A DNA stretch of 64,000 nt from Chloroflexota bacterium (GTDB lineage: Bacteria; Chloroflexota; Anaerolineae; Anaerolineales; UBA11579), in contig VRUJ01000013.1 of NCBI GenBank assembly GCA_019456165.1, positions 1-64,000 on the forward strand. The letters are read 5' to 3'. This document shows, piece by piece, positions 1 through 64,000 of the stretch. Positions within the stretch are counted from its first letter, which is position 1. Each line of letters starts with the position of its first letter. Both the position numbers and the translations under genes were made by a program. The notes beneath the pieces were generated by a model. It worked only from the letters and a program-made list of their open reading frames with translations. It searched no databases and had not been told where the DNA came from.

Positions 1-341
1 TTTGAACTTTAACTCAGGCTAAAGCTTGCCCGACTAAAAAGGGCTTGACCATTTTACAGAAAAGATGTTGCACAATCAGCTATTGAACTAATCCCCCGAT
101 TTATTTGTATATAAATTGAGTAATATTTAGATGTTATTGAATCCTTTTGTAAGAATAATAGTTCGGAAAGTATCCTAATAATTGGCAATCCTGATCTTCA
201 ATCACGATCAACGCATTTTTAAAAAAAATACCTTGAAACCTTACATAATTATCAGCATTTTTGTGTAAGTTCAAGATTTCTTTCCATGATATACTTTTAC
301 CTTGTGTAGTAATCTCAAAGTCAAAAAAGAGGAGCAAACTT
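1..341. other. Intergenic, upstream of STAS gene
   Basis: No convincing gene is seen. An open frame on the minus strand (134-499) runs antisense into the STAS gene and has no ribosome binding site or family resemblance. The stretch presumably carries the promoter of the following two-gene operon, but I could not pick a clear -35/-10 pair. Confidence 0.4.
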
Positions 342-677
342 ATGGAAATCACGACCACACAATATAAAAATGTTGATGTCATCAAGATGGCAGGACGCCT
401 AGACAGCAGCTCCGCCCCAAAGTTGACTGATGCATTCAAGAAACTTACGGATGCAAAGAGGTACAAAATTGTTTTCGATATGAGCGAAATTGATTTCATC
501 TCCAGCGCAGGAGTATGGACCTTGATGGAAACTCAAAAAGAGTGCCGCAAGCTCAGCCGAGGCGAGGTTATTCTGGCAACTGTAAACGACAAAATAGTAA
601 AATCGCTTGATCTTGCCGGGCTCAAGCACTTTTTTACATTCTCAGACGACATCACCGAGGCAGTTGGAAACCTTTAG
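342..677 (+). CDS. STAS-domain anti-sigma factor antagonist (RsbV/SpoIIAA-like)
   Basis: A protein of about 111 residues made of a single STAS domain. The segment DMSEIDFISSAGVWTLM matches the conserved loop in which a serine of the S-S-A-G stretch is phosphorylated by the partner anti-sigma kinase. In the family, the unphosphorylated form binds the kinase and releases its sigma factor or other target. The open frame extends upstream to 261, but the ATG at 342 is preceded by a good ribosome binding site (GAGGAG) and starts the domain as in homologues. The stop overlaps the start of the next gene, the anti-sigma kinase, by one base. With the facing phosphatase gene it forms a partner-switching module; the target is unknown. 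Confidence 0.88.
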   Translation: MEITTTQYKNVDVIKMAGRLDSSSAPKLTDAFKKLTDAKRYKIVFDMSEIDFISSAGVWTLMETQKECRKLSRGEVILATVNDKIVKSLDLAGLKHFFTFSDDITEAVGNL

Positions 678-1120
678 TGGATAACACCGCAGAAAATTAC
701 CAACAAAAAACATTTGCAGGACGATATGATAGGTTAGCCGAGATCGGCGAGTTCATCGCTCAAGCAGCAAAAAATGCTGGCTTTGATGAAGATGCTGTAT
801 ACACTCTGCAATTAGCTGTTGACGAGGCCTGTACCAATATCATAGAACACGCCTATGAGGGTGAAGGTAAAGGCAAAATTGAATGTATTTGTGATGATGA
901 TGAAGATGAACTGATCATCACGCTGCATGATTGGGGAAAAGCATTTAATCCAGAGAACATCCCAGAACCAGACTTTTCTGTCCCTATCGAGGAGATTGAA
1001 TCTAGGGGTGCAGGGTTAATACTTATCAAAAAGATTATGGATGATGTGAAATTTAAATTTTCCCCCGAGGATGGCAATATTCTAATAATGGTAAAACACA
1101 AAAAAAAGGAAGAAGAATAA
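677..1120 (+). CDS. Anti-sigma regulatory kinase, HATPase_c_2 (RsbW/SpoIIAB-like)
   Basis: A 147-residue GHKL-fold serine kinase. The N box (LQLAVDEACTNIIEHAY, about residues 41-57) and a later glycine-containing nucleotide loop (ESRGAGLILIKKIMDDV) are characteristic of RsbW/SpoIIAB. In the family it binds and inhibits a sigma factor and phosphorylates the STAS antagonist. It starts with GTG at 677, overlapping the TAG of the STAS gene, which implies translational coupling. No sigma factor gene lies next to it, so the regulated target is not visible; in such orphan modules it may be a sigma factor elsewhere or another effector. Confidence 0.88.
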   Translation: MDNTAENYQQKTFAGRYDRLAEIGEFIAQAAKNAGFDEDAVYTLQLAVDEACTNIIEHAYEGEGKGKIECICDDDEDELIITLHDWGKAFNPENIPEPDFSVPIEEIESRGAGLILIKKIMDDVKFKFSPEDGNILIMVKHKKKEEE

Positions 1121-1127
1121 GATTTTA

Positions 1128-3200
1128 TTAGGACTCTTTATCTCTAACCAGAACCATTAACGTAATATCATCCGATGGGGGTGTTTCACCCACGAATTGA
1201 TGGACACTTTTCAAGATAGAAGTTTGCATATCCTCGGCTGTCTGGCCGAGATTATTTTTAGCCGTCTCGACTAAAGAATTTTCTTCAAAGAATTCACCCT
1301 GACTGTTCTCGGCTTCCGGAATGCCATCAGTGTATAAGATAAGACAATCACCTGGAGCTAATTCTACCGTCGCCTGCTCCCAGGTCGCATCCTCGTCAAT
1401 ACCTATTGGGATTCCAGTGCGCCTTAAACCTTGAATTTTTTCTCCATTTTTCTGATTAGCGCTGAGTAAATAAGGTGGGTTATGCCCCGCATTACTGTAG
1501 GTTAGTTTTCCAGTGGATGGATCCAGGATACCATAAAAAGTAGTGACAAAGAGATTTGCGCGTGTATCTCGCAGGATACGCTCATTCGTTGCAAAAAATA
1601 CTGTATCCGGTTCCATATCGAACTCAGTTGCGTAGGTGCGGATCAGAGTGCGGCTCAAAGCCATATACAAAGCAGGTCCAAGTCCCTTATCTAACACATC
1701 CGCGATAACTAGTCCGACCCTGCCGTCCGAAAGCGGGATAACGTCAAAAAAATCACCCGCCATCTCCCCCGCAGGCGAAAGTGAGACTGCCAATTGCCAA
1801 CCAGGGATAGATGGGAAGGTATATGGTAAAAAGCTGGATTGGATGCTGCGAGCAATATTCAACTCTTGTGTCACGCGTTGAAGTTCCAGGGTTTGGGAGG
1901 AAATTTCGGATTGATGGATAGCCGAAGCTATCTGGTCGGCAAGAGATTGGACTATAGGTAAAAGATTGTTGATCAAACGACGATTCCACGGCTGCGTGAG
2001 GGTATGCAGAGCGACGTAAACTCCCGCAAAGGCTTGCCCGCTTTCAACATCCAAAATTGGAGCAACTACAGTCGGGTTATGGCTTATGTAGCCCTCATGC
2101 CAGGGCAGTTTGTCGCTTGAGAGAAAAGCCTTACCTTCTTTTTCACCAAGCAGCCAGGGCCACACCGGTTCCAAATCTGGAGTCCATTCAGGGCGAGAGT
2201 TGAATAAAATTTGATCTGGGAAACGCCATAACAAAATTCTTCCTGAAGGGAACATGTTGGGGATGTGTTCCTCAAGGATTTTGGATAACGATTCCAAACC
2301 CGGGGGAGAGTTAATAATACTGCGGCCCAATTGTTCCAATTTTTCTAAAGCGCGAAACTGCTGGCGGCTGCTTTCCCCAGTTAGGCTTAAACGACGCGTA
2401 AGGTATGCGACAGCCAACATCCCACCCATGAAAAACAAATAAACGATCAGGTTATTTTGCATATACAAGCCGGTGGCCAGGATAGAAAAAGGCAGCACCA
2501 ACTGTGGGATTCCAGAAGATAACAAAAAGAAATTTACCAGAGGATATATAGGATTTCCAGGCGCTAAAGTTCTGCGTACCCAGATGTTGTACCCGAAATA
2601 ACCCGCCCAAAGCAATATGTAAAGTACGCTGTATATAAGCATGGCCCCCAGTGAATAAAAGATCACTGGAAAAGTTATCTGGGTAAATCCAAATTCTCCC
2701 CCCCAATATTGGTAGACTGATATGGCTACTAAAGGCACAAAGGTATCTCCCGCCAAACTCAGGAATAAATTTCGGCGTAGATTCCAGGTTTCGGCTTTTG
2801 AAGCTGGCTTCCTAATATTTATTACTCCCTGGATTAAAAACCACCCAACCGATACCCACAAAGCGGATGGGCCGAAAAGAAATAAAGCTGACCATAATAC
2901 AATTCCTGCCATTGACCCATCAGTACTGCCATACCGGTTGGTGCGCCATTCAATTATCAGAAAAAATCTTAAATGCAAAAATATCCTATAAAGACCAAAT
3001 ATCAACAGCAATTCAACAAGGTTTTCGCGAATAAGTATTAAATCGGTAATCCGTGCCAGCCAAACTAAACCTACCAATGCAACCGGAGTGGAATAAAGGA
3101 AGGCGAATACCTCACCTACCCCAACCACCTGCCGTTCGAAAGGCATTTCTGCTAACTCAGGCCAAAACCTTTTAGCAATCTTCAGTAATATTTTTTGCAT
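1128..3200 (-). CDS. Membrane PP2C/SpoIIE-type serine phosphatase with GAF-like region (RsbU-like)
   Basis: A 690-residue protein with a hydrophobic N-terminal half (several membrane helices within about residues 25-270), a GAF-like sensor region (about 285-420), a short coiled linker (SQTLELQRVTQELNIARSIQ) and a C-terminal SpoIIE/PP2C domain (about 450-690). Metal-binding features are visible: AGEMAGDFFDV, GLVIADVLDKG, YTDGIPEA and SDDITLMVL. Such enzymes dephosphorylate the STAS antagonist, completing the partner switch. It converges on the STAS/kinase operon with only a 7-base gap, which supports shared function. The membrane part suggests sensing of an envelope or soluble cue, but the ligand is unknown. 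Confidence 0.86.
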   Translation of the reverse strand: MQKILLKIAKRFWPELAEMPFERQVVGVGEVFAFLYSTPVALVGLVWLARITDLILIRENLVELLLIFGLYRIFLHLRFFLIIEWRTNRYGSTDGSMAGIVLWSALFLFGPSALWVSVGWFLIQGVINIRKPASKAETWNLRRNLFLSLAGDTFVPLVAISVYQYWGGEFGFTQITFPVIFYSLGAMLIYSVLYILLWAGYFGYNIWVRRTLAPGNPIYPLVNFFLLSSGIPQLVLPFSILATGLYMQNNLIVYLFFMGGMLAVAYLTRRLSLTGESSRQQFRALEKLEQLGRSIINSPPGLESLSKILEEHIPNMFPSGRILLWRFPDQILFNSRPEWTPDLEPVWPWLLGEKEGKAFLSSDKLPWHEGYISHNPTVVAPILDVESGQAFAGVYVALHTLTQPWNRRLINNLLPIVQSLADQIASAIHQSEISSQTLELQRVTQELNIARSIQSSFLPYTFPSIPGWQLAVSLSPAGEMAGDFFDVIPLSDGRVGLVIADVLDKGLGPALYMALSRTLIRTYATEFDMEPDTVFFATNERILRDTRANLFVTTFYGILDPSTGKLTYSNAGHNPPYLLSANQKNGEKIQGLRRTGIPIGIDEDATWEQATVELAPGDCLILYTDGIPEAENSQGEFFEENSLVETAKNNLGQTAEDMQTSILKSVHQFVGETPPSDDITLMVLVRDKES

Positions 3201-3479
3201 TCAGTTAATAATGTCTTTCTGAAATCCCAGCGTGTTTCGATGTTTAGTTTCCGTTGGTCATATTATCATAAATTTCTAGGATTTTAAAGGATTCGTTTGT
3301 CTTTAAGATTCCAACTTTGATACACCTTAAATAATCGGGGATGCCTTGTCATCATTGATATGCAATTTCGACAACAGATAGATCCCCATATAATCAAAAG
3401 TGTGGATTCAAATCGTTTATGCTAAAATTACTTCTCGATCATCTCATTATATTCTTGAATTATTAATACCCCTACTATT

Positions 3480-4472
3480 ATGATCACAATCAAAAACCTA
3501 CAAAAAGTAGTTGATCAAATTACCGTAATTGATATTGAGTCGCTCAAAATCAAAGCCGGGGAAATTGCTGCGTTAGTGGGTCCGGTTGATAGCGGTATAG
3601 ATATTTTGCAGGATTTGCTCCTGGGCAGAGCGCGTCCCACGATGGGAAGTATCCAATTAGCCGGAATTGACCCGTCTAAAGAAAGAAAGTTATTTAGCCG
3701 TTCTGTTGGGGTTCTATTTACCGAAGAAAATCTATACAAACGGCAGTCGCCGCGTGGAAATCTTAAATTCTTTGCTCGTTTAGCCCGACTGCCCAAAGAC
3801 CGCGTAAATGAAGTCCTGGAACAGTTGGGGTTGGCTGATGATGCCGATAACAGGGTGGAGAACCTGTCTTCCAGCCTGAAAAGACGTTTAGCTTTAGGGC
3901 GTGCCATCTTGCATAGACCAACTGTGCTCCTACTGGTCGAACCGTTTGCAAAATGCGACCAAAACACGGTTGAATTGATGAGTAGAATTCTCCGGCATAA
4001 TGCTGAAAATGGAGTCTCCATTCTCATAATCGCCGAAGACACAACAAACCTTCTCAAAGTTTGTGATGTGATCCACCGCTTGGAGCATGGAAAGATCGTG
4101 GGCACCTTTCGCCCCGAGGAAGAGCAAGCTCCCACGATGCCTTTCATGATTCCTGCCAAGTTGGAGGGGAAAGTGGCATTGGTTGATCCGGTTGAGATCT
4201 TGTTTGTACTCGCCCAGGATGACCGCACATTCCTGCAAACAGCCGATGACCGCCTGCCCACTCAATTTACCATGACGGAATTAGAAAAGCGCCTATCGCG
4301 CAGCGGTTTTTTTCGCGCCCACCGAGGTTATTTAGTCAATCTCCAGCATGTAAAAGAAGTTATCCCATACACGCGGGACAGTTTCACCCTGCGGCTCAAG
4401 GATGAGGCGAAGACAGAAATTCCGCTCAGTAAAACGGCTGCCCGGGAGCTGCGCGAGCTATTAGGATATTGA
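3480..4472 (+). CDS. Degenerate ABC-ATPase domain fused to LytTR DNA-binding domain (transcription regulator)
   Basis: A 330-residue protein: an ABC ATPase-like domain (about 1-215) followed by a LytTR DNA-binding domain (about 230-330; FFRAHRGYLVNLQHVKEV is typical). The ATPase is degenerate. The Walker A region reads GPVDSGID, lacking the invariant Lys and the second Gly; the signature reads LSSSLKRR instead of LSGGQ; and Walker B is VLLLVEPFAKCD, missing the Mg-binding Asp. It is therefore unlikely to hydrolyse ATP and probably acts as a regulator using the ABC fold for contacts. The next gene on the same strand is a truncated ABC transporter ATPase behind a promoter with 21-bp spaced direct repeats, its likely target. 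ABC-LytTR fusions next to ABC transporters are known in Firmicutes and Chloroflexota. Confidence 0.85.
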   Translation: MITIKNLQKVVDQITVIDIESLKIKAGEIAALVGPVDSGIDILQDLLLGRARPTMGSIQLAGIDPSKERKLFSRSVGVLFTEENLYKRQSPRGNLKFFARLARLPKDRVNEVLEQLGLADDADNRVENLSSSLKRRLALGRAILHRPTVLLLVEPFAKCDQNTVELMSRILRHNAENGVSILIIAEDTTNLLKVCDVIHRLEHGKIVGTFRPEEEQAPTMPFMIPAKLEGKVALVDPVEILFVLAQDDRTFLQTADDRLPTQFTMTELEKRLSRSGFFRAHRGYLVNLQHVKEVIPYTRDSFTLRLKDEAKTEIPLSKTAARELRELLGY

Positions 4473-4566
4473 GAAGCTCATAATACTCACTTTAGGAGCA
4501 GACTTTTGCTTCACTCAGGGGTCATTTAATTGAAAACTTTTGCGTTTTAATCCTAAAAACCTGCGA

Positions 4567-4595
4567 CATTCGCCCCCTTTTTTAGGCCATTCGCC
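4567..4595 (+). promoter_or_regulatory. Candidate LytTR operator: two direct repeats 21 bp apart
   Basis: The octamer CATTCGCC occurs at 4567-4574 and again at 4588-4595, a start-to-start spacing of 21 bp or two helical turns. LytTR proteins typically bind pairs of about 9-bp direct repeats with this spacing. The pair lies just downstream of the ABC-LytTR gene and about 30 bp upstream of a strong -35/-10 pair, as expected for an activator site. Assignment to this regulator is inference from position and spacing. Confidence 0.6.
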
Positions 4596-4625
4596 TACCC
4601 AAATACGCCGTAAACCCCGTTTTTG

Positions 4626-4654
4626 TTGCATTGTGTTTCCTATTTATTTATACT
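4626..4654 (+). promoter_or_regulatory. Sigma-70 type promoter of the (now truncated) ABC gene
   Basis: TTGCAT at 4626-4631 and TATACT at 4649-4654 are separated by 17 bp, a near-consensus housekeeping promoter. Transcription would start near 4661, giving a leader of about 65 nt before the ATG at 4725, which has the ribosome site GAAGGAG. The two CATTCGCC repeats lie upstream of the -35. Confidence 0.6.
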
Positions 4655-4724
4655 GTGGGCAGAATTTTGACTAATGAACAAGAGGTGAGCCGGTTGACAA
4701 CTCCGGCAACCCGAAGGAGAAATC

Positions 4725-5174
4725 ATGCAAGCAATCGAAGTAAAAAACCTCACCAGAGATTACAGCGGGCTGCGTGCGGTGGACGGCATCAGCTTCGGTG
4801 CTGAACAAGGTGAGATCTTTGGATTTTTAGGCCCCAATGGAGCCGGAAAAACCACAACCATCAAAATGCTCACCGGGCAGCTGCGCCCCACATCTGGGGA
4901 GGCAAAAGTTATGGGTTGTGATATAGTCGAAGAACGCCAGAAACTAAAACCCCAAATTGGGGTCGTTTTCGACAACCAGAACATTTACGAACGTATGTCG
5001 GCAAGTGATAACCTGCGCTTTTTCGCAAAGTTATACCGCGTGAAGAAAACACGTGTGCAGGAAGTTTTAGAACAAGTAGGTTTGACTGAACGAGCCAATG
5101 ACAGGGTAAATAAACTACCAAAATCCTCTAAACTCCTATCCCCGCTGCAAGCAACGGGGTATTACGGAGTTTAG
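4725..5174 (+). pseudogene. ABC transporter ATP-binding protein, 3' truncated
   Basis: The first ~135 codons encode an intact start of an ABC-2 type exporter ATPase: Walker A GPNGAGKTTTIKML at about residues 37-50 and a Q-loop region (IGVVFDNQNIYERMSASDNL). The frame then runs into a palindromic repeat (5128-5174) whose sequence supplies the last residues and the TAG stop. The ABC signature, Walker B and H-loop are lost, and no permease follows. Full-length relatives are about 300 residues. It is most likely a non-functional remnant of the transporter that the preceding ABC-LytTR protein controlled. Confidence 0.85.
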
Positions 5175-5229
5175 CCCCCACGGGTACGGATTTTGGAAAA
5201 ACATGGAACCCTCGTAGCAAGCTACGGGG
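5128..5229. repeat. Two palindromic hairpin repeats at a deletion/insertion scar
   Basis: Repeat 1 is a nested palindrome. The outer arms CTAAACTCC (5128-5136) and GGAGTTTAG (5166-5174) are exact reverse complements. They enclose an inner hairpin at 5140-5159 (CCCCG...AA...CGGGG with one mismatch). Repeat 2 at 5210-5229 has nine pairs (one G-T) around an AA loop. Both hairpins are followed by TATT. The pair lies exactly between two truncated genes, an ABC ATPase on the left and a PKD-type protein on the right, so it marks a rearrangement junction. I cannot name the repeat family. Confidence 0.7.
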
Positions 5230-5232
5230 TAT

Positions 5233-5457
5233 TCAGCAAGAATAAACCGTGAGAGGTGCCCAACCCTGGTTTGGCATAGCGCTGGCGTAAACTTCGACAT
5301 CTTCGCTCTGCTCTAAGAGGGTGCCCCCACTATGAGGTCTGCTCTGGTTGATGATAATCAATATCAGGCTGATAACTGCAAAGATTATTATTGAAATAGT
5401 TTCAATCTTGTGAGCAATTTCATTTCCCCTAAAAATGTCAATAAATCGTTTCATCAA
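5233..5457 (-). pseudogene. Truncated membrane-anchored PKD-domain protein
   Basis: A 74-residue remnant. It has a basic N-terminus, one membrane helix (about residues 20-38, ISIIIFAVISLILIIIN) and the very start of a PKD-like domain: VEVYASAMPNQGWAPLTVY corresponds to the usual [V/A]-x-A-x-P-x-x-G-x-A-P-L-T-V-x-F opening strand. The frame then stops at 5233, at the edge of the palindromic scar. PKD proteins are normally hundreds of residues long and exported or surface bound, so most of the gene has been lost. The PKD assignment rests on one short motif. Confidence 0.55.
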
Positions 5458-5518
5458 TAATCACCGATTTATCTTTCTATAAGGATATTAATACCCCTTA
5501 AATACACCATCAAGGCAT

Positions 5519-7765
5519 TTAATTACCAGTTCGGTCTTTTTTGAGCATTTTGATAAAAACATCGACAACTTTAGGGTCAAAATATTTTCCAGATTCCTCC
5601 CGCATGTGCTCAAAAACCTCTTTTTCCTCCCATCGTTTGCGGTAAGGCCGGTCTGAATTCAATGCGTCCCATACATCAACAATTGCAAAGATTCGAGCAG
5701 CGAGGGGAATCTTCTCTCCTTTCAAGCCCCGGGGGTATCCCCCGCCATCATAATGTTCATGATGACAATATGGAATGTCTAATGCTGGAAGTAAGTACGC
5801 GATTTTGTATAGCATTTCGTAAGCAAAAACTGGATGTCGACGCATTAATTCCCATTCATCCTCGGAAAGTGGCCCTTTTTTACGCAGAATAGTGTCAGGA
5901 ATCCCCATCTTTCCAATATCATGCAGTAAGGCGCCTCTCCTCATGTGCACCAATTCTCCCGGTGGTACCTGCATTTCTTTTGCCAATCGCAGCGTGATCG
6001 TTGTCACCCGCTGAGTGTGGCCTTCGGTGGCATTATCACGCAGGTCAAGCGCTCGTACCCAACCCTCCAACGTTTCTATATATGCTATTTCCATATCTAA
6101 CTTTGCGCGTTGCAAACTATCAAATAATTCCGCATTGTGTATCGCGATAGCAGCCTGCCCTGCAAGAGTTTCTAAGAAACCGGTCCATTCTGGATCAATG
6201 TCAAGTGTTGAGCGGTTAAAAACTTCGAGAACTCCGACTATTTCTCCCTTTGCAATTAAAGGTATACCATAATATTCAACGAAACCTTCTTCTGGTGTAA
6301 CATATCCAATGACATCATCTAATTCGATCTCAAGCATGTCTGGAATATGAACAGTTCGCCGTTCGTAAGCGGCTTGCCCGGCAAAACCCTCTCCCAACTG
6401 GTACTGCTTTTCTGAGATATTTTTGCTGTGTCTAAATCCTTTTTCCGCGGTCAAATTCAGGGTATTTAAACTATCGATAATAAAGATACAAGCCGCATCA
6501 ATTGTTAATTGACTTGTTACCTGATCAAGCAAAAGGTTGAGGATAAGCCGTAAGTCTAAACTGCCTGTGATCGCCTGGTCTATTTTATGCAACGCGTCCA
6601 GACGGCGTAGCTGGAGACGAACCTTTTCATCTGTTTTCACCTGATCTGTGACATTTACGATATCCCCAACCATGAATTGAGGTTCACCTTTAGAATCTCT
6701 GGACAATACCACGTTCAAATCAACCCAAATAATATCTCCGCTCTTATGAATTATCCTGGAGCTCATTCTAAATGATTGCACCTCCCCATTGAACAATTGG
6801 TTAACATTTTTTTGGCTTTCATCTAAGTCATCAGGATGGGTTAAATCCATCCAGGTAATATTATAAAGTTCATCCGCAGAGTATCCACACATCACACAAA
6901 AAGACTGGTTAGTTTGGATAAAACGACCACTTGGTTCAGCTAATACCCTACCAATACCAGCATAGTCGAAGGCATTCCTGAACTTTTCTTCTGAATCGCG
7001 CAGTCTCTCCTCTGCTTTTTTGCGCTCGGTGTTGTCAAAAGCGGTGCCATGTGTACCTATAATATTATCATTTTCATCATAGATTGGTTTAGCATTGAAA
7101 ATCAGATCAATCGTTTCACCATCTTTTGAAATATGTGTGGTCTCATAGCCTTTTACCTGACCCCCGGCTAAGTGACGTGCAAATTCTTTGAGATCCCTTT
7201 CTGCAGCTTCTTCTGTTTGGAAATCATTGAAAGGTTTTCCAAGCATCTGCTCAATTAAATATCCATGGGTTCCTTCCCAGGCAGGATTCAGATAAATAAT
7301 ACGCCCTTCTGCGTCGGCACGCCAGATGAGGTCTTGAGACGTTTCAACCAAACCGCTGTACAAATCTTCAGACTCGCGCAAAGCAACTTGGTCCACCTGC
7401 TTTTCAACCGCTCTGCGAATAGTTAACATCAATTCATCCATGTTATAAGGCTTCAGTACGTAGCTGTAAGCCCCCAAATTGACCGCCTCAATGGCTGAGG
7501 TTTGGGTAGAATGGCCGGTAATTACGATGCACTCTGTCCAGGGGGAAATTCCCTTGATTTCCTTCATTAAATCCAGACCAGACATCTCCCCAAGTTTGAG
7601 ATCAAGCAATGCCACTACTGGGGGGGTTTTGGTCACAGATTTCAGAGCTGAGTTCACACTTGCAGCAGTTACTGGAGTATATTCAAGCGTTTTCAGGATA
7701 TCTGTCAACGTTTTCCGAATATTTTGGTCATCATCCACAATCAGGATTCGGGGCTTCTTATCCAT
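5519..7765 (-). CDS. Response regulator with PAS-PAS-GAF and HD-GYP output (c-di-GMP phosphodiesterase)
   Basis: A 748-residue protein: receiver domain (about 1-125, phospho-acceptor D55 in LLDLKLGEMSG), two PAS domains (about 135-255 and 265-385), GAF (about 400-545) and a C-terminal HD-GYP domain (about 565-740). Metal and GYP motifs are intact: HTQRV, LLHDIGKMGIPD, HHEHYDGGGYPRGLKGEKIPLAARIFAIVDVWDAL. In the family, HD-GYP domains hydrolyse c-di-GMP to pGpG or GMP. It is the last gene of a run after a histidine kinase and a double-receiver protein, 19 bases downstream of the latter, so it is probably the output of that phosphorelay. The PAS and GAF parts add a second, unidentified input. 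Confidence 0.92.
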   Translation of the reverse strand: MDKKPRILIVDDDQNIRKTLTDILKTLEYTPVTAASVNSALKSVTKTPPVVALLDLKLGEMSGLDLMKEIKGISPWTECIVITGHSTQTSAIEAVNLGAYSYVLKPYNMDELMLTIRRAVEKQVDQVALRESEDLYSGLVETSQDLIWRADAEGRIIYLNPAWEGTHGYLIEQMLGKPFNDFQTEEAAERDLKEFARHLAGGQVKGYETTHISKDGETIDLIFNAKPIYDENDNIIGTHGTAFDNTERKKAEERLRDSEEKFRNAFDYAGIGRVLAEPSGRFIQTNQSFCVMCGYSADELYNITWMDLTHPDDLDESQKNVNQLFNGEVQSFRMSSRIIHKSGDIIWVDLNVVLSRDSKGEPQFMVGDIVNVTDQVKTDEKVRLQLRRLDALHKIDQAITGSLDLRLILNLLLDQVTSQLTIDAACIFIIDSLNTLNLTAEKGFRHSKNISEKQYQLGEGFAGQAAYERRTVHIPDMLEIELDDVIGYVTPEEGFVEYYGIPLIAKGEIVGVLEVFNRSTLDIDPEWTGFLETLAGQAAIAIHNAELFDSLQRAKLDMEIAYIETLEGWVRALDLRDNATEGHTQRVTTITLRLAKEMQVPPGELVHMRRGALLHDIGKMGIPDTILRKKGPLSEDEWELMRRHPVFAYEMLYKIAYLLPALDIPYCHHEHYDGGGYPRGLKGEKIPLAARIFAIVDVWDALNSDRPYRKRWEEKEVFEHMREESGKYFDPKVVDVFIKMLKKDRTGN

Positions 7766-7784
7766 CGTACTCCATCATATACAT

Positions 7785-8540
7785 CTAAGATTCATCACTT
7801 ATTATTCTGCTAAGCTCCAGATTATGTATCTCATTTATTACGCCAAATAGCTTATCAATCTCTAATGGCTTGTATAGACATGTGTGTGCGCTTAATTTCA
7901 GGGCCGTTTCAATCGACGCAGCCATCTCGTTTTGGTATCCCGTGACTAGTACGACCGGCTGCGAGGGAGATTTACTTTTGATGATTTTTAAAACCTCAAG
8001 GCCGGTAAGATGATTCAACTTCATGTCCAATAAAACCAATTGGAAATCCTGGCTTATTAGTTGTTCGATATCCTCAATATCTGTAATAGCGGACACTGAG
8101 TAACCACTTTCCTGTAATATATCTCCAACTGTTTTGCAGAAATCAGGATCATCATCTACAATAACAACAGGTCGTTCGTCGATGACGGATGAGAAGAAAT
8201 TTAATAGAAGGTTGATATCTAAGGGTTTATCCAATACCCCGATTGCACCTTCATCGATACCTTCTTGGACGACATCATCAGACGTATATGCGGTCATGAA
8301 CACAACTGGCACATTGGGCTGAACCAGATGGAAAGCTCGATAAAGTTCCACTCCATTCATATCCGGCATCTTAATATCGGTGAGCAAACTATCAAATTGT
8401 CTCTCTCTAGCCAGATCAAGAGCTTCCGGTCCTGAGAATGCTGCCTCAGCGTGAAAATCCTTCGAATTTAGGATATCAACTAGTGTCTCTGCCATACGTT
8501 TGTCATCGTCGACGATGAGGATGCGAAGTTTTTTAGGCAT
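7785..8540 (-). CDS. Protein with two response-regulator receiver domains
   Basis: A 251-residue protein made of two CheY-like receivers and no output domain. Receiver 1 (about 5-120) has the acidic pocket DDD at 11-13 and phospho-acceptor D55 (LLTDIKMPDMNG). Receiver 2 (about 127-240) has VDDDPD and LLDMKLNHLTG. Such proteins act as phosphoryl relays or sinks between a kinase and a final effector. It overlaps the upstream kinase gene by 8 bases and precedes the receiver-HD-GYP gene, so a kinase to double-receiver to HD-GYP chain is likely. Confidence 0.92.
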   Translation of the reverse strand: MPKKLRILIVDDDKRMAETLVDILNSKDFHAEAAFSGPEALDLARERQFDSLLTDIKMPDMNGVELYRAFHLVQPNVPVVFMTAYTSDDVVQEGIDEGAIGVLDKPLDINLLLNFFSSVIDERPVVIVDDDPDFCKTVGDILQESGYSVSAITDIEDIEQLISQDFQLVLLDMKLNHLTGLEVLKIIKSKSPSQPVVLVTGYQNEMAASIETALKLSAHTCLYKPLEIDKLFGVINEIHNLELSRIISDES

Positions 8541-9939
8541 GTTTGTCTCCTTGAACAGGCAAGCTTACGATAAACGTAGCACCTTTTCCCTCTTCACTCT
8601 CTACTAGAATGTTTCCCCCATTTGCTTCCACCAACCTGTTGGATAATGCCAAGCCCAGCCCAATGCCGCGCGCCTTGGTGGTAAATAACGGTTCAAATAA
8701 TTTTTTCATATTGTCCTCTGAAATTCCCATGCCTGTATCCGCGATTGATAGTTGGATCTGCCCATTTTCCACATGCGTAGAAATAATCAACTCTCCACCT
8801 TGCGGCATCGCCTGGTAGGCATTTGTGACCAAATTTGTGAACACTTGCTTAATCTGTTGCGCATCAATGAAACTGGGAGGGAGTTCTTGTGAAAGATTGG
8901 CCGCAACATTAATATTCTCTGGTGGAGGCGATTTTTCCAAGACATCACTTACCAATTCAGAAATAGCTATAAATTCTCTCTGAGATTGCTGGACACGGGC
9001 ATAATCTAAAAGTTCCCCAACGATACGTGAAGCCCCTAGCGCTTCGGATGCAATAATTCCCAGGTATTCTTCTAATTTTTCTGCACTCACCGGCTGTGTA
9101 GATTCCAAATAATAGACAGCATTTGTAATTACGCCGAGGGGATTACGCAGTTCATGACCAACCCCACCGGCCAACTCACCCAAAAATGCTAATTTCTCAG
9201 TGCGGATCATTGTTTCGTGGGCTTCTTCAAGTTCTTTGGTACGATCCTCGACCATTTCTTCCAATCGACCAGAATATGTTTGCAGAGTCTCCAAGGAATC
9301 CTCGAGGCGCTTGATGATCGGATTGCTCATGCGCAGGAATCCCAAGGCAGCAAATACAATTAAAACAACTACTATTATTCCAGCAATTAAACCAGCCCAA
9401 ATAAATGGCTGACGAACTTCTGCCAAATCGATCTTAGCTACAATTCCCATATCCAATTCGGCCACCGGTTCATGCGCGGCAAGCACTACTTCCCCGCGGT
9501 AATCTAAACCCACAACCGTTCCGGAAAATCCGGAGAGCGCAAGGCGCATGGGTTCAGCTCTTTCAGAATCGAAACTGACCGGATCGGGATCCTGGAGATC
9601 ACGATGGCGATGGTTTAGAAGAAAAACTATCATGTTGCCTTCAAGTTGGGCTAAGGTAAACTCGCCTGTCTCGCCAAAACCCTCATAGTTCTCATGAGCT
9701 TCACGGACTTGGCTCAAAGTTGCCTCCCAAGAGCCTCCTGGATAATCCCTGCTTTGTTCAGCGTCGAAACGGGCCACTGCCTCGATAAGCCGTGCCTGGC
9801 TTTGGGCAGTCTCTACCAAACGAGCTTCCTGTTCATCAAAGGCAGCCTGATATAACACCCCGATTGATACAATCGCCGCGGCAAGGGCAACCATAACCAT
9901 TATAAGGATCATGTAGAAGATTCTTCTGCGTTCACTCAT
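8533..9939 (-). CDS. Membrane sensor histidine kinase
   Basis: A 468-residue kinase. An N-terminal helix (about 7-30), an extracytoplasmic sensor region (about 31-175), a second helix (about 180-205), a coiled linker (LEEMVEDRTKELEEAHETM), HisKA with the H box GGVGHELRNPLGVITNAVYYLE, and HATPase_c with N box QVFTNLVTNAYQAMPQGG and G boxes ADTGMGIS and GIGLGLALSNRLVEANGG are visible. It is the first gene of a three-gene run with a double-receiver protein and a receiver-HD-GYP protein. The extracytoplasmic region is not recognised. Confidence 0.92.
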   Translation of the reverse strand: MSERRRIFYMILIMVMVALAAAIVSIGVLYQAAFDEQEARLVETAQSQARLIEAVARFDAEQSRDYPGGSWEATLSQVREAHENYEGFGETGEFTLAQLEGNMIVFLLNHRHRDLQDPDPVSFDSERAEPMRLALSGFSGTVVGLDYRGEVVLAAHEPVAELDMGIVAKIDLAEVRQPFIWAGLIAGIIVVVLIVFAALGFLRMSNPIIKRLEDSLETLQTYSGRLEEMVEDRTKELEEAHETMIRTEKLAFLGELAGGVGHELRNPLGVITNAVYYLESTQPVSAEKLEEYLGIIASEALGASRIVGELLDYARVQQSQREFIAISELVSDVLEKSPPPENINVAANLSQELPPSFIDAQQIKQVFTNLVTNAYQAMPQGGELIISTHVENGQIQLSIADTGMGISEDNMKKLFEPLFTTKARGIGLGLALSNRLVEANGGNILVESEEGKGATFIVSLPVQGDKHA

Positions 9940-10261
9940 ATTTATATTTCCTACCAGGTTCGGGCCAAAACGAGTTTATCTATTTCATTCTCCAGATTAT
10001 TAAAGATTGTTTAAGTAAATTCTCTTCAAAGCGGATTTTATAGGACAAGAAATATTGAGAGAAAAATTAATTTTGATCAGAAATAATTCACATAAATCTA
10101 ATTTAGATGTGTCCTTCAAAAGAATATCGAGGAGAAATTCCTTGCACCATTCAACTTCAAGTTTTCACTTAATATAATAATAGATTTCTTATCTTCGTGC
10201 TTAACAAATTGGAGAAGAATAATTTTCAAAAATAATAATAACTACAAGTTCCATCAACAAA
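9940..10261. other. AT-rich intergenic region
   Basis: About 320 bases between the histidine kinase start and the tRNA-linked terminator. It is strongly AT rich and without a plausible coding frame. It should contain the promoter of the kinase operon, but no site is clear enough to name. Confidence 0.4.
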
Positions 10262-10288
10262 AAAACAGCCATCAGGCTGTTTTTTTGT
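10262..10288 (-). terminator. Intrinsic terminator of the degenerate tRNA-Glu copy
   Basis: A hairpin with arms ACAGCC and GGCTGT around a 4-nt loop is flanked by T/A runs on both sides, so it can work in either direction. It lies immediately 3' of the tRNA-Glu remnant on the minus strand. This is the same arrangement as the terminator after the intact tRNA-Glu at 12919-12942. Confidence 0.75.
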
Positions 10289-10362
10289 GCCCCCACGGGG
10301 AATCGAACCCCGGTTTCGGCCTTGAGTTGGCCGCGTCCCAGGTCGCTAGATGGGGAATCCCA
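10288..10362 (-). pseudogene. Degenerate tRNA-Glu copy
   Basis: The 3' half matches the intact tRNA-Glu at 12950-13022: the T arm, the acceptor 3' strand and the CTC anticodon stem-loop, with two changes in the loop. On the 5' side, three bases of the D-stem are deleted and the acceptor 5' strand no longer pairs fully. It is followed by its own terminator. It is best read as the left attachment-site copy rather than a working tRNA. Confidence 0.7.
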
Positions 10363-10610
10363 TCCCACGAATTATTGAGGGGTTATGCGTACTACGTCTG
10401 AACATGCAGAAAACGAGGAATGCGTACCGCCTTTCCAAATATATTCTAGTATACTGATATCTTCTACAAATTCAAACCAGCTGAAATGGACAGCTCATGA
10501 TAATTTTTCAGTTTTATTGCGTTTATTTAACAACCCGTTTCAGCCAGGTTACGACATTAGTTATTAAATTTAGGTCTCATAATAGTATTATTCAATAGGT
10601 AATTGAAAAG

Positions 10611-12095
10611 ATGAAAAATAATAAATGGCTATTTGTCTTTTTGCTTGTACTTCTTAATTTCGGGATAAGTTTTTTTAACATCACCAGAGGACATAATTGG
10701 GGAGGCGATTTTTCTCAGTATATTATGCAAGCCCAAAGTATAGTTTTGGGATCAATAAACGAATTTATGTTAAGAAATGAGTTTACCATTAACCAATCGT
10801 CTTACCTTTTTGCACCCAATAGCTACCCTTGGGGTTTTCCATTATTATTGACACCAATAATTTATTTGTTTGGAATTAAAGTATTAGCTCTAAAATTGGT
10901 GGGGGTGTTTTTTTATTCAGCCTTTTTAATCGTGTTATTTATTTTTGCTTCTTTGCGATTGAAAGAAAAAGATGCGTTATTGGTAACCGCTTTTTTTGCA
11001 TTCAATCCAAGTATGCAAATAGCGATAAATAATATCCTCGCAGACATACCTTTTCTTTTCTTTTCAACATTAAGCATTTTTCTTGTTGATAAATATTCAA
11101 GTATTGAAAGGGAGAATAATAATAAATTTGGAATATTAATTGGAATAATTATATTTTTATCATTTACTCTTCGTGCAAATGGACTTCTCCTTTTTGGTGC
11201 TTTAGGTTTAATTCATTTAAATATTTTTCGGAGAAAAAAGGAGGAAAATAAAAACACTCTAAAGTGGTTGAAACTTTCTAGCATACCATATATCAGTTTT
11301 GCAATCTTGTATATTATTAATATTTATTTTTTACCAAATGGTCAAACCTCATATTATTTATTTTTATCAGATATAACATTTTCGGCGATTGTTGATAATA
11401 TCCCGGATTATTTTTCTCTGACCTCTGAGATATTTACCGATCTCCCGGGTAAAGAATATATTTATTGGTTGTTTTTATTCTTTTTTGTATTGGGCGTTAT
11501 TAAACGCGGCTGGCAAGATATTCACATTCACTTTTATATTATTACAACTTATATTTTATTTATTATTTGGCCATTCTGGGAACAATTTCGGTGGCTATAC
11601 CCGATATTGCCATTCTTTATATTATTTGGGATTGATGGCATGGTCTACTTTGTTCAATACTTTAAACCGCGAAATCAAAAATATTTCACGATGATCTATC
11701 GAGGATTTTTAATGTTTTTGATAATTTCTTCATTCTCTCAAGTATCAATTACCGCCAAGAACAATATGGCAAATAATCGTTTTGAGAGTGGACCATTTGA
11801 TCCTAATAGTTATCAAATATTTAGCTACATCCGGGATGAAACCCCTGAAAATAGTGTGATCGTATTTTTTAGACCCCGCGTCATGCGCATGTTGACGAAC
11901 CGAGACTCCTACTTATCCCTAGGATGTGATAATTTAATGTCGGGTGATTATGTGGTATTGTACGAACCTTCATGGGGGAATTACCAAATTCATATTGATC
12001 AAATTGAGCAGTGCAATAGCAATTCTTTAATGCTACAAGAAATTAAGAGAAATCCAGATTATAGGGTGTTTTCTATCACCCTTTTATCTCCTTGA
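10611..12095 (+). CDS. Multispanning membrane glycosyltransferase (GT39/ArnT-like)
   Basis: A 494-residue, very hydrophobic protein with around ten membrane helices and a C-terminal soluble tail. The first loop contains RGHNWGGDFSQYIMQA, which fits the acidic catalytic loop of polyprenyl-phosphate-sugar dependent GT-C transferases (Pmt/ArnT type), and NPSMQIAINNILADIPFLFFS fits a second conserved loop. Such enzymes move a sugar from a lipid carrier to a protein or lipid outside the membrane. The gene is markedly AT rich compared with neighbours and lies in the tRNA-flanked islet, suggesting transfer. The ribosome site is weak. The sugar and acceptor are unknown. Confidence 0.7.
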   Translation: MKNNKWLFVFLLVLLNFGISFFNITRGHNWGGDFSQYIMQAQSIVLGSINEFMLRNEFTINQSSYLFAPNSYPWGFPLLLTPIIYLFGIKVLALKLVGVFFYSAFLIVLFIFASLRLKEKDALLVTAFFAFNPSMQIAINNILADIPFLFFSTLSIFLVDKYSSIERENNNKFGILIGIIIFLSFTLRANGLLLFGALGLIHLNIFRRKKEENKNTLKWLKLSSIPYISFAILYIINIYFLPNGQTSYYLFLSDITFSAIVDNIPDYFSLTSEIFTDLPGKEYIYWLFLFFFVLGVIKRGWQDIHIHFYIITTYILFIIWPFWEQFRWLYPILPFFILFGIDGMVYFVQYFKPRNQKYFTMIYRGFLMFLIISSFSQVSITAKNNMANNRFESGPFDPNSYQIFSYIRDETPENSVIVFFRPRVMRMLTNRDSYLSLGCDNLMSGDYVVLYEPSWGNYQIHIDQIEQCNSNSLMLQEIKRNPDYRVFSITLLSP

Positions 12096-12176
12096 ACTGC
12101 GCAATAATGGTATTATGCTTATATTTTATTAAAAATTTTTTTATTTGAATATTGAAATCAGATGCTAAAAGAAAAA

Positions 12177-12926
12177 CAGCCTGATGGTTTCTCCCATTTG
12201 TGCCTGGAGAATGGAAAAACGATATTTTCTTGCGATTATTCTCTGAAGTACTATAACCATTTCACTCACCTACTACTAACCCATTCTCCCACACAAAAAA
12301 ACAGCCTGATGGTACCTCCCATTTGTGCCTGGAGAATGGAAAAACGATCATTTCTTGCGCTTATTCTCTGAAGTACTATAACCATTTCACTCACCTACTA
12401 CTAACCCATTCTCCTACACAAAAAAACAGCCTGATGGTTTCTCCCATTTGTGCCTGGAGAATGGAAAAACGATCATTTCTTGCGATTATTCTCTGAAGTA
12501 CTATAACCATTTCACTCACCTACTACTAACCCATTCTCCCACACAAAAAAACAGCCTGATGGTTTCTCCCATTTGTGCCTGGAGAATGGATTTGTAATAA
12601 TTTCTTGCGATTATTCTCTGAAGTTCCATATCCAATTCACCCACTTAGTACGGACCCATTCTCCTACACAAAAAAACAGCCTGATGGTTTCTCCCATTTG
12701 TGCCTGGAGAATGGATTTGTAATAATTTCTTGCGATTATTCTCTGAAGTTCCATATCCAATTCACCCACTTAGTACGGACCCATTCTCCTACACAAAAAA
12801 ACAGCCTGATGGTTTCTCCCATTTGTGCCTGGAGAATGGATTTGTAATAATTTCTTGCGATTATTCTCTGAAGTTCCATATCCAATTCACCAACTTAGTA
12901 CGGACCCATTCTCCTACACAAAAAAA
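12177..12926. repeat. Array of six exact-length 125-bp tandem repeats
   Basis: The motif CAGCC starts at 12177, 12302, 12427, 12552, 12677 and 12802 and again at 12927 in the tRNA terminator: six units of exactly 125 bp without indels. Units 1-3 form one sequence type and units 4-6 another. They differ in two internal blocks (about 10 and 30 bp), while the remaining blocks are nearly identical. From the second boundary on, CCATTCTCC pairs with GGAGAATGG, and inside it CACAAA pairs with TTTGTG, giving a nested stem per boundary (for example 12281-12339). The unit length is not a multiple of 3, so the near-identical open frames in it are not genes. Confidence 0.95.
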
Positions 12927-12942
12927 CAGCCAATAGGCTGTT
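12919..12942 (-). terminator. Intrinsic terminator of tRNA-Glu
   Basis: AACAGCC (12925-12931) pairs with GGCTGTT (12936-12942) around a 4-nt loop, followed on the minus strand by a run of T. It lies just 3' of the tRNA-Glu gene. Its upstream-strand arm and the flanking A run are shared with every unit of the neighbouring 125-bp array. Confidence 0.85.
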
Positions 12943-12949
12943 ATTTTTG

Positions 12950-13022
12950 TGCCCCCACGGGGAATCGAACCCCGGTTTCGGCCTTGAGAGGGCCGCGTCC
13001 TAGACCGCTAGACGATGAGGGC
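12950..13022 (-). tRNA. tRNA-Glu (CTC)
   Basis: A 73-nt cloverleaf. The acceptor pairs GCCCTCA with TGGGGGC (one G-T). The D-stem is GTC/GAC, the anticodon stem CGGCC/GGCCG carries the loop CTCTCAA (anticodon CTC, at 12986-12988), and the T arm is CGGGG-TTCGATT-CCCCG. The discriminator is A, and CCA is not encoded. An intrinsic terminator follows. The 3' half is duplicated at 10282-10326. Confidence 0.93.
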
Positions 13023-13054
13023 ATTATTTGCTTGTCAGTTTATTAGCGAGTGGA

Positions 13055-13063
13055 ATTCTACCA
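13055..13063 (-). promoter_or_regulatory. Extended -10 promoter of tRNA-Glu
   Basis: On the minus strand TGGTAGAAT is an extended -10 element (TG-N-TAGAAT) about 33 nt upstream of the mature tRNA 5' end. No strong -35 is seen. Confidence 0.4.
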
Positions 13064-13127
13064 TTAAAGGAAAACTTTGTGTCCGCTCGAGCCTTCCCTT
13101 TGTTAGCTAGTAAGGTCAAGGAAACAA

Positions 13128-14210
13128 TTACTCGGCTGCTTGCATTTTCTCTTTCAACTCCACCAGCATTGGCACCGGAGTAGGGTCAATGCCATAAGCC
13201 ATAGCTAAATAGTAAGCGGTGTAATCTCCAAAATGCAGGCTGGTCCATATATTTGCGAGGGCAGTCTCACCCCGGCTCTTTACGAAATCGGTGTTGATAC
13301 CCTCCAGCATGAAAGTCATGCGGGTGAATTCCTCCCGCAGTTTATTGCGTGGATGGTAGCTGGGAGCTTGAAGAAAAAGGTTCATTCTGCAGCCTGATTC
13401 GCTTTCCGGTTGTGATATTCCCTCTAATGTGTTGTGATCCGCTTCTGGTATGACCTCGAAGCTGGCTTGAGCTTTGGCTATCTCGTTTATCTGGGTTTTC
13501 CAGCGGCGCGCAACCGGAGCCAGCACTCCGGACCCGTAAATTGTTATCCAACGACCTATTAACTGTCCTGCTAAGCGCTTTGCAGGATTTATTGTATCTT
13601 TCACCTCAGGAAGCAATTTTTTTTGCTGTCTTTTCATTGCAGTAACCGCGCTTTTCAGTTCTTTTTCCACATCAGGCAGCACACCCAAGCGTGTGAAGGC
13701 AGCTAAGAGCAAACCAAAGGAATGGTGGATGGCTGCTCTTGGCTGAGAATCATACGTGAATTTCCATAATATTGCATTATTTTCTTTGGCAGCTTCGGCG
13801 AGCTTGCCTCCAGTTGTCACAGTCATGATCCGGCAGCCCTGTGCCATGGCAGCCTCGAAAGCTGATAAGGTTTCCTCGGTGTTTCCTGAATGTGACGAAC
13901 ACACCACTAATGTTTGGGATCCTTTAGCCCATGCAGGAAGATCGTAATCGCGATGAACAAATATCGGTATTGTTCCATGTGATTCAGCAAACGCGGCTAA
14001 TAAATCTCCACCGATAGCTGAACCACCCATTCCAGCAACAATCACAGTATGAATATCCTGCCAGTCCGGCAGCTCCAAACCTTTTCCAAGCTCCCAGGCT
14101 TTCTCCAACTGACTAGGTAAATCGTTGATGTGGGCGATCATATTCTCAGTATCAAGTTTTTCGAAGTTCTTAAGATTGTTCAAATCCATTATTTTCAACC
14201 TTTGAATCAA
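13128..14210 (-). CDS. Bifunctional phosphoglucose/phosphomannose isomerase (SIS family)
   Basis: A 360-residue protein with two SIS subdomains. VIVAGMGGSAIGGDLL and LVVCSSHSGNTEETLSAFEAA are the sugar-phosphate binding segments typical of the archaeal/bacterial PGI/PMI family, and EVIPEADHNTLEG near residue 255 matches the conserved catalytic Glu/His region. It interconverts glucose-6-P or mannose-6-P with fructose-6-P. Its ATG overlaps the TGA of the upstream rsmI gene by four bases, so it is translationally coupled; a second start (MDLNN) lies seven codons in. The operon is DUF951, rsmI, isomerase. Confidence 0.86.
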   Translation of the reverse strand: MIQRLKIMDLNNLKNFEKLDTENMIAHINDLPSQLEKAWELGKGLELPDWQDIHTVIVAGMGGSAIGGDLLAAFAESHGTIPIFVHRDYDLPAWAKGSQTLVVCSSHSGNTEETLSAFEAAMAQGCRIMTVTTGGKLAEAAKENNAILWKFTYDSQPRAAIHHSFGLLLAAFTRLGVLPDVEKELKSAVTAMKRQQKKLLPEVKDTINPAKRLAGQLIGRWITIYGSGVLAPVARRWKTQINEIAKAQASFEVIPEADHNTLEGISQPESESGCRMNLFLQAPSYHPRNKLREEFTRMTFMLEGINTDFVKSRGETALANIWTSLHFGDYTAYYLAMAYGIDPTPVPMLVELKEKMQAAE

Positions 14211-15046
14211 GATTTTTGCTTGTGCTCTTGAATTTCAGTGATTAGCTCATATACTTTTCGCCTCGGCCATCCAGATTCATGCGCCATCTGGCGCGCGAGA
14301 TCTGCCGGACGTGCACCGCTATCTAAATGCTGCTGTAAAGCTTCACGAACATCACCTTCAGGCCAGACGGTTACTTTATCAGTTTTCCCAGCCACTACAA
14401 GCGTGTATTCGCCGCGCGCAGGATGATCACGAATATATTCCAGGCCTTCCCTCAGCGAACCACGCCAGATATGCTCATACATTTTAGTAAGTTCGGAAGC
14501 AATCGCGATTTGGCGATCTCCCAGAACCGCATGAATATCAATTAAAGCCGCCTCCAAACGGTGCGGCGATTCCAGCCAGATGAGGGTATAAGAAAATTCA
14601 GCCACCTCAGTGATGGTGCGGCGCCTATCAGCTGATTTGCGAGGCAAGTAACCCATATATAAGTACCGGTCGGTGGGCAAACCCGAGGAAACCAGAGCTG
14701 CAAGCGGCGCGCTTGGTCCCGGTATGGGGCTGACATCATGACCTGCCTTCAAGGCAGCGCGCACCAGCAGAAAACCGGGGTCATTGAGCGCAGGAGTACC
14801 TGCATCGGAGACCAGGGCCACATCACCGTTCTCTAGATTATCCAGCACGCGCCGCAATTTTTTGGCCTTATTATGCTCAAAGTAGCTGGTTTGCGGAGTC
14901 TGGATGTCGAAGTGAGCCAGAAGCTTGCCTGTGTGGCGGGTATCCTCCGCGGCGATGAGATCAACTTCTTTAAGGATTCTCAACGCTCGCGCGCTGATGT
15001 CTTCTAAGTTTCCGATAGGGGTGGCTACGAGATAGAGCGTGCTCAT
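14207..15046 (-). CDS. rsmI: 16S rRNA (cytidine1402-2'-O)-methyltransferase RsmI
   Basis: A 279-residue tetrapyrrole-methylase fold enzyme. Family signatures are clear: LYLVATPIGNLEDISARALRIL at the N-terminus, AEDTRHTGKLLAHF, LVSDAGTPALNDPGFLLV and PGPSAPLAALVSSGLPTDRYLYMGYLP. It uses S-adenosylmethionine to methylate the ribose of C1402 in 16S rRNA at the decoding centre. The gene overlaps its neighbours on both sides by four bases (DUF951 upstream, isomerase downstream), so the three are one operon. Confidence 0.95.
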   Translation of the reverse strand: MSTLYLVATPIGNLEDISARALRILKEVDLIAAEDTRHTGKLLAHFDIQTPQTSYFEHNKAKKLRRVLDNLENGDVALVSDAGTPALNDPGFLLVRAALKAGHDVSPIPGPSAPLAALVSSGLPTDRYLYMGYLPRKSADRRRTITEVAEFSYTLIWLESPHRLEAALIDIHAVLGDRQIAIASELTKMYEHIWRGSLREGLEYIRDHPARGEYTLVVAGKTDKVTVWPEGDVREALQQHLDSGARPADLARQMAHESGWPRRKVYELITEIQEHKQKS

Positions 15047-15261
15047 GGATGTTTAGCAGTTGGCGCGTTGTCGCCGGAGTGCTGCACCACGGCCTTTATA
15101 CGCCGGGCTAATTTTCTCCTGGGCAAAAGCACGCGCCTTTGGCAGGTTACACATTCTAAGCCAATATCAGCCCCTAAGCGCACAACCTTCCACTCGTAAC
15201 TTCCACAAGGGTGTATTTTACGCAAGCGGATGATGTCATTTAAATTTAATTCGGGAAGCAT
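15043..15261 (-). CDS. DUF951 family small zinc-ribbon-like protein
   Basis: About 72 residues from the chosen start. IIRLRKIHPCGSYEWKVVRLGADIGLECVTCQRRVLLPRRKLARRIK matches DUF951 (YyzM-like), with the conserved HPCG and CxxC that could bind a metal. Function in the family is unknown, though members often lie near housekeeping or replication genes. The frame is open upstream to an ATG at 15306, but the family normally begins near MLPELNLNDII, hence 15261; neither start has a clear ribosome site. The stop overlaps the rsmI start by four bases. Confidence 0.85.
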   Translation of the reverse strand: MLPELNLNDIIRLRKIHPCGSYEWKVVRLGADIGLECVTCQRRVLLPRRKLARRIKAVVQHSGDNAPTAKHP

Positions 15262-15431
15262 GATTATATTTGCAGGTATTAATAATTTTACATCAAGCAA
15301 TATCATGTAAGAGTAGAAAAGATTAGAAACACATCTTTCTCCGCAAACAAAAGGTATCTGTTAGCGGGCCATTTCAGTATATGGCAGCATTATAACATGG
15401 GGTGGTATAATGCCCGCCTAGGAGCAAAGTA

Positions 15432-16061
15432 ATGTTGAACCTCACACCCCCCATTTTCCTTTCCCTGGTCACTGTATTGGTCGTTGGATTTACTTTTCAC
15501 GAATTTGCGCATGCCTGGACAGCAGATTTTTTTGGAGACGATACCCCCCGTAGTCAAGGACGTTTATCTCTCAATCCCCTTGTACATCTCGATTTATTGG
15601 GATCGCTTTTGTTAGTTACCGCTGGTTTTGGCTGGGCCAGACCGGTGCAGGTGAATCCTTATGCTTTACAGAGACGTTCACCTGCGGCACCCATGCTTGT
15701 AGCCCTGGCAGGACCTGCTTCGAATTTCATTTTAGCATTCACCGCAGCTATTCCTTTGCGCATGGGATTAGTAAACCCCAGCATACCAACAAACAATATT
15801 CTCCCCACAGTATTCCAACTAATTAATATATTTGTCACGTTTAACATATTATTAATGATGTTCAATTTGCTACCCATTGCTCCGCTGGACGGAGAAAAAA
15901 TATTAACCTATTTCTTGCCTCCCGAGGGGCAAGATTTCATGGCACGCATTCGACCTTTCAGCTCTTGGATATTGATCGCCTTAATATTTGTCTTCGATGG
16001 CCTCCTTTGGGGAATTCTCGGACCTCCGATGGACCTCATCCTAAACTTGCTTCTGGGCTGA
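15432..16061 (+). CDS. Site-2 protease family membrane metalloprotease (M50)
   Basis: A 209-residue protein with about five or six membrane helices. HEFAHAW (about residues 23-29) is the HExxH zinc motif, and a later NLLPIAPLDGEKIL segment supplies the third zinc ligand (N-P-x-x-P-L-D-G). Short members of this family (YwhC type) are common in Chloroflexota and Firmicutes; substrates are mostly unknown. ATG at 15432 follows the ribosome site GGAGCAAAG. The next gene on the same strand begins 100 bases downstream and encodes a membrane protein, but no functional link is proven. Confidence 0.9.
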   Translation: MLNLTPPIFLSLVTVLVVGFTFHEFAHAWTADFFGDDTPRSQGRLSLNPLVHLDLLGSLLLVTAGFGWARPVQVNPYALQRRSPAAPMLVALAGPASNFILAFTAAIPLRMGLVNPSIPTNNILPTVFQLINIFVTFNILLMMFNLLPIAPLDGEKILTYFLPPEGQDFMARIRPFSSWILIALIFVFDGLLWGILGPPMDLILNLLLG

Positions 16062-16160
16062 AAACAGAGTGCAGGATTTTTAATAGTTTTAGATTTTGGA
16101 TAAATTGGGGAATAAACCATAATCACGCAAGATATTTGACCAGCAAACGGAGGTACAGAC

Positions 16161-17144
16161 ATGCCCGAAATTGCGGTAGCAGTCATAGACCCCGGGGGTG
16201 AACATTTTGCGCAAATGCTTTATGATGACATTCCAATAAAAAAGATAATACAAGTATTGTTGGAACGTTTGAACTTACCAGCGAAATTAAATTACGAACT
16301 CATTCATAAGGAAACCGATAAGGCACTGCCTCCTAAAGAAACGCTGCAGAAAGCAGGCGTTCAAGCCAGTGCAGAACTCATTCTGAAACCGATTCGAGAC
16401 AGCTTATTATTAAAGTATTTAAACAAAATATATAAAGAAGCCGAGAAAAAAATCAAAGACAAAATGTGGGATTTTGCCAAAGAACAACTTGCCGAGATTT
16501 TCCGGCTGGACCCAGAATATCAAGACCACCTAAATTTACAAAAAAAAGTATTAGAAAGACTTCCCCTGGACATAAACCTGACCGATCAGGCAGAAAGTCT
16601 AAAACAAGTCTCCCAATCTTCTTCATGCTGGAAACCGCTAGGTTGCGTTATCCTCGGAGTAGGAGGGTTGGGCGTCGGTTTAGTGGTTATCATCGTTGTC
16701 ATCGTGGCTGCGTTATTCAATCTGGATCTAGATTCTTTCAATCTTCCTGGCATTAGCGGGGGTGGTCCTGTACTAGGCACTGGAGATGTGCAAATCACCC
16801 TGCGTTGGAGCGGCACAGCGGACCTGGACTTACACGTTATCGACACATTTGGCGAGGAAATCTGGTTTGGCAACGAATTTTCTCAAAGCGGAGGCGAACT
16901 CGATGTAGATGCCAATGCCGGATGTAATGATATTATGAGCAGCCCGGTTGAAAATGTCTATTGGCCCACCAATGGCGCCCCCAATGGCACATATCAGATA
17001 GAGGTGGTCTATTATTGGGACTGCAATTCCGGTCCCACAGATTATGAAGTAACCATCAAACAAGACGAGCGTGTGTATGACGTTATCAGCGGCACTCTTT
17101 GGGAAGAAGATGAAACCAATTACGTGGGAGAGTTTTCGCGATAA
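16161..17144 (+). CDS. Ubiquitin-like N-terminus, membrane helix and YfaP/DUF2135-like domain
   Basis: A 327-residue protein with an unusual layout. Residues 1-80 look like a beta-grasp, YukD/EsaB-type ubiquitin-like domain (PPKETLQKAGVQASAELILKP). Residues 85-140 are a charged helical TPR-like stretch, about 157-188 is one membrane helix, and 205-327 resembles DUF2135 (YfaP): ITLRWSGTADLDLHVIDTFGEEIWFGN followed by SGGELDVDANAGC. The domain order implies a cytoplasmic Ub-like part and an external C-terminal domain. A strong ribosome site (GGAGG) precedes ATG 16161. Function is unknown; YukD-like domains occur in type VII secretion, but no other component is nearby. Confidence 0.65.
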   Translation: MPEIAVAVIDPGGEHFAQMLYDDIPIKKIIQVLLERLNLPAKLNYELIHKETDKALPPKETLQKAGVQASAELILKPIRDSLLLKYLNKIYKEAEKKIKDKMWDFAKEQLAEIFRLDPEYQDHLNLQKKVLERLPLDINLTDQAESLKQVSQSSSCWKPLGCVILGVGGLGVGLVVIIVVIVAALFNLDLDSFNLPGISGGGPVLGTGDVQITLRWSGTADLDLHVIDTFGEEIWFGNEFSQSGGELDVDANAGCNDIMSSPVENVYWPTNGAPNGTYQIEVVYYWDCNSGPTDYEVTIKQDERVYDVISGTLWEEDETNYVGEFSR

Positions 17145-17239
17145 CTTATTGTCAATCAAGTGTTTGGAAGAATTTAATTTCTCAAAATTAATTTCATTCT
17201 GCACCTAAGCCCCCCACTAGGTACTCCAAGGAGCGAGAT

Positions 17240-17917
17240 ATGGCATCCCCGCTTAATGATCCGAAGCTTGAAGCCCTGCTCGATCGTCTGCACATGCAGA
17301 GTGACGCGCAAGTCGCTGAAATTGACGCGTATTATGCGCGACGGGAGCATGAAAACATGCCCGTCAACGATATCTCCTTCGACGATCACACGCACCGCTT
17401 CTATGCGGACAAGATGGTGGCGCTCGACCGAAATAAAGCTGAGTTCTGCTACCAGCTCTGCCGCTCCCTGCGCGCGACGCGTGTCGTTGAAGCGGGTACT
17501 TCGTTCGGGGTTTCGACGCTATATCTAGCGGCAGCGGTGCGCGACAACCAGGTCGAGAACGGGGTGGTCATTGGAACAGAATACGAACCGAAGAAGGCGG
17601 AAATCGCGCGTGCGAACTTCAAGGAGGCGGGGCTAAGCGAGTTCATCGAACTGCGCGAGGGCGACCTGCGTCAGACGCTTCAAGATGTCGGCGGTCCCGT
17701 GGATTTCATGCTGGTCGACATTTGGGAAGTAGCCTTACCCGCCCTTGAGCGTGTCTCCCCAAGCCTGCGTCCAGGGGCCATTGTGGTGACAGATAACACC
17801 GCAGTAGACGCCGGCGAATACCGCGACTACTTCAAATTCCTGAATGACCCGAGCAACCGCTTCCGCACGATGACGCTCCCCTTCAAAGGCGGTTTTGAAC
17901 TTACTGTGCGTGTTTGA
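17240..17917 (+). CDS. Class I SAM-dependent O-methyltransferase
   Basis: A 225-residue Rossmann methyltransferase of the O-methyltransferase-3/CmoM-like class. Motif I is VVEAGTSFGVSTLYLAAAV (about residues 82-100), followed by VIGTEYEPKKAEIARANF and a DFMLVDIW acidic segment. A good ribosome site (AAGGAGCGAG) precedes ATG 17240. Base composition differs sharply from neighbouring genes: G and C dominate third positions and codons such as GCG, CGC and GTC are frequent. This suggests recent acquisition from a GC-rich donor, perhaps a proteobacterium. The substrate cannot be predicted. Confidence 0.85.
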   Translation: MASPLNDPKLEALLDRLHMQSDAQVAEIDAYYARREHENMPVNDISFDDHTHRFYADKMVALDRNKAEFCYQLCRSLRATRVVEAGTSFGVSTLYLAAAVRDNQVENGVVIGTEYEPKKAEIARANFKEAGLSEFIELREGDLRQTLQDVGGPVDFMLVDIWEVALPALERVSPSLRPGAIVVTDNTAVDAGEYRDYFKFLNDPSNRFRTMTLPFKGGFELTVRV

Positions 17918-18219
17918 CTCGTTGAACCAGGGATAACGAGTGTGTTTTGTTTTTGCCATGATTGGCCGCGCACCATGGGACGAGGATGAAACTAATTCAT
18001 GGGGGTTTTATAGGTAAATCTTGATATTGAAGGATTAATTGTCTCAAATTTTCAAATGAGGATGGTGATAAGATTTCATGTAGGGGCGACGCATGCGTCG
18101 CCCGTTCTGAAGTTATGTGAATCGAGGGTCGGTCTATATAAGGCTGACTGCTTTAATTAACCATTTTAGACGCTTTGATTTCGTCGCAAGATGCTTCACC
18201 CCCACATTAGTAGTAATTA
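17918..18219. other. Intergenic region with a palindrome
   Basis: About 300 bases with no coding frame of note, containing a perfect 20-bp palindrome at 18084-18103. The flanks resemble neither neighbour. Confidence 0.5.
18084..18103. repeat. Perfect 20-bp palindrome (GGGCGACGCA + reverse complement)
   Basis: GGGCGACGCA is followed directly by its reverse complement TGCGTCGCCC. It is GC rich in an AT-rich spacer, located after the GC-rich methyltransferase and before the convergent kinase gene. It could be a dispersed palindromic repeat or a bidirectional transcription-end structure; no T run follows. Confidence 0.7.
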
Positions 18220-20259
18220 TTACGGCACAGACACCGGCTGCCAGGCGGGTTCACTATCCGTGAAATCTGGGCTGTTGGAAATATTTATTTCTTCACGCCC
18301 CAGGCTGTCCATAATATAGATCTCTGAGTTTTGGTCACGCGTGGAGGTAAACACGATCCATAGACTGTCTGGCGAAAAGTCTGGGTCTTTGTTTCCCAGG
18401 GTCTCGGTTAACTGAAAGATATCCGCGCCCGAAGTATCAACCACCACCAGGTAGATCTCGTTTTGGCTAGAACCTACTCCAGTGAAGGCAATGGTCAATC
18501 CATCTGGAGACCAGGCAGGATCATCTATCGCGCCAACTGTCTCGCGGATGCGGTCAAGCACATCAAAAGGCCTTGGATCCACACCAATTCCGTTCCTCAA
18601 GAACAGGTTGGCAGGCGCGCTGCGAATCGAAATTGCATATCCCAGCCACAGCCCATCGGGTGACCATGTAGGCGAAAATTCAGCCGCATAACCACGCGTT
18701 GCGAAGAAGGGTTCGCCGCTGCCGTCAGCATTCATAATGTATATTTGACGGGTTGGTCCCGGGCGTTCTGCTACATAAGCGATGCGGGCGCCATCCGGAG
18801 ACCAGGCCGGATCGAAATCATCCGCATCCGGTAATGCTCCAGTGCCTTCTAGCCAGCCGGCAGTCAAGTTCACAGGTTCTCCGCCGTCGGCGTTGATCAT
18901 CCAAATATCTAAACCGAGATCATTTCCATATATATCTCTGCCCCCATCCGCTACGTATAGCAGCCTGGTGCCATCCGGCGACCATTCCGGGTGGCTTTTA
19001 TTAACCTCATCAAAGGTTAACTGAGTGATCTCGCTGCCATCCAAACGCATCGTGAAAATCTGAAAGTGTCTTCCGGCACGGTTGCTCACGAAGGCGATCA
19101 AGCCTCCACTGCCCATGGGCGTTGGTTCCAACATAGGAGCATCAGTAGGCAAAGGTGTTTCGGTTGCGTTAACACTCACGATAGTTTGTGTCGCCTGTGC
19201 AAGTGTAGGCGTACTTGTGTACACCGCGGCCAAAGCTTCCTGAGTAAGACGAGCTTGAGATGTATTCACCGCGGCAACATCATTGAAGTCGTCATCATCA
19301 CCCTCAGAGGGTGAATCTGGGAGCATGAAAAATGCTATCAGCGCAACAACACCAATTAGACCCACGAAACCTAATATTAAAGGCATCTTACTTTTTTTAG
19401 GAGTAGATGGGATTGTCGCAGCAGCACTATCCGATTTTACCGTAGGCAGCATGGTGGACCGGAATGTTTCATCTTGAAGCGCTGCTCTAAAACCTTCTAC
19501 ATTGGGAAAACGCTCTTCAGGTTGAATTGCCAACCCGCGCTGTATTGCCGCGTCTACATTTTCTGGAATTGCAGGATTGATCTCGGGCAGAGGGGTCAAG
19601 GTCGCGCGCCCCAACATGCGTTCAACTGATTCGGCGGGAGAATCGTTCACTAACAATTTGTATAACGTTGCCGCCAAGGCATATTGGTCTGATAAAGGTG
19701 TCGTGCTGCCAGCACCGTACTGTTCTGGAGGGGCGAATCCTGGAGTGAGGCCGCGCGCGCCAGTTGTGGTTACCGAATCAGTAGCTTTAGCAATTCCAAA
19801 ATCTACTAGAGTAATATCTCCCTTGGGAGTTATCTTGATATTGGAGGGTTTAATATCCCTATGGATTACAGGTGGATTTTGGGTGTGCAGATAGGTTAAC
19901 GCATTTCCGATTTGGTTTCCCCAATCCAAAACCGTTTCTACTGGTTGGGGTCCTTCCCTCTCCAAGCGCTCAGAAAGGTCCTCGCCAGGAATATAATCCA
20001 TAACCAGGTATTGTGTTTCATCTAATACAAAGTAATCGGTAACGCGGGGTAAATTTGAATGGCGTAAGCTAGCTAATAACTTGGCTTCACGAATAAATTG
20101 ACGGGAGGTGTGTTCACCAGGAGTGATGTTTGTCTTGATGGCAACCTTTGTATCCAGGGATGTATCGTAAGCTAAATAGACTGTTCCCATACCCCCCTCG
20201 CCCAATTTATTTTCGATGCGATAGCGATCCTTCAATAGGGTATCTGGATTGAGTTCCAT
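18220..20259 (-). CDS. Membrane serine/threonine protein kinase with PD40 beta-propeller sensor
   Basis: A 679-residue PknB-type kinase. The kinase domain (about 10-270) has KLGEGGMGTVYLAYD, VAIK (ATP-binding Lys), VIHRDIKPSNIKI (catalytic loop) and LVDFGIAKA. A membrane helix follows (about 298-318, LILGFVGLIGVVALIAFFM). The extracellular part (about 385-679) holds repeated WSPDG units typical of PD40/TolB propellers, such as HPEWSPDGTRLLYV, DPAWSPDGARIAYV and SPTWSPDGLWLGYA. The propeller probably binds an envelope ligand and regulates the inner kinase, as in many Chloroflexota kinases. The gene is monocistronic or leads a short run with the lipoprotein gene upstream. Confidence 0.92.
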   Translation of the reverse strand: MELNPDTLLKDRYRIENKLGEGGMGTVYLAYDTSLDTKVAIKTNITPGEHTSRQFIREAKLLASLRHSNLPRVTDYFVLDETQYLVMDYIPGEDLSERLEREGPQPVETVLDWGNQIGNALTYLHTQNPPVIHRDIKPSNIKITPKGDITLVDFGIAKATDSVTTTGARGLTPGFAPPEQYGAGSTTPLSDQYALAATLYKLLVNDSPAESVERMLGRATLTPLPEINPAIPENVDAAIQRGLAIQPEERFPNVEGFRAALQDETFRSTMLPTVKSDSAAATIPSTPKKSKMPLILGFVGLIGVVALIAFFMLPDSPSEGDDDDFNDVAAVNTSQARLTQEALAAVYTSTPTLAQATQTIVSVNATETPLPTDAPMLEPTPMGSGGLIAFVSNRAGRHFQIFTMRLDGSEITQLTFDEVNKSHPEWSPDGTRLLYVADGGRDIYGNDLGLDIWMINADGGEPVNLTAGWLEGTGALPDADDFDPAWSPDGARIAYVAERPGPTRQIYIMNADGSGEPFFATRGYAAEFSPTWSPDGLWLGYAISIRSAPANLFLRNGIGVDPRPFDVLDRIRETVGAIDDPAWSPDGLTIAFTGVGSSQNEIYLVVVDTSGADIFQLTETLGNKDPDFSPDSLWIVFTSTRDQNSEIYIMDSLGREEINISNSPDFTDSEPAWQPVSVP

Positions 20260-20367
20260 AAGCTATAAGTATAAATCAATTTTATATATATGTGTACTAG
20301 AGTATGTTTTCTATTTTGTTATTTCTAATTGGTCGAAAAGTGCTTAATCCCTTAAAAACTATCGAAA

Positions 20368-21372
20368 TCATGGACTGAGAACAATTTCCACACTGGAAAG
20401 ATGAACGGTTCCCGGAATATTGAAGCCAAGTTCGCGAACCGTTATTAACACCCATGTAGGTTCATCTACATTATAGGTGATTTCCGCGGCAAAGAAAGCA
20501 TATTCCTCTCCCTCTTGAAATACGACCGTCGCCATACCATAGCTGACAATATTTCCATCCCGATCGATCAGTTCTACGGCGAGGGGTTGCTCGCTGTCTG
20601 TGCGTGCTAGCCCAGTAATTAATAGTGTCTCACCCTGTATCATCACGTTTGCAAAGGGTTGTTGGATAATGATATTTTCCAAAGTATCCCGATAACGCGT
20701 AAGCTCAGTGGGTCCAACTGATATTAAGATTAAATCTATGGAAGCCAAGGCCCGAAGCCGTCCAAATTCATCATCTACGCTTACTTGCAACCTGGCTGCT
20801 TCTGCGACTCCGACAATTTCGAAATCCAAATCGGTTAGCACATTGAATCTTGTCATTGAGGCAGGTATCATGACATTTAATATCTTGCGGGAAAGAGTGC
20901 GCCCATCTTCACCAAACAATTCTACGTGCACCCTGCCATTGGGGCCTGGTTCCAAATTAGCCACCAACCGAAACGGAGAGGTTACTTTTGATAAATCTCC
21001 GGGCCTGTAAATTAGAATCTCCCCTTCCGGATAGATCGAATCAGGGTTAATCAGGCTTACGCTAGTGGGGGTTGGTGGCAGGGGGTTGTTGGGATCGGGC
21101 ATCGCCACAATACTCGTGGCTGTGGTCGAAATAGGTCCATCGGTTTCAGAATCAGGTTGGCTGGTTTCATCTGACGGAAATTGCGCGTCAGCTGTTGAGG
21201 TTAGATCAATTGTGCTTATTTGCCCACCAGTAGCTGTTGGGTTGGAGATGGAACCAGCTTCACCCGTCTCAACATCAATTCCAGACCCGCTCGCGCAGGC
21301 GTTGAGGAAAAAAACAACTCCTTGAAAGATTAATAATAAAGTGGTGGGGGATTTCTTTTGGGCAATCTTCAT
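20368..21372 (-). CDS. Secreted lipoprotein, unknown function
   Basis: A 334-residue protein with a signal peptide ending in a lipobox (VFFLNAC, Cys about residue 26). A low-complexity Ser/Thr/Pro/Asp linker (about 30-110) is followed by two beta-rich regions (about 115-220 and 225-334) that look immunoglobulin-like: TSPFRLVANLEPGPNGRVHVELFGEDGRTL and VMIQGETLLITGLARTDSEQPLAVELIDRDG. The second recalls Gmad2-type domains but I am not sure. It lies between a receiver-only regulator and the PD40 kinase on the same strand. Confidence 0.6.
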   Translation of the reverse strand: MKIAQKKSPTTLLLIFQGVVFFLNACASGSGIDVETGEAGSISNPTATGGQISTIDLTSTADAQFPSDETSQPDSETDGPISTTATSIVAMPDPNNPLPPTPTSVSLINPDSIYPEGEILIYRPGDLSKVTSPFRLVANLEPGPNGRVHVELFGEDGRTLSRKILNVMIPASMTRFNVLTDLDFEIVGVAEAARLQVSVDDEFGRLRALASIDLILISVGPTELTRYRDTLENIIIQQPFANVMIQGETLLITGLARTDSEQPLAVELIDRDGNIVSYGMATVVFQEGEEYAFFAAEITYNVDEPTWVLITVRELGFNIPGTVHLSSVEIVLSP

Positions 21373-21396
21373 TTATGATATTGAAGGGAATTAATT

Positions 21397-21765
21397 TCAA
21401 TCGTCTCCAGAGTGTTTTTGAATCAATTCTAACAAGGTTTGTAATCTTGCCGGTTTAATCAAGAAAGCTTGAGGCGCGACTTCTTTGACAAGTTCAGCTG
21501 TATTGATTCCAACTCCTGCTGTCAGGATGATAATAGGTATATCAGCCGTCTTTTTTCGACTCCTCACCTTTTTAAGTACATTAATACCATCCATATCACC
21601 TAAATTCAAATCCAGTAAGATCAAATCCGGATCATGCTCAGTTGCTGATTTTATTGCTTCCTCTCCTGAGTTAGCCGTTATGGCTTCTTGGCCGAGGATT
21701 TCAACAGCCTGCGTTAGAAGGCTCAAAGTTAATGGATCATCATCAACAATTAAAACCAAAGTCAT
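21397..21765 (-). CDS. Single-domain response regulator (CheY-like receiver)
   Basis: A 122-residue stand-alone receiver: VDDDPLTLS (acidic pocket), LILLDLNLGDMDG (phospho-acceptor Asp near 53), IIILTAG (Thr) and FLIKPAR (Lys). There is no output domain, so it acts by protein contact or as a relay. No cognate kinase is adjacent. It is 24 bases upstream of the lipoprotein gene on the same strand. Confidence 0.9.
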   Translation of the reverse strand: MTLVLIVDDDPLTLSLLTQAVEILGQEAITANSGEEAIKSATEHDPDLILLDLNLGDMDGINVLKKVRSRKKTADIPIIILTAGVGINTAELVKEVAPQAFLIKPARLQTLLELIQKHSGDD

Positions 21766-21914
21766 AAAATCTTCTTACCTGAACTTGTTGTTGAGCGAGT
21801 AAATGATTCGGTTGAAAAGAGCACCTTTCACAACCAACGCTTAGTTTATCACGCTATCATCAGGCAGAATATGACAATTATTACTGAGATATATATAAAT
21901 AACGTTTCAGGTTA

Positions 21915-23417
21915 TTAAAGTTTGTATATTTCGGTGAATTTATCCTTCAGGTATTTAAGATATGGACCGCCATTTATCTTTGAGCCGGTGATTCGCTGGA
22001 TCAATTCTTGAGGCTCGAATTTGGCTCCGTGGCGGTGGATCTTATCCCTCAGCCAGGAAAGCAATGCAGCAAAATCGGCGTTTTCGATCTTGTCATATAG
22101 ATCGGGGATATCTTCCTGGATCTTCTCCCACAGTTGGACTGAAATCAAATTCCCCAGTGCGTATGTTGAAAAATACCCAAGATATCCCATCGACCAATGT
22201 ACATCCTGCAGCACACCTTGAGCATCATCTGGAGGTGTGATACCCAAATATTCCTGCATGCGAGAATTCCAAACTTCAGGTAGGTCTTTTACTTCTAAGC
22301 TGCCTTCCAACATGGCGATCTCAATTTCCAAGCGCAGCATAATATGCAAATTGTATGTGGCCTCATCTGCTTCGACACGTATGAGGGAGGGTTTTACCTG
22401 GTTAATACCGATATAGAATTCCTCCGAGCTTAGGTTACCTAGCTGGCTGGGAAAGACTTCTTGCAGCCTCGGGAAGTAGTAAGACCAAAACTGCCTTGAA
22501 CGCCCTACCAAATTCTCCCACATGCGGCTTTGTGATTCGTGTACCGCCAGAGATGCGCCTCCATAAAGTGGAGATCGGGCTAACTCTTCACCAATACCTT
22601 GTTCGTACATTGCGTGCCCAGCCTCATGCAGCGCCCCGAAAATATAGGGATTGAAAAAATCCTCACCGAAGCGTACGGTAATGCGTTGATCCCCATAACC
22701 CAAATTTGTGGCAAATGGGTGTGTGACTTTATCTTGACGGCCGCGGTTCAAATCATAACCGAATTGAGTGAACACTTCTGCGCCAAACTCCTTCTGTTTT
22801 TGCTCATCAAAGTGTTGGTGCAAAAATGAATCGTCTGCTTGCTTTTTTTCTGCGATCGCTTTAATTAATTCGACTTGTTTGGGGCGAATGTCATTGAAGA
22901 TCGCCTGAACTTCCGCGGTCTTCATATTGGGCTCGTAATTATCCAAGACCGTGTCATAAACATGATCATACGGTGCGAATAATTCCGCATATCGTTGGTT
23001 CCAATCTACTACCTTTTCGAGGTGGGATTCAAAGCTGGGAAAATCGGAATTCTCACGCGCCTGCCGCCATGCAAGACCACCAACCGAGGCCATCTCTGCT
23101 CGTTCGGCAACCATTTCTGAAGGAACTTTGGTGGCCTTTTCAAAATCTCGTTGGGTAACTTTGATGAGTCTGGCATCGTTTGAATCGGGGTCAAGGTCGC
23201 TGACCTTTGAATTCAAATCTTTAAGAAGCTTACCAACTTCTATAGAAGTGAATTTCTGGTGAGCGATCTTACTTACCGTTCCCATAATACTTCCGCGCGC
23301 CTGCGCCCCACCGGGAGGCATATAAGCTTGTTGGTCCCAACCCAAGAGAGCGTTAGCCCTGGATAGATCATCCACTTCTTCCAGAATAGTCTTTAGTTGC
23401 GCGAGTTTCTTTTTCAT
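21915..23417 (-). CDS. Carboxypeptidase Taq family metallopeptidase (M32)
   Basis: A 500-residue zinc carboxypeptidase. The HEAGHAMYEQ segment (HExxH) is at about residues 266-275, with the family's downstream ESQSRMWEN Glu. Other M32 signatures include LLGWDQQAYMPPGG near the N-terminus and MGYLGYFSTYALGN near the C-terminus. It removes C-terminal amino acids from peptides and needs a divalent metal. Length is normal and all motifs are intact. There is no signal peptide, so it is cytoplasmic. Confidence 0.95.
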   Translation of the reverse strand: MKKKLAQLKTILEEVDDLSRANALLGWDQQAYMPPGGAQARGSIMGTVSKIAHQKFTSIEVGKLLKDLNSKVSDLDPDSNDARLIKVTQRDFEKATKVPSEMVAERAEMASVGGLAWRQARENSDFPSFESHLEKVVDWNQRYAELFAPYDHVYDTVLDNYEPNMKTAEVQAIFNDIRPKQVELIKAIAEKKQADDSFLHQHFDEQKQKEFGAEVFTQFGYDLNRGRQDKVTHPFATNLGYGDQRITVRFGEDFFNPYIFGALHEAGHAMYEQGIGEELARSPLYGGASLAVHESQSRMWENLVGRSRQFWSYYFPRLQEVFPSQLGNLSSEEFYIGINQVKPSLIRVEADEATYNLHIMLRLEIEIAMLEGSLEVKDLPEVWNSRMQEYLGITPPDDAQGVLQDVHWSMGYLGYFSTYALGNLISVQLWEKIQEDIPDLYDKIENADFAALLSWLRDKIHRHGAKFEPQELIQRITGSKINGGPYLKYLKDKFTEIYKL

Positions 23418-23457
23418 ATTTTCTTCTTTCCTCTCAGTTCGTTTTCTTAATCGTTAA

Positions 23458-24399
23458 CTATACAATTCTAGAACTTAAAGGTTCATTTCTTAAAGCCCCA
23501 AGAACTTGATTTGCGACATCTTCGGAGGAGCGCGCTTGGGCTTCGACTGTCTGCGCGCCAATGTGCGGGGTTGCTATCAGGTTGGGGTGGGCCACCAGCG
23601 CGGTAAGTCCCGGGGGTTCCTTGGCGAAAACGTCTAACGCTGCTCCCCCCACCTGCCCAGATTCAAGACTGCCGTGCAGTGCAACTTCATCGATAACTCC
23701 GCCTCGCGCTGCGCAAATTAAGTAAACTCCGCGTTTCATACTTGCGATAGCCTGCCCGTCTATCATGCCGCGGGTTTTGGGGTTTAGTGGCAGATGCAAA
23801 CTAATGAAATCTGCGCGTGTGTAAAGCTCGTTAGGAGTTACCGGCTCAGCTCCCCGGCTGCGTATCTGACCATCATCTACAAAAGGATCGTAACCCAACA
23901 CCAGCATTCCAAATGCTGCCGCGCGTTGAGCTACTCCACTGCCAATGCGGCCTAACCCCAAGATACCGAGAGTTTTTCCCCAAAGCTCAATTCCTTTGAG
24001 TTCTTTTTTTAACCACTGACCTGATTTCATGGCATCGTCCGCGTGCGGGATGCGGCGCACTAATGCAAGCATCAATCCCAAGGTGTGTTCTGCTACTGCT
24101 GTAGTAGTCGCGTTGGGGGTATTCACCACCACAATTTGGCGTGATTGAGCCGCAGCCAGATCAATATTGTCCACACCCACACCAGCGCGCCCGATAACTT
24201 TGAGCTTAGAAGCAGCCTCAAAGACCTGCGCAGTAACTTTTGTGCGCCCACGCACCACCAAGGCGTGATAATCACCCACTTCAGCGAGGAGTTCATCAGC
24301 AGTGATGCCACTACGATCAGCGACATCACCAGCAGCTCTTAGGATTTTCTGGCCATTATCCGCCAGACCGTCTGTGATCAGAATTTTCCAGGTTGTCAT
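23458..24399 (-). CDS. D-2-hydroxyacid dehydrogenase, phosphoglycerate dehydrogenase-like
   Basis: About 313 residues from the chosen ATG (MTTWKILITDGL); the frame also has an ATG nine codons upstream at 24426. The NAD-binding motif is LGILGLGRIGSGVAQRAAAFGM. Catalytic Arg (CAARGGVIDE), Glu (DVFAKEPP) and His (ATPHIGAQTVEAQ) are in the usual order. The protein ends after the catalytic domain with no ACT or ASB regulatory domain, so it resembles short serine-pathway SerA enzymes, but glycerate or other 2-hydroxyacid specificity is equally possible. No serine pathway partner is adjacent. Confidence 0.85.
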   Translation of the reverse strand: MTTWKILITDGLADNGQKILRAAGDVADRSGITADELLAEVGDYHALVVRGRTKVTAQVFEAASKLKVIGRAGVGVDNIDLAAAQSRQIVVVNTPNATTTAVAEHTLGLMLALVRRIPHADDAMKSGQWLKKELKGIELWGKTLGILGLGRIGSGVAQRAAAFGMLVLGYDPFVDDGQIRSRGAEPVTPNELYTRADFISLHLPLNPKTRGMIDGQAIASMKRGVYLICAARGGVIDEVALHGSLESGQVGGAALDVFAKEPPGLTALVAHPNLIATPHIGAQTVEAQARSSEDVANQVLGALRNEPLSSRIV

Positions 24400-24667
24400 G
24401 ATTTCATACTTATATTCACTAATCAATTCTAAAGAAACTTAGTTTATGCTGTAGATCATCTAAAACATCTATCAGGCATCTTAGATTCGGACAAGTGGGG
24501 GGACAGAGCTGCAACATTATTAGTAAACCTACTAATCCCAAAAATTTTCGAAAAACCTCAATTGTTCAAACTCAGAAAGTATACCCTTAATTTGGTGCGA
24601 TAACTCAATTCCAGTGGATGATATAATCAACCTCATCTACCTATCCTAATAATTTGTGAGGCAGACA

Positions 24668-25457
24668 ATGAAACTCGAAGATTTGAATTCTGCACTAAGC
24701 GAACACATCCATCCAGATACTTTTCCGGTAGCCGTACGCATGGTCCCCCCAGGAGAAGATTTGCCAGAAAGAACAAAACGCCCTGCGCGTGATATGGATA
24801 TCCAGGTGACCATCTGCCAGGGTGTTGCTTTTTCTCGGCGCTATGGGTGGGCAGTCGGGATTGGAAATGAAGATCTGAACTGTCCATTGGCTGCCGCGGT
24901 TTTTGGATTCAAACCTATGCTGGATTACATGGTCGAAGGTCATGCGTGTTACCAGATGTTTACCGAAACGCTAAAAGGGGGCGAAAAAACCGAAACGGAA
25001 ACCGAAAAAGTACCTTACCAAAGTTATCAGTACGTGCTCAGCGCCCCACTACACCGCACTGCGTTCGAGCCTGATGTGGTGGTGGTCTATGGCAATGCAG
25101 CACAGATAATGCGCCTGACAGTCGCGGCTTTATGGAAAGAAGGCGGCAGGTTAACATCCAGCTTTTCCGGCCGGATAGACTGCGCGGATGAAATCTTAGT
25201 CCCACTGCGCACACAAAAACCAGAAGTTATCTTGCCTTGCAACGGGGACAGAGTGTTTGCCCAAACACAAGACCACGAGATGGCCTTCGCTTTTCCGTGG
25301 TCTTGGGCGCAAGCTGCTGGTGGAAGGTCTAGAAGGCACCCACAAAGGGGGCGTGCGATATCCAATCCCTACATTCTTACAATACACACCCAAGTATCCG
25401 CCGCATTACGACAAGATGCACGAGCTTTGGGCTAATGAAAAGGACAAAGATGCCTGA
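24668..25457 (+). pseudogene. DUF169 family protein, frameshifted near the 3' end
   Basis: ATG 24668 follows GAGG at proper spacing. The product resembles DUF169 proteins (VTICQGVAFSRRYGW, NEDLNCPLAAAVFGF, YQYVLSAPLHRTAFEPDVVVVYG). After MAFAFP (codons at 25280-25297) the frame leaves the family sequence, whereas another frame continues it: RGLGRKLLVEGLEGTHKGGVRYP and on to the stop at 25457. A single missing base near 25296 explains this. The shifted product would have an unrelated tail ending at 25435. It is either a recent mutation or a sequence error. The corrected stop overlaps the next gene by 8 bases. Function of DUF169 is unsettled. Confidence 0.8.
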
Positions 25458-26232
25458 ACATCGCATCAATGGATTATCGACACATTACGAAATACAAGGG
25501 GAAGGTGAGCCGCTGGTATTCATTCACGGATTAGGCTCCAGCGGCCGCGATTGGGAATCTCAGGCAGATTATTTTTCTAAGCTGTATCAGGTTGTGACAT
25601 ATGACGTGCGCGGTCACGGGCAGACTGATAAACCGCCAGGTCCATACAGCATACCCATGTTCGCGGCTGATCTAGCCGGGATGATTGAAGCCTTTGAGAT
25701 CGCTCCAGTTCATTTAGTCGGGTATTCAATGGGTGGTTGGATCGCCTTTCAGTTAGCAGTCGACTATCCTGAGCTTCTAAAAAGCCTAGTCATTGTCAAT
25801 AGCTCCCCGGAGTTAGTACCCCGCACTCTCCAGGAGCGTTTTGCTGTTTGGCAAAGGACAATTCTTTTCCGGTTGCTCAGTATGCGAAAAATCGGGGAGA
25901 TATTAAGTAAGAGAATTTTCATCAAAGCGGACCAAGAAGAGTTGCGCCGAACATTCGTTGAACGCTGGGCTGAGAACCATAAACCTGCTTATATGGCCGC
26001 CTTCAAAGCTGCAGTGGGTTGGTCTGTGGCTGACCAACTCGGGGATATCCACACTCCAACATTGGTGCTGACAACCAGTGAGGATTATACTTCTGTGGCA
26101 GAGAAGGAAACCTATACTGCATTGATGCCCAACGCAGGTATAAAAATAATTGACGATGCACGGCATGCCCCGCAGGTTGAGAAGCCAGATGAATTCAACC
26201 AGCAATTAGGGGAATTCTTGTCCCAAATTTGA
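25450..26232 (+). CDS. Alpha/beta-fold hydrolase
   Basis: About 260 residues from ATG 25450 (MPEHRING), which has AAAGGA upstream; the longer frame from 25435 adds only five residues. Oxyanion region FIHGLGSSGRDWE, nucleophile elbow GYSMGGW (Ser near residue 94), an acid in the LTTSEDYTS segment and the His in DDARHAPQVEKP complete the triad. Similar to 3-oxoadipate enol-lactonase and esterase-like hydrolases, but no pathway context fixes the substrate. Probably cotranscribed with the DUF169 gene and the following glycosyltransferase. Confidence 0.88.
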   Translation: MPEHRINGLSTHYEIQGEGEPLVFIHGLGSSGRDWESQADYFSKLYQVVTYDVRGHGQTDKPPGPYSIPMFAADLAGMIEAFEIAPVHLVGYSMGGWIAFQLAVDYPELLKSLVIVNSSPELVPRTLQERFAVWQRTILFRLLSMRKIGEILSKRIFIKADQEELRRTFVERWAENHKPAYMAAFKAAVGWSVADQLGDIHTPTLVLTTSEDYTSVAEKETYTALMPNAGIKIIDDARHAPQVEKPDEFNQQLGEFLSQI

Positions 26233-26254
26233 TGGATGAATATCGAGGAGTAAT

Positions 26255-27778
26255 ATGTCAGTCAATAAATTAAAAATAATCAGCCCAACCTCCTGGCAGC
26301 GAATCGTCATTTTAGTTTTATTCATCCTTGGCTTGGGCATACGTTTAATCGATCTCAGCGACGCTCCATTTGATGTACAACCTTTACGCCAATCTAGAGA
26401 CGCTCTCATCGCCCGCAACATTTACTATAATATTCTCCCTGAAACAGACCCTCAGACCAGGGAAAAAGCACGAGCAATGGCTAATGGTATCTTGGAATAT
26501 GAACCACCCATTTTGGAGAGATTGTCTGCGTATGGATACTTACTCGTCGGAAGTGAACAGCTTTGGGTTCCACGATTGCTTTCATCAATTTTCTGGGTAT
26601 TAGGAGGAGTAGGACTATATGCCTTGATATCGCGAGTTACTTCTTCCAGAGCAGCTCTTATAGGTACGGCATATTACTTGTTTCTGCCCTTTAGTATTTC
26701 CACCAGCCGATCTTTCCAACCTGAGGGTTTAATGGTCACTATGTTTGTATTCTCCATGTTTTGCACATATCGCTGGGCGGAAGAACAAAATTGGAAATGG
26801 GCCATAATAAATGGCATAATCTCTGGGTTGGCAATCCTAGTAAAGGCAGTCGCCGCTTTCGTAATTGGGGGCATGATGATAGGGGTAGTTTTATCGATAT
26901 TGGGGTTTCGAAAATCATTATCAAACCTGCAAGTTTGGGTTATGGGAATCATCATGGTTTTAATACCCTCAAACTACTACATCTTTATGAATTTTGGTAC
27001 TTCCGAGGGATTCTTCATAAATCATGTGATTTCACTGATGCCGTTATTAATTGAGCCCTCTTTTTACATTAATTGGTTAAAACGTATTTATGTTCTTAAC
27101 CCAATCGCACTGGCCGCAAGTCTGCCGGGGATTTTTATTGCAGTCGGTACCAAACGCTGGATGTTAGCCGGCCTATTTGGTGGTTATTTACTTTACGGTT
27201 TTTCACTCCCCCACCCTATCGCTTCGCATGGTTATTACCACATACAATTAGTACCAATAGTAGCTTTAGCCCTTTCCTATACAACTCACAAAGCAATAAC
27301 AAATATCACCGATAAGAAACAATACTTTCAAATTGCCTTTTATACTGCAATCATATTTGGTTTTAGTTATTTCATATGGGATGCAGGATCAACTATGTTG
27401 AGGGAAGATCACTCCGCAGAACCGCCTTATTGGGAGCAAATAGGCGAACTAATCCCGGATGACGGAGACACAATCGGATTAGTGCAGTACTTTGGCATGA
27501 CTATAAGATACTATGGTTGGAAGAGAATCCGGTTGTGGCCGAATACCGGGCAGCAACAATTGGCTCAAGTAAGAGGACATTCTACGCAAGATGTATTCGC
27601 CGAATACTTTAACTCTCGTACAGAGGGGATGAAATATTTTCTGGTGACCGCAACTAACCAATTCGATAAACAGGAAGAGCTAAAAGATTACTTGTATACC
27701 AATTTCCCCATCCTGGCAGAGGGTACTGGTTATCTCCTATTCGATTTGAGCGATCCTCTAGATCAAACTAGTCCATAG
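26255..27778 (+). CDS. Multispanning membrane glycosyltransferase (GT39/ArnT-like)
   Basis: A 507-residue polytopic membrane protein. The first external loop holds SDAPFDVQPLRQSRDALIARNIY, and SRSFQPEGLMVTMFVFSMFCTYRW resembles the second conserved loop of Pmt/ArnT GT-C enzymes. A C-terminal soluble domain of about 110 residues follows the last helices. It likely transfers a lipid-linked sugar to an extracytoplasmic acceptor. It starts 22 bases after the hydrolase with ribosome site GAGGAG. It is less AT rich than the islet glycosyltransferase at 10611, so the two are not recent copies. Confidence 0.72.
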   Translation: MSVNKLKIISPTSWQRIVILVLFILGLGIRLIDLSDAPFDVQPLRQSRDALIARNIYYNILPETDPQTREKARAMANGILEYEPPILERLSAYGYLLVGSEQLWVPRLLSSIFWVLGGVGLYALISRVTSSRAALIGTAYYLFLPFSISTSRSFQPEGLMVTMFVFSMFCTYRWAEEQNWKWAIINGIISGLAILVKAVAAFVIGGMMIGVVLSILGFRKSLSNLQVWVMGIIMVLIPSNYYIFMNFGTSEGFFINHVISLMPLLIEPSFYINWLKRIYVLNPIALAASLPGIFIAVGTKRWMLAGLFGGYLLYGFSLPHPIASHGYYHIQLVPIVALALSYTTHKAITNITDKKQYFQIAFYTAIIFGFSYFIWDAGSTMLREDHSAEPPYWEQIGELIPDDGDTIGLVQYFGMTIRYYGWKRIRLWPNTGQQQLAQVRGHSTQDVFAEYFNSRTEGMKYFLVTATNQFDKQEELKDYLYTNFPILAEGTGYLLFDLSDPLDQTSP

Positions 27779-27816
27779 GTACCCAAAGCGAATTAATTAT
27801 ATCCAAGGGTTCTGCG

Positions 27817-28345
27817 TTAGAAAAGATTCAACTGCCCATTTTCCAATCCTAATAACCAGGCTTTGGTTTTTATACCGCCCACGCCACCATAACCGCGCAG
27901 CCTCCCATCTGAGCCTACCACTCGGTGGCAGGGAATCACAATGGGGATGGGATTGGTCGCATTGGCTCTCCCCACTGCTCGCGCTGCGCCTGGCTTGCCA
28001 ATACTTAGACGCGATCTCCCCATAGGTCGCAGTGCTCCCATAAGGAATGTCCACGACAGCGTCCAGAACAACGGCTTGGAAATCGGTAAGGTGAGACCAG
28101 TCTACCTGCAGCTCAAATTCATTAAGTTCTTTTGCCAAGTAAGCGGCAACTTGTTCCAGCGTTTTTGCAACAGACATGGGGTCATAAACTATGTTTACCG
28201 GACCGAAGCGGGGAACAAGCTGCTCAAATCTCTCGCGGCTTATGCCAAATTCTAAAGTAAATAAACCTTTTTCGCTTTGAGCTACCCATACCGGCCCCAG
28301 GGGAGTATCCGTAGTTTTCCCAAAATAAATTCTTTGTGGTTGCAT
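27817..28345 (-). pseudogene. ogt: Methylated-DNA-protein-cysteine methyltransferase (Ogt/MGMT), frameshifted
   Basis: The N-terminal two thirds read in one frame (TPLGPVWVAQSEKGLFTLEFG up to [15 protein letters not shown]). The catalytic part reads in another: [40 protein letters not shown], with the active Cys in PCHR. An extra base in the TCTAAGT run near 28003-28008 (minus strand) accounts for the shift. The unshifted frame would end at 27797 with a nonsense tail. The family repairs O6-alkylguanine by irreversible methyl transfer to the Cys. As sequenced, no full-length protein can be made; mutation or sequencing error is possible. Confidence 0.85.
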
Positions 28346-28412
28346 TTGCTTGGCTTAAAGTGACTTGGGATACATGGTTGAAGATAATGAATATCGTCCA
28401 CAAATGAAATAT

Positions 28413-29501
28413 TTATTCAGAAAGTAAGAATTTCTCAATCGGAACAGTTTTCATTGCATCTGATAAATATGCAGAAACTTCCGAATGTGGCATTTCAATT
28501 AAGGGGTGTTCAAATTGCAATCTTATTCTTAATATTTTAGCGATGTCCTGAGGCCAATATGTCATACTCATCTGCACTATATCGCCATCAATATTTTGGG
28601 CTAACTCTCTAATTTTACTTCTTTCCCCAATTCTGTCCACAATAATAATTGTTGCCATGTACCATTTTTTTTGCCCAAGTTCCACCTCTCTGGCAAAGCG
28701 AGAAACTTTGTCTAGAGAAATTTCAGTATTCCCACGCCCAATAAAACCAATATCAAATCTCGCTCCTTTTCCAGCCCCCCATAATGCGGTTGCATCACTT
28801 TCCCGTTCACCAGTTGAAGAAAGCCAAAACTCCTTTTTTAAGCTCGTTGGTTCTCCACTTTTAGCATAAGCAAATCCTAAAATGTGTAAGAGTGACCCTA
28901 GAACCAATTTTTCAAAAAGTTTACCGTAAAGAGACTTCTCAGATCCACGAATAGTTAATGTTTGAGAACCAATCATCCCCATCAATTGCAGCATAAATTG
29001 CCAATTGAGTTCAGTTATTAGTTTTTGATCCAGATATATTTCTCCTTCTAACCTGCCAAAATCTATAATTGCTTTATTAACAGTATCCTCATTGATTTCT
29101 ACATATCGAGTACGATACTCTGTGAGCATAGATGCCTTATCTCGCAACACGTTTTGAGATGCTTTACCTGTTAACCCAAGGACCCATAGTGCTATCCATT
29201 TTTCACCTTTTGAAATTCTTTTACGTTTTAATATTTTTTCCGCAATTTCAGGCATTTTTTCTACAAAATTTCTGTCTCTTTTAATCCCCTTTAAGATCAT
29301 TGCAACACCAGCAATATTTAGGGCAGCTAATCGTCTACGAGTAAGTAACTCTGTTGAATCCCTTAAATTCTTGCCTAACATTACATCTAAAACTATATCT
29401 CTTGCAGTATTAATCCCTAATTTTTGGATAACCTCTTTTCCATTTGCATCAAGCAAGGATATAGCATCATCATCTAGTAAATCAAGAAAACTTTTAACCA
29501 T
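28413..29501 (-). CDS. Type II restriction endonuclease (CfrBI-like)
   Basis: A 362-residue protein directly downstream of a DNA methyltransferase gene (8-base gap). The region GKGARFDIGFIGRGNTEISLDKVSRFAREVEL has spaced acidic residues and a Lys consistent with a PD-(D/E)xK nuclease core; SLYGKLFEKLVLGSLLHILGF precedes it. The overall sequence looks like the CfrBI restriction enzyme family, which would imply cleavage near CCWWGG, but that specificity is from memory and not testable here. The gene is AT rich relative to housekeeping neighbours, as is usual for restriction-modification islands. Confidence 0.7.
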   Translation of the reverse strand: MVKSFLDLLDDDAISLLDANGKEVIQKLGINTARDIVLDVMLGKNLRDSTELLTRRRLAALNIAGVAMILKGIKRDRNFVEKMPEIAEKILKRKRISKGEKWIALWVLGLTGKASQNVLRDKASMLTEYRTRYVEINEDTVNKAIIDFGRLEGEIYLDQKLITELNWQFMLQLMGMIGSQTLTIRGSEKSLYGKLFEKLVLGSLLHILGFAYAKSGEPTSLKKEFWLSSTGERESDATALWGAGKGARFDIGFIGRGNTEISLDKVSRFAREVELGQKKWYMATIIIVDRIGERSKIRELAQNIDGDIVQMSMTYWPQDIAKILRIRLQFEHPLIEMPHSEVSAYLSDAMKTVPIEKFLLSE

Positions 29502-29509
29502 CTATCATC

Positions 29510-30688
29510 CTAAACTAATATATTAGAAATATCTATTGGGGAACAATTTACACAGAGAATATCATTTGCTTCTTTTCCCAACCACAATTTGCATCGTTCA
29601 CGTATCTCATCAATATATTTACTATCTTTTTCAATTAACATGAATCTTCTTCTCAACTTGGTAGCCGCATGTCCGACTGTTCCAATTCCGGCAAATGGGT
29701 CAAGTACAACATCATCAATAAAAGAATAGTAACTAATAACTTTTTCAGCGAGTTCGGTAGGAAATATTGCGGGATGAGATTTGTCGTGTACTGGTTTGAT
29801 TTTCCATACATTTGTTTTCTCATAACCATCTTTAATTTTTGACTCTTTCACCGCATCTTGATTGGGATAACTTCTAATATTCCAATCAATGAGTTTGTAA
29901 GTATGTTTACGATAAACAAGAATATATTCAGTCACTGGTACAGCCTTATACTGCAACGGTGTTCTGTCAGCAGCGAACCTGCGCCCTCGCCCAGTAGCCC
30001 ATCCAGCACCTTCAGGTTTGACCCAGATAATATCATCTATAAAATCAAAGCCTTCTTCTGTAAAAATTCGATGCATATCAAATGGCACAGCAATTCTTCT
30101 TGAAGCCTCACTTCTTCGGGCGCGCCTGATTAATACTGGAGAAATGTTCATCACAAAATATCTACCCTCATTCAAAACGCGGTGGCATGATTTTATGATT
30201 TTTCTCATTTTTAAAAGATATTCTTCATAGGTTATATAATCTTCGTACTCTGGCCGTGCATTGTAATAAGGGGGAGAAGTGAAGATTAAATCCACGGATT
30301 CTTCCGGGAAATCCATTAATAAAGTTTCAGCATCTCCATGTGCTATTGTGTTTCTAATACTAGATAATTTATAAGATTTATTATTTGACTTTTTGCTCTT
30401 TTTGCTTTCTTTACGTTTTAGTAAGCGTGCTTCAAGAACATCAGAAGAAGTTGTTTTGTTCGTTATTAATAGCGTTGTGTAAGCATCAATAACTGCTTCC
30501 CCTACACGCTCTCCTGAATCTTCTCCAATCAATGGGACACGCCAAATATGATACCTATCATCAATTTCAGGCAAACCCAATTTGATAGCAGTTGTTAGGT
30601 CAATGTCTTTCAGCCAAATATTAACAATTTTCTTTGCATCGTTGACTTTGACTACCCTGTACTTCCGTTGTTCGGCAACAGTTTTCAT
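29510..30688 (-). CDS. DNA methyltransferase of a type II system (probable N4-cytosine, beta class)
   Basis: A 392-residue methyltransferase. Motif IV DLIFTSPPYYNARP (SPPY, typical of N4-cytosine enzymes) lies at about residue 133 and precedes motif I, DVVLDPFAGIGTVGHAATKL, near residue 330, giving the beta-class order. A lysine-rich linker (KRKESKKSKKSNNKSYK) separates an N-terminal region of about 95 residues, possibly for DNA recognition. It would protect host DNA against the nuclease encoded just downstream. It is the first gene of the two-gene unit, so methylation precedes restriction in expression order. Confidence 0.87.
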   Translation of the reverse strand: MKTVAEQRKYRVVKVNDAKKIVNIWLKDIDLTTAIKLGLPEIDDRYHIWRVPLIGEDSGERVGEAVIDAYTTLLITNKTTSSDVLEARLLKRKESKKSKKSNNKSYKLSSIRNTIAHGDAETLLMDFPEESVDLIFTSPPYYNARPEYEDYITYEEYLLKMRKIIKSCHRVLNEGRYFVMNISPVLIRRARRSEASRRIAVPFDMHRIFTEEGFDFIDDIIWVKPEGAGWATGRGRRFAADRTPLQYKAVPVTEYILVYRKHTYKLIDWNIRSYPNQDAVKESKIKDGYEKTNVWKIKPVHDKSHPAIFPTELAEKVISYYSFIDDVVLDPFAGIGTVGHAATKLRRRFMLIEKDSKYIDEIRERCKLWLGKEANDILCVNCSPIDISNILV

Positions 30689-31090
30689 CTCACCGGCCTT
30701 GATTTTTATAACGATACCAAAATATTAATGGTATTCACTTTAGGAACCTGTCTTTTATTAGAACAGCAATATTATTACATCAATAATTATACAGCCTATT
30801 TGAAAATATAAATATACTGAGGTATATTGGTATGGTAATGCCCACTCAAGATTCCTATCAAAGTTGTCAAGCAATAATAGGTATATCGTATAGTAATCGT
30901 AGGTTAAACGTCAAGTATAAAAAATGGATACTTGGTATTATTAGCATAGTAAAGGGCGATTTATCTTCTCCTCCTTAGAATGAGAGCCGGGAATGGCGTA
31001 CCCGGCTCTCGCTTATTTAATCTGAAATTATTGATATTTTTTCCCGATCCCAGGAATTTTGGTTTTGAACAAACATAAGAATCCCTTTGT
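30689..31090. other. Intergenic region upstream of restriction-modification genes
   Basis: About 400 AT-rich bases. They hold the presumed promoter of the methyltransferase (minus strand) and a hairpin at 30982-31010. A 48-codon plus-strand frame (30832-30978; starts MVMPTQDSYQSC) has a GAGG nine bases ahead of its ATG and ends just before the hairpin. It resembles nothing I know and could be chance. Confidence 0.35.
30982..31010 (+). terminator. 10-bp perfect stem-loop, probable terminator
   Basis: GAGAGCCGGG (30982-30991) and CCCGGCTCTC (31001-31010) pair perfectly around a 9-nt loop. On the plus strand GCTTATTT follows, a weak T-rich tail. It lies between a possible small plus-strand transcript and the downstream end of the glycosyltransferase genes. 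Confidence 0.5.
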
Positions 31091-31810
31091 TCATCTCTTA
31101 ATAATCCGCGCAAAAAAGGCTTTCATTAAAACTCCTCCATAACCCCATCCCTGCTTGGAAAACAAAAACTTTGATTCTCCGCGAACTCTTCGGCCTTGCC
31201 TACCTTTGAGTTCGCAAATTCGAGCTTTTCTTAACCAGGCCTTCAATGTGATTTCGGGTGATATCTCAAATCCACCTGATTGAAGATTCAAGCTCTTAAT
31301 AAAATCTAGATCAAAAGCTCTGAAAGCATATGTTATATCCGTCACTCTTACCCCCACCAATATCCTGCTCAGCACACGGAACCAAAACTGGTAGAAACGG
31401 TAAGAAAGAGGAATGTTCGCATGATCCTCTGTTGTCATGTAACGTGAAAGCAAAACTAATTGACAGCCTTCATTGATTATCTTGTCACGAAAATCTGGAA
31501 TTGCTGCCAAGGGGTCGACAAGATCTCCCATGACAATAACTCCAACACGGCCTTTGGCATGCTTTATCCCAAAACGTATTGCGTTACCAATCCCGCGAGG
31601 CAGTCCTTTGTGTAACGCAAATACTTTGGGATAGGATTTGGACAAAATGAAAGCTTCACGAAAAGTATAGTCATCGCTACAGTCATCGACAATAAGTATT
31701 TCTGCCGAAAGCTCATACTGATTCATAAGGGCATCTAATTTTTGAACCAGTATCGGGATATTCTGCTCTTCGTTAAGGCAGGGAACAATTATCGAAATTT
31801 CCGGATCCAT
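31091..31810 (-). CDS. GT2-family glycosyltransferase (polyprenyl-phosphate sugar transferase-like)
   Basis: About 239 residues from ATG 31810 (MDPEISIIVPCLNEE), which avoids the 14-base overlap that the upstream ATG at 31828 would create. GT-A features: SIIVPCLNEEQNIPILVQKL, ILIVDDCSDDYT and RGIGNAIRFGIKHAKGRVGVIVMGDLVDP (donor- and metal-binding Asp residues). ALHKGLPRGIGNAI recalls dolichol-phosphate mannose synthases. There are no clear membrane helices at the C-terminus. It follows a methyltransferase gene and belongs to a surface-polysaccharide group with the epimerase at 32566. Confidence 0.85.
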   Translation of the reverse strand: MDPEISIIVPCLNEEQNIPILVQKLDALMNQYELSAEILIVDDCSDDYTFREAFILSKSYPKVFALHKGLPRGIGNAIRFGIKHAKGRVGVIVMGDLVDPLAAIPDFRDKIINEGCQLVLLSRYMTTEDHANIPLSYRFYQFWFRVLSRILVGVRVTDITYAFRAFDLDFIKSLNLQSGGFEISPEITLKAWLRKARICELKGRQGRRVRGESKFLFSKQGWGYGGVLMKAFFARIIKR

Positions 31811-31814
31811 ATGA

Positions 31815-32468
31815 TTACTTCTCCGCAATTATTAAGAATTGTTTCCCAAGAACGCGCCATGCAAGGGGTATTCTTAGATACCACCTCACTAGCCATGAGT
31901 GTGTTGGGAGACCCTGCTTGGTACTGAAAGGCAAGAAACGTGGAATCACCAACATAAACTTTTCGAACCCAGCCAATTGAAGTGCCTCAACCATTGATCG
32001 ATCAGTATACTCGCAATAGTGATCAAAAAAATCAAAATATTGGCGGTATGTATATTTGAAATTGGGTCCCATCACAGCAACCCGACCGTTTAGCATTAAC
32101 ACCCGATATACTTGTTTCAATACTTGCAACATTGCCAATCGATCTGGTATGTGTTCTAACAAATTACTCATGAAGATAACTTCGATGCTGTTTTCAGCAA
32201 AAGCCAACTTCGCGGCATCCTGCACTGAAAACTCGGCTTTACCTGCAACAAACTTAGCCCATTCAATTTCAATGTCGACAGAAAACTTGAGATTCGCCTG
32301 CACTGCATAGCTAAACTCACCCCACCCACTACCAAGGTCAAGGACTGAACCAAGGCTCTGTCCAAGACGGAGTTGGAGGTATTCTTCCACAATCGTTTTC
32401 CAAAGTTCTCGGCGCCCTTCAATCTCTTGTTCGCTGAACTGCTGGTGTGACAGAAAAATCCTCCTCAA
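31815..32468 (-). CDS. SAM-dependent methyltransferase (Methyltransf_11 type)
   Basis: A 217-residue class I methyltransferase. Motif I is VLDLGSGWGEFSYAVQ (about residues 42-57), followed by SVDIEIEWAKFVAG, the post-motif IEVIFMSNLLEHIPDRLAMLQVLKQVYRVLMLNGRVAVMGPN and a basic tail. It sits immediately upstream of the GT2 gene on the same strand and is likely involved in modifying a surface glycan or its lipid carrier; the substrate is unknown. Confidence 0.85.
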   Translation of the reverse strand: MRRIFLSHQQFSEQEIEGRRELWKTIVEEYLQLRLGQSLGSVLDLGSGWGEFSYAVQANLKFSVDIEIEWAKFVAGKAEFSVQDAAKLAFAENSIEVIFMSNLLEHIPDRLAMLQVLKQVYRVLMLNGRVAVMGPNFKYTYRQYFDFFDHYCEYTDRSMVEALQLAGFEKFMLVIPRFLPFSTKQGLPTHSWLVRWYLRIPLAWRVLGKQFLIIAEK

Positions 32469-32565
32469 TCGTGGTCTCTAGTCAGATCTGAGAAAATCCG
32501 AAAGCTTGAACAAGAAACGAAAATTTTGGGTCAAATAAGTTGTGGGAAAATAGTTTGATCCCTAC

Positions 32566-33492
32566 TCACCGCTTTACCGTGTCTGCATATACTTTTCTCA
32601 TCCACTCGATCGTAGTGGGGACACCTTCTGAGAGCGGCACCGTTGGATTGTGTCCAAAAACTTTCTTAGCAAGCGAGATATCGGGACGTTTATTCTGAAC
32701 ATTGTGTTGATCCTGCGGCAGGTAGGTTACAAGTGAGGCATCCTGACCAATATAATCAAGTATGAGGCTGCTAAGATCTTCGACGCTACGATACTCCTCA
32801 CCACCTATATTGCAAACTTGCCCGGGTGTAAAATTGTCTACAACATTCGCCAGAGTTGGTATGAAGTCGTCTATATACATGAAAACTCGATGATAACCCT
32901 CATATACGGTATACGGGATGTCATGTAAGGCTCGGTAACAGAACAAACAAACCACACTCCTGTAGTTGTGATAAAGTTCTCCTGGACCATACGCATTAAA
33001 AAAGCGCAAGCGAACAATTGGAGAATCAAAACGTTTTTCGAAGTTCATGCACTGAATTTCATTCACCCACTTCGTGGTCGCGTAATCATTTTGTTGAATT
33101 ACTGCACCCTGGAGCATGATATCTTCTGTGAGGATATCAGCGTGTTTATCCCCGTAAACTTCGGATGAACTTGCAAAGATCAATTTAAATTCGTTCCTTA
33201 GCTGCAGCTCCAATATATTTCGAGTCCCAATCACATTCGTTTGCCAGAGTGTATCGTAATACTCCTCTCCATTTACCCGGCCAAACTCTGCCGCAAGATG
33301 GTAAACATAATCAAAATCTTGTTCGAAGATCCGTTCAACTTGACGAAATGAGGCTACATCAGCGCGAACATATTGCTGGTCTGCCTGATGTTGGAGATCG
33401 CATCCCCAAACCTCATGACCTCGATTCCGGAGCTCACGGACTAATGCTTTTCCGAGTGTTCCGTGACTCCCTGTAACTAAAATTTTTGCCAT
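32566..33492 (-). CDS. NAD-dependent sugar epimerase/dehydratase (extended SDR)
   Basis: A 308-residue short-chain dehydrogenase of the nucleotide-sugar class. The nucleotide motif is ILVTGSHGTLGKALVRELRNRGHEV (GxxGxxG), and the active site shows YDYATTKW-like spacing (NDYATTKWVNE: Tyr and Lys of YxxxK). SSSEVYGD contributes the serine region, and RFFNAYGPGE is typical of the family. It acts on an NDP-sugar; whether as epimerase, dehydratase or decarboxylase is not clear. It heads the polysaccharide gene group on this strand. Confidence 0.88.
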   Translation of the reverse strand: MAKILVTGSHGTLGKALVRELRNRGHEVWGCDLQHQADQQYVRADVASFRQVERIFEQDFDYVYHLAAEFGRVNGEEYYDTLWQTNVIGTRNILELQLRNEFKLIFASSSEVYGDKHADILTEDIMLQGAVIQQNDYATTKWVNEIQCMNFEKRFDSPIVRLRFFNAYGPGELYHNYRSVVCLFCYRALHDIPYTVYEGYHRVFMYIDDFIPTLANVVDNFTPGQVCNIGGEEYRSVEDLSSLILDYIGQDASLVTYLPQDQHNVQNKRPDISLAKKVFGHNPTVPLSEGVPTTIEWMRKVYADTVKR

Positions 33493-33609
33493 AAATACTT
33501 TCTCCTAATCCGATAAGTTCTTCATTACTATTATATACCCCGCGTGACACTAGCGGAAGCCCTCTATGCAGAATTTAGGCTCCGCCTGATACCCCAATTC
33601 TATAATAAC

Positions 33610-34659
33610 CTAGGGTAAAGTGCCGTTCAGAAAGTTCGTTACCAGGAGGCGAATCAAAACCTCGTCAGGGATTAAGATCCAATTATCACCAGCAGGATAT
33701 GTGGGTGTAACAAATGGAGGATCGATCGTGATGGTTGTAATTTCTTCCAATCCAATTACATTCGCTAAACAAGCCAAATTCGCTATTTGATCTGGGCTGA
33801 GATCTGTAATTATATTTTCGATGACAGATAACGCGAATTCAGGAACAGTTGGCAAGAAGCTGGGCTGTATAATCTTATCTCTGAGGTCAGCCAAAATATC
33901 CGTCTGGCGATCAATCCGGTCTAATTCACTATCAGGGTTATAAACTTGAATGAATTGGAGAGTTTGTTCACCGTTAAGATTATTCCAACCAGATGGGAAA
34001 TAATACCCAAATTTACTATCCTCAAGCGGTTGAGTTAAGAAAACATCCACACCACCGACCAAATCAACAGTGTTGGTGAAGATATCCATATTCATTACGA
34101 TGTAATGATCTACTACTAACCCAAAGTTTTCTGACAGTGTTTGTGCTAATAAAGCTATGCCACCACCTGGAACTTGATACTCCTGACCATAATAGTAAGA
34201 ATGGTTTATTCTACCTTCGCTTATTCCCCAAGTCTGAAGTTCAGGAATGCGCACCCATAAATCCCGAGGAATCGCAAGGACTGAAATACTCGGGGTTACA
34301 AAATCCACTCGAATTATTCTTATTGCATCTGCAGAGAATGGGAATGGATCAAAAAGTTCATCTATACCTGCCGCCAGGATCACTAACTGTTCTGGTCCTC
34401 CACAAAAAGTATCTTGGCCTGTTTCGGTTTGTGTTGGTGTAGCTATTGTTACCGGAATAGGGGTTGAGGTTACAGTGGTGGAGGATGATTCTTCAGTGCT
34501 TGTGGGTGTTTGAAATGCAGGAATGGTTGGCGCAAGCGGTTGCTGAAATTGTGGCCAGACAGCAAAATAACAAATCGCGCACAATATGAGTAAAGCAACA
34601 ACACCAAGTAATACGAAGAGTAATATCCGCTCACGTCCCAAAGGTTTTTGTTCCGACAT
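33610..34659 (-). CDS. LytR-CpsA-Psr (LCP) family protein
   Basis: A 349-residue protein: short cytoplasmic start, one membrane helix (about 13-33), a Ser/Thr-rich linker (about 45-80) and an LCP domain (about 90-349). Conserved pieces include DAIRIIRVDFVTPSISVLAIPRDLWVRIP, GRINHSYYYG, LVGGVDVFL and RIDRQTDILADLRDKI, with the Arg/Asp residues that bind polyprenyl pyrophosphate. LCP enzymes attach secondary polymers to the cell wall or other surface acceptors. It lies upstream of the polysaccharide genes on the same strand, which fits that role. Confidence 0.92.
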   Translation of the reverse strand: MSEQKPLGRERILLFVLLGVVALLILCAICYFAVWPQFQQPLAPTIPAFQTPTSTEESSSTTVTSTPIPVTIATPTQTETGQDTFCGGPEQLVILAAGIDELFDPFPFSADAIRIIRVDFVTPSISVLAIPRDLWVRIPELQTWGISEGRINHSYYYGQEYQVPGGGIALLAQTLSENFGLVVDHYIVMNMDIFTNTVDLVGGVDVFLTQPLEDSKFGYYFPSGWNNLNGEQTLQFIQVYNPDSELDRIDRQTDILADLRDKIIQPSFLPTVPEFALSVIENIITDLSPDQIANLACLANVIGLEEITTITIDPPFVTPTYPAGDNWILIPDEVLIRLLVTNFLNGTLP

Positions 34660-34997
34660 CCTCTACCTCCTAAATGTAAACAGCAAGAAAAACACGGGTG
34701 GCTCCAGGGTTTATCAAACTATCCAAAATACTAACACAAAACTTTGTACAACTCCTGCTTTGTTACTTTATTATACACTGCAATCTATGATTTATGCATG
34801 CACATTCAAGCGTCCCTAGTAATCCTGCATAAGTAAAGGACACTGGTTTTGGTAATAATTATTCTGCTTCCATTATGTTATACTAGCAATCATTAATTGG
34901 AATCGCCTGCCAATACTAATGAAGAAACCCTCTGTTTTCCTGGGGTAATCTGTTTTATTCCACATAAAATAAGCTTTATAAATTACCGGAGGAAATC
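34660..34997. other. Divergent intergenic region, LCP and acyl-CoA ligase
   Basis: About 340 AT-rich bases between divergently transcribed genes. One promoter-like element for the ligase is noted at 34876-34884. No gene is seen. Confidence 0.4.
34876..34884 (+). promoter_or_regulatory. Extended -10 promoter, acyl-CoA ligase
   Basis: TGTTATACT is an extended -10 (TG-N-TATACT). It would start transcription near 34891, giving a leader of roughly 107 nt before ATG 34998, which has ribosome site GGAGG. No good -35 is present. Confidence 0.4.
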
Positions 34998-36581
34998 ATG
35001 ATTGTTCCTTTCACACCCTTGGAATTTAGAGAACGGGCAGTTACTTATTTTGGTAACAAAGTCGGAATTGTAGATGGGGATAAACGCTTTACCTATGCCG
35101 ACTACGATGTGCGCATTAACCGTTTAGCAAACTCATTGACAGATTTGGGGGTTGGGCAAGGGGAAGTAGCTTCCTTCATCACCTACAATTCACATCAACT
35201 TCTCGAAGCTTATTATGCCCTGCCTCAAATTCACGGCGTTCTAAATCCAATAAATATTCGTTTATCGCAAGAAGAGATCGGATATATTCTCAACCATGCA
35301 GAAACCAAGATCTTATTCTTTCACCAGGACTTTTTACCTTTAGTTGAAGCCTTGAGACCAAAGCTGCCTAATGTCAAACACTTTGTTATTCTCGAACCAG
35401 ATTCCAAACCAGACTGGGCGCATGATTATGAAGAATTGTTAGCAAAAGCATCACCTGAGGCTGATTATGATATTGATTCGGTAGATGAGAACGCGGTAGT
35501 CGAGTTATTCTACACTTCTGGCACCACTGGTCCGCCCAAAGGTGTGGCAATCACCAATCGGACGCTCTACATCCACACGATCCTCTCGATACCAGGTTTT
35601 CGTGCAACAGACAGAGATACTCTATTGCATGTAGTCCCTTTATTCCACGTAAATGGTTGGGGGACTCCCCAAGTTCTGACTGCATTGGGCGGAAAACACG
35701 TCATGCTGCGCAAAGTCGATTATGACGATATGCTGCGCTTGATAGAAGCTGAAGGCGTAACCAAATTATTAGGTGTGCCGACTATTTTCAATGGTCTAGT
35801 AAACCACCCCGACCTGGGTAAATACGATCTCAGTAGTTTAGAGGAATGCGTGGTCGGAGGGGCGCCTTCCCCATTGTCTTTAATTGAAGAGCTAGAGGAA
35901 AAACTCGGAGTAACGGCGCTTGTGGGATATGGATTAACCGAAACCACACCTTTCATGACCAGCTCGAGACCGAAAGATCACATGCCCAAGGATGACGAAT
36001 CCCGGCGAAAGATCCAGGTAAAAACGGGTATGCCTAACGTAGGCGTGCGTGTGCGCGTGGTAGATGAGGCCGGCAATGAAGTGCCCCGGGATGAAAAAGC
36101 AATTGGTGAGATCATCACCCGCAGCAACATCGTGATGCAGGGATACCTTAAAGATAAAGAGGGTACTGATGCGGTAATTGTGGACGGCTGGTTCCATACC
36201 GGAGATATGGCCGTGATAGATGAGGAAGGTTTTATCACAATTGTCGACCGCAAGAAGGATATCATCATCTCAGGTGGTGAAAATATTTCTTCCGTTGAGG
36301 TTGAGAAAGTCATCCAAAACCACCCCGCCGTGTTTGAAGCGATTGTTATAGGTGTTCCTGACGAGAAATGGGGCGAGGTAGGTAAAGCCCTGGTGGTGCT
36401 AAAACCTGACGCGCAAGCGACAGAGGCAGACCTCAAAGATCACGTGCGTGAGCATTTAGCCGGATTCAAAGTACCAAAGACGATTGACTTCATGGATGAG
36501 CTGCCCAAAGGCGGCACTGGGAAAATCCTCAAACGCGATCTGCGTGCTCCCTATTGGGAAAAGTTTGAGAAGAAGGTTTAA
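34998..36581 (+). CDS. AMP-dependent acyl-CoA synthetase (fatty acid-CoA ligase)
   Basis: A 527-residue adenylate-forming enzyme. P-loop FYTSGTTGPPKGVAITNR (about residues 171-188), VGYGLTETTPF (A5), DGWFHTGDMAVIDEEGF and DRKKDIIISGGENISSVEVE (A7/A8), and the catalytic Lys in PKGGTGKILKR (A10) are all present. It activates a fatty or aryl acid to the acyl-AMP and then the CoA thioester. It most resembles medium/long-chain ligases used in beta-oxidation. It is monocistronic, with GGAGG before the ATG and a stem-loop after the stop. Confidence 0.92.
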   Translation: MIVPFTPLEFRERAVTYFGNKVGIVDGDKRFTYADYDVRINRLANSLTDLGVGQGEVASFITYNSHQLLEAYYALPQIHGVLNPINIRLSQEEIGYILNHAETKILFFHQDFLPLVEALRPKLPNVKHFVILEPDSKPDWAHDYEELLAKASPEADYDIDSVDENAVVELFYTSGTTGPPKGVAITNRTLYIHTILSIPGFRATDRDTLLHVVPLFHVNGWGTPQVLTALGGKHVMLRKVDYDDMLRLIEAEGVTKLLGVPTIFNGLVNHPDLGKYDLSSLEECVVGGAPSPLSLIEELEEKLGVTALVGYGLTETTPFMTSSRPKDHMPKDDESRRKIQVKTGMPNVGVRVRVVDEAGNEVPRDEKAIGEIITRSNIVMQGYLKDKEGTDAVIVDGWFHTGDMAVIDEEGFITIVDRKKDIIISGGENISSVEVEKVIQNHPAVFEAIVIGVPDEKWGEVGKALVVLKPDAQATEADLKDHVREHLAGFKVPKTIDFMDELPKGGTGKILKRDLRAPYWEKFEKKV

Positions 36582-36646
36582 TTAACCAGTTTCAAAAGTC
36601 AGCTAACAGGTAACAAATTTATTGCTAAACAAATTCCCGGAAATAC

Positions 36647-36679
36647 AGACCTTAAAGGTTTTAAAAACCTTTAGGGTCT
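36647..36679. terminator. Long AT-rich stem-loop after the acyl-CoA ligase
   Basis: AGACC-T-TAAAGGTTT pairs with AAACCTTTA-G-GGTCT (15 positions, one T-G) around a short loop. It lies 65 bases after the ligase stop and before a T-containing tail (ATTTGGG). It may act as a terminator or be a dispersed palindrome. Confidence 0.5.
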
Positions 36680-36806
36680 ATTTGGGTCCAACAAGATAGA
36701 GGCCGAATCCGCTTCAAAAAGGGAAATCGCGGGGATTTTAAGTTAGAATAGGAATGCACGCGTCACCTAATAGAACGGTTTATGGATTGATTGGAGGACA
36801 TTAATC

Positions 36807-37703
36807 ATGAAAACTAAAGCGATTTTCTTGATCTGGATTCTGGGTGGGGCTCTGGGAAGTGTGTTGGTTGGTTGTGGTTCTCAACCAACAGATGATCTTC
36901 CTCTTGAAGAGTTTATAATAGGCAGATGGCGAATATCCGAAACACTCACCGAAGATCGGGCGGAACCATTATTTTATGCTCTCACCATAGAATTTTATAA
37001 TTCAGATCGTATGTCTCTTAGTGAGGGTTCCCTTTTTGATGGATATTTTACAAGACAGTTTGATTACGAATTCGTGGAGCAGAATAGTATTGGAGTTCGC
37101 AGTATTAGATCATATCAAAAATGGGACATTGAAAGAGATGGGGAATACTTGTCGGTAGAGTTTGGCTCTGGGTTTAATGTAGAGATTCCAAGAAGGAATT
37201 TATTAATTTTGGAAAGAACAATTGCGATAAATTGGAGTATTGTTACAATTATCCAATCCCTTGTCATAATTACAATATTTTCTCGCCTCTATAAGAAACA
37301 CCAAAAAGATAAAACCATCGATTTACAGCAAAATAGTGAGGCCATTGTATCTTCAGACCATAATGTAGAAGATTATTCGGTTTATTTTATTCTCTATGTA
37401 ATTTCTTCTTTGTTTTTGGGTCTTTTTATTGGCGTCAAGTTTGTTCCACTCTTTCCATTCTCACCATTGGGTCTTATTCGAGAGCCATTTGAAGGAATAA
37501 TTATTCTGGAGTATTCTATTCTTCTCCCGATAGTTGTATTCAGTCTTATTCAAGCTCCAAAACGAATAAAATCAAAATTCTGGTTATCAGGACAATGGTT
37601 TGAACCAAAACATTTTTTTGCAATATTCACCTTAGGTGTATCAATCATAGGGATCTTGATGAATGTTAGCCAAATAGCATATTATTTTATCTATGGGAAA
37701 TAA
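36807..37703 (+). CDS. Predicted lipoprotein with four C-terminal membrane helices, unknown function
   Basis: A 298-residue protein. The signal peptide ends in a lipobox (LVGC, Cys at about residue 23). Residues 35-135 form a beta-rich region (IIGRWRISETLTEDRAEPLFYALTIEFYNSDRM) that looks lipocalin-like, testing a value against a threshold fold common in environmental lipoproteins, but I cannot name a family. About four hydrophobic helices follow (145-160, 195-225, 230-250, 270-297). The mix of lipobox and several helices is unusual. It is more AT rich than the flanking genes. Ribosome site GGAGG precedes the ATG. Confidence 0.55.
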   Translation: MKTKAIFLIWILGGALGSVLVGCGSQPTDDLPLEEFIIGRWRISETLTEDRAEPLFYALTIEFYNSDRMSLSEGSLFDGYFTRQFDYEFVEQNSIGVRSIRSYQKWDIERDGEYLSVEFGSGFNVEIPRRNLLILERTIAINWSIVTIIQSLVIITIFSRLYKKHQKDKTIDLQQNSEAIVSSDHNVEDYSVYFILYVISSLFLGLFIGVKFVPLFPFSPLGLIREPFEGIIILEYSILLPIVVFSLIQAPKRIKSKFWLSGQWFEPKHFFAIFTLGVSIIGILMNVSQIAYYFIYGK

Positions 37704-37846
37704 TCACCTTTTTAAAAAAATGAAATAATAAGAAGACTGAAATGTAATTTATCCCAGATTTGTGCCTCACTTGCACCTCAAATCCTGGACGATGACTTAC
37801 CGTGTGGATGACTGCCATACCTAGGCGATGGCGGTAATATTTGTAA

Positions 37847-37852
37847 TATAAT
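37847..37852 (+). promoter_or_regulatory. Possible -10 of the AcnX operon
   Basis: TATAAT, preceded by TTGTAA, lies about 27 bases upstream of ATG 37879. There is no clear -35. The start has GAAGGAAG as ribosome site. Confidence 0.3.
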
Positions 37853-37878
37853 TCATTCCTTCACAACCGAAGGAAGTT

Positions 37879-39144
37879 ATGACCCTCACACTCACAAAAG
37901 AAGACAAGGCAAAACTTGACGGCAGTCGCGGCCCAGCTGTGCATATGGCCATGTCCATCATCGTGCGTATGGCCGAGGTTTACCAGGCCGAGCGGTTGAT
38001 GGATATCACCGCCGCGCATATTGACAGCACGCTGTATATGGGCGATGCCACCCTTGAGTTTGCCGAGCGTTTGGCAAATTTGAGCGCACAGGTTATTGTC
38101 CCCACCAGCTTGAACGTGAGCGGGGTGGACGAACACAACTGGCAAGAGTGGCCGGTACCCCCCGATTGGGCGCACAAAGCCCAACGCCAAATGACTGCCT
38201 ACCGCAGCATGGGGACGGTTCCCACCTGGACATGCGCGCCCTACCAAACCGAATTGCGCCCCGAGTTCGGCCAGCAAATCGCCTGGGGGGAATCGAACGC
38301 CATCGCCTTCGCCAACTCGGTGATTGGCGCACGCACAGAACGATACCCAGACCTGCTGGATATTTGCGCAGCCATCACCGGGCGGGTCCCGGCAGCCGGG
38401 CTGCACCTGGCTGAAAATCGAGCCGGGCAAATCATAATTCGGCTGGTAGACGTTCCCACCTGTGTACAAGAGGATGATTCTTTTTATCCTGTCTTGGGAA
38501 ATCTGATGGGGGAATTAGCCGGAGATAGGATTCCGGTTATCGACGGCTTACAAGTCCAGCCCAACGAAGACCAACTCAAATCTCTGTGTGCCGCTGGGGC
38601 ATCCTCCGGAGCCATCGCCTTGTTTCACTTTGTTGGCATTACACCTGAGGCCCCAACCCTGGAGGCAGCCCTTCAAGGCCAACCAGCCGAAGAGATTCAT
38701 GCAGTCAATATGCACGAACTCAGGGATTCCCGCCGGGAACTTACCACATCAGCGGGGGATAAATTAGACATGGTAGTACTGGGCAGCCCGCACTTTTCGC
38801 TAGCTGAGTTCAAACAGTTGGGGAATTTACTCGCAGGCCAACACCGCCACTCAGATGTCCAAATCCTGATAACCTCCAGCCGAGCGATGACTGCTCTGGC
38901 AGATAAAGCTGGCTGGATCGCCCCTCTGCGCAAATTTGGGGCTAAACTAACCGTAGATACCTGCATCCTGACTACCCCAATGCTGCCTAAAACGATAAAA
39001 ATCCTGATGACCAATTCGGCCAAATACGCCTATTATTCTCCTGGGCTGCTGGATACACAGGTAGTATTCGGCACCTTGGAAGATTGCGTACGTTCCGCGG
39101 TGGCCGGCCATGTCGTGCGGGATGAAAGTTTGTGGGCAGATTGA
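37879..39144 (+). CDS. Aconitase X, large (catalytic) subunit
   Basis: A 421-residue AcnX protein: LTKEDKAKLDGSRGPAVHMAMSIIVRMAEVYQAERLMDITAAHIDS at the N-terminus, TSLNVSGVDEHNWQEW, CAPYQTELRPEFGQQIAWGESNAIAFANSVIGARTERY and a C-terminal YSPGLLDTQVVFGTLEDCVRSAVAG. The Cys and Ser residues around CAPYQ and GESNA are family hallmarks of the Fe-S type active site. The small swivel subunit is encoded immediately downstream. Known AcnX members are cis-3-hydroxy-L-proline dehydratases or archaeal mevalonate-5-phosphate dehydratases; the sequence alone does not decide. Confidence 0.9.
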   Translation: MTLTLTKEDKAKLDGSRGPAVHMAMSIIVRMAEVYQAERLMDITAAHIDSTLYMGDATLEFAERLANLSAQVIVPTSLNVSGVDEHNWQEWPVPPDWAHKAQRQMTAYRSMGTVPTWTCAPYQTELRPEFGQQIAWGESNAIAFANSVIGARTERYPDLLDICAAITGRVPAAGLHLAENRAGQIIIRLVDVPTCVQEDDSFYPVLGNLMGELAGDRIPVIDGLQVQPNEDQLKSLCAAGASSGAIALFHFVGITPEAPTLEAALQGQPAEEIHAVNMHELRDSRRELTTSAGDKLDMVVLGSPHFSLAEFKQLGNLLAGQHRHSDVQILITSSRAMTALADKAGWIAPLRKFGAKLTVDTCILTTPMLPKTIKILMTNSAKYAYYSPGLLDTQVVFGTLEDCVRSAVAGHVVRDESLWAD

Positions 39145-39584
39145 TGGCAAACGAAATTACCCTGCATGGACGACCAGTTATACCAGGATCAGCCTCAGGA
39201 GAAGGGTTGGTCAGCAATGCGCCGATAAGTTTTTGGGGCGGCTACGATCAAAATACCAGCGAAATAATCGACCGCCGTCACCCCCTCTCGGGGCAGTTTG
39301 CTGCTGGCAAAGTGCTGGCTGTACCTTTCAGTAAGGGATCCAGCACAACCACGGCTGTAATGCTGGAAGCGATCCGTGCTGGTAATGCCCCGGCAGCCAT
39401 CCTGACCACCGGAACAGATCATTTCTTTGCGCTGGCTTCTATAGTGGCTGATGAAATGTACGCCAAGCCAATCCCCATCATTGCGCTTAACCCCGAAGAT
39501 TTCTCGAAATTAGAAAGCGGCCAAAAGATTGATATAAAACAAGATGGAACCATTCTCCTTTCCAGGTTATCTAAATCGCGATAA
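39144..39584 (+). CDS. Aconitase X, small (swivel, DUF126) subunit
   Basis: About 146 residues from ATG 39144, which overlaps the TGA of the large subunit by one base; an ATG 12 bases upstream is less likely. The swivel domain carries the conserved VPFSKGSSTTTAVMLEAIRAG segment (substrate-binding Ser), the opening GRPVIPGSASGEGLVSNAPISFWGGYD and the GTDHFFALASIVADEMY stretch. It forms the AcnX heterodimer with the product of the previous gene. In some lineages the two are fused; here they are separate but translationally coupled. Confidence 0.92.
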   Translation: MANEITLHGRPVIPGSASGEGLVSNAPISFWGGYDQNTSEIIDRRHPLSGQFAAGKVLAVPFSKGSSTTTAVMLEAIRAGNAPAAILTTGTDHFFALASIVADEMYAKPIPIIALNPEDFSKLESGQKIDIKQDGTILLSRLSKSR

Positions 39585-39638
39585 GTTCTATTCAGAGGTG
39601 GTATAGAAATTGGGGTGCGAGGTAATTAAACATCCAAT

Positions 39639-40118
39639 TCATCTGTATTCAGGATATCCTTTTCCGTCCCAACGTTCGTGGTGAGAGAATGCCGCGGGGT
39701 TGGAATCTTTAACAAACGCCATTGGCGCCATAATTTGTCTGCCGATGTTAACGTGCTCTTTAATTTGTGCGTATTCTGCATCTGTAAGCGCCCCGGGTTT
39801 ATTTAAAACAGCATCCGGGATGCCAATTTTACCTATGTCGTGCATCCGTCCAGCGATATCTAATATTTTTAATTCGTTGGTTGAAAAACCTAGCTTTGCG
39901 GCAATTTGGAGTGAATAGAGTGTTACTCGTTCAGTATGTCCGCGGGTATATTCATCTTTCGCCTCTATGGCCCTAACTGCCGCGGAAATTGTGTCCTCAA
40001 AGTGTTTTTGCATCTGTGTATGTAGTTTCCGAAGATCGTGGGCGTACGCCAAGGCTTGTTTATGGCTGAGGTCCTTCAGTTTTGCATTCTCATTGTCTGG
40101 ATTTGGATCTTGCATCAT
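39639..40118 (-). pseudogene. HD-GYP phosphodiesterase, 3' truncated
   Basis: A 159-residue fragment holding the first part of an HD-GYP domain: RGHTERVTLYSLQIAAKLG, RMHDIGKIGIPDAVLNKPG and FSHHERWDGKGYPE. It then reaches a TGA after GYPEYR, exactly in the GYP motif. The remainder (IPLGARIFAVADVYDAL-type helix region) is absent from all frames of the 55 bases that follow. The metal-binding residues of the HD part are there but the domain cannot fold completely, so it is most likely inactive. Confidence 0.8.
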
Positions 40119-40245
40119 TGTCCTCCAGCTAATCTAAATGATACATAAATTTTCTTCTATCAGCACTATACGATATCTCCTAATGTCTGTCAATATTTGT
40201 TCGAAAGTTATTGACTACTCATAAGAAGTTTTTCGGATGCGGGAA

Positions 40246-40674
40246 TCACGCATGTCTCGCTCTTGGCGCCCTAATGGTTTTACTTTTATCATGATCGGAG
40301 CTATACATATTTCCGTTCAGTGCATTGGTCGGTTGGATCGCTTTATCGGACACCTTTGAGCTGTTATGTAAAAACATCATTTCTACATCCGCTAGGGAAA
40401 TCAGATCTCCTGAAATTATTTGGCATTTACTGATCTGCTGGTTGTTAACAAAGGTGCCTCCGGTGGAATTACTATCATAAATTACAAACTTCCCATTTTC
40501 AAATCGAATGCAAGCGTGTTGGCGAGATATTTTTAAGTCTTGGACGACAATATCGTTTACCAACAACCGCCCGATGTGGGTGGTTTGGTTTACAATTGGA
40601 AATATTTGGTTTGCAATTATTAAATATATGTTTGATGGTACCTTCATAGTTGCTTCTTGTCTTTGTTTCTTCAT
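40246..40674 (-). CDS. FHA-domain protein
   Basis: A 142-residue protein with one forkhead-associated domain (about residues 15-105). Conserved phosphothreonine-binding pieces are visible: HIGRLLVNDIVVQDLKISRQHACIRFENGKFVIYDSNSTGGTFVNNQQI (GR, SRxH, N/T/N). The tail is short and polar. The ATG at 40674 has AAGGA upstream. It probably binds a Thr-phosphorylated partner; a PknB-type kinase is encoded at 18220-20259 but no adjacent one is seen. It lies in the signalling block between the truncated HD-GYP gene and a PAS kinase. Confidence 0.9.
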   Translation of the reverse strand: MKKQRQEATMKVPSNIYLIIANQIFPIVNQTTHIGRLLVNDIVVQDLKISRQHACIRFENGKFVIYDSNSTGGTFVNNQQISKCQIISGDLISLADVEMMFLHNSSKVSDKAIQPTNALNGNMYSSDHDKSKTIRAPRARHA

Positions 40675-40764
40675 AATTTTTTCCTTACTTAGTATCTAAT
40701 AAATCTTCTATTTTGTTTAGATTTTTATGTAATAACCTAATAAACGGACCTGCCAGTATTGTTG

Positions 40765-42267
40765 CTATTGAGTAACTGCAAGCAATTCATTGACATTTTC
40801 CTCAACTTTTTGGGCATAATCATCCAAATCTGCTTGAATCCACACCTCAAACGTGGTGCCTTGTCCAACTTTACTCTCGACGGAAATTTTCCCACCCATT
40901 TCTTCTATTAGCGACTTTACGATATACAACCCAACACCACTGCCAGGAATTTCAGCAATGGTGACATTTTTTGCTCGATAAAATCGCCTAAACAAATCCG
41001 AAAGAGCTTCATCAGGAATGCCAAGTCCCTCATCTCGGATTAGCACACTAACGCCCGCGTCTTTTTCCAATACTTCTATAATGATATTCCCATTTTCAGG
41101 TGAAAATTTCACGGCGTTGTTCAGCAAGTTGATAAACACTTGTTGAAGCCCATGAGTATCCGCTAAGATATTCGGGATATATGGAGGATCTTCAAAATTA
41201 ATCGTCACCCCTTTTTTCTTTGCAATCGGTTTAACTGCCATTATTGAATCATCAATTAATGGTTTTAACTTCAATGAGGCCATATTTAGAACCAACATAT
41301 TGCTTTCTAATCTTCCGGCTATTAGGAATCTATCAATCAGTATTCTCTGTCGATTTAATTCACTGGCAAGAATTTTCCAATAATCTTCCAACTCTTCTTC
41401 GCTTCCACCCTCCCTGATCAAATCTGTCATCAAAATGGATGTGGTCACCGGAGTGCGCAGTTCATGAGAGGCCCGATTGATAAAATCGGACTTCATTTGC
41501 TCGAGACGCACTTTATCGCTAACATCTCGTATGATGACAATAACCTCTTTATTGCCGCTTATATCCAATCTCGCTTCGTAAGTTCTGGGATCATCTTCTA
41601 GTTGGTATTCAAAAAAGTGTAAATTTCTACTGATGAGTGTTTTCTCAACATTCTCAAGAATTTGATCCGCTATATTCTCAGGCATCACATCATGAACAAA
41701 TCGATTTATTACGGATTCCCGCGGCAAAAATAGTGGGTGGCTTTCATGGGCAATATAATCCAGAAATTTTCCGGTATGAGTGATTCGACAGATCAAGTCT
41801 GGTATGGCATCCACAATTGCTTTATTCCGGGCTTCACTCTGTCGCAACGCCACTTCTGCTCGCTTCCGTCTAGTGATGTCACGCACAATATTCTGGATAA
41901 GTACGGGTTTTCCATCAGGGTTTTGCACCAATGTTGTACTTACTTCAACTGGTAGTGTTGAGCCATCTTTTCTCCGGTAATTACGTTCATAGATTGGTAA
42001 AATCCCTCCAGAACTGTCTGTAAGCTGAGTTCGATTATTCCCATCATCAAGGGCAACCACTTGCTGGATGGTCATACCGACAAGGTCTTCTAATTCATAA
42101 CCCAACATATCAGCAGCCTGCTGATTCACTTTTACAAAAACAAAATCCAGGCTGGCAATAAAAACCGCATCGTTTGTTTGCTCAAACAAAGCGCGATATA
42201 AGGCTTCATTTTCAAACATTTCTTGATAAGCTGACTCTTTTAGAAGAGTGTTCAATTGAAGTTCCAT
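40765..42267 (-). CDS. Cytoplasmic PAS-PAS sensor histidine kinase
   Basis: A 500-residue kinase with no membrane helix. PAS 1 (about 22-140, NDAVFIASLDFVFVKVNQQAADMLGY), PAS 2 (about 145-255), HisKA with H box FINRASHELRTPVTTSILMTD (about 265) and HATPase_c with QVFINLLNNAVKFSPENGN, RDEGLGIPDEAL and GSGVGLYIVKSLIEEMGGKI. It starts 22 bases after the end of the reading frame of the interrupted receiver-kinase, so both are one operon. The PAS ligand is unknown. Confidence 0.92.
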   Translation of the reverse strand: MELQLNTLLKESAYQEMFENEALYRALFEQTNDAVFIASLDFVFVKVNQQAADMLGYELEDLVGMTIQQVVALDDGNNRTQLTDSSGGILPIYERNYRRKDGSTLPVEVSTTLVQNPDGKPVLIQNIVRDITRRKRAEVALRQSEARNKAIVDAIPDLICRITHTGKFLDYIAHESHPLFLPRESVINRFVHDVMPENIADQILENVEKTLISRNLHFFEYQLEDDPRTYEARLDISGNKEVIVIIRDVSDKVRLEQMKSDFINRASHELRTPVTTSILMTDLIREGGSEEELEDYWKILASELNRQRILIDRFLIAGRLESNMLVLNMASLKLKPLIDDSIMAVKPIAKKKGVTINFEDPPYIPNILADTHGLQQVFINLLNNAVKFSPENGNIIIEVLEKDAGVSVLIRDEGLGIPDEALSDLFRRFYRAKNVTIAEIPGSGVGLYIVKSLIEEMGGKISVESKVGQGTTFEVWIQADLDDYAQKVEENVNELLAVTQ

Positions 42268-42289
42268 TATGTTATATTCCTTTTACCGA

Positions 42290-43468
42290 CTATCCTTCAG
42301 GGAATGTTTCTTGAGCTTCCCAATCGGAAGTCCCTGAAGGAAGCATCATATTTATATGGGTACCTTTATTTGATTCTCCTATTGCTACATCTCCTCCTAT
42401 GGAACGCGCCATTGCCCTGGCGATGGTTAGCCCCAAACCTAAACCACCATACTCGCGAGTATCTCCTTGACTAATTTGATAATAGCGCTCAAATACTTTC
42501 TCACGTTAGCCAGTTGGAATTCCAGGACCCTCATCTTCTATTGATAAAACACAACCTCCATCACCTTGTGAAGTCAATTGAATTTTCACCTTCCCATAAT
42601 CCGGACTGAATTTTAGAGCATTATCCACTAAATGAATCGCGGCTTTCTTAAACTCGAGCCGAGGAGCATAAATTTCGCCCTGGTTTGAGATGGTTACTTT
42701 TACATCCAGGTTTTTCTCTTGATAAATACTCAATTGTTTATCTATTGCTTTAGAAAAATCGACATTCAAATCAATTGTTTGGCGCAAAGTGTTTAGAGAA
42801 CCCTGATCTAAATTTGTGAGGAAAATCAGGTCTTCAACTAAAAAGTGTAAATGCCTTGAGTTGGTTAAGGCTAGGTCAAGAAAATTGTTTTTATCTTCCG
42901 GATTCTCGTAATTTGCCAACATTCCTAGTTCTAAAGCCCCCAGAACTTTAGCTAAAGGAGTTCTAAGTTCGTGGTGGATATTCTGTAATATTTCTCGCCT
43001 TAATAACTCGAACTTCTCTTCTGCTTTTTCCCAGGTCTCTGTTCTTCCCAGATCCTTTCCAATTTCACTACGGCGAAGCACTGATTCGACCCGAGCAACC
43101 AATTCTTGGCGGTCGAATGGTTTGGTGATGTAATCATCCGCTCCGGATTTAATCCCCATCAATTTGTCGTCAAGATCGGTGCGCGCAGTGAGAAAAATAA
43201 AGGGTATGTTAATAGTTTGAGGATCTTGACTCAATCTTTGACGCAATTCGAAGCCATCCGGAGCTGGCATCATGACATCACAAACAATAATATCTGGTTG
43301 AGCTTCTTGCGCGAGAGATAATCCATCTGCCCCATTTCTCGCGGTTACTACTTCGTAACCAGCACGTTTCATAACGGCGCTTAGTCCAAAGAGTAAAGAT
43401 TCTTCATCATCGATTAACAATACCGTGGCAGGCTGGATATTCGTTATCGCTGTCATATTTTTCTCCAT
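42290..43468 (-). pseudogene. Receiver-histidine kinase interrupted by one in-frame TAA
   Basis: The N-terminal frame (43468-42506, 320 residues) encodes a receiver (about 12-125, VLLIDDEES, IIVCDVMMPAPDG) and a HisKA/HATPase core (ILQNIHHELRTPLAKVLGAL, KAAIHLVDNALKFSPDYG, IEDEGPGIPTG). A TAA at 42506-42508 then interrupts it. The same frame continues without shift for 71 codons (REKVFERYYQISQGDT, then YGGLGLGLTIARAMARSIGGDVAIG) to a TAG at 42290. The continuation carries the G2 box and the end of the ATP-binding fold, so the premature stop alone disables the kinase. The receiver could still work. Readthrough is conceivable but unsupported. Confidence 0.85.
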
Positions 43469-43580
43469 TCAAGTAAAGTTTGTATTCTTTTCTGATCTCT
43501 GGTGTCAATGTTCGGGGTATTTATGGTTTTCATTTTATTATTTTCGCTAAAGCAACTTTTATCGCGTAAAAATGATTTCT

Positions 43581-43973
43581 TTAATCCGTCGCGACAACCC
43601 TTAGTTGGGAAATATGACTTGCTGCATGTTGGCTATTTTGAGAAAAATCGCATTTCCAGTTCATTCCAGATAAATGGTTGCAATTCTCCCAAGTTAGCCC
43701 TTGATCAAGTGTTATGGATACGTATTCAGCTGTATTTGATCCATTTTCTGAAGTGACAGTAACTTCAATACTTGCCAATTTATTTGGATCCTGCGGAAGA
43801 AGGACATAAGATAAATTGGAAATGTTGTATCCGATTATCTGATTGGCTTCATCTAATCTCGCCTCTCCAGGCTTTATGTCTGTAGATGCATACCCCGAGG
43901 TAGCAGAGGTAAATGCTACAAAAACTATGAAGAGCATGAAAACTAATGTTTGGGTTTTATATTGAGCTGTCAT
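43581..43973 (-). CDS. Small secreted protein behind tandem c-di-GMP riboswitches
   Basis: About 130 residues from ATG 43973 (MTAQYKTQTLVFMLFIVFVAFTS), which has AAAAGGA eight bases upstream and starts a standard signal peptide cleaved near GYAS-TD; the frame is open to an ATG at 44003 that would place ten residues before it. The mature part, about 95 residues, is Asn/Ser rich (VTVTSENGSNTAEYVSITLDQGLTWENCNHLSGMNWKCDFSQ) with two Cys that may form a disulfide. The EYVSITLDQGLTW segment faintly recalls beta-sandwich adhesin or BNR-like repeats. I know no family. Its leader carries three c-di-GMP-I riboswitches, so expression should follow c-di-GMP level. Confidence 0.72.
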   Translation of the reverse strand: MTAQYKTQTLVFMLFIVFVAFTSATSGYASTDIKPGEARLDEANQIIGYNISNLSYVLLPQDPNKLASIEVTVTSENGSNTAEYVSITLDQGLTWENCNHLSGMNWKCDFSQNSQHAASHISQLRVVATD

Positions 43974-44053
43974 CTTGCACATCCTTTTTGGATAATGTGT
44001 CAAAAACGACAGGGACTTCTCGCCCGCTGGGGTGGTTGTTTCAGTTACTATGC

Positions 44054-44143
44054 TTTCGGCGGCTTGGCAATCTTAGGCACCTGTTGGTGCCCTTAGACCC
44101 ATGGCTTTGCGTCCCTGTCTTTCGGCAGGTTTGCCTTTATCGT
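44054..44143 (-). promoter_or_regulatory. Cyclic di-GMP-I (GEMM) riboswitch, copy 1 (gene-proximal)
   Basis: On the minus strand the aptamer has GGCAAACC, a GAAA tetraloop hairpin (CCGAAAGACAG), GGACGCAAAGCC, GGTCTAAGGGCACC-AACA-GGTGCC and TAAGATTGCCAAGCCGCC, all hallmarks of class I. It ends about 80 nt before the start codon of the secreted protein. With no clear terminator between it and the gene, control of translation is possible. Confidence 0.88.
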
Positions 44144-44218
44144 GACTAAATTTGGTCTGATAAAAAAATTTGAGATTGAACTGCTTGGTTCTATTACCCC
44201 TCTTGCTCCGAAATTACT

Positions 44219-44308
44219 TTCGGCGGCCTGGCTATCTTAGGCACCTGTTGGTGCCCTTAGACCCACAGCTTTGCGTCCTTGGCTTTCGCCAAGTTTGCCT
44301 TTATCGTG
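44219..44308 (-). promoter_or_regulatory. Cyclic di-GMP-I (GEMM) riboswitch, copy 2 (middle)
   Basis: Same architecture as its two neighbours: GGCAAACTTGGCGAAAGCCAAGG (hairpin with GAAA loop), ACGCAAAGC, the TCTAAGGGCACC-AACA-GGTGCC arm, tetraloop receptor TAAG and closing ATAGCCAGGCCGCCG. It differs from copy 1 in the first hairpin and from copy 3 at a few sites. It lies downstream of the intrinsic terminator that follows copy 3. A T7 run after it (minus strand) is preceded only by weak pairing. Confidence 0.9.
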
Positions 44309-44331
44309 TATTCGGTTATTAAGGTGCTAAC

Positions 44332-44357
44332 AAAAAGGCCCGGCATTTTGCCAGGCC
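44332..44357 (-). terminator. Intrinsic terminator between riboswitch copies 3 and 2
   Basis: Minus strand GGCCTGGCA-AAA-TGCCGGGCC, nine positions with one mismatch, followed by TTTTT. It begins about 20 nt after aptamer copy 3 and so is the natural expression platform of that copy: ligand binding would decide between termination here and readthrough to copies 2 and 1 and the secreted-protein gene. Confidence 0.85.
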
Positions 44358-44377
44358 AAAAATTCATGTTGTAGATC

Positions 44378-44466
44378 TTCGGCGGCCTGGCGATCCTAGG
44401 CACCTGTTGGTGCCCTTAAACCCAAAGCTTTGCGTCCTTGGCTTTCGCCAAGTTTGCCTTTATCGG
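44378..44466 (-). promoter_or_regulatory. Cyclic di-GMP-I (GEMM) riboswitch, copy 3 (gene-distal)
   Basis: First aptamer of the leader on the minus strand: GGCAAACTTGGCGAAAGCCAAGGACGCAAAGC core, the TTTAAGGGCACC-AACA-GGTGCC arm and TAGGATCGCCAGGCCGCCG. An intrinsic terminator follows at 44332-44357. Three nearly identical aptamers in series would give a steeper or logic-gated response. Confidence 0.9.
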
Positions 44467-44870
44467 AAATTCATGTTAATTTACTACTATTACAGAAACA
44501 TGTTACCACGAAAACTTACCTGCGCTCTTAACATTCTCGCAAGTTTAAAAAATCCTCTTGAATGAATAGGAACAATTTTTTCAGAACGTAGTTGTAAGTA
44601 GTTGATACCAATAAGGCATTTGTCACTGATTTATTAGGACATTTAACCCTATTTGAAATTAAATTTATTGCGTAATCTTATATTATATGTCCTGATTTTA
44701 AGCTGAATTTCAAGTATAATTTCTCTGTCTTCGATTAAAACTCTAAGATATTCCAGAGAACTTCCAAACCAACTTAGAGGGAACAAGATTGAAATGAAAT
44801 GTTAATCTATTTGAATAACAAATCAATATACAATAATATTTAATGATTTCCTATTTAGGACAAATGGCGT
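44467..44870. other. Intergenic region upstream of the riboswitch leader
   Basis: About 400 AT-rich bases. They should contain the promoter of the riboswitch transcript on the minus strand. At 44489-44510 the string ATTACAGAAACATGTTACCACG resembles the terminal sequence of the insertion-sequence remnants at 44871 and 58296. No gene is seen. Confidence 0.4.
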
Positions 44871-45023
44871 GTTAGTGAAGTATTGTTTCTGTAATTACCA
44901 AAAAAATATAGGTCAGGTATTCTTATGGTTGCGAAAACTAGAAAGAAGTTACACATGACCTATCAAAAAGATTGTATATTACCAGAAGAATTAATGGACA
45001 GATTGCTGCCAATGGATTTATGA
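44871..45023 (+). mobile_element. Insertion-sequence left end with transposase start (IS256-like?), remnant
   Basis: The first 105 bp (44871-44975) align with 58296-58192 on the minus strand through a terminal sequence (GTTAG...TTGTTTCTGTAATT), a GATAGGTCAGGTAT-like stretch, and AGTTACACATGACCTATCAA. Within it a 32-codon frame from 44925 reads MVAKTRKKLHMTYQKDCILP and then EELMDRLLPMDL, which resembles the N-terminus of mutator-type (IS256) transposases (K-x-C-x-LPEELL), and stops at 45023. The rest of the element is absent. The family call is tentative; the homology between the two copies is directly visible. Confidence 0.65.
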
Positions 45024-45105
45024 CCATCGGCATTCCGAAAAATTGAGGGGCTATTGCACTCGCTCCGTTCAGTGGTCTATTTATTAATTCAGGGAGGGTT
45101 CAACC

Positions 45106-48100
45106 ATGTTAGAAAAAGTAAAGCTGTTTCTAGCACCAAAAATATTCGAAGATGGGGAAAAAACGCGCGTCGCGAGACTGCTAAATATCCTTTTGTTAGC
45201 CACAATCCCATCGTTGGCATTGTTTATTATTATATCCGTACTTTTTAGCCCCACTATGGCGCAGCAGTGGCCTATCATTGGTTTCTTATTCTTATTAGCC
45301 GTGGGGGTATACGGATTGATGCGCAAAGGCCGCGTTAAGCTTGCCAGCTTTTCATTCGCTACCGGGTTATGGGCAGCGCTGACCTTCGCTGCTATTACTT
45401 CTGGAGGTGTTCAATCTCCAGGTTATATAAGCCTTATTAACGCGGTATTTGTTGCCGGCCTGCTCCTGGGTACGCGGGTTGGAATCACCTTCGCGGCAGT
45501 CAGCATTTTTACAGGATTAGCGCTGATCTATGCAGAGCTGAACGGTCTATTACCTCCACCTTGGATTGATCACACCCTAATTTCATTTTGGCTCCCCCAA
45601 GGGTTCTCCTTCATCATGGCAGCAATGATACTCTATTTGGCAACCAGTAGTATTAAACAAGCCTTGAATCGTGCCCAGTTGGAAATCGTCGAGCGTAAGC
45701 AAGCAGAAGGTGAGCTGCGTGAAGCATACCAAAATATTGATAACTTATTTAACGCTATCGGTCATCAAACGCTGATTCTGGATCCAGAATTTCACATAAG
45801 ATCAGCCAACGAAGCTGTCCTTGAGAAAATTGGTATGTCGCATGAAGAAATCCGAGGAAAAAAGTGTTATGAGATCTATCATGAGGCCAACGAACCTCCT
45901 GTAGGCTGCCCATGTAATAAAATAAAATTGACGGACCAAATCGAAACTGCTGAAATGGAAATAGAAGCTTTTGATGAAACTTACTTGGTCTCATGCACAC
46001 CTATACACGATGAGGCTGGTCAACTCGCACAAGTTATTCATATAGCGACCGATATCACCGAGCTTAAACACACCCACGATGAACTACAGCATTTGAAAAA
46101 ATTCAACGAAAGTATCATTCACAACATGCTGGAAGGGATTATGGTTATGGATGTTGAAGGAATTATTACCTTCATCAACCCGGCTTTATTAGTTTTACTG
46201 GGATACTCACCAGAGGAGATAATTGGCCAGCATTGGAAGAATATCGTGCCGCAGGATCAACACGAAATTGCTGATGGAGCAGAGGAGCGGCGTGCCAGAG
46301 GAGAGATAGGTCACTATGAGTTAATCCTCACTAACAAAAAGGGGATTAGTTTTCCTGTGCTTGTTGGTAGCGGGATAATGTATGATAAAGAAGAATTCGT
46401 GGGCAGCATTGCTGTCTTTACTGATATTAGCGAGAGTAAATTGGCTGAAGAAGCCTTGCGGGAAAGCGAGCTGCGTTACCGTGCGGTCGTTGAAGACCAA
46501 ACAGAGATGATAATTCGCTACCTGCCTGATAACACCCTCACTTTCGTGAATGAAGCTTTCTGTACCCATACCGGGAAACAACGCGAGGAATTAATTGCTC
46601 AGAGCTGGGTACCACTGGTATCCAAAGATAATAGGGAAATGGTTCTAAAGCATATCGCTTCTCTGGATCAGGAAACACCGTTTGTCACCTTCGAACAGAG
46701 GAGTTTTAGTCGTAATAAAGAATTGCAGTGGGAGCAGTGGACCAACCGGGTGTTATTTGATGAGAATGACCAAATCATAGAGTATCAAGGTATTGGTAGA
46801 GTAATTACCAAACGAAAACAAACAGAAGAGGCTTTACAAAGACATACGCACGACCTTGGGGAACGAGTAAAAGAACTAAACTGCCTGTATGGTATTTCCA
46901 AGTTGATTGAAAAAGAGGGGTTATCGATGGCGGAGATCCTAGAAGAGGCGGTTGAAATTATCCCTCCCGGCTGGCATTATCCGGAGATTACTTGTGCGCG
47001 TATTGAAGTTAGAGGCAATGAATACAAAACAACTAATTATAAGGAAACAAAGTGGAAACAAGAGGCTGATATTGTTTTGAATACGGAAAAAATCGGGGCT
47101 GTTGAAGTCAATTATTTAGAAGAAATGCCTGAATTGGATGAAGGACCTTTCCTCAAAGAGGAGAGAAATCTGATTAATGTAATTGCAGAACGGTTGGGAG
47201 ATATGTTGGCACGGTACAAGCAGGATGATCAGATCCAGTGCCAAATCCAACGGCTGGGCGCATTGCGCGAAATTGATAGAGCTATTAGCGGCAGTCTCGA
47301 CTTACGGATCACCCTAAATGTGGTTCTCGACCAGGTTGTCTCTCAATTAAATTTGGATGCAGCAGCTGTGTTATTGGTGGACTCACTGCATAGCCTGAAG
47401 TATACAGCAGGAAAAGGGTTTCGGTCTTTTGATGAAATTAGCTCTGCGCGCCTCCGAGTGGGGGAGAGTTATGCTGGCCGGGCAGCCTTGGAACGGCGGA
47501 CATTTAGCTTATCTGATATACAAGAACTTGATGTGCCTTCAGAATTCAACACCTTTTTACAGACAGAAGGTTTTGTGCACTATCGTGCCGTCCCTTTGAT
47601 CTCAAAAGGAGAGGTCCTAGGTGTTCTCGAAATATATAACCGCACTGCCGTTGATACTAGCGCTGGGTGGATGGAGTTCCTAGAAACTTTAACCGGGCAG
47701 GCCGCGATTGCGATTAACAACGCCACACTCTTTGATAGTTTACAGTCTGCAAAAACTGGGTTAGAGGTGGCTTATGACGCTACCCTGGAAGGCTGGGTGC
47801 GTGCCCTGGATATGCGCGATAAGGAAACCGAAGGCCATACCAGACGGGTGACTGAAGTAACCCTACGATTAGCCGCCCAAATGGGTGTACCCTCGAATAA
47901 GTTGATCCACTACTCGCGCGGCGCGCTGCTGCATGACATCGGTAAGATGACAGTTGGCGATGAAATTTTACATAAGCCGGGCCCTTTGAGTGACGAAGAA
48001 TGGGAGATAATGCGTAAGCATCCTGAATATGCGCGTGATTTCTTGGCAGGCATCGAGTATCTGGAACCAGCATTAGAGATCCCCTACAGCCATCACGAAA

Positions 48101-48336
48101 AGTGGGACGGGACTGGATATCCTCAAGGTTTGGAAGGTGAGCAAATCCCATTGGCGGCTCGCATCTTCGCGATAGTTGATGTATGGGATGCGCTAAGCAA
48201 CGACCGGCCCTATCGCAAAGCATGGTCTAAAAAGAAAGTACACAAGCATTTACGGGACAATTCTGGCTCACACTTTGATCCGCAAGTGGTTGAGGCGTTT
48301 TCGAAGACGCTCGAGAATGAAAGAGAGTTAATGTAG
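45106..48336 (+). CDS. Membrane multi-PAS/GAF HD-GYP c-di-GMP phosphodiesterase
   Basis: A 1076-residue sensor-effector. N-terminal membrane domain with about six helices (25-190), a coil (ALNRAQLEIVERKQAEGELREAYQNIDNL), three PAS domains (about 205-325, 330-455, 460-580), a GAF-like region (about 595-700), a GAF domain (about 725-870) and HD-GYP (about 890-1076). The output motifs are complete: HTRRVTEVTLRLAAQMG, LLHDIGKMTVGDEILHKPG and HHEKWDGTGYPQGLEGEQIPLAARIFAIVDVWDAL. The first PAS carries a Cys cluster (KKCYEIYHEANEPPVGCPC), possibly redox or metal sensing. The GAF/HD-GYP half is closely similar to the protein at 5519-7765. It has a strong ribosome site (GGGAGG) and likely degrades c-di-GMP read by the nearby riboswitches. 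Confidence 0.92.
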   Translation: MLEKVKLFLAPKIFEDGEKTRVARLLNILLLATIPSLALFIIISVLFSPTMAQQWPIIGFLFLLAVGVYGLMRKGRVKLASFSFATGLWAALTFAAITSGGVQSPGYISLINAVFVAGLLLGTRVGITFAAVSIFTGLALIYAELNGLLPPPWIDHTLISFWLPQGFSFIMAAMILYLATSSIKQALNRAQLEIVERKQAEGELREAYQNIDNLFNAIGHQTLILDPEFHIRSANEAVLEKIGMSHEEIRGKKCYEIYHEANEPPVGCPCNKIKLTDQIETAEMEIEAFDETYLVSCTPIHDEAGQLAQVIHIATDITELKHTHDELQHLKKFNESIIHNMLEGIMVMDVEGIITFINPALLVLLGYSPEEIIGQHWKNIVPQDQHEIADGAEERRARGEIGHYELILTNKKGISFPVLVGSGIMYDKEEFVGSIAVFTDISESKLAEEALRESELRYRAVVEDQTEMIIRYLPDNTLTFVNEAFCTHTGKQREELIAQSWVPLVSKDNREMVLKHIASLDQETPFVTFEQRSFSRNKELQWEQWTNRVLFDENDQIIEYQGIGRVITKRKQTEEALQRHTHDLGERVKELNCLYGISKLIEKEGLSMAEILEEAVEIIPPGWHYPEITCARIEVRGNEYKTTNYKETKWKQEADIVLNTEKIGAVEVNYLEEMPELDEGPFLKEERNLINVIAERLGDMLARYKQDDQIQCQIQRLGALREIDRAISGSLDLRITLNVVLDQVVSQLNLDAAAVLLVDSLHSLKYTAGKGFRSFDEISSARLRVGESYAGRAALERRTFSLSDIQELDVPSEFNTFLQTEGFVHYRAVPLISKGEVLGVLEIYNRTAVDTSAGWMEFLETLTGQAAIAINNATLFDSLQSAKTGLEVAYDATLEGWVRALDMRDKETEGHTRRVTEVTLRLAAQMGVPSNKLIHYSRGALLHDIGKMTVGDEILHKPGPLSDEEWEIMRKHPEYARDFLAGIEYLEPALEIPYSHHEKWDGTGYPQGLEGEQIPLAARIFAIVDVWDALSNDRPYRKAWSKKKVHKHLRDNSGSHFDPQVVEAFSKTLENERELM

Positions 48337-48608
48337 AGAAGAAAACGCGTCGAAATTTGACACATTAATTTCGTGGTTTAATCTTTCTTTTCAATTTTCA
48401 ATTCTTATTATTCTCAAGCAGTTTAGGTTGCGTAAAGAGTAAACGCTCCTCGTAATAACTATAGACACTTATTTTTTTATGGTATACAGAACAAAGAAAC
48501 TTTGATTAGGGATAAATTAGTAACCCCAATTGGTGAAGTACATTAAAAGAGAAGGTAAGTTCAACAGTAAAAAGTTCACCGAGTTTATTAATGAGGCCCT
48601 GAAAGAGG

Positions 48609-49265
48609 TTAGGTTTCCAGGAAAGTACCTAATGCCTTCACAATAATTGCATACTCACCTTTGGGTTCAATCTTCTGAACCTTTTGAGAAAATATTGGAA
48701 ACCAACGTCTTAAATGCTTATCCAAAAAAGCCCGTTGCGCTTTCTGGGTGTTGGCTATCTCTACCAATTCATTCGTTTCCAAAGCTGCGGCTTCCAACCC
48801 GCACAAATATGACATGAACTCCAATTCTACTGCCAGGTGGTCAGGCAATTCATTCAGACTGTTTGAGAGTTCAAGACCAAAATGATTGTATTGCCTTTCA
48901 AGTTGGGCTGCAACCCAACCCCTACCTCGACCTTCTGGGGCAAGAGTCAACGACTCATAAGGAGGTACTAGCGGTTTTATCAGAAACAACCGATTGTATT
49001 CCTGAACGAGTTTGCTAACACCCGTTTCATCCAAGGACAATAGTTGTTTTAATAAAGAACGTATAGAGCCTGCGAACTGTTTATCTTTCCAGAGAAATTC
49101 CATCTGCAGCAGTTCTGTAGACCCATTCCGAAGCACCTCTAACAAATGCTGATCTGGGTAAAGAAATAACCAAGCAAAAAAGCGGAATAAAGTTTGCTGC
49201 AGGATTACAGTTTCAATCGAAGAGTTGATGGGAAACTCAGAAAGTGAAGTCCCTGCTCCATCCAT
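48609..49265 (-). CDS. TorD/DmsD-family redox enzyme maturation chaperone
   Basis: A 218-residue all-helical protein of the NarJ/TorD/DmsD class. Family features: FRFFAWLFLYPDQHLLEVLRNG at the start, a VSKLVQEYNRLFLIKPLVPPYESL segment (conserved P-Y/P-E region) and LPDHLAVELEFMSYLCGLE (the conserved D-H-x-x-x-E-L-E-F-M). It would bind the twin-arginine signal of the molybdopterin subunit encoded upstream and hold it for cofactor insertion. It is the last gene of the four-gene respiratory operon, 20 bases after the NrfD gene. Confidence 0.9.
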   Translation of the reverse strand: MDGAGTSLSEFPINSSIETVILQQTLFRFFAWLFLYPDQHLLEVLRNGSTELLQMEFLWKDKQFAGSIRSLLKQLLSLDETGVSKLVQEYNRLFLIKPLVPPYESLTLAPEGRGRGWVAAQLERQYNHFGLELSNSLNELPDHLAVELEFMSYLCGLEAAALETNELVEIANTQKAQRAFLDKHLRRWFPIFSQKVQKIEPKGEYAIIVKALGTFLET

Positions 49266-49285
49266 TTTCAGTATATTCTCTTGAA

Positions 49286-51052
49286 TTAAGAAACTTCTCT
49301 TTCAGGAAACAATTCATAAACAATCGCGGCTAAGAAAACCAACATTACACCACCAATGAACAAAGCAGGTGAATATGGCAAGCGCGGGTTGCTGAACGAC
49401 TCGTTGGTGGGAATTCCAATCGGAGCAGCCAGGAAGAAGTAGCTCACGAATTGCAAAGCAAACCCGATTACTACCAAACCCAGGGACAAAATGGACCGTG
49501 TGGTTAATCCCGTCTCTGGTCCTGGTTTTCTTTCTACGATTGGATCGGACTTTGAAGCCTCAACTTCCATAATTGGGAATATTTTAAGAAAAGTTATAAA
49601 TAGTAAAACTCCAAAAGCCAATAACCCTAGAATAATGCTGTATTCAACCCAAGTAGGGCTATAAGAGCCAACATTGTAAGGAAGCAATGTGCCATGCGTT
49701 TGAGAGGGTACGACTATTAAGTACCTTTTCGCAATGGCTGCCAAATTAACCAAGATCCCAGATAGAACACTCCGGGCAATAATACTTTCTCTCAAGAAAG
49801 GGATATAGGAAACGATTGAGAGCAACGCCAGGATTGCAGCCGCCAATGGCAGCCACTGCATAAATGTCGTAGGTAACCCAATCACAGCTTGTTCGGTTGG
49901 GTTGAAAACTTCAATTGCCAGAACTGCCAGCAAAGCGATTGTAAATGTCCCTGTTGCGCGGGCTAACCGCCGTGTCGTACGCCGAAAATTAGGATTTTCA
50001 ATTATTTTCGGACTCGGAAGATATGGCGAAATTAAGATTCCTGCGGAAACAACCAACGTAAGGACAACTCCCCAAAATAGCCATGCATATTCCCCAATTA
50101 AAATAGCGTCTGATACACGCGCTTCATGCGGAGCCGCGGCATAGGATCCTGTCAACCAGTCGACTACCATAAAATAGAGATATGTCAAAATTAGGATTAT
50201 TGTGAAATTTCCCATCCACTTGAAAATCTCTGGTTTGAGCTGCTCCTCCAAACCTAAGACTTTACGCAGGATTGCAGTAATGATCATCAGAACACCAATC
50301 CCGGAGATACCAGCCATAATGACAAATGCAGGAGCTTGAAGAGAACCAAACCAACCCGGTCGACCTGCTTGTAAACCGAAGACGAAACCTAAGGTAGAGT
50401 GAGCGGTGATTAGCAAAGGCAAGATGGCTATTGATAGCCAAAGACTGGTAGTTGAATGCCTGGCCCGTTCTGCTGGAGTGTCTCGATAACCAGCTGCTAT
50501 TAACTTATATAAGGATTGAAACCGGCTAGATTTCTGGGCCATTATGGCTGCATCCCGGCGTACATCCAAGTATAGATAGACCATACTGCCAAACAAATAT
50601 CCAGAAATCACAAGGGTGAACGTGCCAAAGAAAGGAGATTGCGGCCTGGCATATCTAAAAAGATTTGTGAGGCCTCGTACTGGCTGGCCCAAATCTGGCA
50701 ATATGGTTAGCCCTGCCAAAATAAGCGAGATGACTGTTACCACTTCGGCCATGCGTGAGATTGGCTTAAGTTGTTTAAGGTTTAGCAAGCGGATCAAAGC
50801 TGCTAGTGTGATACCAGCAAAACTAACGCCTACAAAATAAATATCAAAGGAAATATATAAACCCCACGCCGCGCCTCCCATCGTTCCTATATCGCGTAGG
50901 CCGGTGACTATCAAACCTTCGCTCCATTGCCTTGAATATGCGTATACACCAAAGCTAATGAAACCAACCAGAATCAAGATCGCCGCCTGCCATTTTCGGC
51001 TCAGACTTGCTACTCCAAAAGGTAATTGTTCCGTATTAAACCTCATTGTCAC
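49286..51052 (-). CDS. NrfD/PsrC-type membrane quinol-interacting subunit
   Basis: A 588-residue membrane protein with more than ten predicted helices. The N-terminal half carries the NrfD/PsrC pattern (GAAWGLYISFDIYFVGVSFAGITLAALIRLLN, LPDLGQPVRGLTNLFRYARPQSPFFGTF), where quinol binds at the membrane outer face. It is longer than many PsrC/NrfD proteins (about 300-400 residues), with extra C-terminal helices. It starts within the 3' end of the ferredoxin gene (ATGA overlap). It should link the menaquinone pool to the ferredoxin and molybdopterin subunits. Confidence 0.9.
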   Translation of the reverse strand: MTMRFNTEQLPFGVASLSRKWQAAILILVGFISFGVYAYSRQWSEGLIVTGLRDIGTMGGAAWGLYISFDIYFVGVSFAGITLAALIRLLNLKQLKPISRMAEVVTVISLILAGLTILPDLGQPVRGLTNLFRYARPQSPFFGTFTLVISGYLFGSMVYLYLDVRRDAAIMAQKSSRFQSLYKLIAAGYRDTPAERARHSTTSLWLSIAILPLLITAHSTLGFVFGLQAGRPGWFGSLQAPAFVIMAGISGIGVLMIITAILRKVLGLEEQLKPEIFKWMGNFTIILILTYLYFMVVDWLTGSYAAAPHEARVSDAILIGEYAWLFWGVVLTLVVSAGILISPYLPSPKIIENPNFRRTTRRLARATGTFTIALLAVLAIEVFNPTEQAVIGLPTTFMQWLPLAAAILALLSIVSYIPFLRESIIARSVLSGILVNLAAIAKRYLIVVPSQTHGTLLPYNVGSYSPTWVEYSIILGLLAFGVLLFITFLKIFPIMEVEASKSDPIVERKPGPETGLTTRSILSLGLVVIGFALQFVSYFFLAAPIGIPTNESFSNPRLPYSPALFIGGVMLVFLAAIVYELFPEREVS

Positions 51053-51789
51053 ACCCTCACATTTACAATTTCTATTTCTCGGGTTTCCGTTGTCGGTGGA
51101 TGACCACCGACATAATGCACGCGTGGTTCAGCGCCAACATCCTCGAGATATTGGAACCCAGACTGCTCGTGCAATATTTGTGAAGCCTCGCTTTCAGGAT
51201 CTTCAAGGTCTCCAAAATGCAGCGCGTTTGTGGGACAGTTTGCTGCACAAGCTGGATCTAATCCATTTTCAACGCGGTGGATACAAAATGTGCATTTTTC
51301 GACGACCCCTTTCAAACGCCCACCTCCTGCATTATGACGCATTTCTGGGCCATATTCCAACTCTAAATCTGGGTTCGCGTAAGGAAGGACCTCCCCATCC
51401 AGGATTAATTCTATTTCCCTGTCATCTTCCCAGTTTAAGTAATGACTCTCTGCCGGGTTTCTCCAATTGAAATAGTTCACTCCGTAGGGACAGGCAACCT
51501 CACAATACCGGCATCCAATACACCGATCCCAATCAGTAGCAGTAAAGCCCTCTGCCATCTTATAACGAGCACCTACTGGGCAGACTTTCACGCATGGAGG
51601 GTTGTCACAATGCATGCATGGGCGAGGCATAAACCAGATGCGTGTGTTGGGGTATTCACCTTCCTCGAAGCGAAAAACATACATGAAGAAACTACCTTGA
51701 GGAGTATTATTTTCAACTTTACAAGCTTCCATACAAGCCCTGCACCCGGTACAACGACTAATATCTATTACCATTCCATATTTTGCCAT
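51049..51789 (-). CDS. Four-cluster ferredoxin subunit (PsrB/DmsB-like)
   Basis: A 246-residue iron-sulfur protein with 16 Cys in four groups: CTGCRACMEACK, CMHCDNPPCVKVCP, CIGCRYCEVACPYGVN and CTFCIHRVENGLDPACAANCP. These hold four [4Fe-4S] clusters and pass electrons between the NrfD-type subunit and the catalytic subunit. There is no signal peptide; in such complexes it is exported with the Tat-targeted catalytic subunit. It is placed between the catalytic and membrane subunit genes and overlaps the latter by four bases. Confidence 0.95.
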   Translation of the reverse strand: MAKYGMVIDISRCTGCRACMEACKVENNTPQGSFFMYVFRFEEGEYPNTRIWFMPRPCMHCDNPPCVKVCPVGARYKMAEGFTATDWDRCIGCRYCEVACPYGVNYFNWRNPAESHYLNWEDDREIELILDGEVLPYANPDLELEYGPEMRHNAGGGRLKGVVEKCTFCIHRVENGLDPACAANCPTNALHFGDLEDPESEASQILHEQSGFQYLEDVGAEPRVHYVGGHPPTTETREIEIVNVRV

Positions 51790-51831
51790 TTTCTTTTCTC
51801 CATCAACATTACTTTAGATACTAATAATTCC

Positions 51832-54396
51832 CTATACATGGCTGACTTTCACCTTTACATGGAAAGATTGATCGGCAGTGTTGGCAACATATCCTTCTCC
51901 TGTGAAAAATAATTCATTAGGGGTTGGTCCCTGACCTTGTGCCCAAGGGTGACGAGCCACCTCCCCATAGTGGTGCGGCATTCCTACAACGTCTGGGCGG
52001 ATACTCTCACGGTATTTAGCGGTAACTTTAACCCTGCGGGTTTCAAGAGTTACCGCGTTGTGGGATTCGACCCACACCTCATCTCCATCATTAATGTCAC
52101 GTTCTCGTGCAGTTACCGGGTTGATTTCCAGAAATGATTGTGGAGCTAATTCAGCTAAAAGTGGAATTTGTGAGGCGCGTGATTGTTTGAATTCAATCAT
52201 TTTGAAACTGATCAAGTACAAATCATAATCATCTGGGGAGAGGTCCATGGTTGGTTTCCGCCATGTGGGGAGCGCGGTGTAGTCCTGCCAATAGATTTCA
52301 TCGACCCCACGAGCCCGCATCTCCCTCTGGTAACCTAATAATGATTCGCCATACAAGCGATGGACCGCCCCACCAAAGACTGGGTCAGTAGCATAGCCGT
52401 AATAGCTTGTGGCTGGCACGCTGCCTTTATCATGCAGCCCAATCTGTTCGAAAAACTCGACGCCTTCTTCTATCCCCTCAGACCTGGCCCAACGGTCGAA
52501 AATATCCCGCGTAGCAGGCTTACTATTCAAAGGTAATGCGAAATCTTCTTCAAAGCGGAATGCTTGGTTGATTTGATCGATGTAGCCACCCTCACCGTAT
52601 AGAATATCCGCGTGCTCGCATAAATCTATATAGATATCGATCTCGCCGCGGGACTGGAAGAGCGGTTCTACAGGGGGTACACGCAGGGATTGCGCATCTG
52701 TGTATTGGTCGGAGACCCCCATTGGGCCCTCATATTTTTCAAGCGTAGCAGCAGGTAAAATAACGTCAGCGAAATAATCAGCGGTCTTGCTTAACCACGG
52801 ATCTATTGCTGCCACAAATTTAAATTTCTTGTATGTATCTATCATCACCCTCTGATCTGGAAAGGCGGTTAGAGGATTCACCATGTGGAGAATGACAACT
52901 TCAGGTATGGTATCCACACCATAATTCTCCGGATTCTGCTGCACCCAGGAAACAAGGGATGAATTATTACTGTTTATGGGGAAGTATTGGCTGTTTTTTA
53001 AGTAGATGTTATAGGGAGGATCTCCGATCTCAATCTCATCCAGTTTTTCATAGTTGCCATGTATCTTCCATGTGAAATCACTCCGCTGACCGCCCACAGC
53101 TCCGACAGCACCCAGTAACATTGTAACCATAAGCATTGCGCGAATGGCCTGGAAGCCTAGTTCCTGTTGAGCCATATGGTAAGCCATGATACTGACAGGT
53201 CGATAAGGTAAAACGCTTCCTTCTACCTCAATCGAACTACCGATCATGGCGTTTTCGCCTAGATCTTGGGCTACCTTCTGAATCTTCTGTGCTGGTACGC
53301 CACATATCTCTTCAGCCATTTCGTAAGTATATTCAGCGATGTGTTCCTTGAAGACTTGGAACGCTGGCCGAACTTGTTCTCCATCAAAATCAAAAGCACC
53401 CTCCAATGCTGCGTCCACGTTTGGAGTATCATGAGGGACAGCCATTCCCGAGGCTTGATCCCAAACCAATTCAGTATCCCCATCTCTTACGAAATTGCCC
53501 TCCTCATTCACCAAGTATGGAGAGTTGGTGTATTGCCTAAGATAGTCCCAATCCACCGTCCCCTCTTCGATCAGTCCGTTACAAAGGGCTAGAGCCATTG
53601 CCAGATCAGTTCCAGGACGAATTGGCAGCCAATCATCCGCGAAGTGGGCTGCTCCGCGTAAACGCGGGTCAATAACCGCCATCTGCATGCCAGCCTCTCT
53701 GGCTTTTACCAGTTGGCGCGGCCAAGTAAGCCAGCAGAGTTTATTTCCTCCTGCGTTGGTCGCGTTCCAGCCCCAGGACAAAACATATCGGGCATGGCGG
53801 AAATCAGGATGCAGCACGCCATGCAAACCGATAGTGTACTCACAAGCCCGGTACCCAGCGTCAGAACAAAAGCCGCCGTGATGTAATTTTGTTGCGCCAG
53901 AGGCTTTTACAAAGGCAGTGTCATAGAAATTCCCTGCTTTGCTGCGTCCCTTTTGCCAGACTAATAAATCATTATCGCGTGCACGTACGTCTTTGATTCG
54001 CTCCCCAACTATGCGAAGGGCTTCATCCCAAGTTGTTGGTTCCCATTCTCCAGGGATGCCTTTCTCGTTGGTCCGCAATAGAGGCGTCTTTACCCTATTG
54101 GGATCATAAAGCGCCATGATTTGAGAGATTCCCTTTGGGCATAAAGTTCCTTGGTTGCGAGGATGAGCCGGATGGCCTTCAATTTTGACTACTCGCCCAT
54201 TAACTTTGCGAACGAGTAATCCGCATTCTTGTTTTCCAATCCAACAAGTTGTAGGCGTTCGCTCGTCGACTGTAGTAAGGCTACCTTTTGCACCAGCAAT
54301 TAGGGTTTTTAAACCCCCGGAGAGCAAACTACTGGCCGCAATTGTGCCACCAGTAATTCCAGATAGTTTTAGGAATTCTCGGCGTGTAAGTTTCAT
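51832..54396 (-). CDS. Molybdopterin oxidoreductase catalytic subunit (Psr/Phs/Ttr-like)
   Basis: An 854-residue enzyme of the DMSO-reductase superfamily. A Tat signal (LTRREFLKLSG) lies at residues 3-13. The N-terminal cluster motif is C51-x2-G54-x3-C58-x27-C86: the second of the four usual Cys is Gly, so one cluster ligand is missing. Molybdopterin motifs follow (GTLCPKG, WDEALRIVGERIKDVRARDND, IDPRLRGAAHFADDWLPIRPGTDLAMALA). A Cys in HHGGFCSDAGYRA is the likely Mo ligand, as in polysulfide, thiosulfate, tetrathionate and arsenate reductases. Ribosome site AGGAGG. The substrate is not known; the neighbouring PhnD-like sensor hints at a sulfur oxyanion. Confidence 0.88.
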   Translation of the reverse strand: MKLTRREFLKLSGITGGTIAASSLLSGGLKTLIAGAKGSLTTVDERTPTTCWIGKQECGLLVRKVNGRVVKIEGHPAHPRNQGTLCPKGISQIMALYDPNRVKTPLLRTNEKGIPGEWEPTTWDEALRIVGERIKDVRARDNDLLVWQKGRSKAGNFYDTAFVKASGATKLHHGGFCSDAGYRACEYTIGLHGVLHPDFRHARYVLSWGWNATNAGGNKLCWLTWPRQLVKAREAGMQMAVIDPRLRGAAHFADDWLPIRPGTDLAMALALCNGLIEEGTVDWDYLRQYTNSPYLVNEEGNFVRDGDTELVWDQASGMAVPHDTPNVDAALEGAFDFDGEQVRPAFQVFKEHIAEYTYEMAEEICGVPAQKIQKVAQDLGENAMIGSSIEVEGSVLPYRPVSIMAYHMAQQELGFQAIRAMLMVTMLLGAVGAVGGQRSDFTWKIHGNYEKLDEIEIGDPPYNIYLKNSQYFPINSNNSSLVSWVQQNPENYGVDTIPEVVILHMVNPLTAFPDQRVMIDTYKKFKFVAAIDPWLSKTADYFADVILPAATLEKYEGPMGVSDQYTDAQSLRVPPVEPLFQSRGEIDIYIDLCEHADILYGEGGYIDQINQAFRFEEDFALPLNSKPATRDIFDRWARSEGIEEGVEFFEQIGLHDKGSVPATSYYGYATDPVFGGAVHRLYGESLLGYQREMRARGVDEIYWQDYTALPTWRKPTMDLSPDDYDLYLISFKMIEFKQSRASQIPLLAELAPQSFLEINPVTARERDINDGDEVWVESHNAVTLETRRVKVTAKYRESIRPDVVGMPHHYGEVARHPWAQGQGPTPNELFFTGEGYVANTADQSFHVKVKVSHV

Positions 54397-54417
54397 ACCT
54401 TCTACCTCCTAGTGTGG

Positions 54418-54463
54418 ATGAAATATCAATTCGTTTAAGACTTCAGAAAATAGAGTATTTCAT
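54418..54463. promoter_or_regulatory. Inverted repeat upstream of the respiratory operon, candidate operator
   Basis: ATGAAATA (54418-54425) and TATTTCAT (54456-54463) are exact reverse complements with centres about 38 bp apart, located 20-70 bases upstream of the catalytic subunit ATG. They are a possible site for the NarL-type regulator encoded just upstream. The half-sites are AT rich, so chance is a real alternative. Confidence 0.3.
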
Positions 54464-54582
54464 ATTGATTGATCCGTGTATCAGGAAATATTTGCTTTAT
54501 TTCTAAATTTAAGTAGTGGATTCTTTCACCAATCGAGGTGGATATATGTATATCTTGTAATGTTTTTAATTACATTGGTTTA

Positions 54583-54618
54583 AAATGAAAATCCCGAAGG
54601 AATTATACAATCGGGATT
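54583..54618 (-). terminator. Intrinsic terminator after the response regulator gene
   Basis: On the minus strand AATCCCGA pairs with TCGGGATT (8 bp) around a 13-nt loop, followed by TTCATTTT. It lies 41 bases after the regulator stop and separates the sensing genes from the respiratory operon. Confidence 0.7.
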
Positions 54619-54658
54619 GAGATATTTCACCCACTTGGATAATGATACTGGATAAGCT

Positions 54659-55315
54659 TTATTCTACCTCCAGCCAGCCAGCTTTTAGAGCATAACGCAC
54701 TAACTGTACGCGGCCTCGAAGCCCTAATTTCTTCATAGCCCGCGAACGATAGGTTTCCACGCTGGTAACAGCCAATTGCAGCATCTCGGCAACTTCCTTG
54801 CTCGTATAACCCTGAGCTACGAGGCGAAGGACTTCGTTTTCCCTTACGCTGAGGCTTGTTTTTGAAGTCATTTCAAAACGCTGTTTTTGGGGAATTAAAT
54901 CGCCCAAGAGGGATAATGTTAGGGCAGGCGGCACATATATCTCTCCTCTGGCTACACAATACAAAGCAACCAGTAGTTCTCGGTCATCCGCTTGTTTTAG
55001 TACATATCCAGCAGCCCCACTTGCAAGAGCGCGACGGAGGAATCCCTCATCATTGTGCATTGTCAAAATAAGTATTTGGGAGTCTGGTGCAGATTCTTTT
55101 ATTCTACTTATTGATTCTAGGCCACCAAGTCCAGGCATAGTTATATCTAACAACACAATATCTGGACGAGTTTCAATCGCAAGTTCCACTGCATGATTAC
55201 CATCTTCAGCTTCGCCAACAACCTCGATGTCCGGTTCGGCTTCCAATACCAAACGCAGTCCAGCACGTACAACTGCATGGTCGTCGGCCAGTAACACGCG
55301 CAATATAGCGCTCAT
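54659..55315 (-). CDS. NarL/FixJ-family response regulator
   Basis: A 218-residue regulator: receiver (about 1-125; acidic pair LLADDHAVV, phospho-acceptor in IVLLDITMPGLGG) and a GerE/LuxR helix-turn-helix (about 150-215; LSVRENEVLRLVAQGYTSKEVAEML, then SVETYRSRAMKKLGL). Its start overlaps the end of the kinase gene by four bases, so the two are coupled. It probably activates the adjacent molybdopterin oxidoreductase operon, which begins 263 bases downstream on the same strand behind its own promoter region. Confidence 0.93.
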   Translation of the reverse strand: MSAILRVLLADDHAVVRAGLRLVLEAEPDIEVVGEAEDGNHAVELAIETRPDIVLLDITMPGLGGLESISRIKESAPDSQILILTMHNDEGFLRRALASGAAGYVLKQADDRELLVALYCVARGEIYVPPALTLSLLGDLIPQKQRFEMTSKTSLSVRENEVLRLVAQGYTSKEVAEMLQLAVTSVETYRSRAMKKLGLRGRVQLVRYALKAGWLEVE

Positions 55316-57294
55316 AACGATGTTGCTTCCTCAAGGTTTGGGGAATATGTTGGTTCCACCAATGGGATACGGGCCAGGACAGTCGTACCTTGGCCAGATT
55401 GAGATTCAACTGTAAATATTCCTCCTAGTAACTCTACCCGCTCCTGCATACTATGTATACCCAGGTGTTTTGTTCCTGTACCATATTTTAGTTGCTCCAG
55501 GTTGTCAAAGCCGATCCCATCATCATCAACAATCACGATTATTTGCTTATCTTGCTTTTCCAACATAATGGAGATGTTGTTTGCTTCTGCGTGACGGGCA
55601 GCATTTGTAAGGGCCTCTTGAATCAATCTATAGGCGGTCAATTCCACCTGAGATCCCAGCCGTTCATCTTCTAGCCCTAAAGTTTGTATGTCCACATGCA
55701 GGGAGGTGTGACTCGCAAAATGACTGGAAAATTGTTGTATGGCTGCAATTAGGCCTAATTCATCAAGTGCAGGTGGGTGCAACTCGGTTGCTAAATCATG
55801 AAGATTGACCTGGATTTGACCCACCAGATCACGGAGGGCCTGTAATTGAGCGTATGCTTTGGATGGTTCCGACTGTTTCTCCAAACTGCGAAGTCTAAAC
55901 TTGAGGGAAGTCAGAGCCTGCCCAGCTTCGTCGTGAAGCTCACGGGCGAGGCGTTGGCGTTCTGTTTCTTGGGTGGTAATGATCTTTTCTAGTAGTTGAC
56001 CTCGTAATACTTCTTTCTCTTTTAACTCCTCCCACAGGCGGGCATTTTCTGTGGCAACTCCGATTTGCCTCCCAATGGAATCCAACAAAGCTAGGTCATC
56101 TCGATTGTAAGTGCGTGATTTGCGGCTAGCGACGTTAAGGACTCCAATCACCCGATCCCGAGAGATCAAGGGAACGCTAACATGGCAGGCTAACCCTTCG
56201 GATGCAATAATTTCCGGGTTGATGTGTTTGCATTCTTTCGAGATGTCATTTACAACCATGGGGGTTACAGTATGCAAGACCTGAGTGCAAATGCACTTTT
56301 CAAACCCATGGTTTGTCTCGGCGAGTATAAAGGCTTGTGATAAACCTGCCTTTACTGTTAGTTGAAAGTTGGCAGGATGAATTGGGTTTTCTAAGAATAT
56401 CCAACCAGCTTGTAATTCCATCACTTCTAACACTTTATCTAATGCAGCTTGTAACATTTGTCGTAATCCCAAGGTGCTACTGATAGCAGTTGCAGTAGCG
56501 TTAAGGGTAGCAAGTTCTCGCAACTTTCGGATAAGGTCAGAGTGGGAGGCTTGCAGATTTTCGGTCATCGCATTGAAGGCGTGTGCCAACTCACCGATTT
56601 CATCCGCCATGCGTGGGTAGGCTCGGGTTTCTAGATCACCCTGACCCACACGGCGGGAAACTTCTACTAAATCAAGCACCGGGCGCGTTAGAACGCGGGT
56701 AAGCAATAGAGCGATAAACGTACCAATGAGCATGGCGATTGCGGTGATGGAGAGGAGTTGCCAGGTAGCTTGAGTAACCTCACTATCCATGCGGGTTAAA
56801 GAGAGACCCACTCGAGCTACTCCTGCCTGGTCCTCAAAAATGGGAACTGCAAAATCTATCATCCTCCCCTCATTAGTATCGAAGAGTAATAAATTATAGC
56901 TCTCCGTTGCATCTGGCCAATTGAGCGATAACAAATCCTTAGGAACAGTCTGGGGGAAAGAGTGGACAATGGCTTGTTGGTAGGCATCCTGCACGAGGGC
57001 GTAACGCACATCGAGGTTGTTTTCAAGAGTGTCGCGCACTAATTGATATAAAGCAAAGGTATTGTCGGTCAATACAATATTCGTAGACCGGGCTGCTAAA
57101 TCGCGAGCGATAGCAACACCACGTTCTTCCAGACTACTGGTAAGGTCATCGGCAAGCCGGGCACGTACTGCTAGGGTCATCGCTAGGCCTATTACCAATA
57201 CTGCACCCAAAACCATACCGATAATTTTTGTGCGGATTGGTACTCCAGTGATACGTTGGAATAACCAATTGCCGGGATACTCAAGGGTTTTCAT
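55312..57294 (-). CDS. NarX-type sensor histidine kinase with HAMP and GAF
   Basis: About 660 residues from ATG 57294 (MKTLEYPGNW), which has GAGG seven bases upstream; an ATG at 57336 gives 14 more residues. Layout: helix (about 22-42), extracytoplasmic region (about 43-175), helix (about 178-198), HAMP (about 200-255), GAF (about 285-430), HisKA_3 with the H box RLARELHDEAGQALTSLKFRLRSLE, and HATPase_c (EALTNAARHAEANNI, VDDDGIGFD). This is the NarX/LiaS class that pairs with NarL-type regulators. It overlaps the PhnD-like gene by 14 bases; the pair may form a split version of TtrS-type sensors, where the PhnD domain is fused to the kinase. Confidence 0.92.
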   Translation of the reverse strand: MKTLEYPGNWLFQRITGVPIRTKIIGMVLGAVLVIGLAMTLAVRARLADDLTSSLEERGVAIARDLAARSTNIVLTDNTFALYQLVRDTLENNLDVRYALVQDAYQQAIVHSFPQTVPKDLLSLNWPDATESYNLLLFDTNEGRMIDFAVPIFEDQAGVARVGLSLTRMDSEVTQATWQLLSITAIAMLIGTFIALLLTRVLTRPVLDLVEVSRRVGQGDLETRAYPRMADEIGELAHAFNAMTENLQASHSDLIRKLRELATLNATATAISSTLGLRQMLQAALDKVLEVMELQAGWIFLENPIHPANFQLTVKAGLSQAFILAETNHGFEKCICTQVLHTVTPMVVNDISKECKHINPEIIASEGLACHVSVPLISRDRVIGVLNVASRKSRTYNRDDLALLDSIGRQIGVATENARLWEELKEKEVLRGQLLEKIITTQETERQRLARELHDEAGQALTSLKFRLRSLEKQSEPSKAYAQLQALRDLVGQIQVNLHDLATELHPPALDELGLIAAIQQFSSHFASHTSLHVDIQTLGLEDERLGSQVELTAYRLIQEALTNAARHAEANNISIMLEKQDKQIIVIVDDDGIGFDNLEQLKYGTGTKHLGIHSMQERVELLGGIFTVESQSGQGTTVLARIPLVEPTYSPNLEEATSL

Positions 57295-58195
57295 CCCAAC
57301 CTCGTAATGTGGCAGCCATCTCGCGAAGGCTTTCATAAGCTGAAATATCGATTTCTACAAAACGCTCAATATGCAACTTTTCTAGCGCTGCTCGTCCTTC
57401 AAGATCTCTGTCCATCCTAAGAAGGATCTCGAGTAAGACTGCGCGCAAGTCAGGCTCAATATCGGGATGGACTACTACTGGAGGGATACCATAAGGCCCT
57501 AACCTGTCTATGATGCGAATCTGTGAGATCAATGGTGAGGATTCTGCTGCAAGAAAATCGTACACTAGACTATCGACTGCTGCACCATCGACCAGGCGGT
57601 CTGCTACTGCTTGGATCGAATTGTCATGACTGTAGGTATAGGTTGTGTTTTCGAAAAAATCATCGGCGGTTTCATCCATTTGCGAAAGCATCCAGAGAGG
57701 CGCTAAATGGCCAGAGTTGGAAAGTGGATCGGAGAAGGCAAAAGTTGTATCGCGTAAATCATCAATTGTCTGAGCCTGGCTTATGCTTGGGACGATGATG
57801 TAAGAATAGTATGTTGTCTCTCCGTTCACCTGTGGAGCGACCAGCAGTTGCATGCCAAAGTTGCGCTCTCCCTCAACATATGCTCCACCACAGACAAACG
57901 CTAAATCTACTGCTCCGGAGCGGACGAGCTCGTTGGTTTCAGCATATGTGCCTCGCTGAATTAATTCAACTGGCCGATCTAAATGTGAAGATAGATAGTC
58001 TAAAAGAAGGCCGTAACTCTCTAAAGTTGCGCGAGGAGAAATAACAGCAGCAATAGCCACCCGCAATGGAAGACGGGAAGGTTCTCCTAATTCTGGGGCA
58101 GCAGCAGTATCTCCTTCCTGGACAAGCTCTACGTAAGGCAGATCCTCTGAATTAGCACAGGCAATAGCAAAGATTAGGATACCTACTGCCAACAA
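57281..58195 (-). CDS. PhnD-like substrate-binding lipoprotein, 5' end fused to IS remnant
   Basis: A 304-residue PhnD/TtrS-N type periplasmic binding protein (LRVAIAAVISPRATLESYGLLLDYLSSHL, LVRSGAVDLAFVCGGAYVEG, FAFSDPLSNSGHLAPLWMLSQ). A lipobox (FAIAC) is near residue 13. The only available start is TTG at 58195, which lies in sequence shared with the IS remnant at 44871; no ATG/GTG is in frame, and the basic n-region of the signal peptide is missing. The original 5' end was therefore probably replaced by IS sequence. A 9-codon frame from the IS (ATG 58213, RBS AAGGAG) ends across the TTG and might couple translation. The product would sense an oxyanion for the coupled kinase. Confidence 0.82.
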   Translation of the reverse strand: MLAVGILIFAIACANSEDLPYVELVQEGDTAAAPELGEPSRLPLRVAIAAVISPRATLESYGLLLDYLSSHLDRPVELIQRGTYAETNELVRSGAVDLAFVCGGAYVEGERNFGMQLLVAPQVNGETTYYSYIIVPSISQAQTIDDLRDTTFAFSDPLSNSGHLAPLWMLSQMDETADDFFENTTYTYSHDNSIQAVADRLVDGAAVDSLVYDFLAAESSPLISQIRIIDRLGPYGIPPVVVHPDIEPDLRAVLLEILLRMDRDLEGRAALEKLHIERFVEIDISAYESLREMAATLRGWDENP

Positions 58196-58296
58196 TCTTG
58201 TTGATAGGTCATGTGTAACTCCTTTTTTATTTTTGCAACTAAAAGGATACCTGACCTATCATTTTTTGGAAATTACAGAAACAATGTTACACTAAC
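58192..58296 (-). mobile_element. IS left-end remnant joined to the PhnD-like gene
   Basis: Reading the minus strand from 58296, 105 bp align with 44871-44975: GTTAGTGT, then ATTGTTTCTGTAATT, TAGGTCAGGTATCC and GAGTTACACATGACCTATCAA, then AAGATTGT, after which homology stops and PhnD-like coding sequence begins. The transposase-type ATG (58213) and its ribosome site AAGGAG are retained, but the frame ends after nine codons. Its outer terminus faces the histidine operon. It is a deletion-derived scar of the same element as at 44.9 kb. Confidence 0.8.
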
Positions 58297-58376
58297 AACG
58301 AAAAGGTTACTAATGCGGTGGTAATCATTACGTTACCTTGCCAGCTCACAATCACTATGATAGAATTCCCGCTAAT

Positions 58377-58478
58377 ATGAAATACAGCAATCAGTCTTGC
58401 AAACATCATCATACTCATGCTCATCCAACCAGCTTCACATCTGGGCAAGACTGCTTTAAGGAGATCTGCATTCACTAA
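58377..58478 (+). CDS. Histidine operon leader peptide (attenuator)
   Basis: A 33-codon frame reads MKYSNQSCKHHHTHAHPTS and continues to a final His codon and TAA. Five of seven codons at 58404-58424 are CAT, and CAC is the last sense codon. It lies 80 nt upstream of hisG and is followed by an intrinsic terminator at 58515-58541. This is the layout of leader-peptide attenuation in proteobacterial his operons: scarcity of charged tRNA-His stalls the ribosome and prevents the terminator from forming. No strong ribosome site is visible upstream of the ATG, which is the main doubt. Confidence 0.75.
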   Translation: MKYSNQSCKHHHTHAHPTSFTSGQDCFKEICIH

Positions 58479-58514
58479 GAAAATTATTTAATTGCAGAAT
58501 TTAGATTTTCAAGG

Positions 58515-58541
58515 CGCTTCCCGGTTGGGAGGCGTTTTTTT
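58515..58541 (+). terminator. Attenuator terminator before hisG
   Basis: CGCTTCCC (58515-58522) pairs with GGGAGGCG (58527-58534) around GGTT, followed directly by TTTTTTT. It lies between the His-rich leader peptide and the hisG ribosome site (AGGAG at 58547). Because it precedes the first gene of a biosynthetic operon on the same strand, it must be regulated rather than constitutive. Confidence 0.88.
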
Positions 58542-58557
58542 ATTTTAGGAGTTTATT

Positions 58558-59562
58558 ATGGAAAGAAAATATCGAAATATAAGAATCGCCCTACCAAGCA
58601 AAGGGCTATTGGCGGAAAGGAGCAAAGACCTCTTGGCAAACGTGGGTTATAAGGTTCACAATCCCAATCCGCGCCAATATAAGGCTTCCATTCCCAGACT
58701 ACCGGGTGTTGAAGTTATCTTTCAACGCCCTGGCGATATTGTTGTCAGCGTGAGAGATGGGAGCGTAGATTTTGGTATCACGGGGCGAGACATTTTTCTG
58801 GAGAAACGGGAATCCAACGGCAACATTCTAGAACTACATAGCCAACTAGGATTTGGTCATTGTTCACTAAATGTAATCGTTCCAGAGAGTTGGAGTGATA
58901 TTTGCCAACTCGAAGATTTATCAAAATTACACAACATGTTGAAGCGCCCATTAAAAATTGCCTCCAAATTCCCATATTTAACGAATCAATTCTTTCAAGC
59001 GGTTAACAATTTGGAAATTGAAATCATTCAAGCAGAGGGAGCGTTAGAGATCGCGCCAACGGTTGGCTATGCCGATCTAATCGTTGATCTTGTTTCCACG
59101 GGCACTACCCTCAGGGATAATCGACTAAAGATTTTAGAAAGCGGCGAGATATTGAAATCCCAGGCTTGTCTAATTGCCAATAAAGCTTGCCTTAAATCGA
59201 ATCCTAAAACCCTCGAACTTGCCAAAAAACTAATTGAATTGATCGGCGCGCATTTGAGAGCTAACAACAATTTAGCAATCTTCGCCAATGTTCGCGGCGA
59301 TTCACCAGAAAGCATTGCGCAGAAAATTTTCCAACAAAATGTGATCAGTGGTTTACAAGGGCCAACCATTTCTCAAATTATCACTAAGCAAAATGAAAAG
59401 TGGTATGCCATCCATCTAGTTGTTCAAAAAAACCATCTTCACCAAGCTATTCGAGAAATCCGTGAAGTAGGAGGAAGCGGTGTGGTTGTCTCCCCAGTAA
59501 ATTATATTTTCGAAGAAGAACCCCCAGAACTGATACAAATGCTCGCGGCCCTGGAGGATTAA
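58558..59562 (+). CDS. hisG: ATP phosphoribosyltransferase, long form
   Basis: A 334-residue HisG. IRIALPSKGLLAERSKDLLANVGY opens the catalytic domain; VDFGITGRDIFLE and the PRPP loop DLIVDLVSTGTTLRDN (about residue 180) follow. The length and the C-terminal ACT-like region (about 245-334, VVQKNHLHQAIREIREVGGSGVVVSP) show the long form that is feedback inhibited by histidine and needs no HisZ. It catalyses the first committed step, ATP + PRPP to phosphoribosyl-ATP. It is the first structural gene of the operon, behind the leader peptide and terminator. Confidence 0.95.
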   Translation: MERKYRNIRIALPSKGLLAERSKDLLANVGYKVHNPNPRQYKASIPRLPGVEVIFQRPGDIVVSVRDGSVDFGITGRDIFLEKRESNGNILELHSQLGFGHCSLNVIVPESWSDICQLEDLSKLHNMLKRPLKIASKFPYLTNQFFQAVNNLEIEIIQAEGALEIAPTVGYADLIVDLVSTGTTLRDNRLKILESGEILKSQACLIANKACLKSNPKTLELAKKLIELIGAHLRANNNLAIFANVRGDSPESIAQKIFQQNVISGLQGPTISQIITKQNEKWYAIHLVVQKNHLHQAIREIREVGGSGVVVSPVNYIFEEEPPELIQMLAALED

Positions 59563-59566
59563 GTAA

Positions 59567-60886
59567 ATGATTAAGATTTATGCAGTCGAAGAAGCCAATT
59601 CAACGATACTCAAACGCAAACCTTTGCACCTGGACGATTTTGCCCCTACAACCATCAAGCGAACAGAAGCTATTTTTGGGGCTGATGTAACACCCCCGCA
59701 AGCTGTAGAGAAAATTCTCAAATCAATTAACAAGGATGGTGATAATTCGGTCAGACATTGGTCAAAAACCATCGATAATTTTGAAGATGAGCGCTTCTCC
59801 ATTTCAAAAGAAGAAATTGTAGAAGCTTATAACCAGCTTCCACAAAAGACGAGAGATGTAATGGAAGCATCTGCCAAGCGCATCGGCTCTTTTCATGAGA
59901 ACCAACCCATCGGCACCTGGATGGTCAATGATATGGATGGCAGCCTGGGACAGCGCTTCTCACCAATTGAAAGCGTAGGGGTTTATGTACCCGGTGGGAC
60001 CGCGCCATTACCATCATCTTTGTTAATGAGTGTCATTCCGGCTCAGGTGGCTGGCGTAAAGAAAATTGTTGTATGTACACCGCCACAACCGCATCCATCT
60101 ATCCTCGCGGCGGCTTTCATCTGTGGGGTTGATAAAATTTATCAAGTTGGGGGCGCGCAGGCAATTGCCGCGATGGCCTTTGGCACAGAAACAATCCCCC
60201 GGGTTGATAAAATTGTGGGGGCCGGAAATTTGTTTGTTACTTTAGCCAAACAGCAGCTTTACGGCATTGTAGGTCTTGATGGCTTGGCAGGTCCAACTGA
60301 AACCATGGTAATTGCAGATGCAACGGCAAACCCGAAATGGATCGCCGCAGACTTATTAGCTCAAGCAGAGCACGATGTCCAAGCCAGCGCTATCTTGCTA
60401 ACCCCAGATATTGCATTAGCGGAGGGTGTAAAATCCGAGATTGACAAACAACTCTCCTTCCTCTCACGAAACAATATCATTTGCGTTTCGCTTGAAATTA
60501 AGGGAGGGATAGTGTTGGTCAATTCAATTGATCAAGCCGCAGAAATAGCGAATGAATATGCTGCTGAGCATCTTTGCCTTTCAGTGGTAAAGCCGGAAGC
60601 TTTGATGGAAAAAATCAATAATGCTGGCGGATTCTTCCTTGGAGAACACTCGTTTGAAGTTCTGGGAGATTACATTGCTGGCCCCAGCCATGTCATGCCT
60701 ACCGGGGGCACAGCCCGTTTTTCCTCTCCGCTAAACGTGCTTGATTTTGTTAAGCTGTCAAGTGTGATTGCCCTAGATCCCAAAACAGCGGCCAAACTAA
60801 GCCCTATCGCTGCAAGCTTTGCGGAAACTGAGCAGCTTACCGCCCATGTAGCGGCAGCCAGAGCGCGCCTTGAGGGAAACAAATGA
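59567..60886 (+). CDS. hisD: Histidinol dehydrogenase
   Basis: A 439-residue enzyme performing the last two oxidations, L-histidinol to L-histidine with two NAD. Signatures: VGVYVPGGTAPLPSSLLMSVIPAQVAGVK, QVGGAQAIAAMAFGTETIP, the zinc-binding LLAQAEHDVQASA (Gln and His) and EVLGDYIAGPSHVMPTGGTARF. It starts 4 bases after hisG and overlaps hisC by four bases. The N-terminal 25 residues are slightly longer than usual (a second in-frame ATG is absent). Confidence 0.96.
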   Translation: MIKIYAVEEANSTILKRKPLHLDDFAPTTIKRTEAIFGADVTPPQAVEKILKSINKDGDNSVRHWSKTIDNFEDERFSISKEEIVEAYNQLPQKTRDVMEASAKRIGSFHENQPIGTWMVNDMDGSLGQRFSPIESVGVYVPGGTAPLPSSLLMSVIPAQVAGVKKIVVCTPPQPHPSILAAAFICGVDKIYQVGGAQAIAAMAFGTETIPRVDKIVGAGNLFVTLAKQQLYGIVGLDGLAGPTETMVIADATANPKWIAADLLAQAEHDVQASAILLTPDIALAEGVKSEIDKQLSFLSRNNIICVSLEIKGGIVLVNSIDQAAEIANEYAAEHLCLSVVKPEALMEKINNAGGFFLGEHSFEVLGDYIAGPSHVMPTGGTARFSSPLNVLDFVKLSSVIALDPKTAAKLSPIAASFAETEQLTAHVAAARARLEGNK

Positions 60887-61980
60887 TCTCTGACATCAAC
60901 ACCTTCATTCGACCAAATCTTATGAATATGCCTGATTACAAACCAATCTATCCACTTGATGTTATTGCTGACAATTTGGGAATTCCTCAAGATCAACTTA
61001 TCAAGCTCGATGCCAACGAAAATCCGTTTGGTCCACTCACTGAAGTTTTAGAGATAACCGGGCTCCTGCAAAACGCACATATCTACCCCGACCCTGAAAG
61101 TCGTCGAGTGCGAGCATTGTTAGCTGAATATCATCAAGTTTCAGAACAATCCACTGTTTTAGGAGCTGGAGCGGACGAGTTGATCGATTTGGTTATGCGG
61201 CTGGTAATTGACCCAGGAGACAGGCTTCTAAATTGCCCACCCACCTTCGGCATGTACAGTTTTGACGCGAGTGTAAATCAAGCCAAAGTCATTAATGTGC
61301 CTCGCCTATCCGATTTTTCATTAGATATCGCTGGAATGGAGCATGCAATTCAGGAACATCAACCCAAGCTGATATTCTTGGCAAACCCGAATAACCCAGA
61401 TGGCAAATTGATTCCTCCAGAAATTATCAAAGCATTATTGGCGCATCCCCTATTGGTTGTTTTGGATGAAGCCTATATTAATTTCAGCGCAGCAGAAAAT
61501 GATTGGATTCAAAAGGTTTCTGAATATGACAATCTGATCGTTTTGCGTACCTTAAGCAAATGGGCTGGGTTGGCTGGGCTGCGGATCGGTTATGGGATTT
61601 TCCCAGAAAATTTTGTCCCCGCGCTTATGAAAGCAAAGCAGCCCTATAATGTATCCGTGGCAGCACAAGAGGCTGCCTGTGTTTCCCTACTAAATATTGA
61701 ACAACTTAACCAAAATACCACAAGCATCATCCTGGAACGGCAACGGTTGTTTGAGAAACTCTCCAAAATTTCCTGGTTAATGCCCTATCCCTCATCTGCC
61801 AATTTTATTTTATGCAAAGTAACTGGGAAAAATGCCCAGGATGTAAACCAACGCTTGAGAAAGAAAGGCATCCTGATCCGACATTTTAATAAACCAGGTT
61901 TAGAGGACCATATCCGGATCAGTGTCGGCAAACCTGAACATACAGATCAGTTGGTCGACGTTTTAGAACAGATGGAGTAA
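60883..61980 (+). CDS. hisC: Histidinol-phosphate aminotransferase
   Basis: A 365-residue class I/II PLP aminotransferase. KLDANENPFGPLTEV near the N-terminus, FLANPNNPDGKLIP (Asn contact), VLDEAYINF (Asp/Tyr) and the Schiff-base Lys in RTLSKWAGLAGLRIGYG (about residue 228) identify HisC. It converts imidazole acetol phosphate and glutamate to histidinol phosphate. The ATG overlaps the hisD TGA (ATGA); the start has about 16 residues before the usual MPDYKPIYP beginning, so an internal ATG could also be used. Confidence 0.95.
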   Translation: MISDINTFIRPNLMNMPDYKPIYPLDVIADNLGIPQDQLIKLDANENPFGPLTEVLEITGLLQNAHIYPDPESRRVRALLAEYHQVSEQSTVLGAGADELIDLVMRLVIDPGDRLLNCPPTFGMYSFDASVNQAKVINVPRLSDFSLDIAGMEHAIQEHQPKLIFLANPNNPDGKLIPPEIIKALLAHPLLVVLDEAYINFSAAENDWIQKVSEYDNLIVLRTLSKWAGLAGLRIGYGIFPENFVPALMKAKQPYNVSVAAQEAACVSLLNIEQLNQNTTSIILERQRLFEKLSKISWLMPYPSSANFILCKVTGKNAQDVNQRLRKKGILIRHFNKPGLEDHIRISVGKPEHTDQLVDVLEQME

Positions 61981-61983
61981 ACG

Positions 61984-62574
61984 ATGAGAAAAGCTGAAAT
62001 TTCAAGAACAACCAACGAGACAAAAATTAAGGTAGCATTAAACTTGGACGGTACAGGGAGAGCACAGATCAATACCGGGATTGGCTTTTTTGATCATATG
62101 CTAACCCAGATCGCCGTACATGGCCTTTTTGACATCACCCTTGAGGCTGAAGGCGATTTACATATTGATCCACATCATACCATTGAGGATTGTGGTTTGA
62201 TCCTCGGGGAAACATTCAGTCAGGCTTTGGAAGATCGCCAGGGGATTGCGCGGATGGCTTCTGTCTTTGTGCCTATGGATGAGGCTCTTGGACATGTAGC
62301 GCTAGATCTCTCCGGGCGTCCGTATACCGTGATTTCAGCGCTATGGACTGCGCCAACGGTTGGCAATATTCCCACCTCCCTACTTGAACACTTTTTCGAA
62401 TCTTTTGCCATAACTTGTCGTTGTGCCTTGCACGCCCGAATACTCTACGGGAAAGATAACCATCATATGAGCGAAGCCCTCTTCAAAGCGTTTGGCAGGG
62501 CATTGAATACAGCAACTCGGATTGATGCCAGGCGTTTAGACCAAATTCCGAGCTCGAAAGGAAATCTTGTATGA
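61984..62574 (+). CDS. hisB: Imidazoleglycerol-phosphate dehydratase
   Basis: A 196-residue monofunctional HisB (no N-terminal phosphatase). Metal-binding repeats are present: GIGFFDHMLTQIAVHGLFDI, HIDPHHTIEDCGLILGE and KDNHHMSEALFKAFGRAL. It dehydrates imidazole glycerol phosphate to imidazole acetol phosphate. It starts 3 bases after hisC and overlaps hisH by four bases. Confidence 0.96.
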   Translation: MRKAEISRTTNETKIKVALNLDGTGRAQINTGIGFFDHMLTQIAVHGLFDITLEAEGDLHIDPHHTIEDCGLILGETFSQALEDRQGIARMASVFVPMDEALGHVALDLSGRPYTVISALWTAPTVGNIPTSLLEHFFESFAITCRCALHARILYGKDNHHMSEALFKAFGRALNTATRIDARRLDQIPSSKGNLV

Positions 62575-63179
62575 TTGTCATTATTGATTATGGTGCAGGA
62601 AATTTGCACTCGGTAAAAAAGGCCGTTGAGTTTGTCGGTGGACAGGCAAATGTGACTAACGATCCCTCAAAGATTATGGGCGCAGATAAAGTGATCTTGC
62701 CAGGGGTAGGGGCTTTTAAAGACGGCCTAGATGGGCTGCAAGCGCGCAATCTAATTATTGTGATCAAAGATTATGCTGCCACCGGAAAACCTCTTCTAGG
62801 AATCTGCCTGGGAATGCAATTGCTTTTTGAAGAAAGTAAAGAGCAAGGAGTTCATCCAGGCTTGGGGTTGCTGCCAGGCCAAGTTGTACCATTCACAGAC
62901 ACCTCGCTGAAAATTCCCCAAATTGGATGGAACACTCTCTCCATAAACAAAGAAGCTCCACTTTTTTCTGGCCTCCGCACTGGCGATTATGTTTATTTTA
63001 ATCACACTTTTTATTGTTGCCCCCAAGAACACGAAGATACCCTCACATCTACAGAGTATGGAATTTCTTTTTCTTCCGCCGTCAACCGCAGCAACATTTA
63101 TGGTGTGCAATTCCATCCAGAAAAAAGCCAGAAGATTGGACTAAAAATATTACAAAACTTTGTGGAGCGAATATCATGA
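62571..63179 (+). CDS. hisH: Imidazole glycerol phosphate synthase, glutamine amidotransferase subunit
   Basis: A 202-residue class I amidotransferase. IIDYGAGNLHSVKKAVEFVG, ILPGVGAFKDGL, nucleophile Cys in LLGICLGMQLLFEES, and the His-Glu pair in IYGVQFHPEKSQ are complete. It releases ammonia from glutamine and channels it to HisF. The start overlaps the end of hisB and the end overlaps the start of hisA. Confidence 0.96.
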   Translation: MIVIIDYGAGNLHSVKKAVEFVGGQANVTNDPSKIMGADKVILPGVGAFKDGLDGLQARNLIIVIKDYAATGKPLLGICLGMQLLFEESKEQGVHPGLGLLPGQVVPFTDTSLKIPQIGWNTLSINKEAPLFSGLRTGDYVYFNHTFYCCPQEHEDTLTSTEYGISFSSAVNRSNIYGVQFHPEKSQKIGLKILQNFVERIS

Positions 63180-63904
63180 CAAGATTGATGATCTACCCTG
63201 CGATTGATCTACGCAGCGGGAAAGTGGTCAGGCTTAAGCAAGGTGATCCTGCTGCCCAAAAAATCTACAGCGATGATGCCGTGCAAATCGCGGAAACCTG
63301 GATCAATGCTGGGGCAGAGTGGCTCCACATTGTCAATCTTGACGGCGCATTAGGCAGTAAAACTGAAGCTAATTGGAATGCAATAAATAAGGTCCTTAAA
63401 AACTTTGGTAACGGCGTATCAGTTCAACTTGGGGGCGGGCTTCGTGATCTGGCTGTTATTCAAAAAACACTTGAAGCAGGAGTGGCGCGCGTTGTTCTAG
63501 GTACAGCCGCGATCGAACGCAAAGAGTTTGCAGCCCAGGCATTAGATAAATTTGGACCAGATAAAATTGCCTTTGGTCTGGATGCAAAAAATGGAGAATT
63601 GATGACTCGGGGTTGGAAAATCAGCTCTGGACAAACAACCATAGAATTTGCCAATGATTTAGCGGATATGGGCGCAAAAACCATAATCTACACCAACATA
63701 GCTACAGATGGTATGGGGACAGGAAATGATTTTGAGACCGCCAGTCAAATCGCTCAAACAACGAGGCTGGAAGTGATTGCTTCAGGTGGCGTGGCATCCA
63801 TTGAAGATGTAAAAAATGTCAAAGCGGCGGGCCTCCGCGGGTTGATCATCGGACGGGCGTTATACGAAAATCAAATCACCTTGCAGGAGGCCCTTGCATG
63901 TTAA
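63176..63904 (+). CDS. hisA: ProFAR isomerase (phosphoribosylformimino-AICAR-P isomerase)
   Basis: A 242-residue TIM barrel starting at ATG 63176 ([20 protein letters not shown]), which overlaps the hisH stop; the open frame extends upstream to 63014 but that part lies inside hisH and is not HisA. Catalytic Asp in [10 protein letters not shown] and the second in [15 protein letters not shown], with phosphate-binding VQLGGGLR and VIASGGVAS, are all present. It isomerises ProFAR to PRFAR, the HisF substrate. The stop overlaps hisF by seven bases. Confidence 0.96.
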
Positions 63905-64000
63905 CAAAACGAATCATCCCATGCTTGGATGTAAAAGATGGTCGGGTTGTAAAAGGGGTAAATTTTATTAATTTGAGAGACGCAGGCAATCCAGTTGAGC
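63898..64000 (+). CDS. hisF: Imidazole glycerol phosphate synthase, cyclase subunit (partial)
   Basis: Starts at ATG 63898 with GGAGG upstream and reads [20 protein letters not shown], then [14 protein letters not shown], to the window end. [17 protein letters not shown] is the diagnostic HisF N-terminus, including the catalytic Asp. The rest lies outside the window. Confidence 0.95.

Follow-up and report, generated by a model that had tools for sequence, protein, structure and literature searches.

A six-unit tandem array directly 3′ of a tRNA-Glu gene in an Anaerolineales genome, probably derived from the tRNA flank

The window, that is, the whole 64-kb stretch of DNA analysed here, contains a single tandem array according to Tandem Repeats Finder (TRF), located at 12172–12931 with a period of 125, 6.1 copies, 95% matches and 0% indels. 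A tRNA-Glu gene with anticodon CTC is encoded on the minus strand at 12949–13022, so that the array constitutes its 3′ flank, and the extent of the periodicity places the end of the array within the terminator of this gene. Exact periodicity spans 12172–12931, and the phase in which six units can be counted spans 12177–12926. The features of the locus are as follows.

10257–10350, minus strand: decayed tRNA-Glu copy (tRNA positions 11–74) with terminator, 92% identical to 12918–13012
10611–12095, plus strand: AT-rich ORF of 494 aa, lying between both tRNA-Glu copies and converging on the array
12063–12082, plus strand: terminator-like site where the AT-rich ORF ends
12177–12301, minus strand: unit 1, type A, most distant from the tRNA
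12302–12426, minus strand: unit 2, type A; positions 13, 14 and 59 of the unit carry private changes
12427–12551, minus strand: unit 3, type A
12552–12676, minus strand: unit 4, type B, same sequence as unit 5
12677–12801, minus strand: unit 5, type B
12802–12926, minus strand: unit 6, type B, with one change, adjoining the tRNA
12925–12942, minus strand: bidirectional intrinsic terminator of tRNA-Glu, whose 3′ arm (GGCTG and a T-run) opens every unit
12949–13022, minus strand: tRNA-Glu, anticodon CTC (Rfam RF00005, 60.9 bits)

Both TRF and a comparison of the individual units confirmed the description given in the first-pass annotation, namely six units of 125 bp without indels that fall into two types. 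Types A (units 1–3) and B (units 4–6) differ from each other at 17–20 positions, and the differences within a type number 2–6 among units 1–3 and 0–1 among units 4–6. The additional claim that the types differ only in two internal blocks was correct with respect to the blocks themselves (unit positions 40–49 and 74–102), but position 114 also differs, and private changes occur in units 2 and 6 at positions 13, 14, 59 and 91. A protein-coding repeat was rejected, because the period of 125 is not divisible by three and the ORFs within the array (69–90 aa) shift frame between units. The copy number of six might itself be an artefact of assembly: the genome is a draft of 63 contigs, a kind of assembly that does not fix copy number, and the 226 nt that are exactly identical at offset 125 exceed common short reads, which leaves the number of type-B units uncertain. 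We nevertheless consider such an artefact very unlikely, given the two unit types with their private changes, the unbroken register and the unique flanks on both sides.

When the units are read on the minus strand, each opens with GGCTG and a T-run, which bears out the earlier proposal that they share one arm of the tRNA-Glu terminator; CACAAAAAAACAGCC stands at the end of each unit and connects to the terminator of the tRNA. As in tyrT-type arrays, the tandem units begin directly 3′ of the tRNA gene, here with a shared terminator arm. With regard to the 3′ end of the tRNA itself, only GGCACAAA matches within the unit, corresponding to at most 8 nt of tRNA plus trailer, and when the unit was aligned with the tRNA 3′ end, anchored on the right, 25 of 1000 shuffles equalled or surpassed the type A alignment and 285 of 1000 that of type B. 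The origin of the unit became apparent from the second tRNA-Glu gene of the genome, which has the anticodon TTC, lies on contig C9 and possesses a single-copy 3′ flank. This flank aligns with ~102 of the 118 nt of the unit core with a score of 64, compared with a shuffle mean of ~23.7 and shuffle maxima of 44 (type B) and 52 (type A); the score was reached by none of 1000 dinucleotide shuffles for each unit type and by none of 300 simple shuffles. No unit match was found in the other 34 scored tRNA-Glu flanks of the family (z at most 2.7). The flank of the TTC paralogue therefore represents one diverged copy of the unit, in support of the suggestion that a tRNA 3′ flank founded the array, and the unit is an old tRNA-Glu trailer region that was duplicated only at the CTC gene. 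We consider it quite likely that the array is the own 3′ flank of the tRNA-Glu(CTC) gene in tandem, comprising the trailer, the 3′ arm of the terminator and ~100 nt beyond, and that it is most likely functionless.

The first duplication may have occurred by slippage or template switching from the terminator arm GGCTG-T7 to a GGCTG-like sequence located ~100 nt downstream; from the sequence, we infer this arm and this GGCTG-like site to be the breakpoints, and the inverted repeat perhaps helped by bringing both breakpoint ends together. The two diverged units would then have been multiplied by unequal exchange, with type B being the most recent. Unequal exchange had already been proposed on the basis of the block structure, and the observed pattern fits duplication together with exchange between units; the near-identity within types, including the complete identity of units 4 and 5, was counted in favour of tandem amplification. 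Once formed, the array would have been tolerated between two facing terminators, and it most likely does nothing and is neutral. As the TTC gene preserves the founder in single copy, the way in which a bacterial tandem array came into being can be followed directly at this locus.

We then considered the stems predicted at the unit boundaries. The sequences CCATTCTCC and GGAGAATGG are each present in six copies that keep the register, and each boundary can fold CCATTCTCC/GGAGAATGG around CACAAA/TTTGTG, as described in the first-pass annotation. Folded as ssDNA, this boundary stem reaches −13.6 kcal/mol (z −4.1), and none of 200 shuffles was as good. The same arms can alternatively pair inside one unit with a loop of ~66 nt, and whole units folded as RNA prefer this within-unit pairing over the boundary stem; the RNA folds have z values between −1.7 and −3.0 in four units read on the minus strand, and between −2.6 and −2.9 in two units read on the plus strand. 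All 22 variable positions lie outside the 30 arm positions (hypergeometric P 0.0012); in a control that preserves the clustering of variable positions, 2 of 125 rotations gave such a result, and with this control considered, the invariance of the arms is only mild evidence of constraint. Taken together with the boundary fold, it makes some constraint on the stem arms possible. The arms are the same in all six units, but the sole homologue outside the array, the TTC flank, lacks the second arm, which weakens the idea that selection acts on the stem.

A repeated functional element of RNA or ssDNA would account for these stems if the stem-loop of each unit acted as a small RNA, expressed through tRNA read-through or from a promoter of a type outside our scan. 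The rtT RNA is thought to act as a small RNA in E. coli. The RNA fold z values down to −3.0 (minus strand) and −2.9 (plus strand), the z of −4.1 for the boundary stem as DNA and the invariant arms are consistent with such a function. However, a sigma-70 consensus scan of 12000–13100 returned no promoter-like site, compared with 2.7 expected from shuffles, and terminator-like sites lie both between the tRNA and the array, separating the two, and where the facing ORF ends. No Rfam family except tRNA scored above threshold, and the RtT model (RF00391) gave no match in 12100–13060 up to an E value of 5, with four matches in the K-12 positive control. The unit has no homologue in relatives, and its TTC paralogue is without the second arm. 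Selection on folded RNA, which had been put forward as a possibility, is thus unsupported, and we regard a functional element of this kind as improbable. The result for the window is deflationary, in that no new RNA system is needed to explain it.

The neighbourhood of the array points to a further event. The AT-rich ORF has a G+C content of 32%, compared with 44% for the window, and shows a weak Pfam PMT match (20.3 bits, under the cut-off of 22.7) to a protein of PMT-like membrane type. Together with the decayed tRNA-Glu copy, it makes the locus look like an old insertion site at a tRNA gene: a direct repeat of the 3′ part of the tRNA surrounds an insert of 32% G+C, as in integrative elements. 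The array, the ORF and the decayed copy at 10257–10350 might accordingly all be remains of an integrative element in the tRNA-Glu gene, the units being leftover attachment-site repeats. Comparable traces exist in other genomes, including a further unit-like copy beyond a cysteine-synthase-like gene (named by eye) downstream of tRNA-Glu in G002, a tRNA-Glu 3′ remnant 4.1 kb downstream in G001, and, in G033 (L214), tRNA 3′ ends with a distinct terminator behind each. Nevertheless, no integrase match (PF00589) was found on contig C4, to which the window belongs, with 10 matches elsewhere in the genome, the units contain no clear tRNA 3′ end, and an ordinary tRNA flank present in single copy is a homologue of the unit. 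Moreover, the sequence following the decayed copy does not resemble the unit, so that array and insertion were probably separate events. An integration scar accounts better for the neighbourhood than for the array, and we consider it unlikely as the source of the units.

Elsewhere in the window, we observed three tandem c-di-GMP-I-GGC riboswitch aptamers on the minus strand (44054–44144, 44218–44308 and 44377–44467), ~160 bp apart, scoring 67–72 bits in Rfam and with a mean column identity of 95%, upstream of a response regulator/histidine kinase ORF at 42506–43468.

Searches beyond the locus returned no second copy of the array. It occupies a single place in its own genome, where the only other hits were short matches to the terminator of the decayed tRNA copy, and among the 399 other genomes of the order one gave a match, a trivial one of 42 bp. 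No match to the array was found in phages or plasmids, and no exact pattern match in genome contigs or viral contigs; in view of these results, a mobile repeat family was rejected. A PGI-like neighbour gene was found in six relatives, with tRNA-Glu beside it in none of the six; the genus is represented in the comparison set by this genome alone. The possibility raised earlier that relatives lack any similar array was borne out for this particular sequence, but unrelated arrays occur at the same kind of place. No report of tRNA-flank arrays in this bacterial group was found in the open-access literature searched.

These unrelated arrays were surveyed by counting repeats that start within 60 nt, comprising the last 20 nt of the tRNA and the 40 nt behind it; loci with short flanks (L101, L114, L185, L200, L223, L249 and L284) were excluded before the counts, and L209, a locus outside the family whose repeats lie farther out, was not counted as a case. 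Within the family, 7 of 36 scored tRNA-Glu loci carry such repeats (38 given, the window's own included). Four of these 36 have TRF arrays, with periods of 125 in the window, 88 in G002, 97–100 in G015 and 98 in G013, and the other three cases are diverged pairs in G007 and G013 and a weak one in G001. Outside the family, the proportion was 5 of 56 scored loci among 59 given, which had been picked near the top of the match list, blind to their flanks; G167 has a TRF array of 79 bp, the only one at these 56 loci, G033 has three tRNA 3′ ends with three different terminators, and pairs occur in G046, G048 and G137. In total, arrays or copies of unrelated sequence are present at 12 of 92 scored tRNA-Glu loci. 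An initial suspicion of specificity for tRNA-Glu arose because, of 101 other tRNAs scored in three genomes (44, 27 and 30), 1 had a TRF array (any direct self-repeat at 6 of 101); the sample covers part of the tRNAs of G013 and G002, and both genomes had been picked for their Glu arrays. This specificity was dropped, since copies within 60 nt were present at 4 of 29 matched control tRNA-Lys loci from the order, three of them real copies of the tRNA 3′ end, whereas the tRNA-Glu counts were 7 of 36 within the family and 5 of 56 beyond it. At control tRNA-Asp loci, 0 of 29 had repeats within 60 nt and 2 of 29 had repeats farther out. The 3′ ends of tRNA genes in this order thus often carry such copies, and a special position of tRNA-Glu is not proven.

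Several individual loci showed related arrangements. At L214 (G033), the last ~21 nt of tRNA-Glu occur three times in ~200 nt 3′ of the gene, with a distinct terminator hairpin behind each copy, as though three elements had arrived and nothing but their ends had remained. Behind tRNA-Lys in G073 (L278), G070 (L291) and G058 (L292), inserts of ~95–165 bp lie between 20–40 nt copies of the tRNA 3′ end. A tandem array with a period of 152–154 and 2.3 copies is present 3′ of tRNA-Arg(CCG) at L148 (G013), and contig C18 of G017 ends at 24484 (L114), exactly at a tRNA-Glu 3′ end, which would be compatible with an array of repeats left unresolved there. In genus g5, GGAGTT...AACTCC hairpins with differing stems occur near tRNA genes on either side (L109–L112, L116, L118–L120, L127, L140, L141, L148 and L154); their occurrence away from tRNAs was only sampled, within the sequence stretches examined, and a stricter count, which mostly missed these hairpins, was not used. 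Kinship between the g5 hairpins and the window stem was rejected, as only GGAG is common to both. A shared stem family with compensatory changes was rejected as well: the G001 flank (L006/L095) has two GAGAAC/GTTCTC stems of seemingly related form, but when this flank was aligned with the unit, 296 and 100 of 1000 shuffles were at least as good.

From this survey, it is conceivable, if highly speculative, that the tiny non-coding inserts (~80–250 bp) recurrently gained at tRNA 3′ ends in Anaerolineales and kin (sampled for Glu and Lys), lying between 20–40 nt copies of the tRNA 3′ end and often with their own terminator, might be minimal non-autonomous elements that attach there, with tandem arrays like that of the window as their polymerised form. 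The 118-bp tRNA-Lys insert of G058 was found only at home when searched in 200 genomes, which argues against a spreading mini-element.

The array is best placed, as a duplicated tRNA 3′ flank, among known cases of which E. coli tyrT/rtT is the classic one, and constitutes a new example of this kind. At the tyrT locus (rtT RNA, RF00391), tandem repeats likewise follow a tRNA gene immediately on its 3′ side: four sites in E. coli K-12, spaced 178 bp apart, carry the exact last 19 nt of tRNA-Tyr, and Rfam gives four RtT matches. Strains vary in copy number, as a 175-bp variable-number tandem repeat of rtT RNA differs between two Salmonella Paratyphi A genomes (PMC2658671). The window array is unrelated to tyrT in sequence, adjoins a different tRNA, contains at most 8 nt of tRNA plus trailer per unit and, judged from its sequence, gives no hint of an RNA product. 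Within the same order, G002, G013, G015 and G167 likewise have tandem units, of 79–100 bp, anchored at the 3′ end of tRNA-Glu; their sequences are unrelated to that of the window, and the units of G002, G013 and G167, read by eye, clearly include the tRNA 3′ end, whereas the window unit has no clear one. A perfect period, few copies and an intergenic position are features shared with intergenic variable-number tandem repeats in general, from which the window array differs in that its founder was identified as a tRNA flank. The occurrence of similar but unrelated arrays in this order suggests that tRNA termini repeatedly give rise to tyrT-type arrays as a by-product, and that such arrays are not a peculiarity of enterobacteria.

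Follow-up and report, generated by a model that had tools for sequence, protein, structure and literature searches.

The minus strand of a 64,000-nucleotide stretch of contig VRUJ01000013.1 (assembly GCA_019456165.1, Chloroflexota, Anaerolineales; hereafter the window) carries three riboswitch aptamers in series ahead of the gene of a small exported protein. The locus raises the question of what three such sensors achieve within one leader, in which direction they act, and on which genes. We number the copies in transcription order, whereas a preliminary description of this DNA had partly numbered them by ascending coordinate:

44377-44467, minus strand: aptamer copy 1, the first transcribed (RF01051 77.1 bits; RF03167 67.3 bits)
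44218-44308, minus strand: aptamer copy 2 (RF01051 83.4 bits; RF03167 71.7 bits)
44054-44144, minus strand: aptamer copy 3, the last before the gene (RF01051 78.9 bits; RF03167 72.0 bits)

In Infernal searches all three copies exceed the Rfam gathering cut-offs of RF01051 (c-di-GMP-I; 35) and RF03167 (c-di-GMP-I-GGC; 59), and the RF01051 match spans model positions 1-87 of 87 in each, so that the three tandem c-di-GMP-I aptamers of the preliminary description are full-length. Its coordinates were right to within 1-2 bases. They are the sole Rfam matches to these families in the 3.8-Mb draft genome; the window contains a single set of three cores with such spacing, and none of 100 shuffles contains one. 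The aptamers recur with periods of 159 and 164, in agreement with a direct repeat of 95 nt spaced by 164 and 159. Between the copies, the same strand has no ORF of at least 60 aa. The choice between the labels c-di-GMP-I and c-di-GMP-I-GGC is ambiguous for these copies, as both labels fit, and does not separate the two families because, in relatives, copies of one and the same array split between both families; the two are grouped together as c-di-GMP sensors (PMC12452182).

As to the ligand, the position that discriminates between c-di-GMP (favoured by G) and c-AMP-GMP (favoured by A; PMC9481103) is G in all three copies, and the GEMM-Ib riboswitch for c-AMP-GMP was rejected on this ground. 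The C pairing the second guanine is likewise present in 3/3. The genome has 11 GGDEF and 10 HD_5 (HD-GYP) domain matches, and therefore possesses c-di-GMP enzymes; hence, we infer that the ligand in the host organism is c-di-GMP. We take the selecting G and the pairing C to be the equivalents of Vc2 G20 and C92. A viral origin of the array was considered and rejected, the triple core pattern being found in no viral contig.

The genes that follow the array on the same strand are:

43581-43973, minus strand: exported protein of 130 aa, with orthologs behind riboswitch arrays in genomes G004 and G023
42506-43468, minus strand: receiver-HisKA-HATPase hybrid (receiver-kinase), with an in-frame TAA beyond which the same frame runs on to 42290
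40765-42267, minus strand: PAS histidine kinase, the probable third gene of the unit, in the same order in L040
40246-40674, minus strand: FHA-domain protein, unit membership uncertain
39639-40118, minus strand: C-terminally truncated HD-GYP protein (PF13487 match 4-116 of 170), unit membership uncertain

The exported protein, whose gene starts at 43973, begins with a signal-like helix and, as had been claimed, belongs to no known family, with zero Pfam or NCBIfam matches above cut-off. The structure prediction that had been proposed for it yielded a poor AlphaFold model (pLDDT 51.6; a helix, then strands), from which we claim no fold; a Foldseek search with the model gave no match at E <= 0.001, and a PDB profile search nothing below E 0.3. 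Its relatives behind arrays are encoded at L040 in G004 (34% identity) and at L048 in G023 (33%), the latter being the array, also labelled L114, of Anaerolineales bacterium DeMMO6_45 (JAGVCA010000045.1), of the same GTDB family. Further relatives in G004, G018 and G020 lie at sites without a riboswitch match. At L040 a riboswitch pair is followed by the exported protein, the receiver-kinase and the PAS kinase, precisely the order of the window, and at L048 a triple array is followed by the exported protein and then a receiver. Given this order conserved in a second genus, and no terminator-like site in the scanned same-strand region between the exported-protein and receiver-kinase genes, we infer that the exported protein, the receiver-kinase and the PAS kinase probably belong to one operon, which would thus have three genes or more. 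Thus, the earlier view that the array controls one small secreted protein holds insofar as the array precedes that gene, but is probably too narrow, as the kinase genes are likely to be included.

Two of these genes show irregularities of their own. The TAA of the receiver-kinase (42506-42508, minus strand) sits in the HATPase domain, with conserved sequence continuing to 42290, and the G004 ortholog is uninterrupted at 390 aa; the alternatives are a sequencing error, decay or read-through. Viral contigs searched with the receiver-kinase gave no match. The truncated HD-GYP protein ends just past the HHExxDGxGYP motif, without the last third of the domain. It is a third HD-GYP at the end of the array's gene run, additional to the two intact ones that the preliminary description had correctly placed in the window (45106-48336, plus strand; 5519-7765, minus strand). 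Control of the nearby HD-GYP gene by the array was rejected, that gene being on the opposite strand and in the wrong direction.

As to how the leader might act upon this unit, the relevant elements at copy 1 are:

44332-44357, minus strand: intrinsic terminator of copy 1, GGCCUGGC AAAAU GCCGGGCC UUUUU, -17.6 kcal/mol, with the hairpin at 44357-44337 and the U-tract behind it
44384-44391, minus strand: GCCAGGCC, the predicted antiterminator strand in aptamer 1 (P3 3' strand and junction), complementarity 8/8

The 5' arm of the terminator, GGCCUGGC, is the exact complement of GCCAGGCC in aptamer 1. When folding is followed as the transcript grows, the probability of the antiterminator is 0.98 until the 3' arm of the terminator is complete; with aptamer 1 enforced (P2 and P3 imposed), the terminator has a probability of 1.00. 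The nearest-neighbour energies used here take no account of tertiary contacts or of the ligand, and they make the aptamer fold costly. Without ligand, GCCAGGCC would pair with GGCCUGGC and prevent the terminator, and with ligand bound GCCAGGCC would be kept in P3, allowing the terminator to form and transcription to end. Copy 1 is hence predicted, because its terminator arm is complementary to an aptamer strand, to be an OFF switch working by ligand-dependent termination. An 8-nt complement is by itself not rare for comparable GC-rich sequence (173 of 1000 shuffles), and the weight of this one comes from its position and conservation, not from the match alone. The same arm-to-aptamer complementarity is found after the first copies in G001, G004 (two loci), G023 and three g8 genomes, representing four other genera of the family, and is matched there by 0-7 of 200 shuffles; in the g8 genomes it is also found after the second copy. 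By contrast, among the last copies of multi-copy arrays in the family set none beats shuffles at 5% for such complementarity. No covariation can be counted for the copy-1 pairing because the aptamer strand is nearly invariant, and what supports the design across the family is its repeated occurrence.

The preliminary description had seen a clear terminator after the first copy only, and the energies bear this out: against -17.6 kcal/mol, the most stable hairpins that precede a U-run reach -4.8 after copy 2 (before UUUUUUU) and -8.2 after copy 3 (before GUUUUUG). Copy 3 thus has no strong terminator, and between it and the gene lie the elements of a different putative platform:

44111-44119, minus strand: GACAGGGAC in aptamer 3 (P2 3' strand and core GAC), the perfect complement of 44008-44016
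44008-44016, minus strand: GUCCCUGUC, a putative switching strand between aptamer 3 and the start codon, which can pair with aptamer 3 or with the start region
43982-43986, minus strand: Shine-Dalgarno AAGGA
43967-43973, minus strand: AUGACAG, the start codon and the sequestered GACAG

A part of GUCCCUGUC, CUGUC (44008-44012), is complementary to the GACAG that overlaps the start codon. Compared with shuffled platforms, the duplex of GUCCCUGUC with the P2/core strand has p = 0.002, and that with the start region p = 0.012. The probability of the start-codon pairing is 0.98 with aptamer 3 enforced and 0.00 with the alternative helix. The probability that the AUG is unpaired falls from 0.56 in the free state, a value that varies from 0.56 to 0.15 with the coding sequence included (0.15-0.25 with longer 3' sequence), to 0.01 with aptamer 3 folded, and such a drop is seen in 1 of 300 shuffled platforms; the Shine-Dalgarno is paired in both folding states. 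Accordingly modelled, GUCCCUGUC would pair with GACAGGGAC of aptamer 3 when no ligand is present, and ligand binding would free it, so that CUGUC pairs with GACAG over the start codon and blocks translation. We therefore predict copy 3 to be a translational OFF switch. When nine last copies are pooled, three of them non-independent g8 copies, Fisher's method gives p = 0.0003 for the start region and 0.0007 for the P2 strand. In the ensemble calculation the last copy shows clear two-state behaviour in the window and at L047 only, and this is not reproduced at L034, L039, L040, L044, L046 and L048.

Copy 2 stands apart from both, with a single stretch to be considered:

44145-44217, minus strand: spacer after copy 2, in which a CCGAAAGUAAUUUCGG hairpin overlaps P1 of copy 2 and a run of 7 U is preceded by a weak hairpin

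This spacer holds neither a strong terminator nor an arm complementary to its aptamer beyond chance, and we find no convincing output platform that copy 2 could call its own; the middle copy of the G023 array is likewise without a terminator. Copy 2 is predicted to bind ligand, and may be a relic or may tune the folding of the leader. The earlier suggestion that copies lacking a terminator use another platform or tune the response is therefore likely to be right as regards another platform, with copy 2 lacking a convincing one.

Taken together, these computational predictions lead us to favour, by a modest degree, a reading in which the triple array, at high c-di-GMP, lowers expression of the exported protein and probably also of the signalling genes downstream, first at transcription and then at translation. 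The proposal can be widened to a homotypic array that double-locks its operon across genera, with termination at copy 1, start-codon control at the last copy, and a platform-less middle copy acting through its neighbours; in this broader form we hold it only tentatively. The array might instead be purely transcriptional and pseudo-cooperative, with the weak terminators of copies 2 and 3 sufficing, so that the response would be sharpened by three decisions in series, as in the Bc3-5 array. Tandem c-di-GMP-I arrays are usually so read (PMC9481103, PMC4759541), hairpins do precede the U-runs of both copies, and strong terminators follow each copy at L117 and copies 1-2 at L108. Nevertheless, neither copy 2 nor copy 3 has a hairpin anywhere near as stable as that of copy 1, and the arms of these two hairpins are complementary to their own aptamers no more than expected by chance, which makes this account improbable in our estimation.

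We judge about equally improbable that copy 1 is the sole regulator, copies 2 and 3 having arisen recently by duplication and having no output. Identity is 86-92% among the window's copies and only 69-80% with those of G023, so that the array is recent or homogenised, and the want of a platform at copy 2 and of a terminator at the middle copy of G023 point the same way. Conversely, the ligand-binding core is intact in 3/3 aptamers, with scores far above cut-off, the platform of copy 3 bears a non-random switching strand, and two genera have triple arrays ahead of an ortholog of the exported protein. An array of the opposite sign, in which c-di-GMP raises expression and the modelled antiterminator pairing goes unused in vivo, appears less likely still. 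An increase with c-di-GMP is common among exported adhesin-like proteins, which would speak for such an ON switch. The Bc3-5 array, too, has been described as ON (PMC4759541); however, in its Bc4 member the aptamer strand forms a part of the terminator, whereas in the window it complements the 5' arm of the terminator, giving the opposite sign, and copy 3 also predicts OFF.

The frequency of such arrays bears on how unusual the locus is. Matches to c-di-GMP-I riboswitches occur in 10 of 24 genomes of the family, many of them in tandem, and in 213 of the 400 genomes sampled from the order, where the best 20 loci by score comprise 9 doublets and 0 triplets. When 84,980 genomes were scanned for three cores spaced 153-183 nt from one another, 31 contigs were found; Rfam supports arrays of three or four copies in six of them (L090, with 2 of 3 copies weak; L094; L096, four; L108; L114; L117, four), and the other 25 are without an Rfam-supported triple. 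As core and spacing were fixed in the scan, the count of arrays is a lower bound. In all six, the next same-strand gene codes for a protein with a signal-peptide-like start. At L117:1312-1853, four c-di-GMP-I riboswitches of Acetobacterium wieringae CSMB_175 precede a subtilase-like gene, and at L096:2101-2437 four nearly abutting copies are found in an uncultured Clostridia bacterium. A published survey counted 347 doublets and 12 triplets of tandem c-di-GMP-I (PMC9481103). The claim that three in a row are much rarer than pairs thus agrees with the numbers, but triples were already known, from these 12 and from Bc3-5 (PMC4759541). The window's array is thus a new example of a known triple arrangement, with an unusual mix of predicted controls.

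Related genomes offer further variations on c-di-GMP-I modules. Other tandem arrays in the family precede secreted sortase-like proteins (L034, L036, L039, L044, L046, L047), which have an LPxTG-like motif right behind the signal peptide; two that were tested match PF04203 (E 6e-5 and 4e-6), and one matches NF053836 sortase_YLP at 1.8e-31, yet below its cut-off. At L044, L046 and L047 the order is a riboswitch pair, a CheY-like receiver gene, a third aptamer and the sortase-like gene, which therefore has its own sensor within the gene run. A further, distinct RNA, absent from the window's genome and about 260 nt long (402 nt in L124), consists of two or three directly abutting modules at L122-L126, with a degenerate first module additionally in some, and of one module only at L121. 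It starts with CACUCCGAAAA and, where the 3' end is present, ends with CCGAAGAGUG, the two ends pairing. Its start lies 7-11 nt downstream of the end of a sigma70-like promoter (9-11 of 12, spacer 17-18), a U-rich stretch or terminator follows the RNA at L122, L123 and L125, and no clear gene start is found immediately downstream. This may be a free-standing RNA that binds c-di-GMP.

With this array, a triple c-di-GMP sensor joins the tandem c-di-GMP-I leaders of Chloroflexota, which prove to be common, and its output would link c-di-GMP to an unstudied small exported protein and the sensor kinases behind it. Among its counterparts, the G023 array shares the three aptamers (periods 170-172), a terminator only after copy 1, the related exported protein and a receiver gene, and differs in the sequence of its copies and in a receiver without the kinase part. 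The tandem c-di-GMP-I arrays of the survey share riboswitch class and arrangement with the window, but are described as pseudo-cooperative, mixed platforms being given there for SAM-II pairs and not for c-di-GMP-I, with platforms, by the authors' own account, not comprehensively checked (PMC9481103). Bc3-5 of Bacillus thuringiensis, a tested triple-tandem c-di-GMP-I array with three predicted transcriptional ON switches (PMC4759541), likewise has three complete riboswitches in series in one 5' leader; terminators are predicted on all three of its members, in contrast to the one strong terminator, predicted OFF direction and predicted translational platform of the last copy in the window, and gene, phylum and sequence also differ. 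Bc1 is a c-di-GMP-I riboswitch with dual regulation of transcription and translation, and thus also a leader working at two levels, but it has a single aptamer with two terminators, and its regulation is incoherent and barely responds to c-di-GMP in vivo (PMC11218506). In the SAM-II/SAM-V bi-mechanism tandem, the first switch terminates transcription and the second controls translation (PMC9481103). As predicted, the window array would resemble it in having termination first and translation last, with one ligand and one sign; it differs in ligand and aptamers, and in having three aptamers of one class rather than two of two classes. The first copy of the window has a predicted terminator with an aptamer-complementary arm, and its last copy a predicted start-codon sequestration with uneven support among relatives; given that control of translation at the last copy is a prediction, the array is a candidate for this type. 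It would work in the manner of the SAM-II/SAM-V type and, if the two-level reading is true, it would be a c-di-GMP counterpart of that arrangement.

Follow-up and report, generated by a model that had tools for sequence, protein, structure and literature searches.

What does a histidine-rich frame of 33 codons, preceded by no good ribosome-binding site, do directly ahead of the histidine biosynthesis genes of a bacterium? The locus lies in a 64,000-nt stretch of DNA analysed at its full length (hereafter the window) from a genome of 3.8 Mb. The initial annotation, made from the letters alone, saw here a his operon attenuator in a Chloroflexota-like genome. The host was named rightly, as the relatives in the same family belong to Anaerolineales (class Anaerolineae), and the attenuator reading is supported by the run of His codons, the terminator and native pairings that exceed partner-swapped ones. 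The region is interpreted here as a ribosome-mediated his transcription attenuator whose leader peptide is probably encoded on a leaderless or nearly leaderless mRNA, a reading given a probability of roughly 0.87. Sequence and comparison together establish the His run, the spacing of the promoter, the absence of a Shine-Dalgarno (SD) site, the terminator and the alternative pairings on which this reading is built (Table 1).

Table 1. Features of the his leader region and the downstream operon (window positions).
Feature	Position	Strand	Description
Promoter	58338..58366	+	TTGCCA (58338-58343), 17-nt spacer, extended -10 TGATAGAAT (58358-58366)
Predicted transcription start (A)	58374	+	Inferred; 3 nt ahead of leader ATG
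Leader peptide ORF	58377..58478	+	33 codons and TAA, MKYSNQSCKHHHTHAHPTSFTSGQDCFKEICIH; no Shine-Dalgarno site
Segment 1 (CAGTCTTGC)	58392..58400	+	5' arm of protector/pause hairpin; just ahead of the His codons
Regulatory His codons CAT CAT CAT ACT CAT GCT CAT	58404..58424	+	From reading of the frame and shuffle test
Segment 2 (within GGGCAAGACTGCTTTAAG)	58441..58457	+	Pairs with segment 1 or segment 3
Hairpin between segments 2 and 3	58464..58506	+	From folding; joins both in the predicted antiterminator
Segment 3	58511..58524	+	Terminator 5' arm (58511-58522) and 2 loop bases; alternative partner of segment 2
Intrinsic terminator	58511..58545	+	Stem 58511-58522 / 58527-58538, then T tail
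hisG	58558..59562	+	334 aa, long form; PF01634 match; own Shine-Dalgarno site; first gene of the controlled operon
hisD, hisC, hisB, hisH, hisA	59567..63904	+	Downstream operon genes; named by recognising their translations

The leader frame described in the initial annotation, with five CAT codons in seven and a terminal CAC, was confirmed at 58377-58478. The run, which begins at 58404, reads H-H-H-T-H-A-H, and CAC is the final sense codon ahead of TAA. Among 2000 dinucleotide shuffles of the intergenic region (58196-58557), none produced a frame with five His codons in seven and 151 produced one with three in seven. The 177-nt leader RNA folds more strongly than all 200 of its shuffles (z -3.0). 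Behind the leader, the genes follow in the order hisG-D-C-B-H-A, and the gene upstream of the leader region (57281-58195) runs divergently and so cannot be what the terminator ends.

Loss of the His run at homologous loci had been set beforehand as a refutation test, for which hisG loci were collected from related genomes. A search of 61 genomes found hisG in 31, the window's own genome included, and 30 of these gave loci; a further 80 came from named genomes, among them the cultured Pelolinea submarina MO-CFX1 and Thermanaerothrix daxensis GNS-1. Removal of three exact duplicates from these 110 loci left 107, and since some genomes occur in both collections, with 10 near-identical pairs, merging by a common 51-mer reduced them to 97 clusters. 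The genomes in which hisG was not found (30 of 61) include near-complete small ones (2.2-2.4 Mb), and histidine auxotrophy is possible in this part of the family.

With a leader defined as a short frame carrying at least three His codons in seven, the run is kept in 104 of the 107 loci (Anaerolineales, Anaerolineae) and in 94 of the 97 clusters. By the same definition, the antisense strand gave a frame at 10 of 107 loci and shuffled sequence at a mean of 12.7 of 107 (20 shuffles), while a threshold of at least four in seven gave 86 sense, 0 antisense and 0.9 shuffled frames among 107. Within the seven-codon windows, CAT (272) and CAC (122) interchange, whereas CAA (11) and CAG (1), just as close in sequence, seldom occur, which indicates selection for histidine and hence for translation. 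Three loci are without the leader: L020 has another gene directly upstream, L029 has a terminator-like hairpin but no His run, and L080 lies on a contig titled Alphaproteobacteria with upstream DNA that looks like coding sequence. Both L080 and L074 (contig titled Zixiibacteriota) encode a HisG of the Anaerolineales lineage, through either misbinning or transfer, and L074 carries the same type of leader as the Anaerolineales loci.

The lack of a good ribosome site, which the initial annotation had listed as the visible weakness of the frame, is real: the duplex with the anti-SD sequence has an energy of +0.2 kcal/mol at the leader start and -6.8 at that of hisG. It can be explained by a message that starts almost at the leader start codon. 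The -10 hexamer TAGAAT (58361-58366) belongs to a promoter with 10 of 12 consensus matches and a TG extension, and it ends 10 nt ahead of the leader ATG at 58377. Counting 7 nt past the hexamer leads to 58373-58374, and an A is present at -3 in 58 of 92 homologues, giving a predicted 5' UTR of about 3 nt. A promoter this close to the leader start predicts a leaderless leader mRNA.

This arrangement recurs among the relatives. In the 92 leaders of the non-redundant set (of the 104), anchored on the start codon with no other alignment or optimisation, the profile displays TTG at -39 to -37, TG at -19, TAnAAT at -16 to -11 and A at -3. The -10 box of the best-scoring promoter ends 7-14 nt ahead of the nearest leader ATG in 77 of 92 loci, compared with a mean of 4.95 and a maximum of 8 of 92 in shuffles; 11 more loci fit the same spacing from another in-frame start, bringing the total to 88 by a looser, after-the-fact criterion. 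Of the 92 leaders, 2 have SD pairing; the share is 20% at random positions, and 81 of 91 hisG starts carry it. The lack of a ribosome site is a conserved property of these leaders, in keeping with the predicted leaderless mRNA. Leaderless initiation is not general in the window: of its 51 frames with 150 aa or more, five have a promoter score above 9 at the leaderless position, where the leader scores 14.3, while 39 carry an SD site at one of their first starts. One survey covered 12 Chloroflexi genomes and predicted leaderless genes in 4 of them, with a share of about 4.7% of genes (PMC3160421).

The intrinsic terminator claimed between the leader and hisG was found at 58511-58538 (AAGGCGCTTCCC-GGTT-GGGAGGCGTTTT, followed by the T tail), with hisG beginning at 58558. 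It is present in 89 of the 92 non-redundant loci, with a median energy of -18.7. The distance from the terminator to the hisG hit is mostly 15-50 nt, with 150-200 nt in L012, L034, L056 and L073; the extra DNA in L012 resembles a dispersed repeat.

Folding predicts two mutually exclusive partners for segment 2. Segment 1, located where a stalled ribosome would sit, pairs with 58445-58453 at -15.1 kcal/mol (the 1:2 protector), and the 2:3 duplex (58441-58457 with 58511-58524) has an energy of -13.1 kcal/mol and excludes the terminator. When the window was folded with the ribosome at the first His codon, the RNA beneath it being left out, and with the 3' arm of the terminator absent, the antiterminator was predicted (-24.8). 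Once the RNA is complete and the ribosome still stalled, the terminator state is favoured (-33.1 vs -24.8 for the antiterminator). The model therefore depends on kinetics, like known attenuators. An alternative structure that sequesters the terminator arm, whose absence was the other refutation test, is present in the window and in 81 of the 89 homologues, where upstream RNA engages half or more of the 5' arm (mean fraction 0.74 vs 0.48 with shuffled upstream sequence). Compared with shuffles, the antiterminator has a modest energy advantage, with z averaging -1.67 and falling below -1 in 55 of 89 loci; several loci have none.

Stronger discrimination came from swapping pairing partners between species. 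For the 2:3 pairing, native partners averaged -14.3 vs -12.2 when swapped (sd 0.24), and for 1:2 the values were -19.7 vs -14.7 (sd 0.34), with 0 of 5000 permutations reaching the native value in either case; a control segment in this test displayed no difference between native and swapped partners. In 28 loci thinned by the terminator arm, a step that removes relatedness partly, both pairings again gave 0 of 5000. Segment 2 is common to both pairings in 79 of 89 loci. The geometry is more variable. A ribosome halted at the first His codon would cover 80% or more of segment 1 in only 65 of 89 loci. Measured from the end of segment 2, the stop codon falls between -20 and +15 nt in 62 of 89; in the window, the leader stop lies 18 nt beyond segment 2. 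In 15 of 92 loci, which are the nearer relatives of the window, segment 2 carries the motif RGNYYGYTTWA (within GGGCARGAYTGCTTTAA). Its frame relative to the leader is 0, 1 and 2 in 6, 4 and 5 loci, respectively, which indicates that it is kept as nucleotides and not as peptide. Overall, the elements that characterise an attenuator were found together: a His-codon ORF, an intrinsic terminator, and mutually exclusive pairings identified by both prediction and partner swap.

The mechanism that we infer from this arrangement would link the start site to leader translation, ribosome stalling and a histidine response as follows. Transcription would begin about 3 nt ahead of the leader ATG, and a ribosome would load straight onto the 5' end of the message. 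When charged His-tRNA is scarce, the ribosome would stall on the CAT run and cover segment 1; segments 2 and 3 could then pair as the antiterminator, and RNA polymerase would proceed into hisGDCBHA. When His-tRNA is plentiful or the leader is untranslated, segment 2 would be covered or bound to segment 1, and with segment 2 occupied, segments 3 and 4 would make the terminator.

Other readings account for parts of this evidence. A his attenuator with an ordinary led leader mRNA, in which transcription starts further upstream and the leader has a weak or non-SD ribosome site, is unlikely. It would fit the 15 of 92 loci whose best promoter lies outside 7-14 nt of the nearest ATG, four of which match no in-frame leader start at that spacing, but it is at odds with the promoter elements that emerge in the unoptimised ATG-anchored profile (TTG at -39, TG at -19 and TAnAAT at -16 to -11) and with SD-like pairing that is rarer at the leaders (2 of 92) than at random positions (20%), while hisG starts commonly have it (81 of 91). 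Even less probable is that the His frame is merely a small ORF, chance or ordinary, followed by an ordinary terminator of something upstream, a reading that the comparison refutes. Chance alone does yield frames with three His codons in seven in roughly 10% of regions of this kind, but a run kept in 94 of 97 clusters excludes it, and the upstream gene is divergent, leaving nothing upstream for the terminator to end.

A genuine RNA switch that answers to another signal, such as a T-box, a His riboswitch or a protein-bound antiterminator, with the His frame incidental, is very improbable. The strongly conserved nucleotide motif of segment 2, present in 15 of 92 loci in all three frames, would suit such a switch, but it is accounted for by the two pairing partners of the segment. 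The His run, moreover, adjoins segment 1 and is conserved at the codon level with its third base free to be C or T. T-boxes, riboswitches and other known RNA families were rejected as candidates, as the window region has no Rfam match at threshold. Neither the His_leader nor the T-box covariance model matched at gathering score in the window region or in 20 related loci, and these 20 loci contain no leader-type family. The sole Rfam match among them is a SAM riboswitch (RF00162) in L189 (39-234, minus strand; 71.6 bits vs a gathering score of 44.4), which lies on the opposite strand upstream of hisG.

The leaderless his attenuator appears to have a restricted distribution. Outside the order, 80 hisG loci were picked among the matches listed, aiming at different families. 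In other orders of the class, a His-run frame was detected upstream of 12 of 37 long-form hisG genes (antisense 6 of 37), and seven of those 12 (L179, L182, L186, L187, L189, L191 and L202) exhibit the full promoter-ATG-run layout by eye. In other classes, the frame was found in 2 of 43 loci (antisense 10 of 43), of which L209 is doubtful, and short-form hisG loci of the class and the phylum gave 3 of 59 (antisense 8), of which L166 is ambiguous. The frames in L209 (HRHHHHH) and L166 (HHHH) are isolated short frames upstream of hisG in other Chloroflexota classes, without the promoter-ATG layout, and represent either chance or independent attenuators. The hisG matches of other orders are of two sorts, one strong and often in frames of ~210-300 aa, the other weaker and mostly ~330-400 aa; the leader accompanies the ~330-400 aa sort, like that of the window. 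Judged from these comparisons, the feature is concentrated in the order, and the device serves his mainly in Anaerolineales and in some orders close to it.

Nor does it seem to belong to a general style of amino-acid attenuation. No Trp-rich ATG leader was found upstream of 8 trpE loci of relatives, and upstream of 11 ilvB loci there was no convincing Ile/Leu/Val-rich leader, with two chance-like frames; the scan covered the stronger matches of both families, as opposed to weaker paralogues. The window's own genome has no trpE match. In several genomes, leuA lies just downstream of ilvB in the same stretch.

Among known systems, the closest in layout is the his operon attenuator of Escherichia coli and Salmonella (His_leader, Rfam family RF00514). 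Both have a leader with His codons and mutually exclusive protector, antiterminator and terminator hairpins ahead of the his operon. The enterobacterial hisL has a 5' UTR and a ribosome site. The Anaerolineales device differs in that the window has no Rfam match at threshold, the leader is predicted to be leaderless and the phylum is another. Leaderless short ORFs with polycysteine runs are reportedly described in mycobacteria by Canestrari in 2020. According to a review, such ORFs regulate the translation of downstream genes (PMC9031893). As outlined there, they resemble the leader studied here, itself leaderless by prediction, in being short ORFs in which a run of one codon senses its own amino acid for a downstream operon; they differ in sensing cysteine, in acting at the level of translation and in phylum, whereas the his device has an intrinsic terminator.

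The ilvBNC attenuator of Corynebacterium glutamicum is described as having three hairpins and a transcript that starts a single nucleotide away from the leader's start codon (PMC11857589). On this description, it shares with the predicted Anaerolineales device a leaderless leader peptide within a transcription attenuator, but it senses branched-chain amino acids, controls another operon and belongs to Actinobacteria. Candidate his attenuators, identified by comparison only, have been proposed in the Bacillus cereus group, Peptostreptococcaceae and Erysipelotrichales (PMC9413887). Like the leader studied here, they are presented as having three to five His codons together with a terminator and an antiterminator; they differ in phylum, being Firmicutes, and their description makes no mention of leaderless leaders and names Chloroflexi only in the title of a reference. 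For bacilli, an earlier terminator survey includes a His leader that belongs to paralogues of hisS (PMC2965389). The actinobacterial candidates set out in another study concern genes for Trp, Cys and branched-chain amino acids, and no His candidate was seen among them (PMC1262725). In the open-licence literature, no description of leader-peptide attenuation in Chloroflexi or Anaerolineae, or of a leaderless His leader, was found, and a subscription paper may exist. The parts are each known, and their combination and the host group appear to be new. The comparison suggests that the Anaerolineales device arose within this lineage or close to it, separately from the his attenuators of enterobacteria and Firmicutes.

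This reading would extend translation-coupled attenuation of histidine synthesis to Chloroflexota and supply some 90 natural cases where the sensing step would be leaderless initiation. Promoter, start codon, sensor codons and terminator fit into about 200 nt; the design is therefore portable and would offer a clean test of whether leaderless initiation improves the coupling of the first ribosome with RNA polymerase. The leaders also represent leaderless small ORFs that annotation easily misses, and they supply a search rule for other lineages, namely a -10 box 7-14 nt before an ATG, a codon run and a terminator. For the organisms themselves, it is quite probable that the whole order Anaerolineales controls histidine synthesis by a leaderless-leader attenuator, in which the 5' end of the mRNA would itself be the ribosome entry site and the first ribosome would load as the RNA leaves the polymerase.
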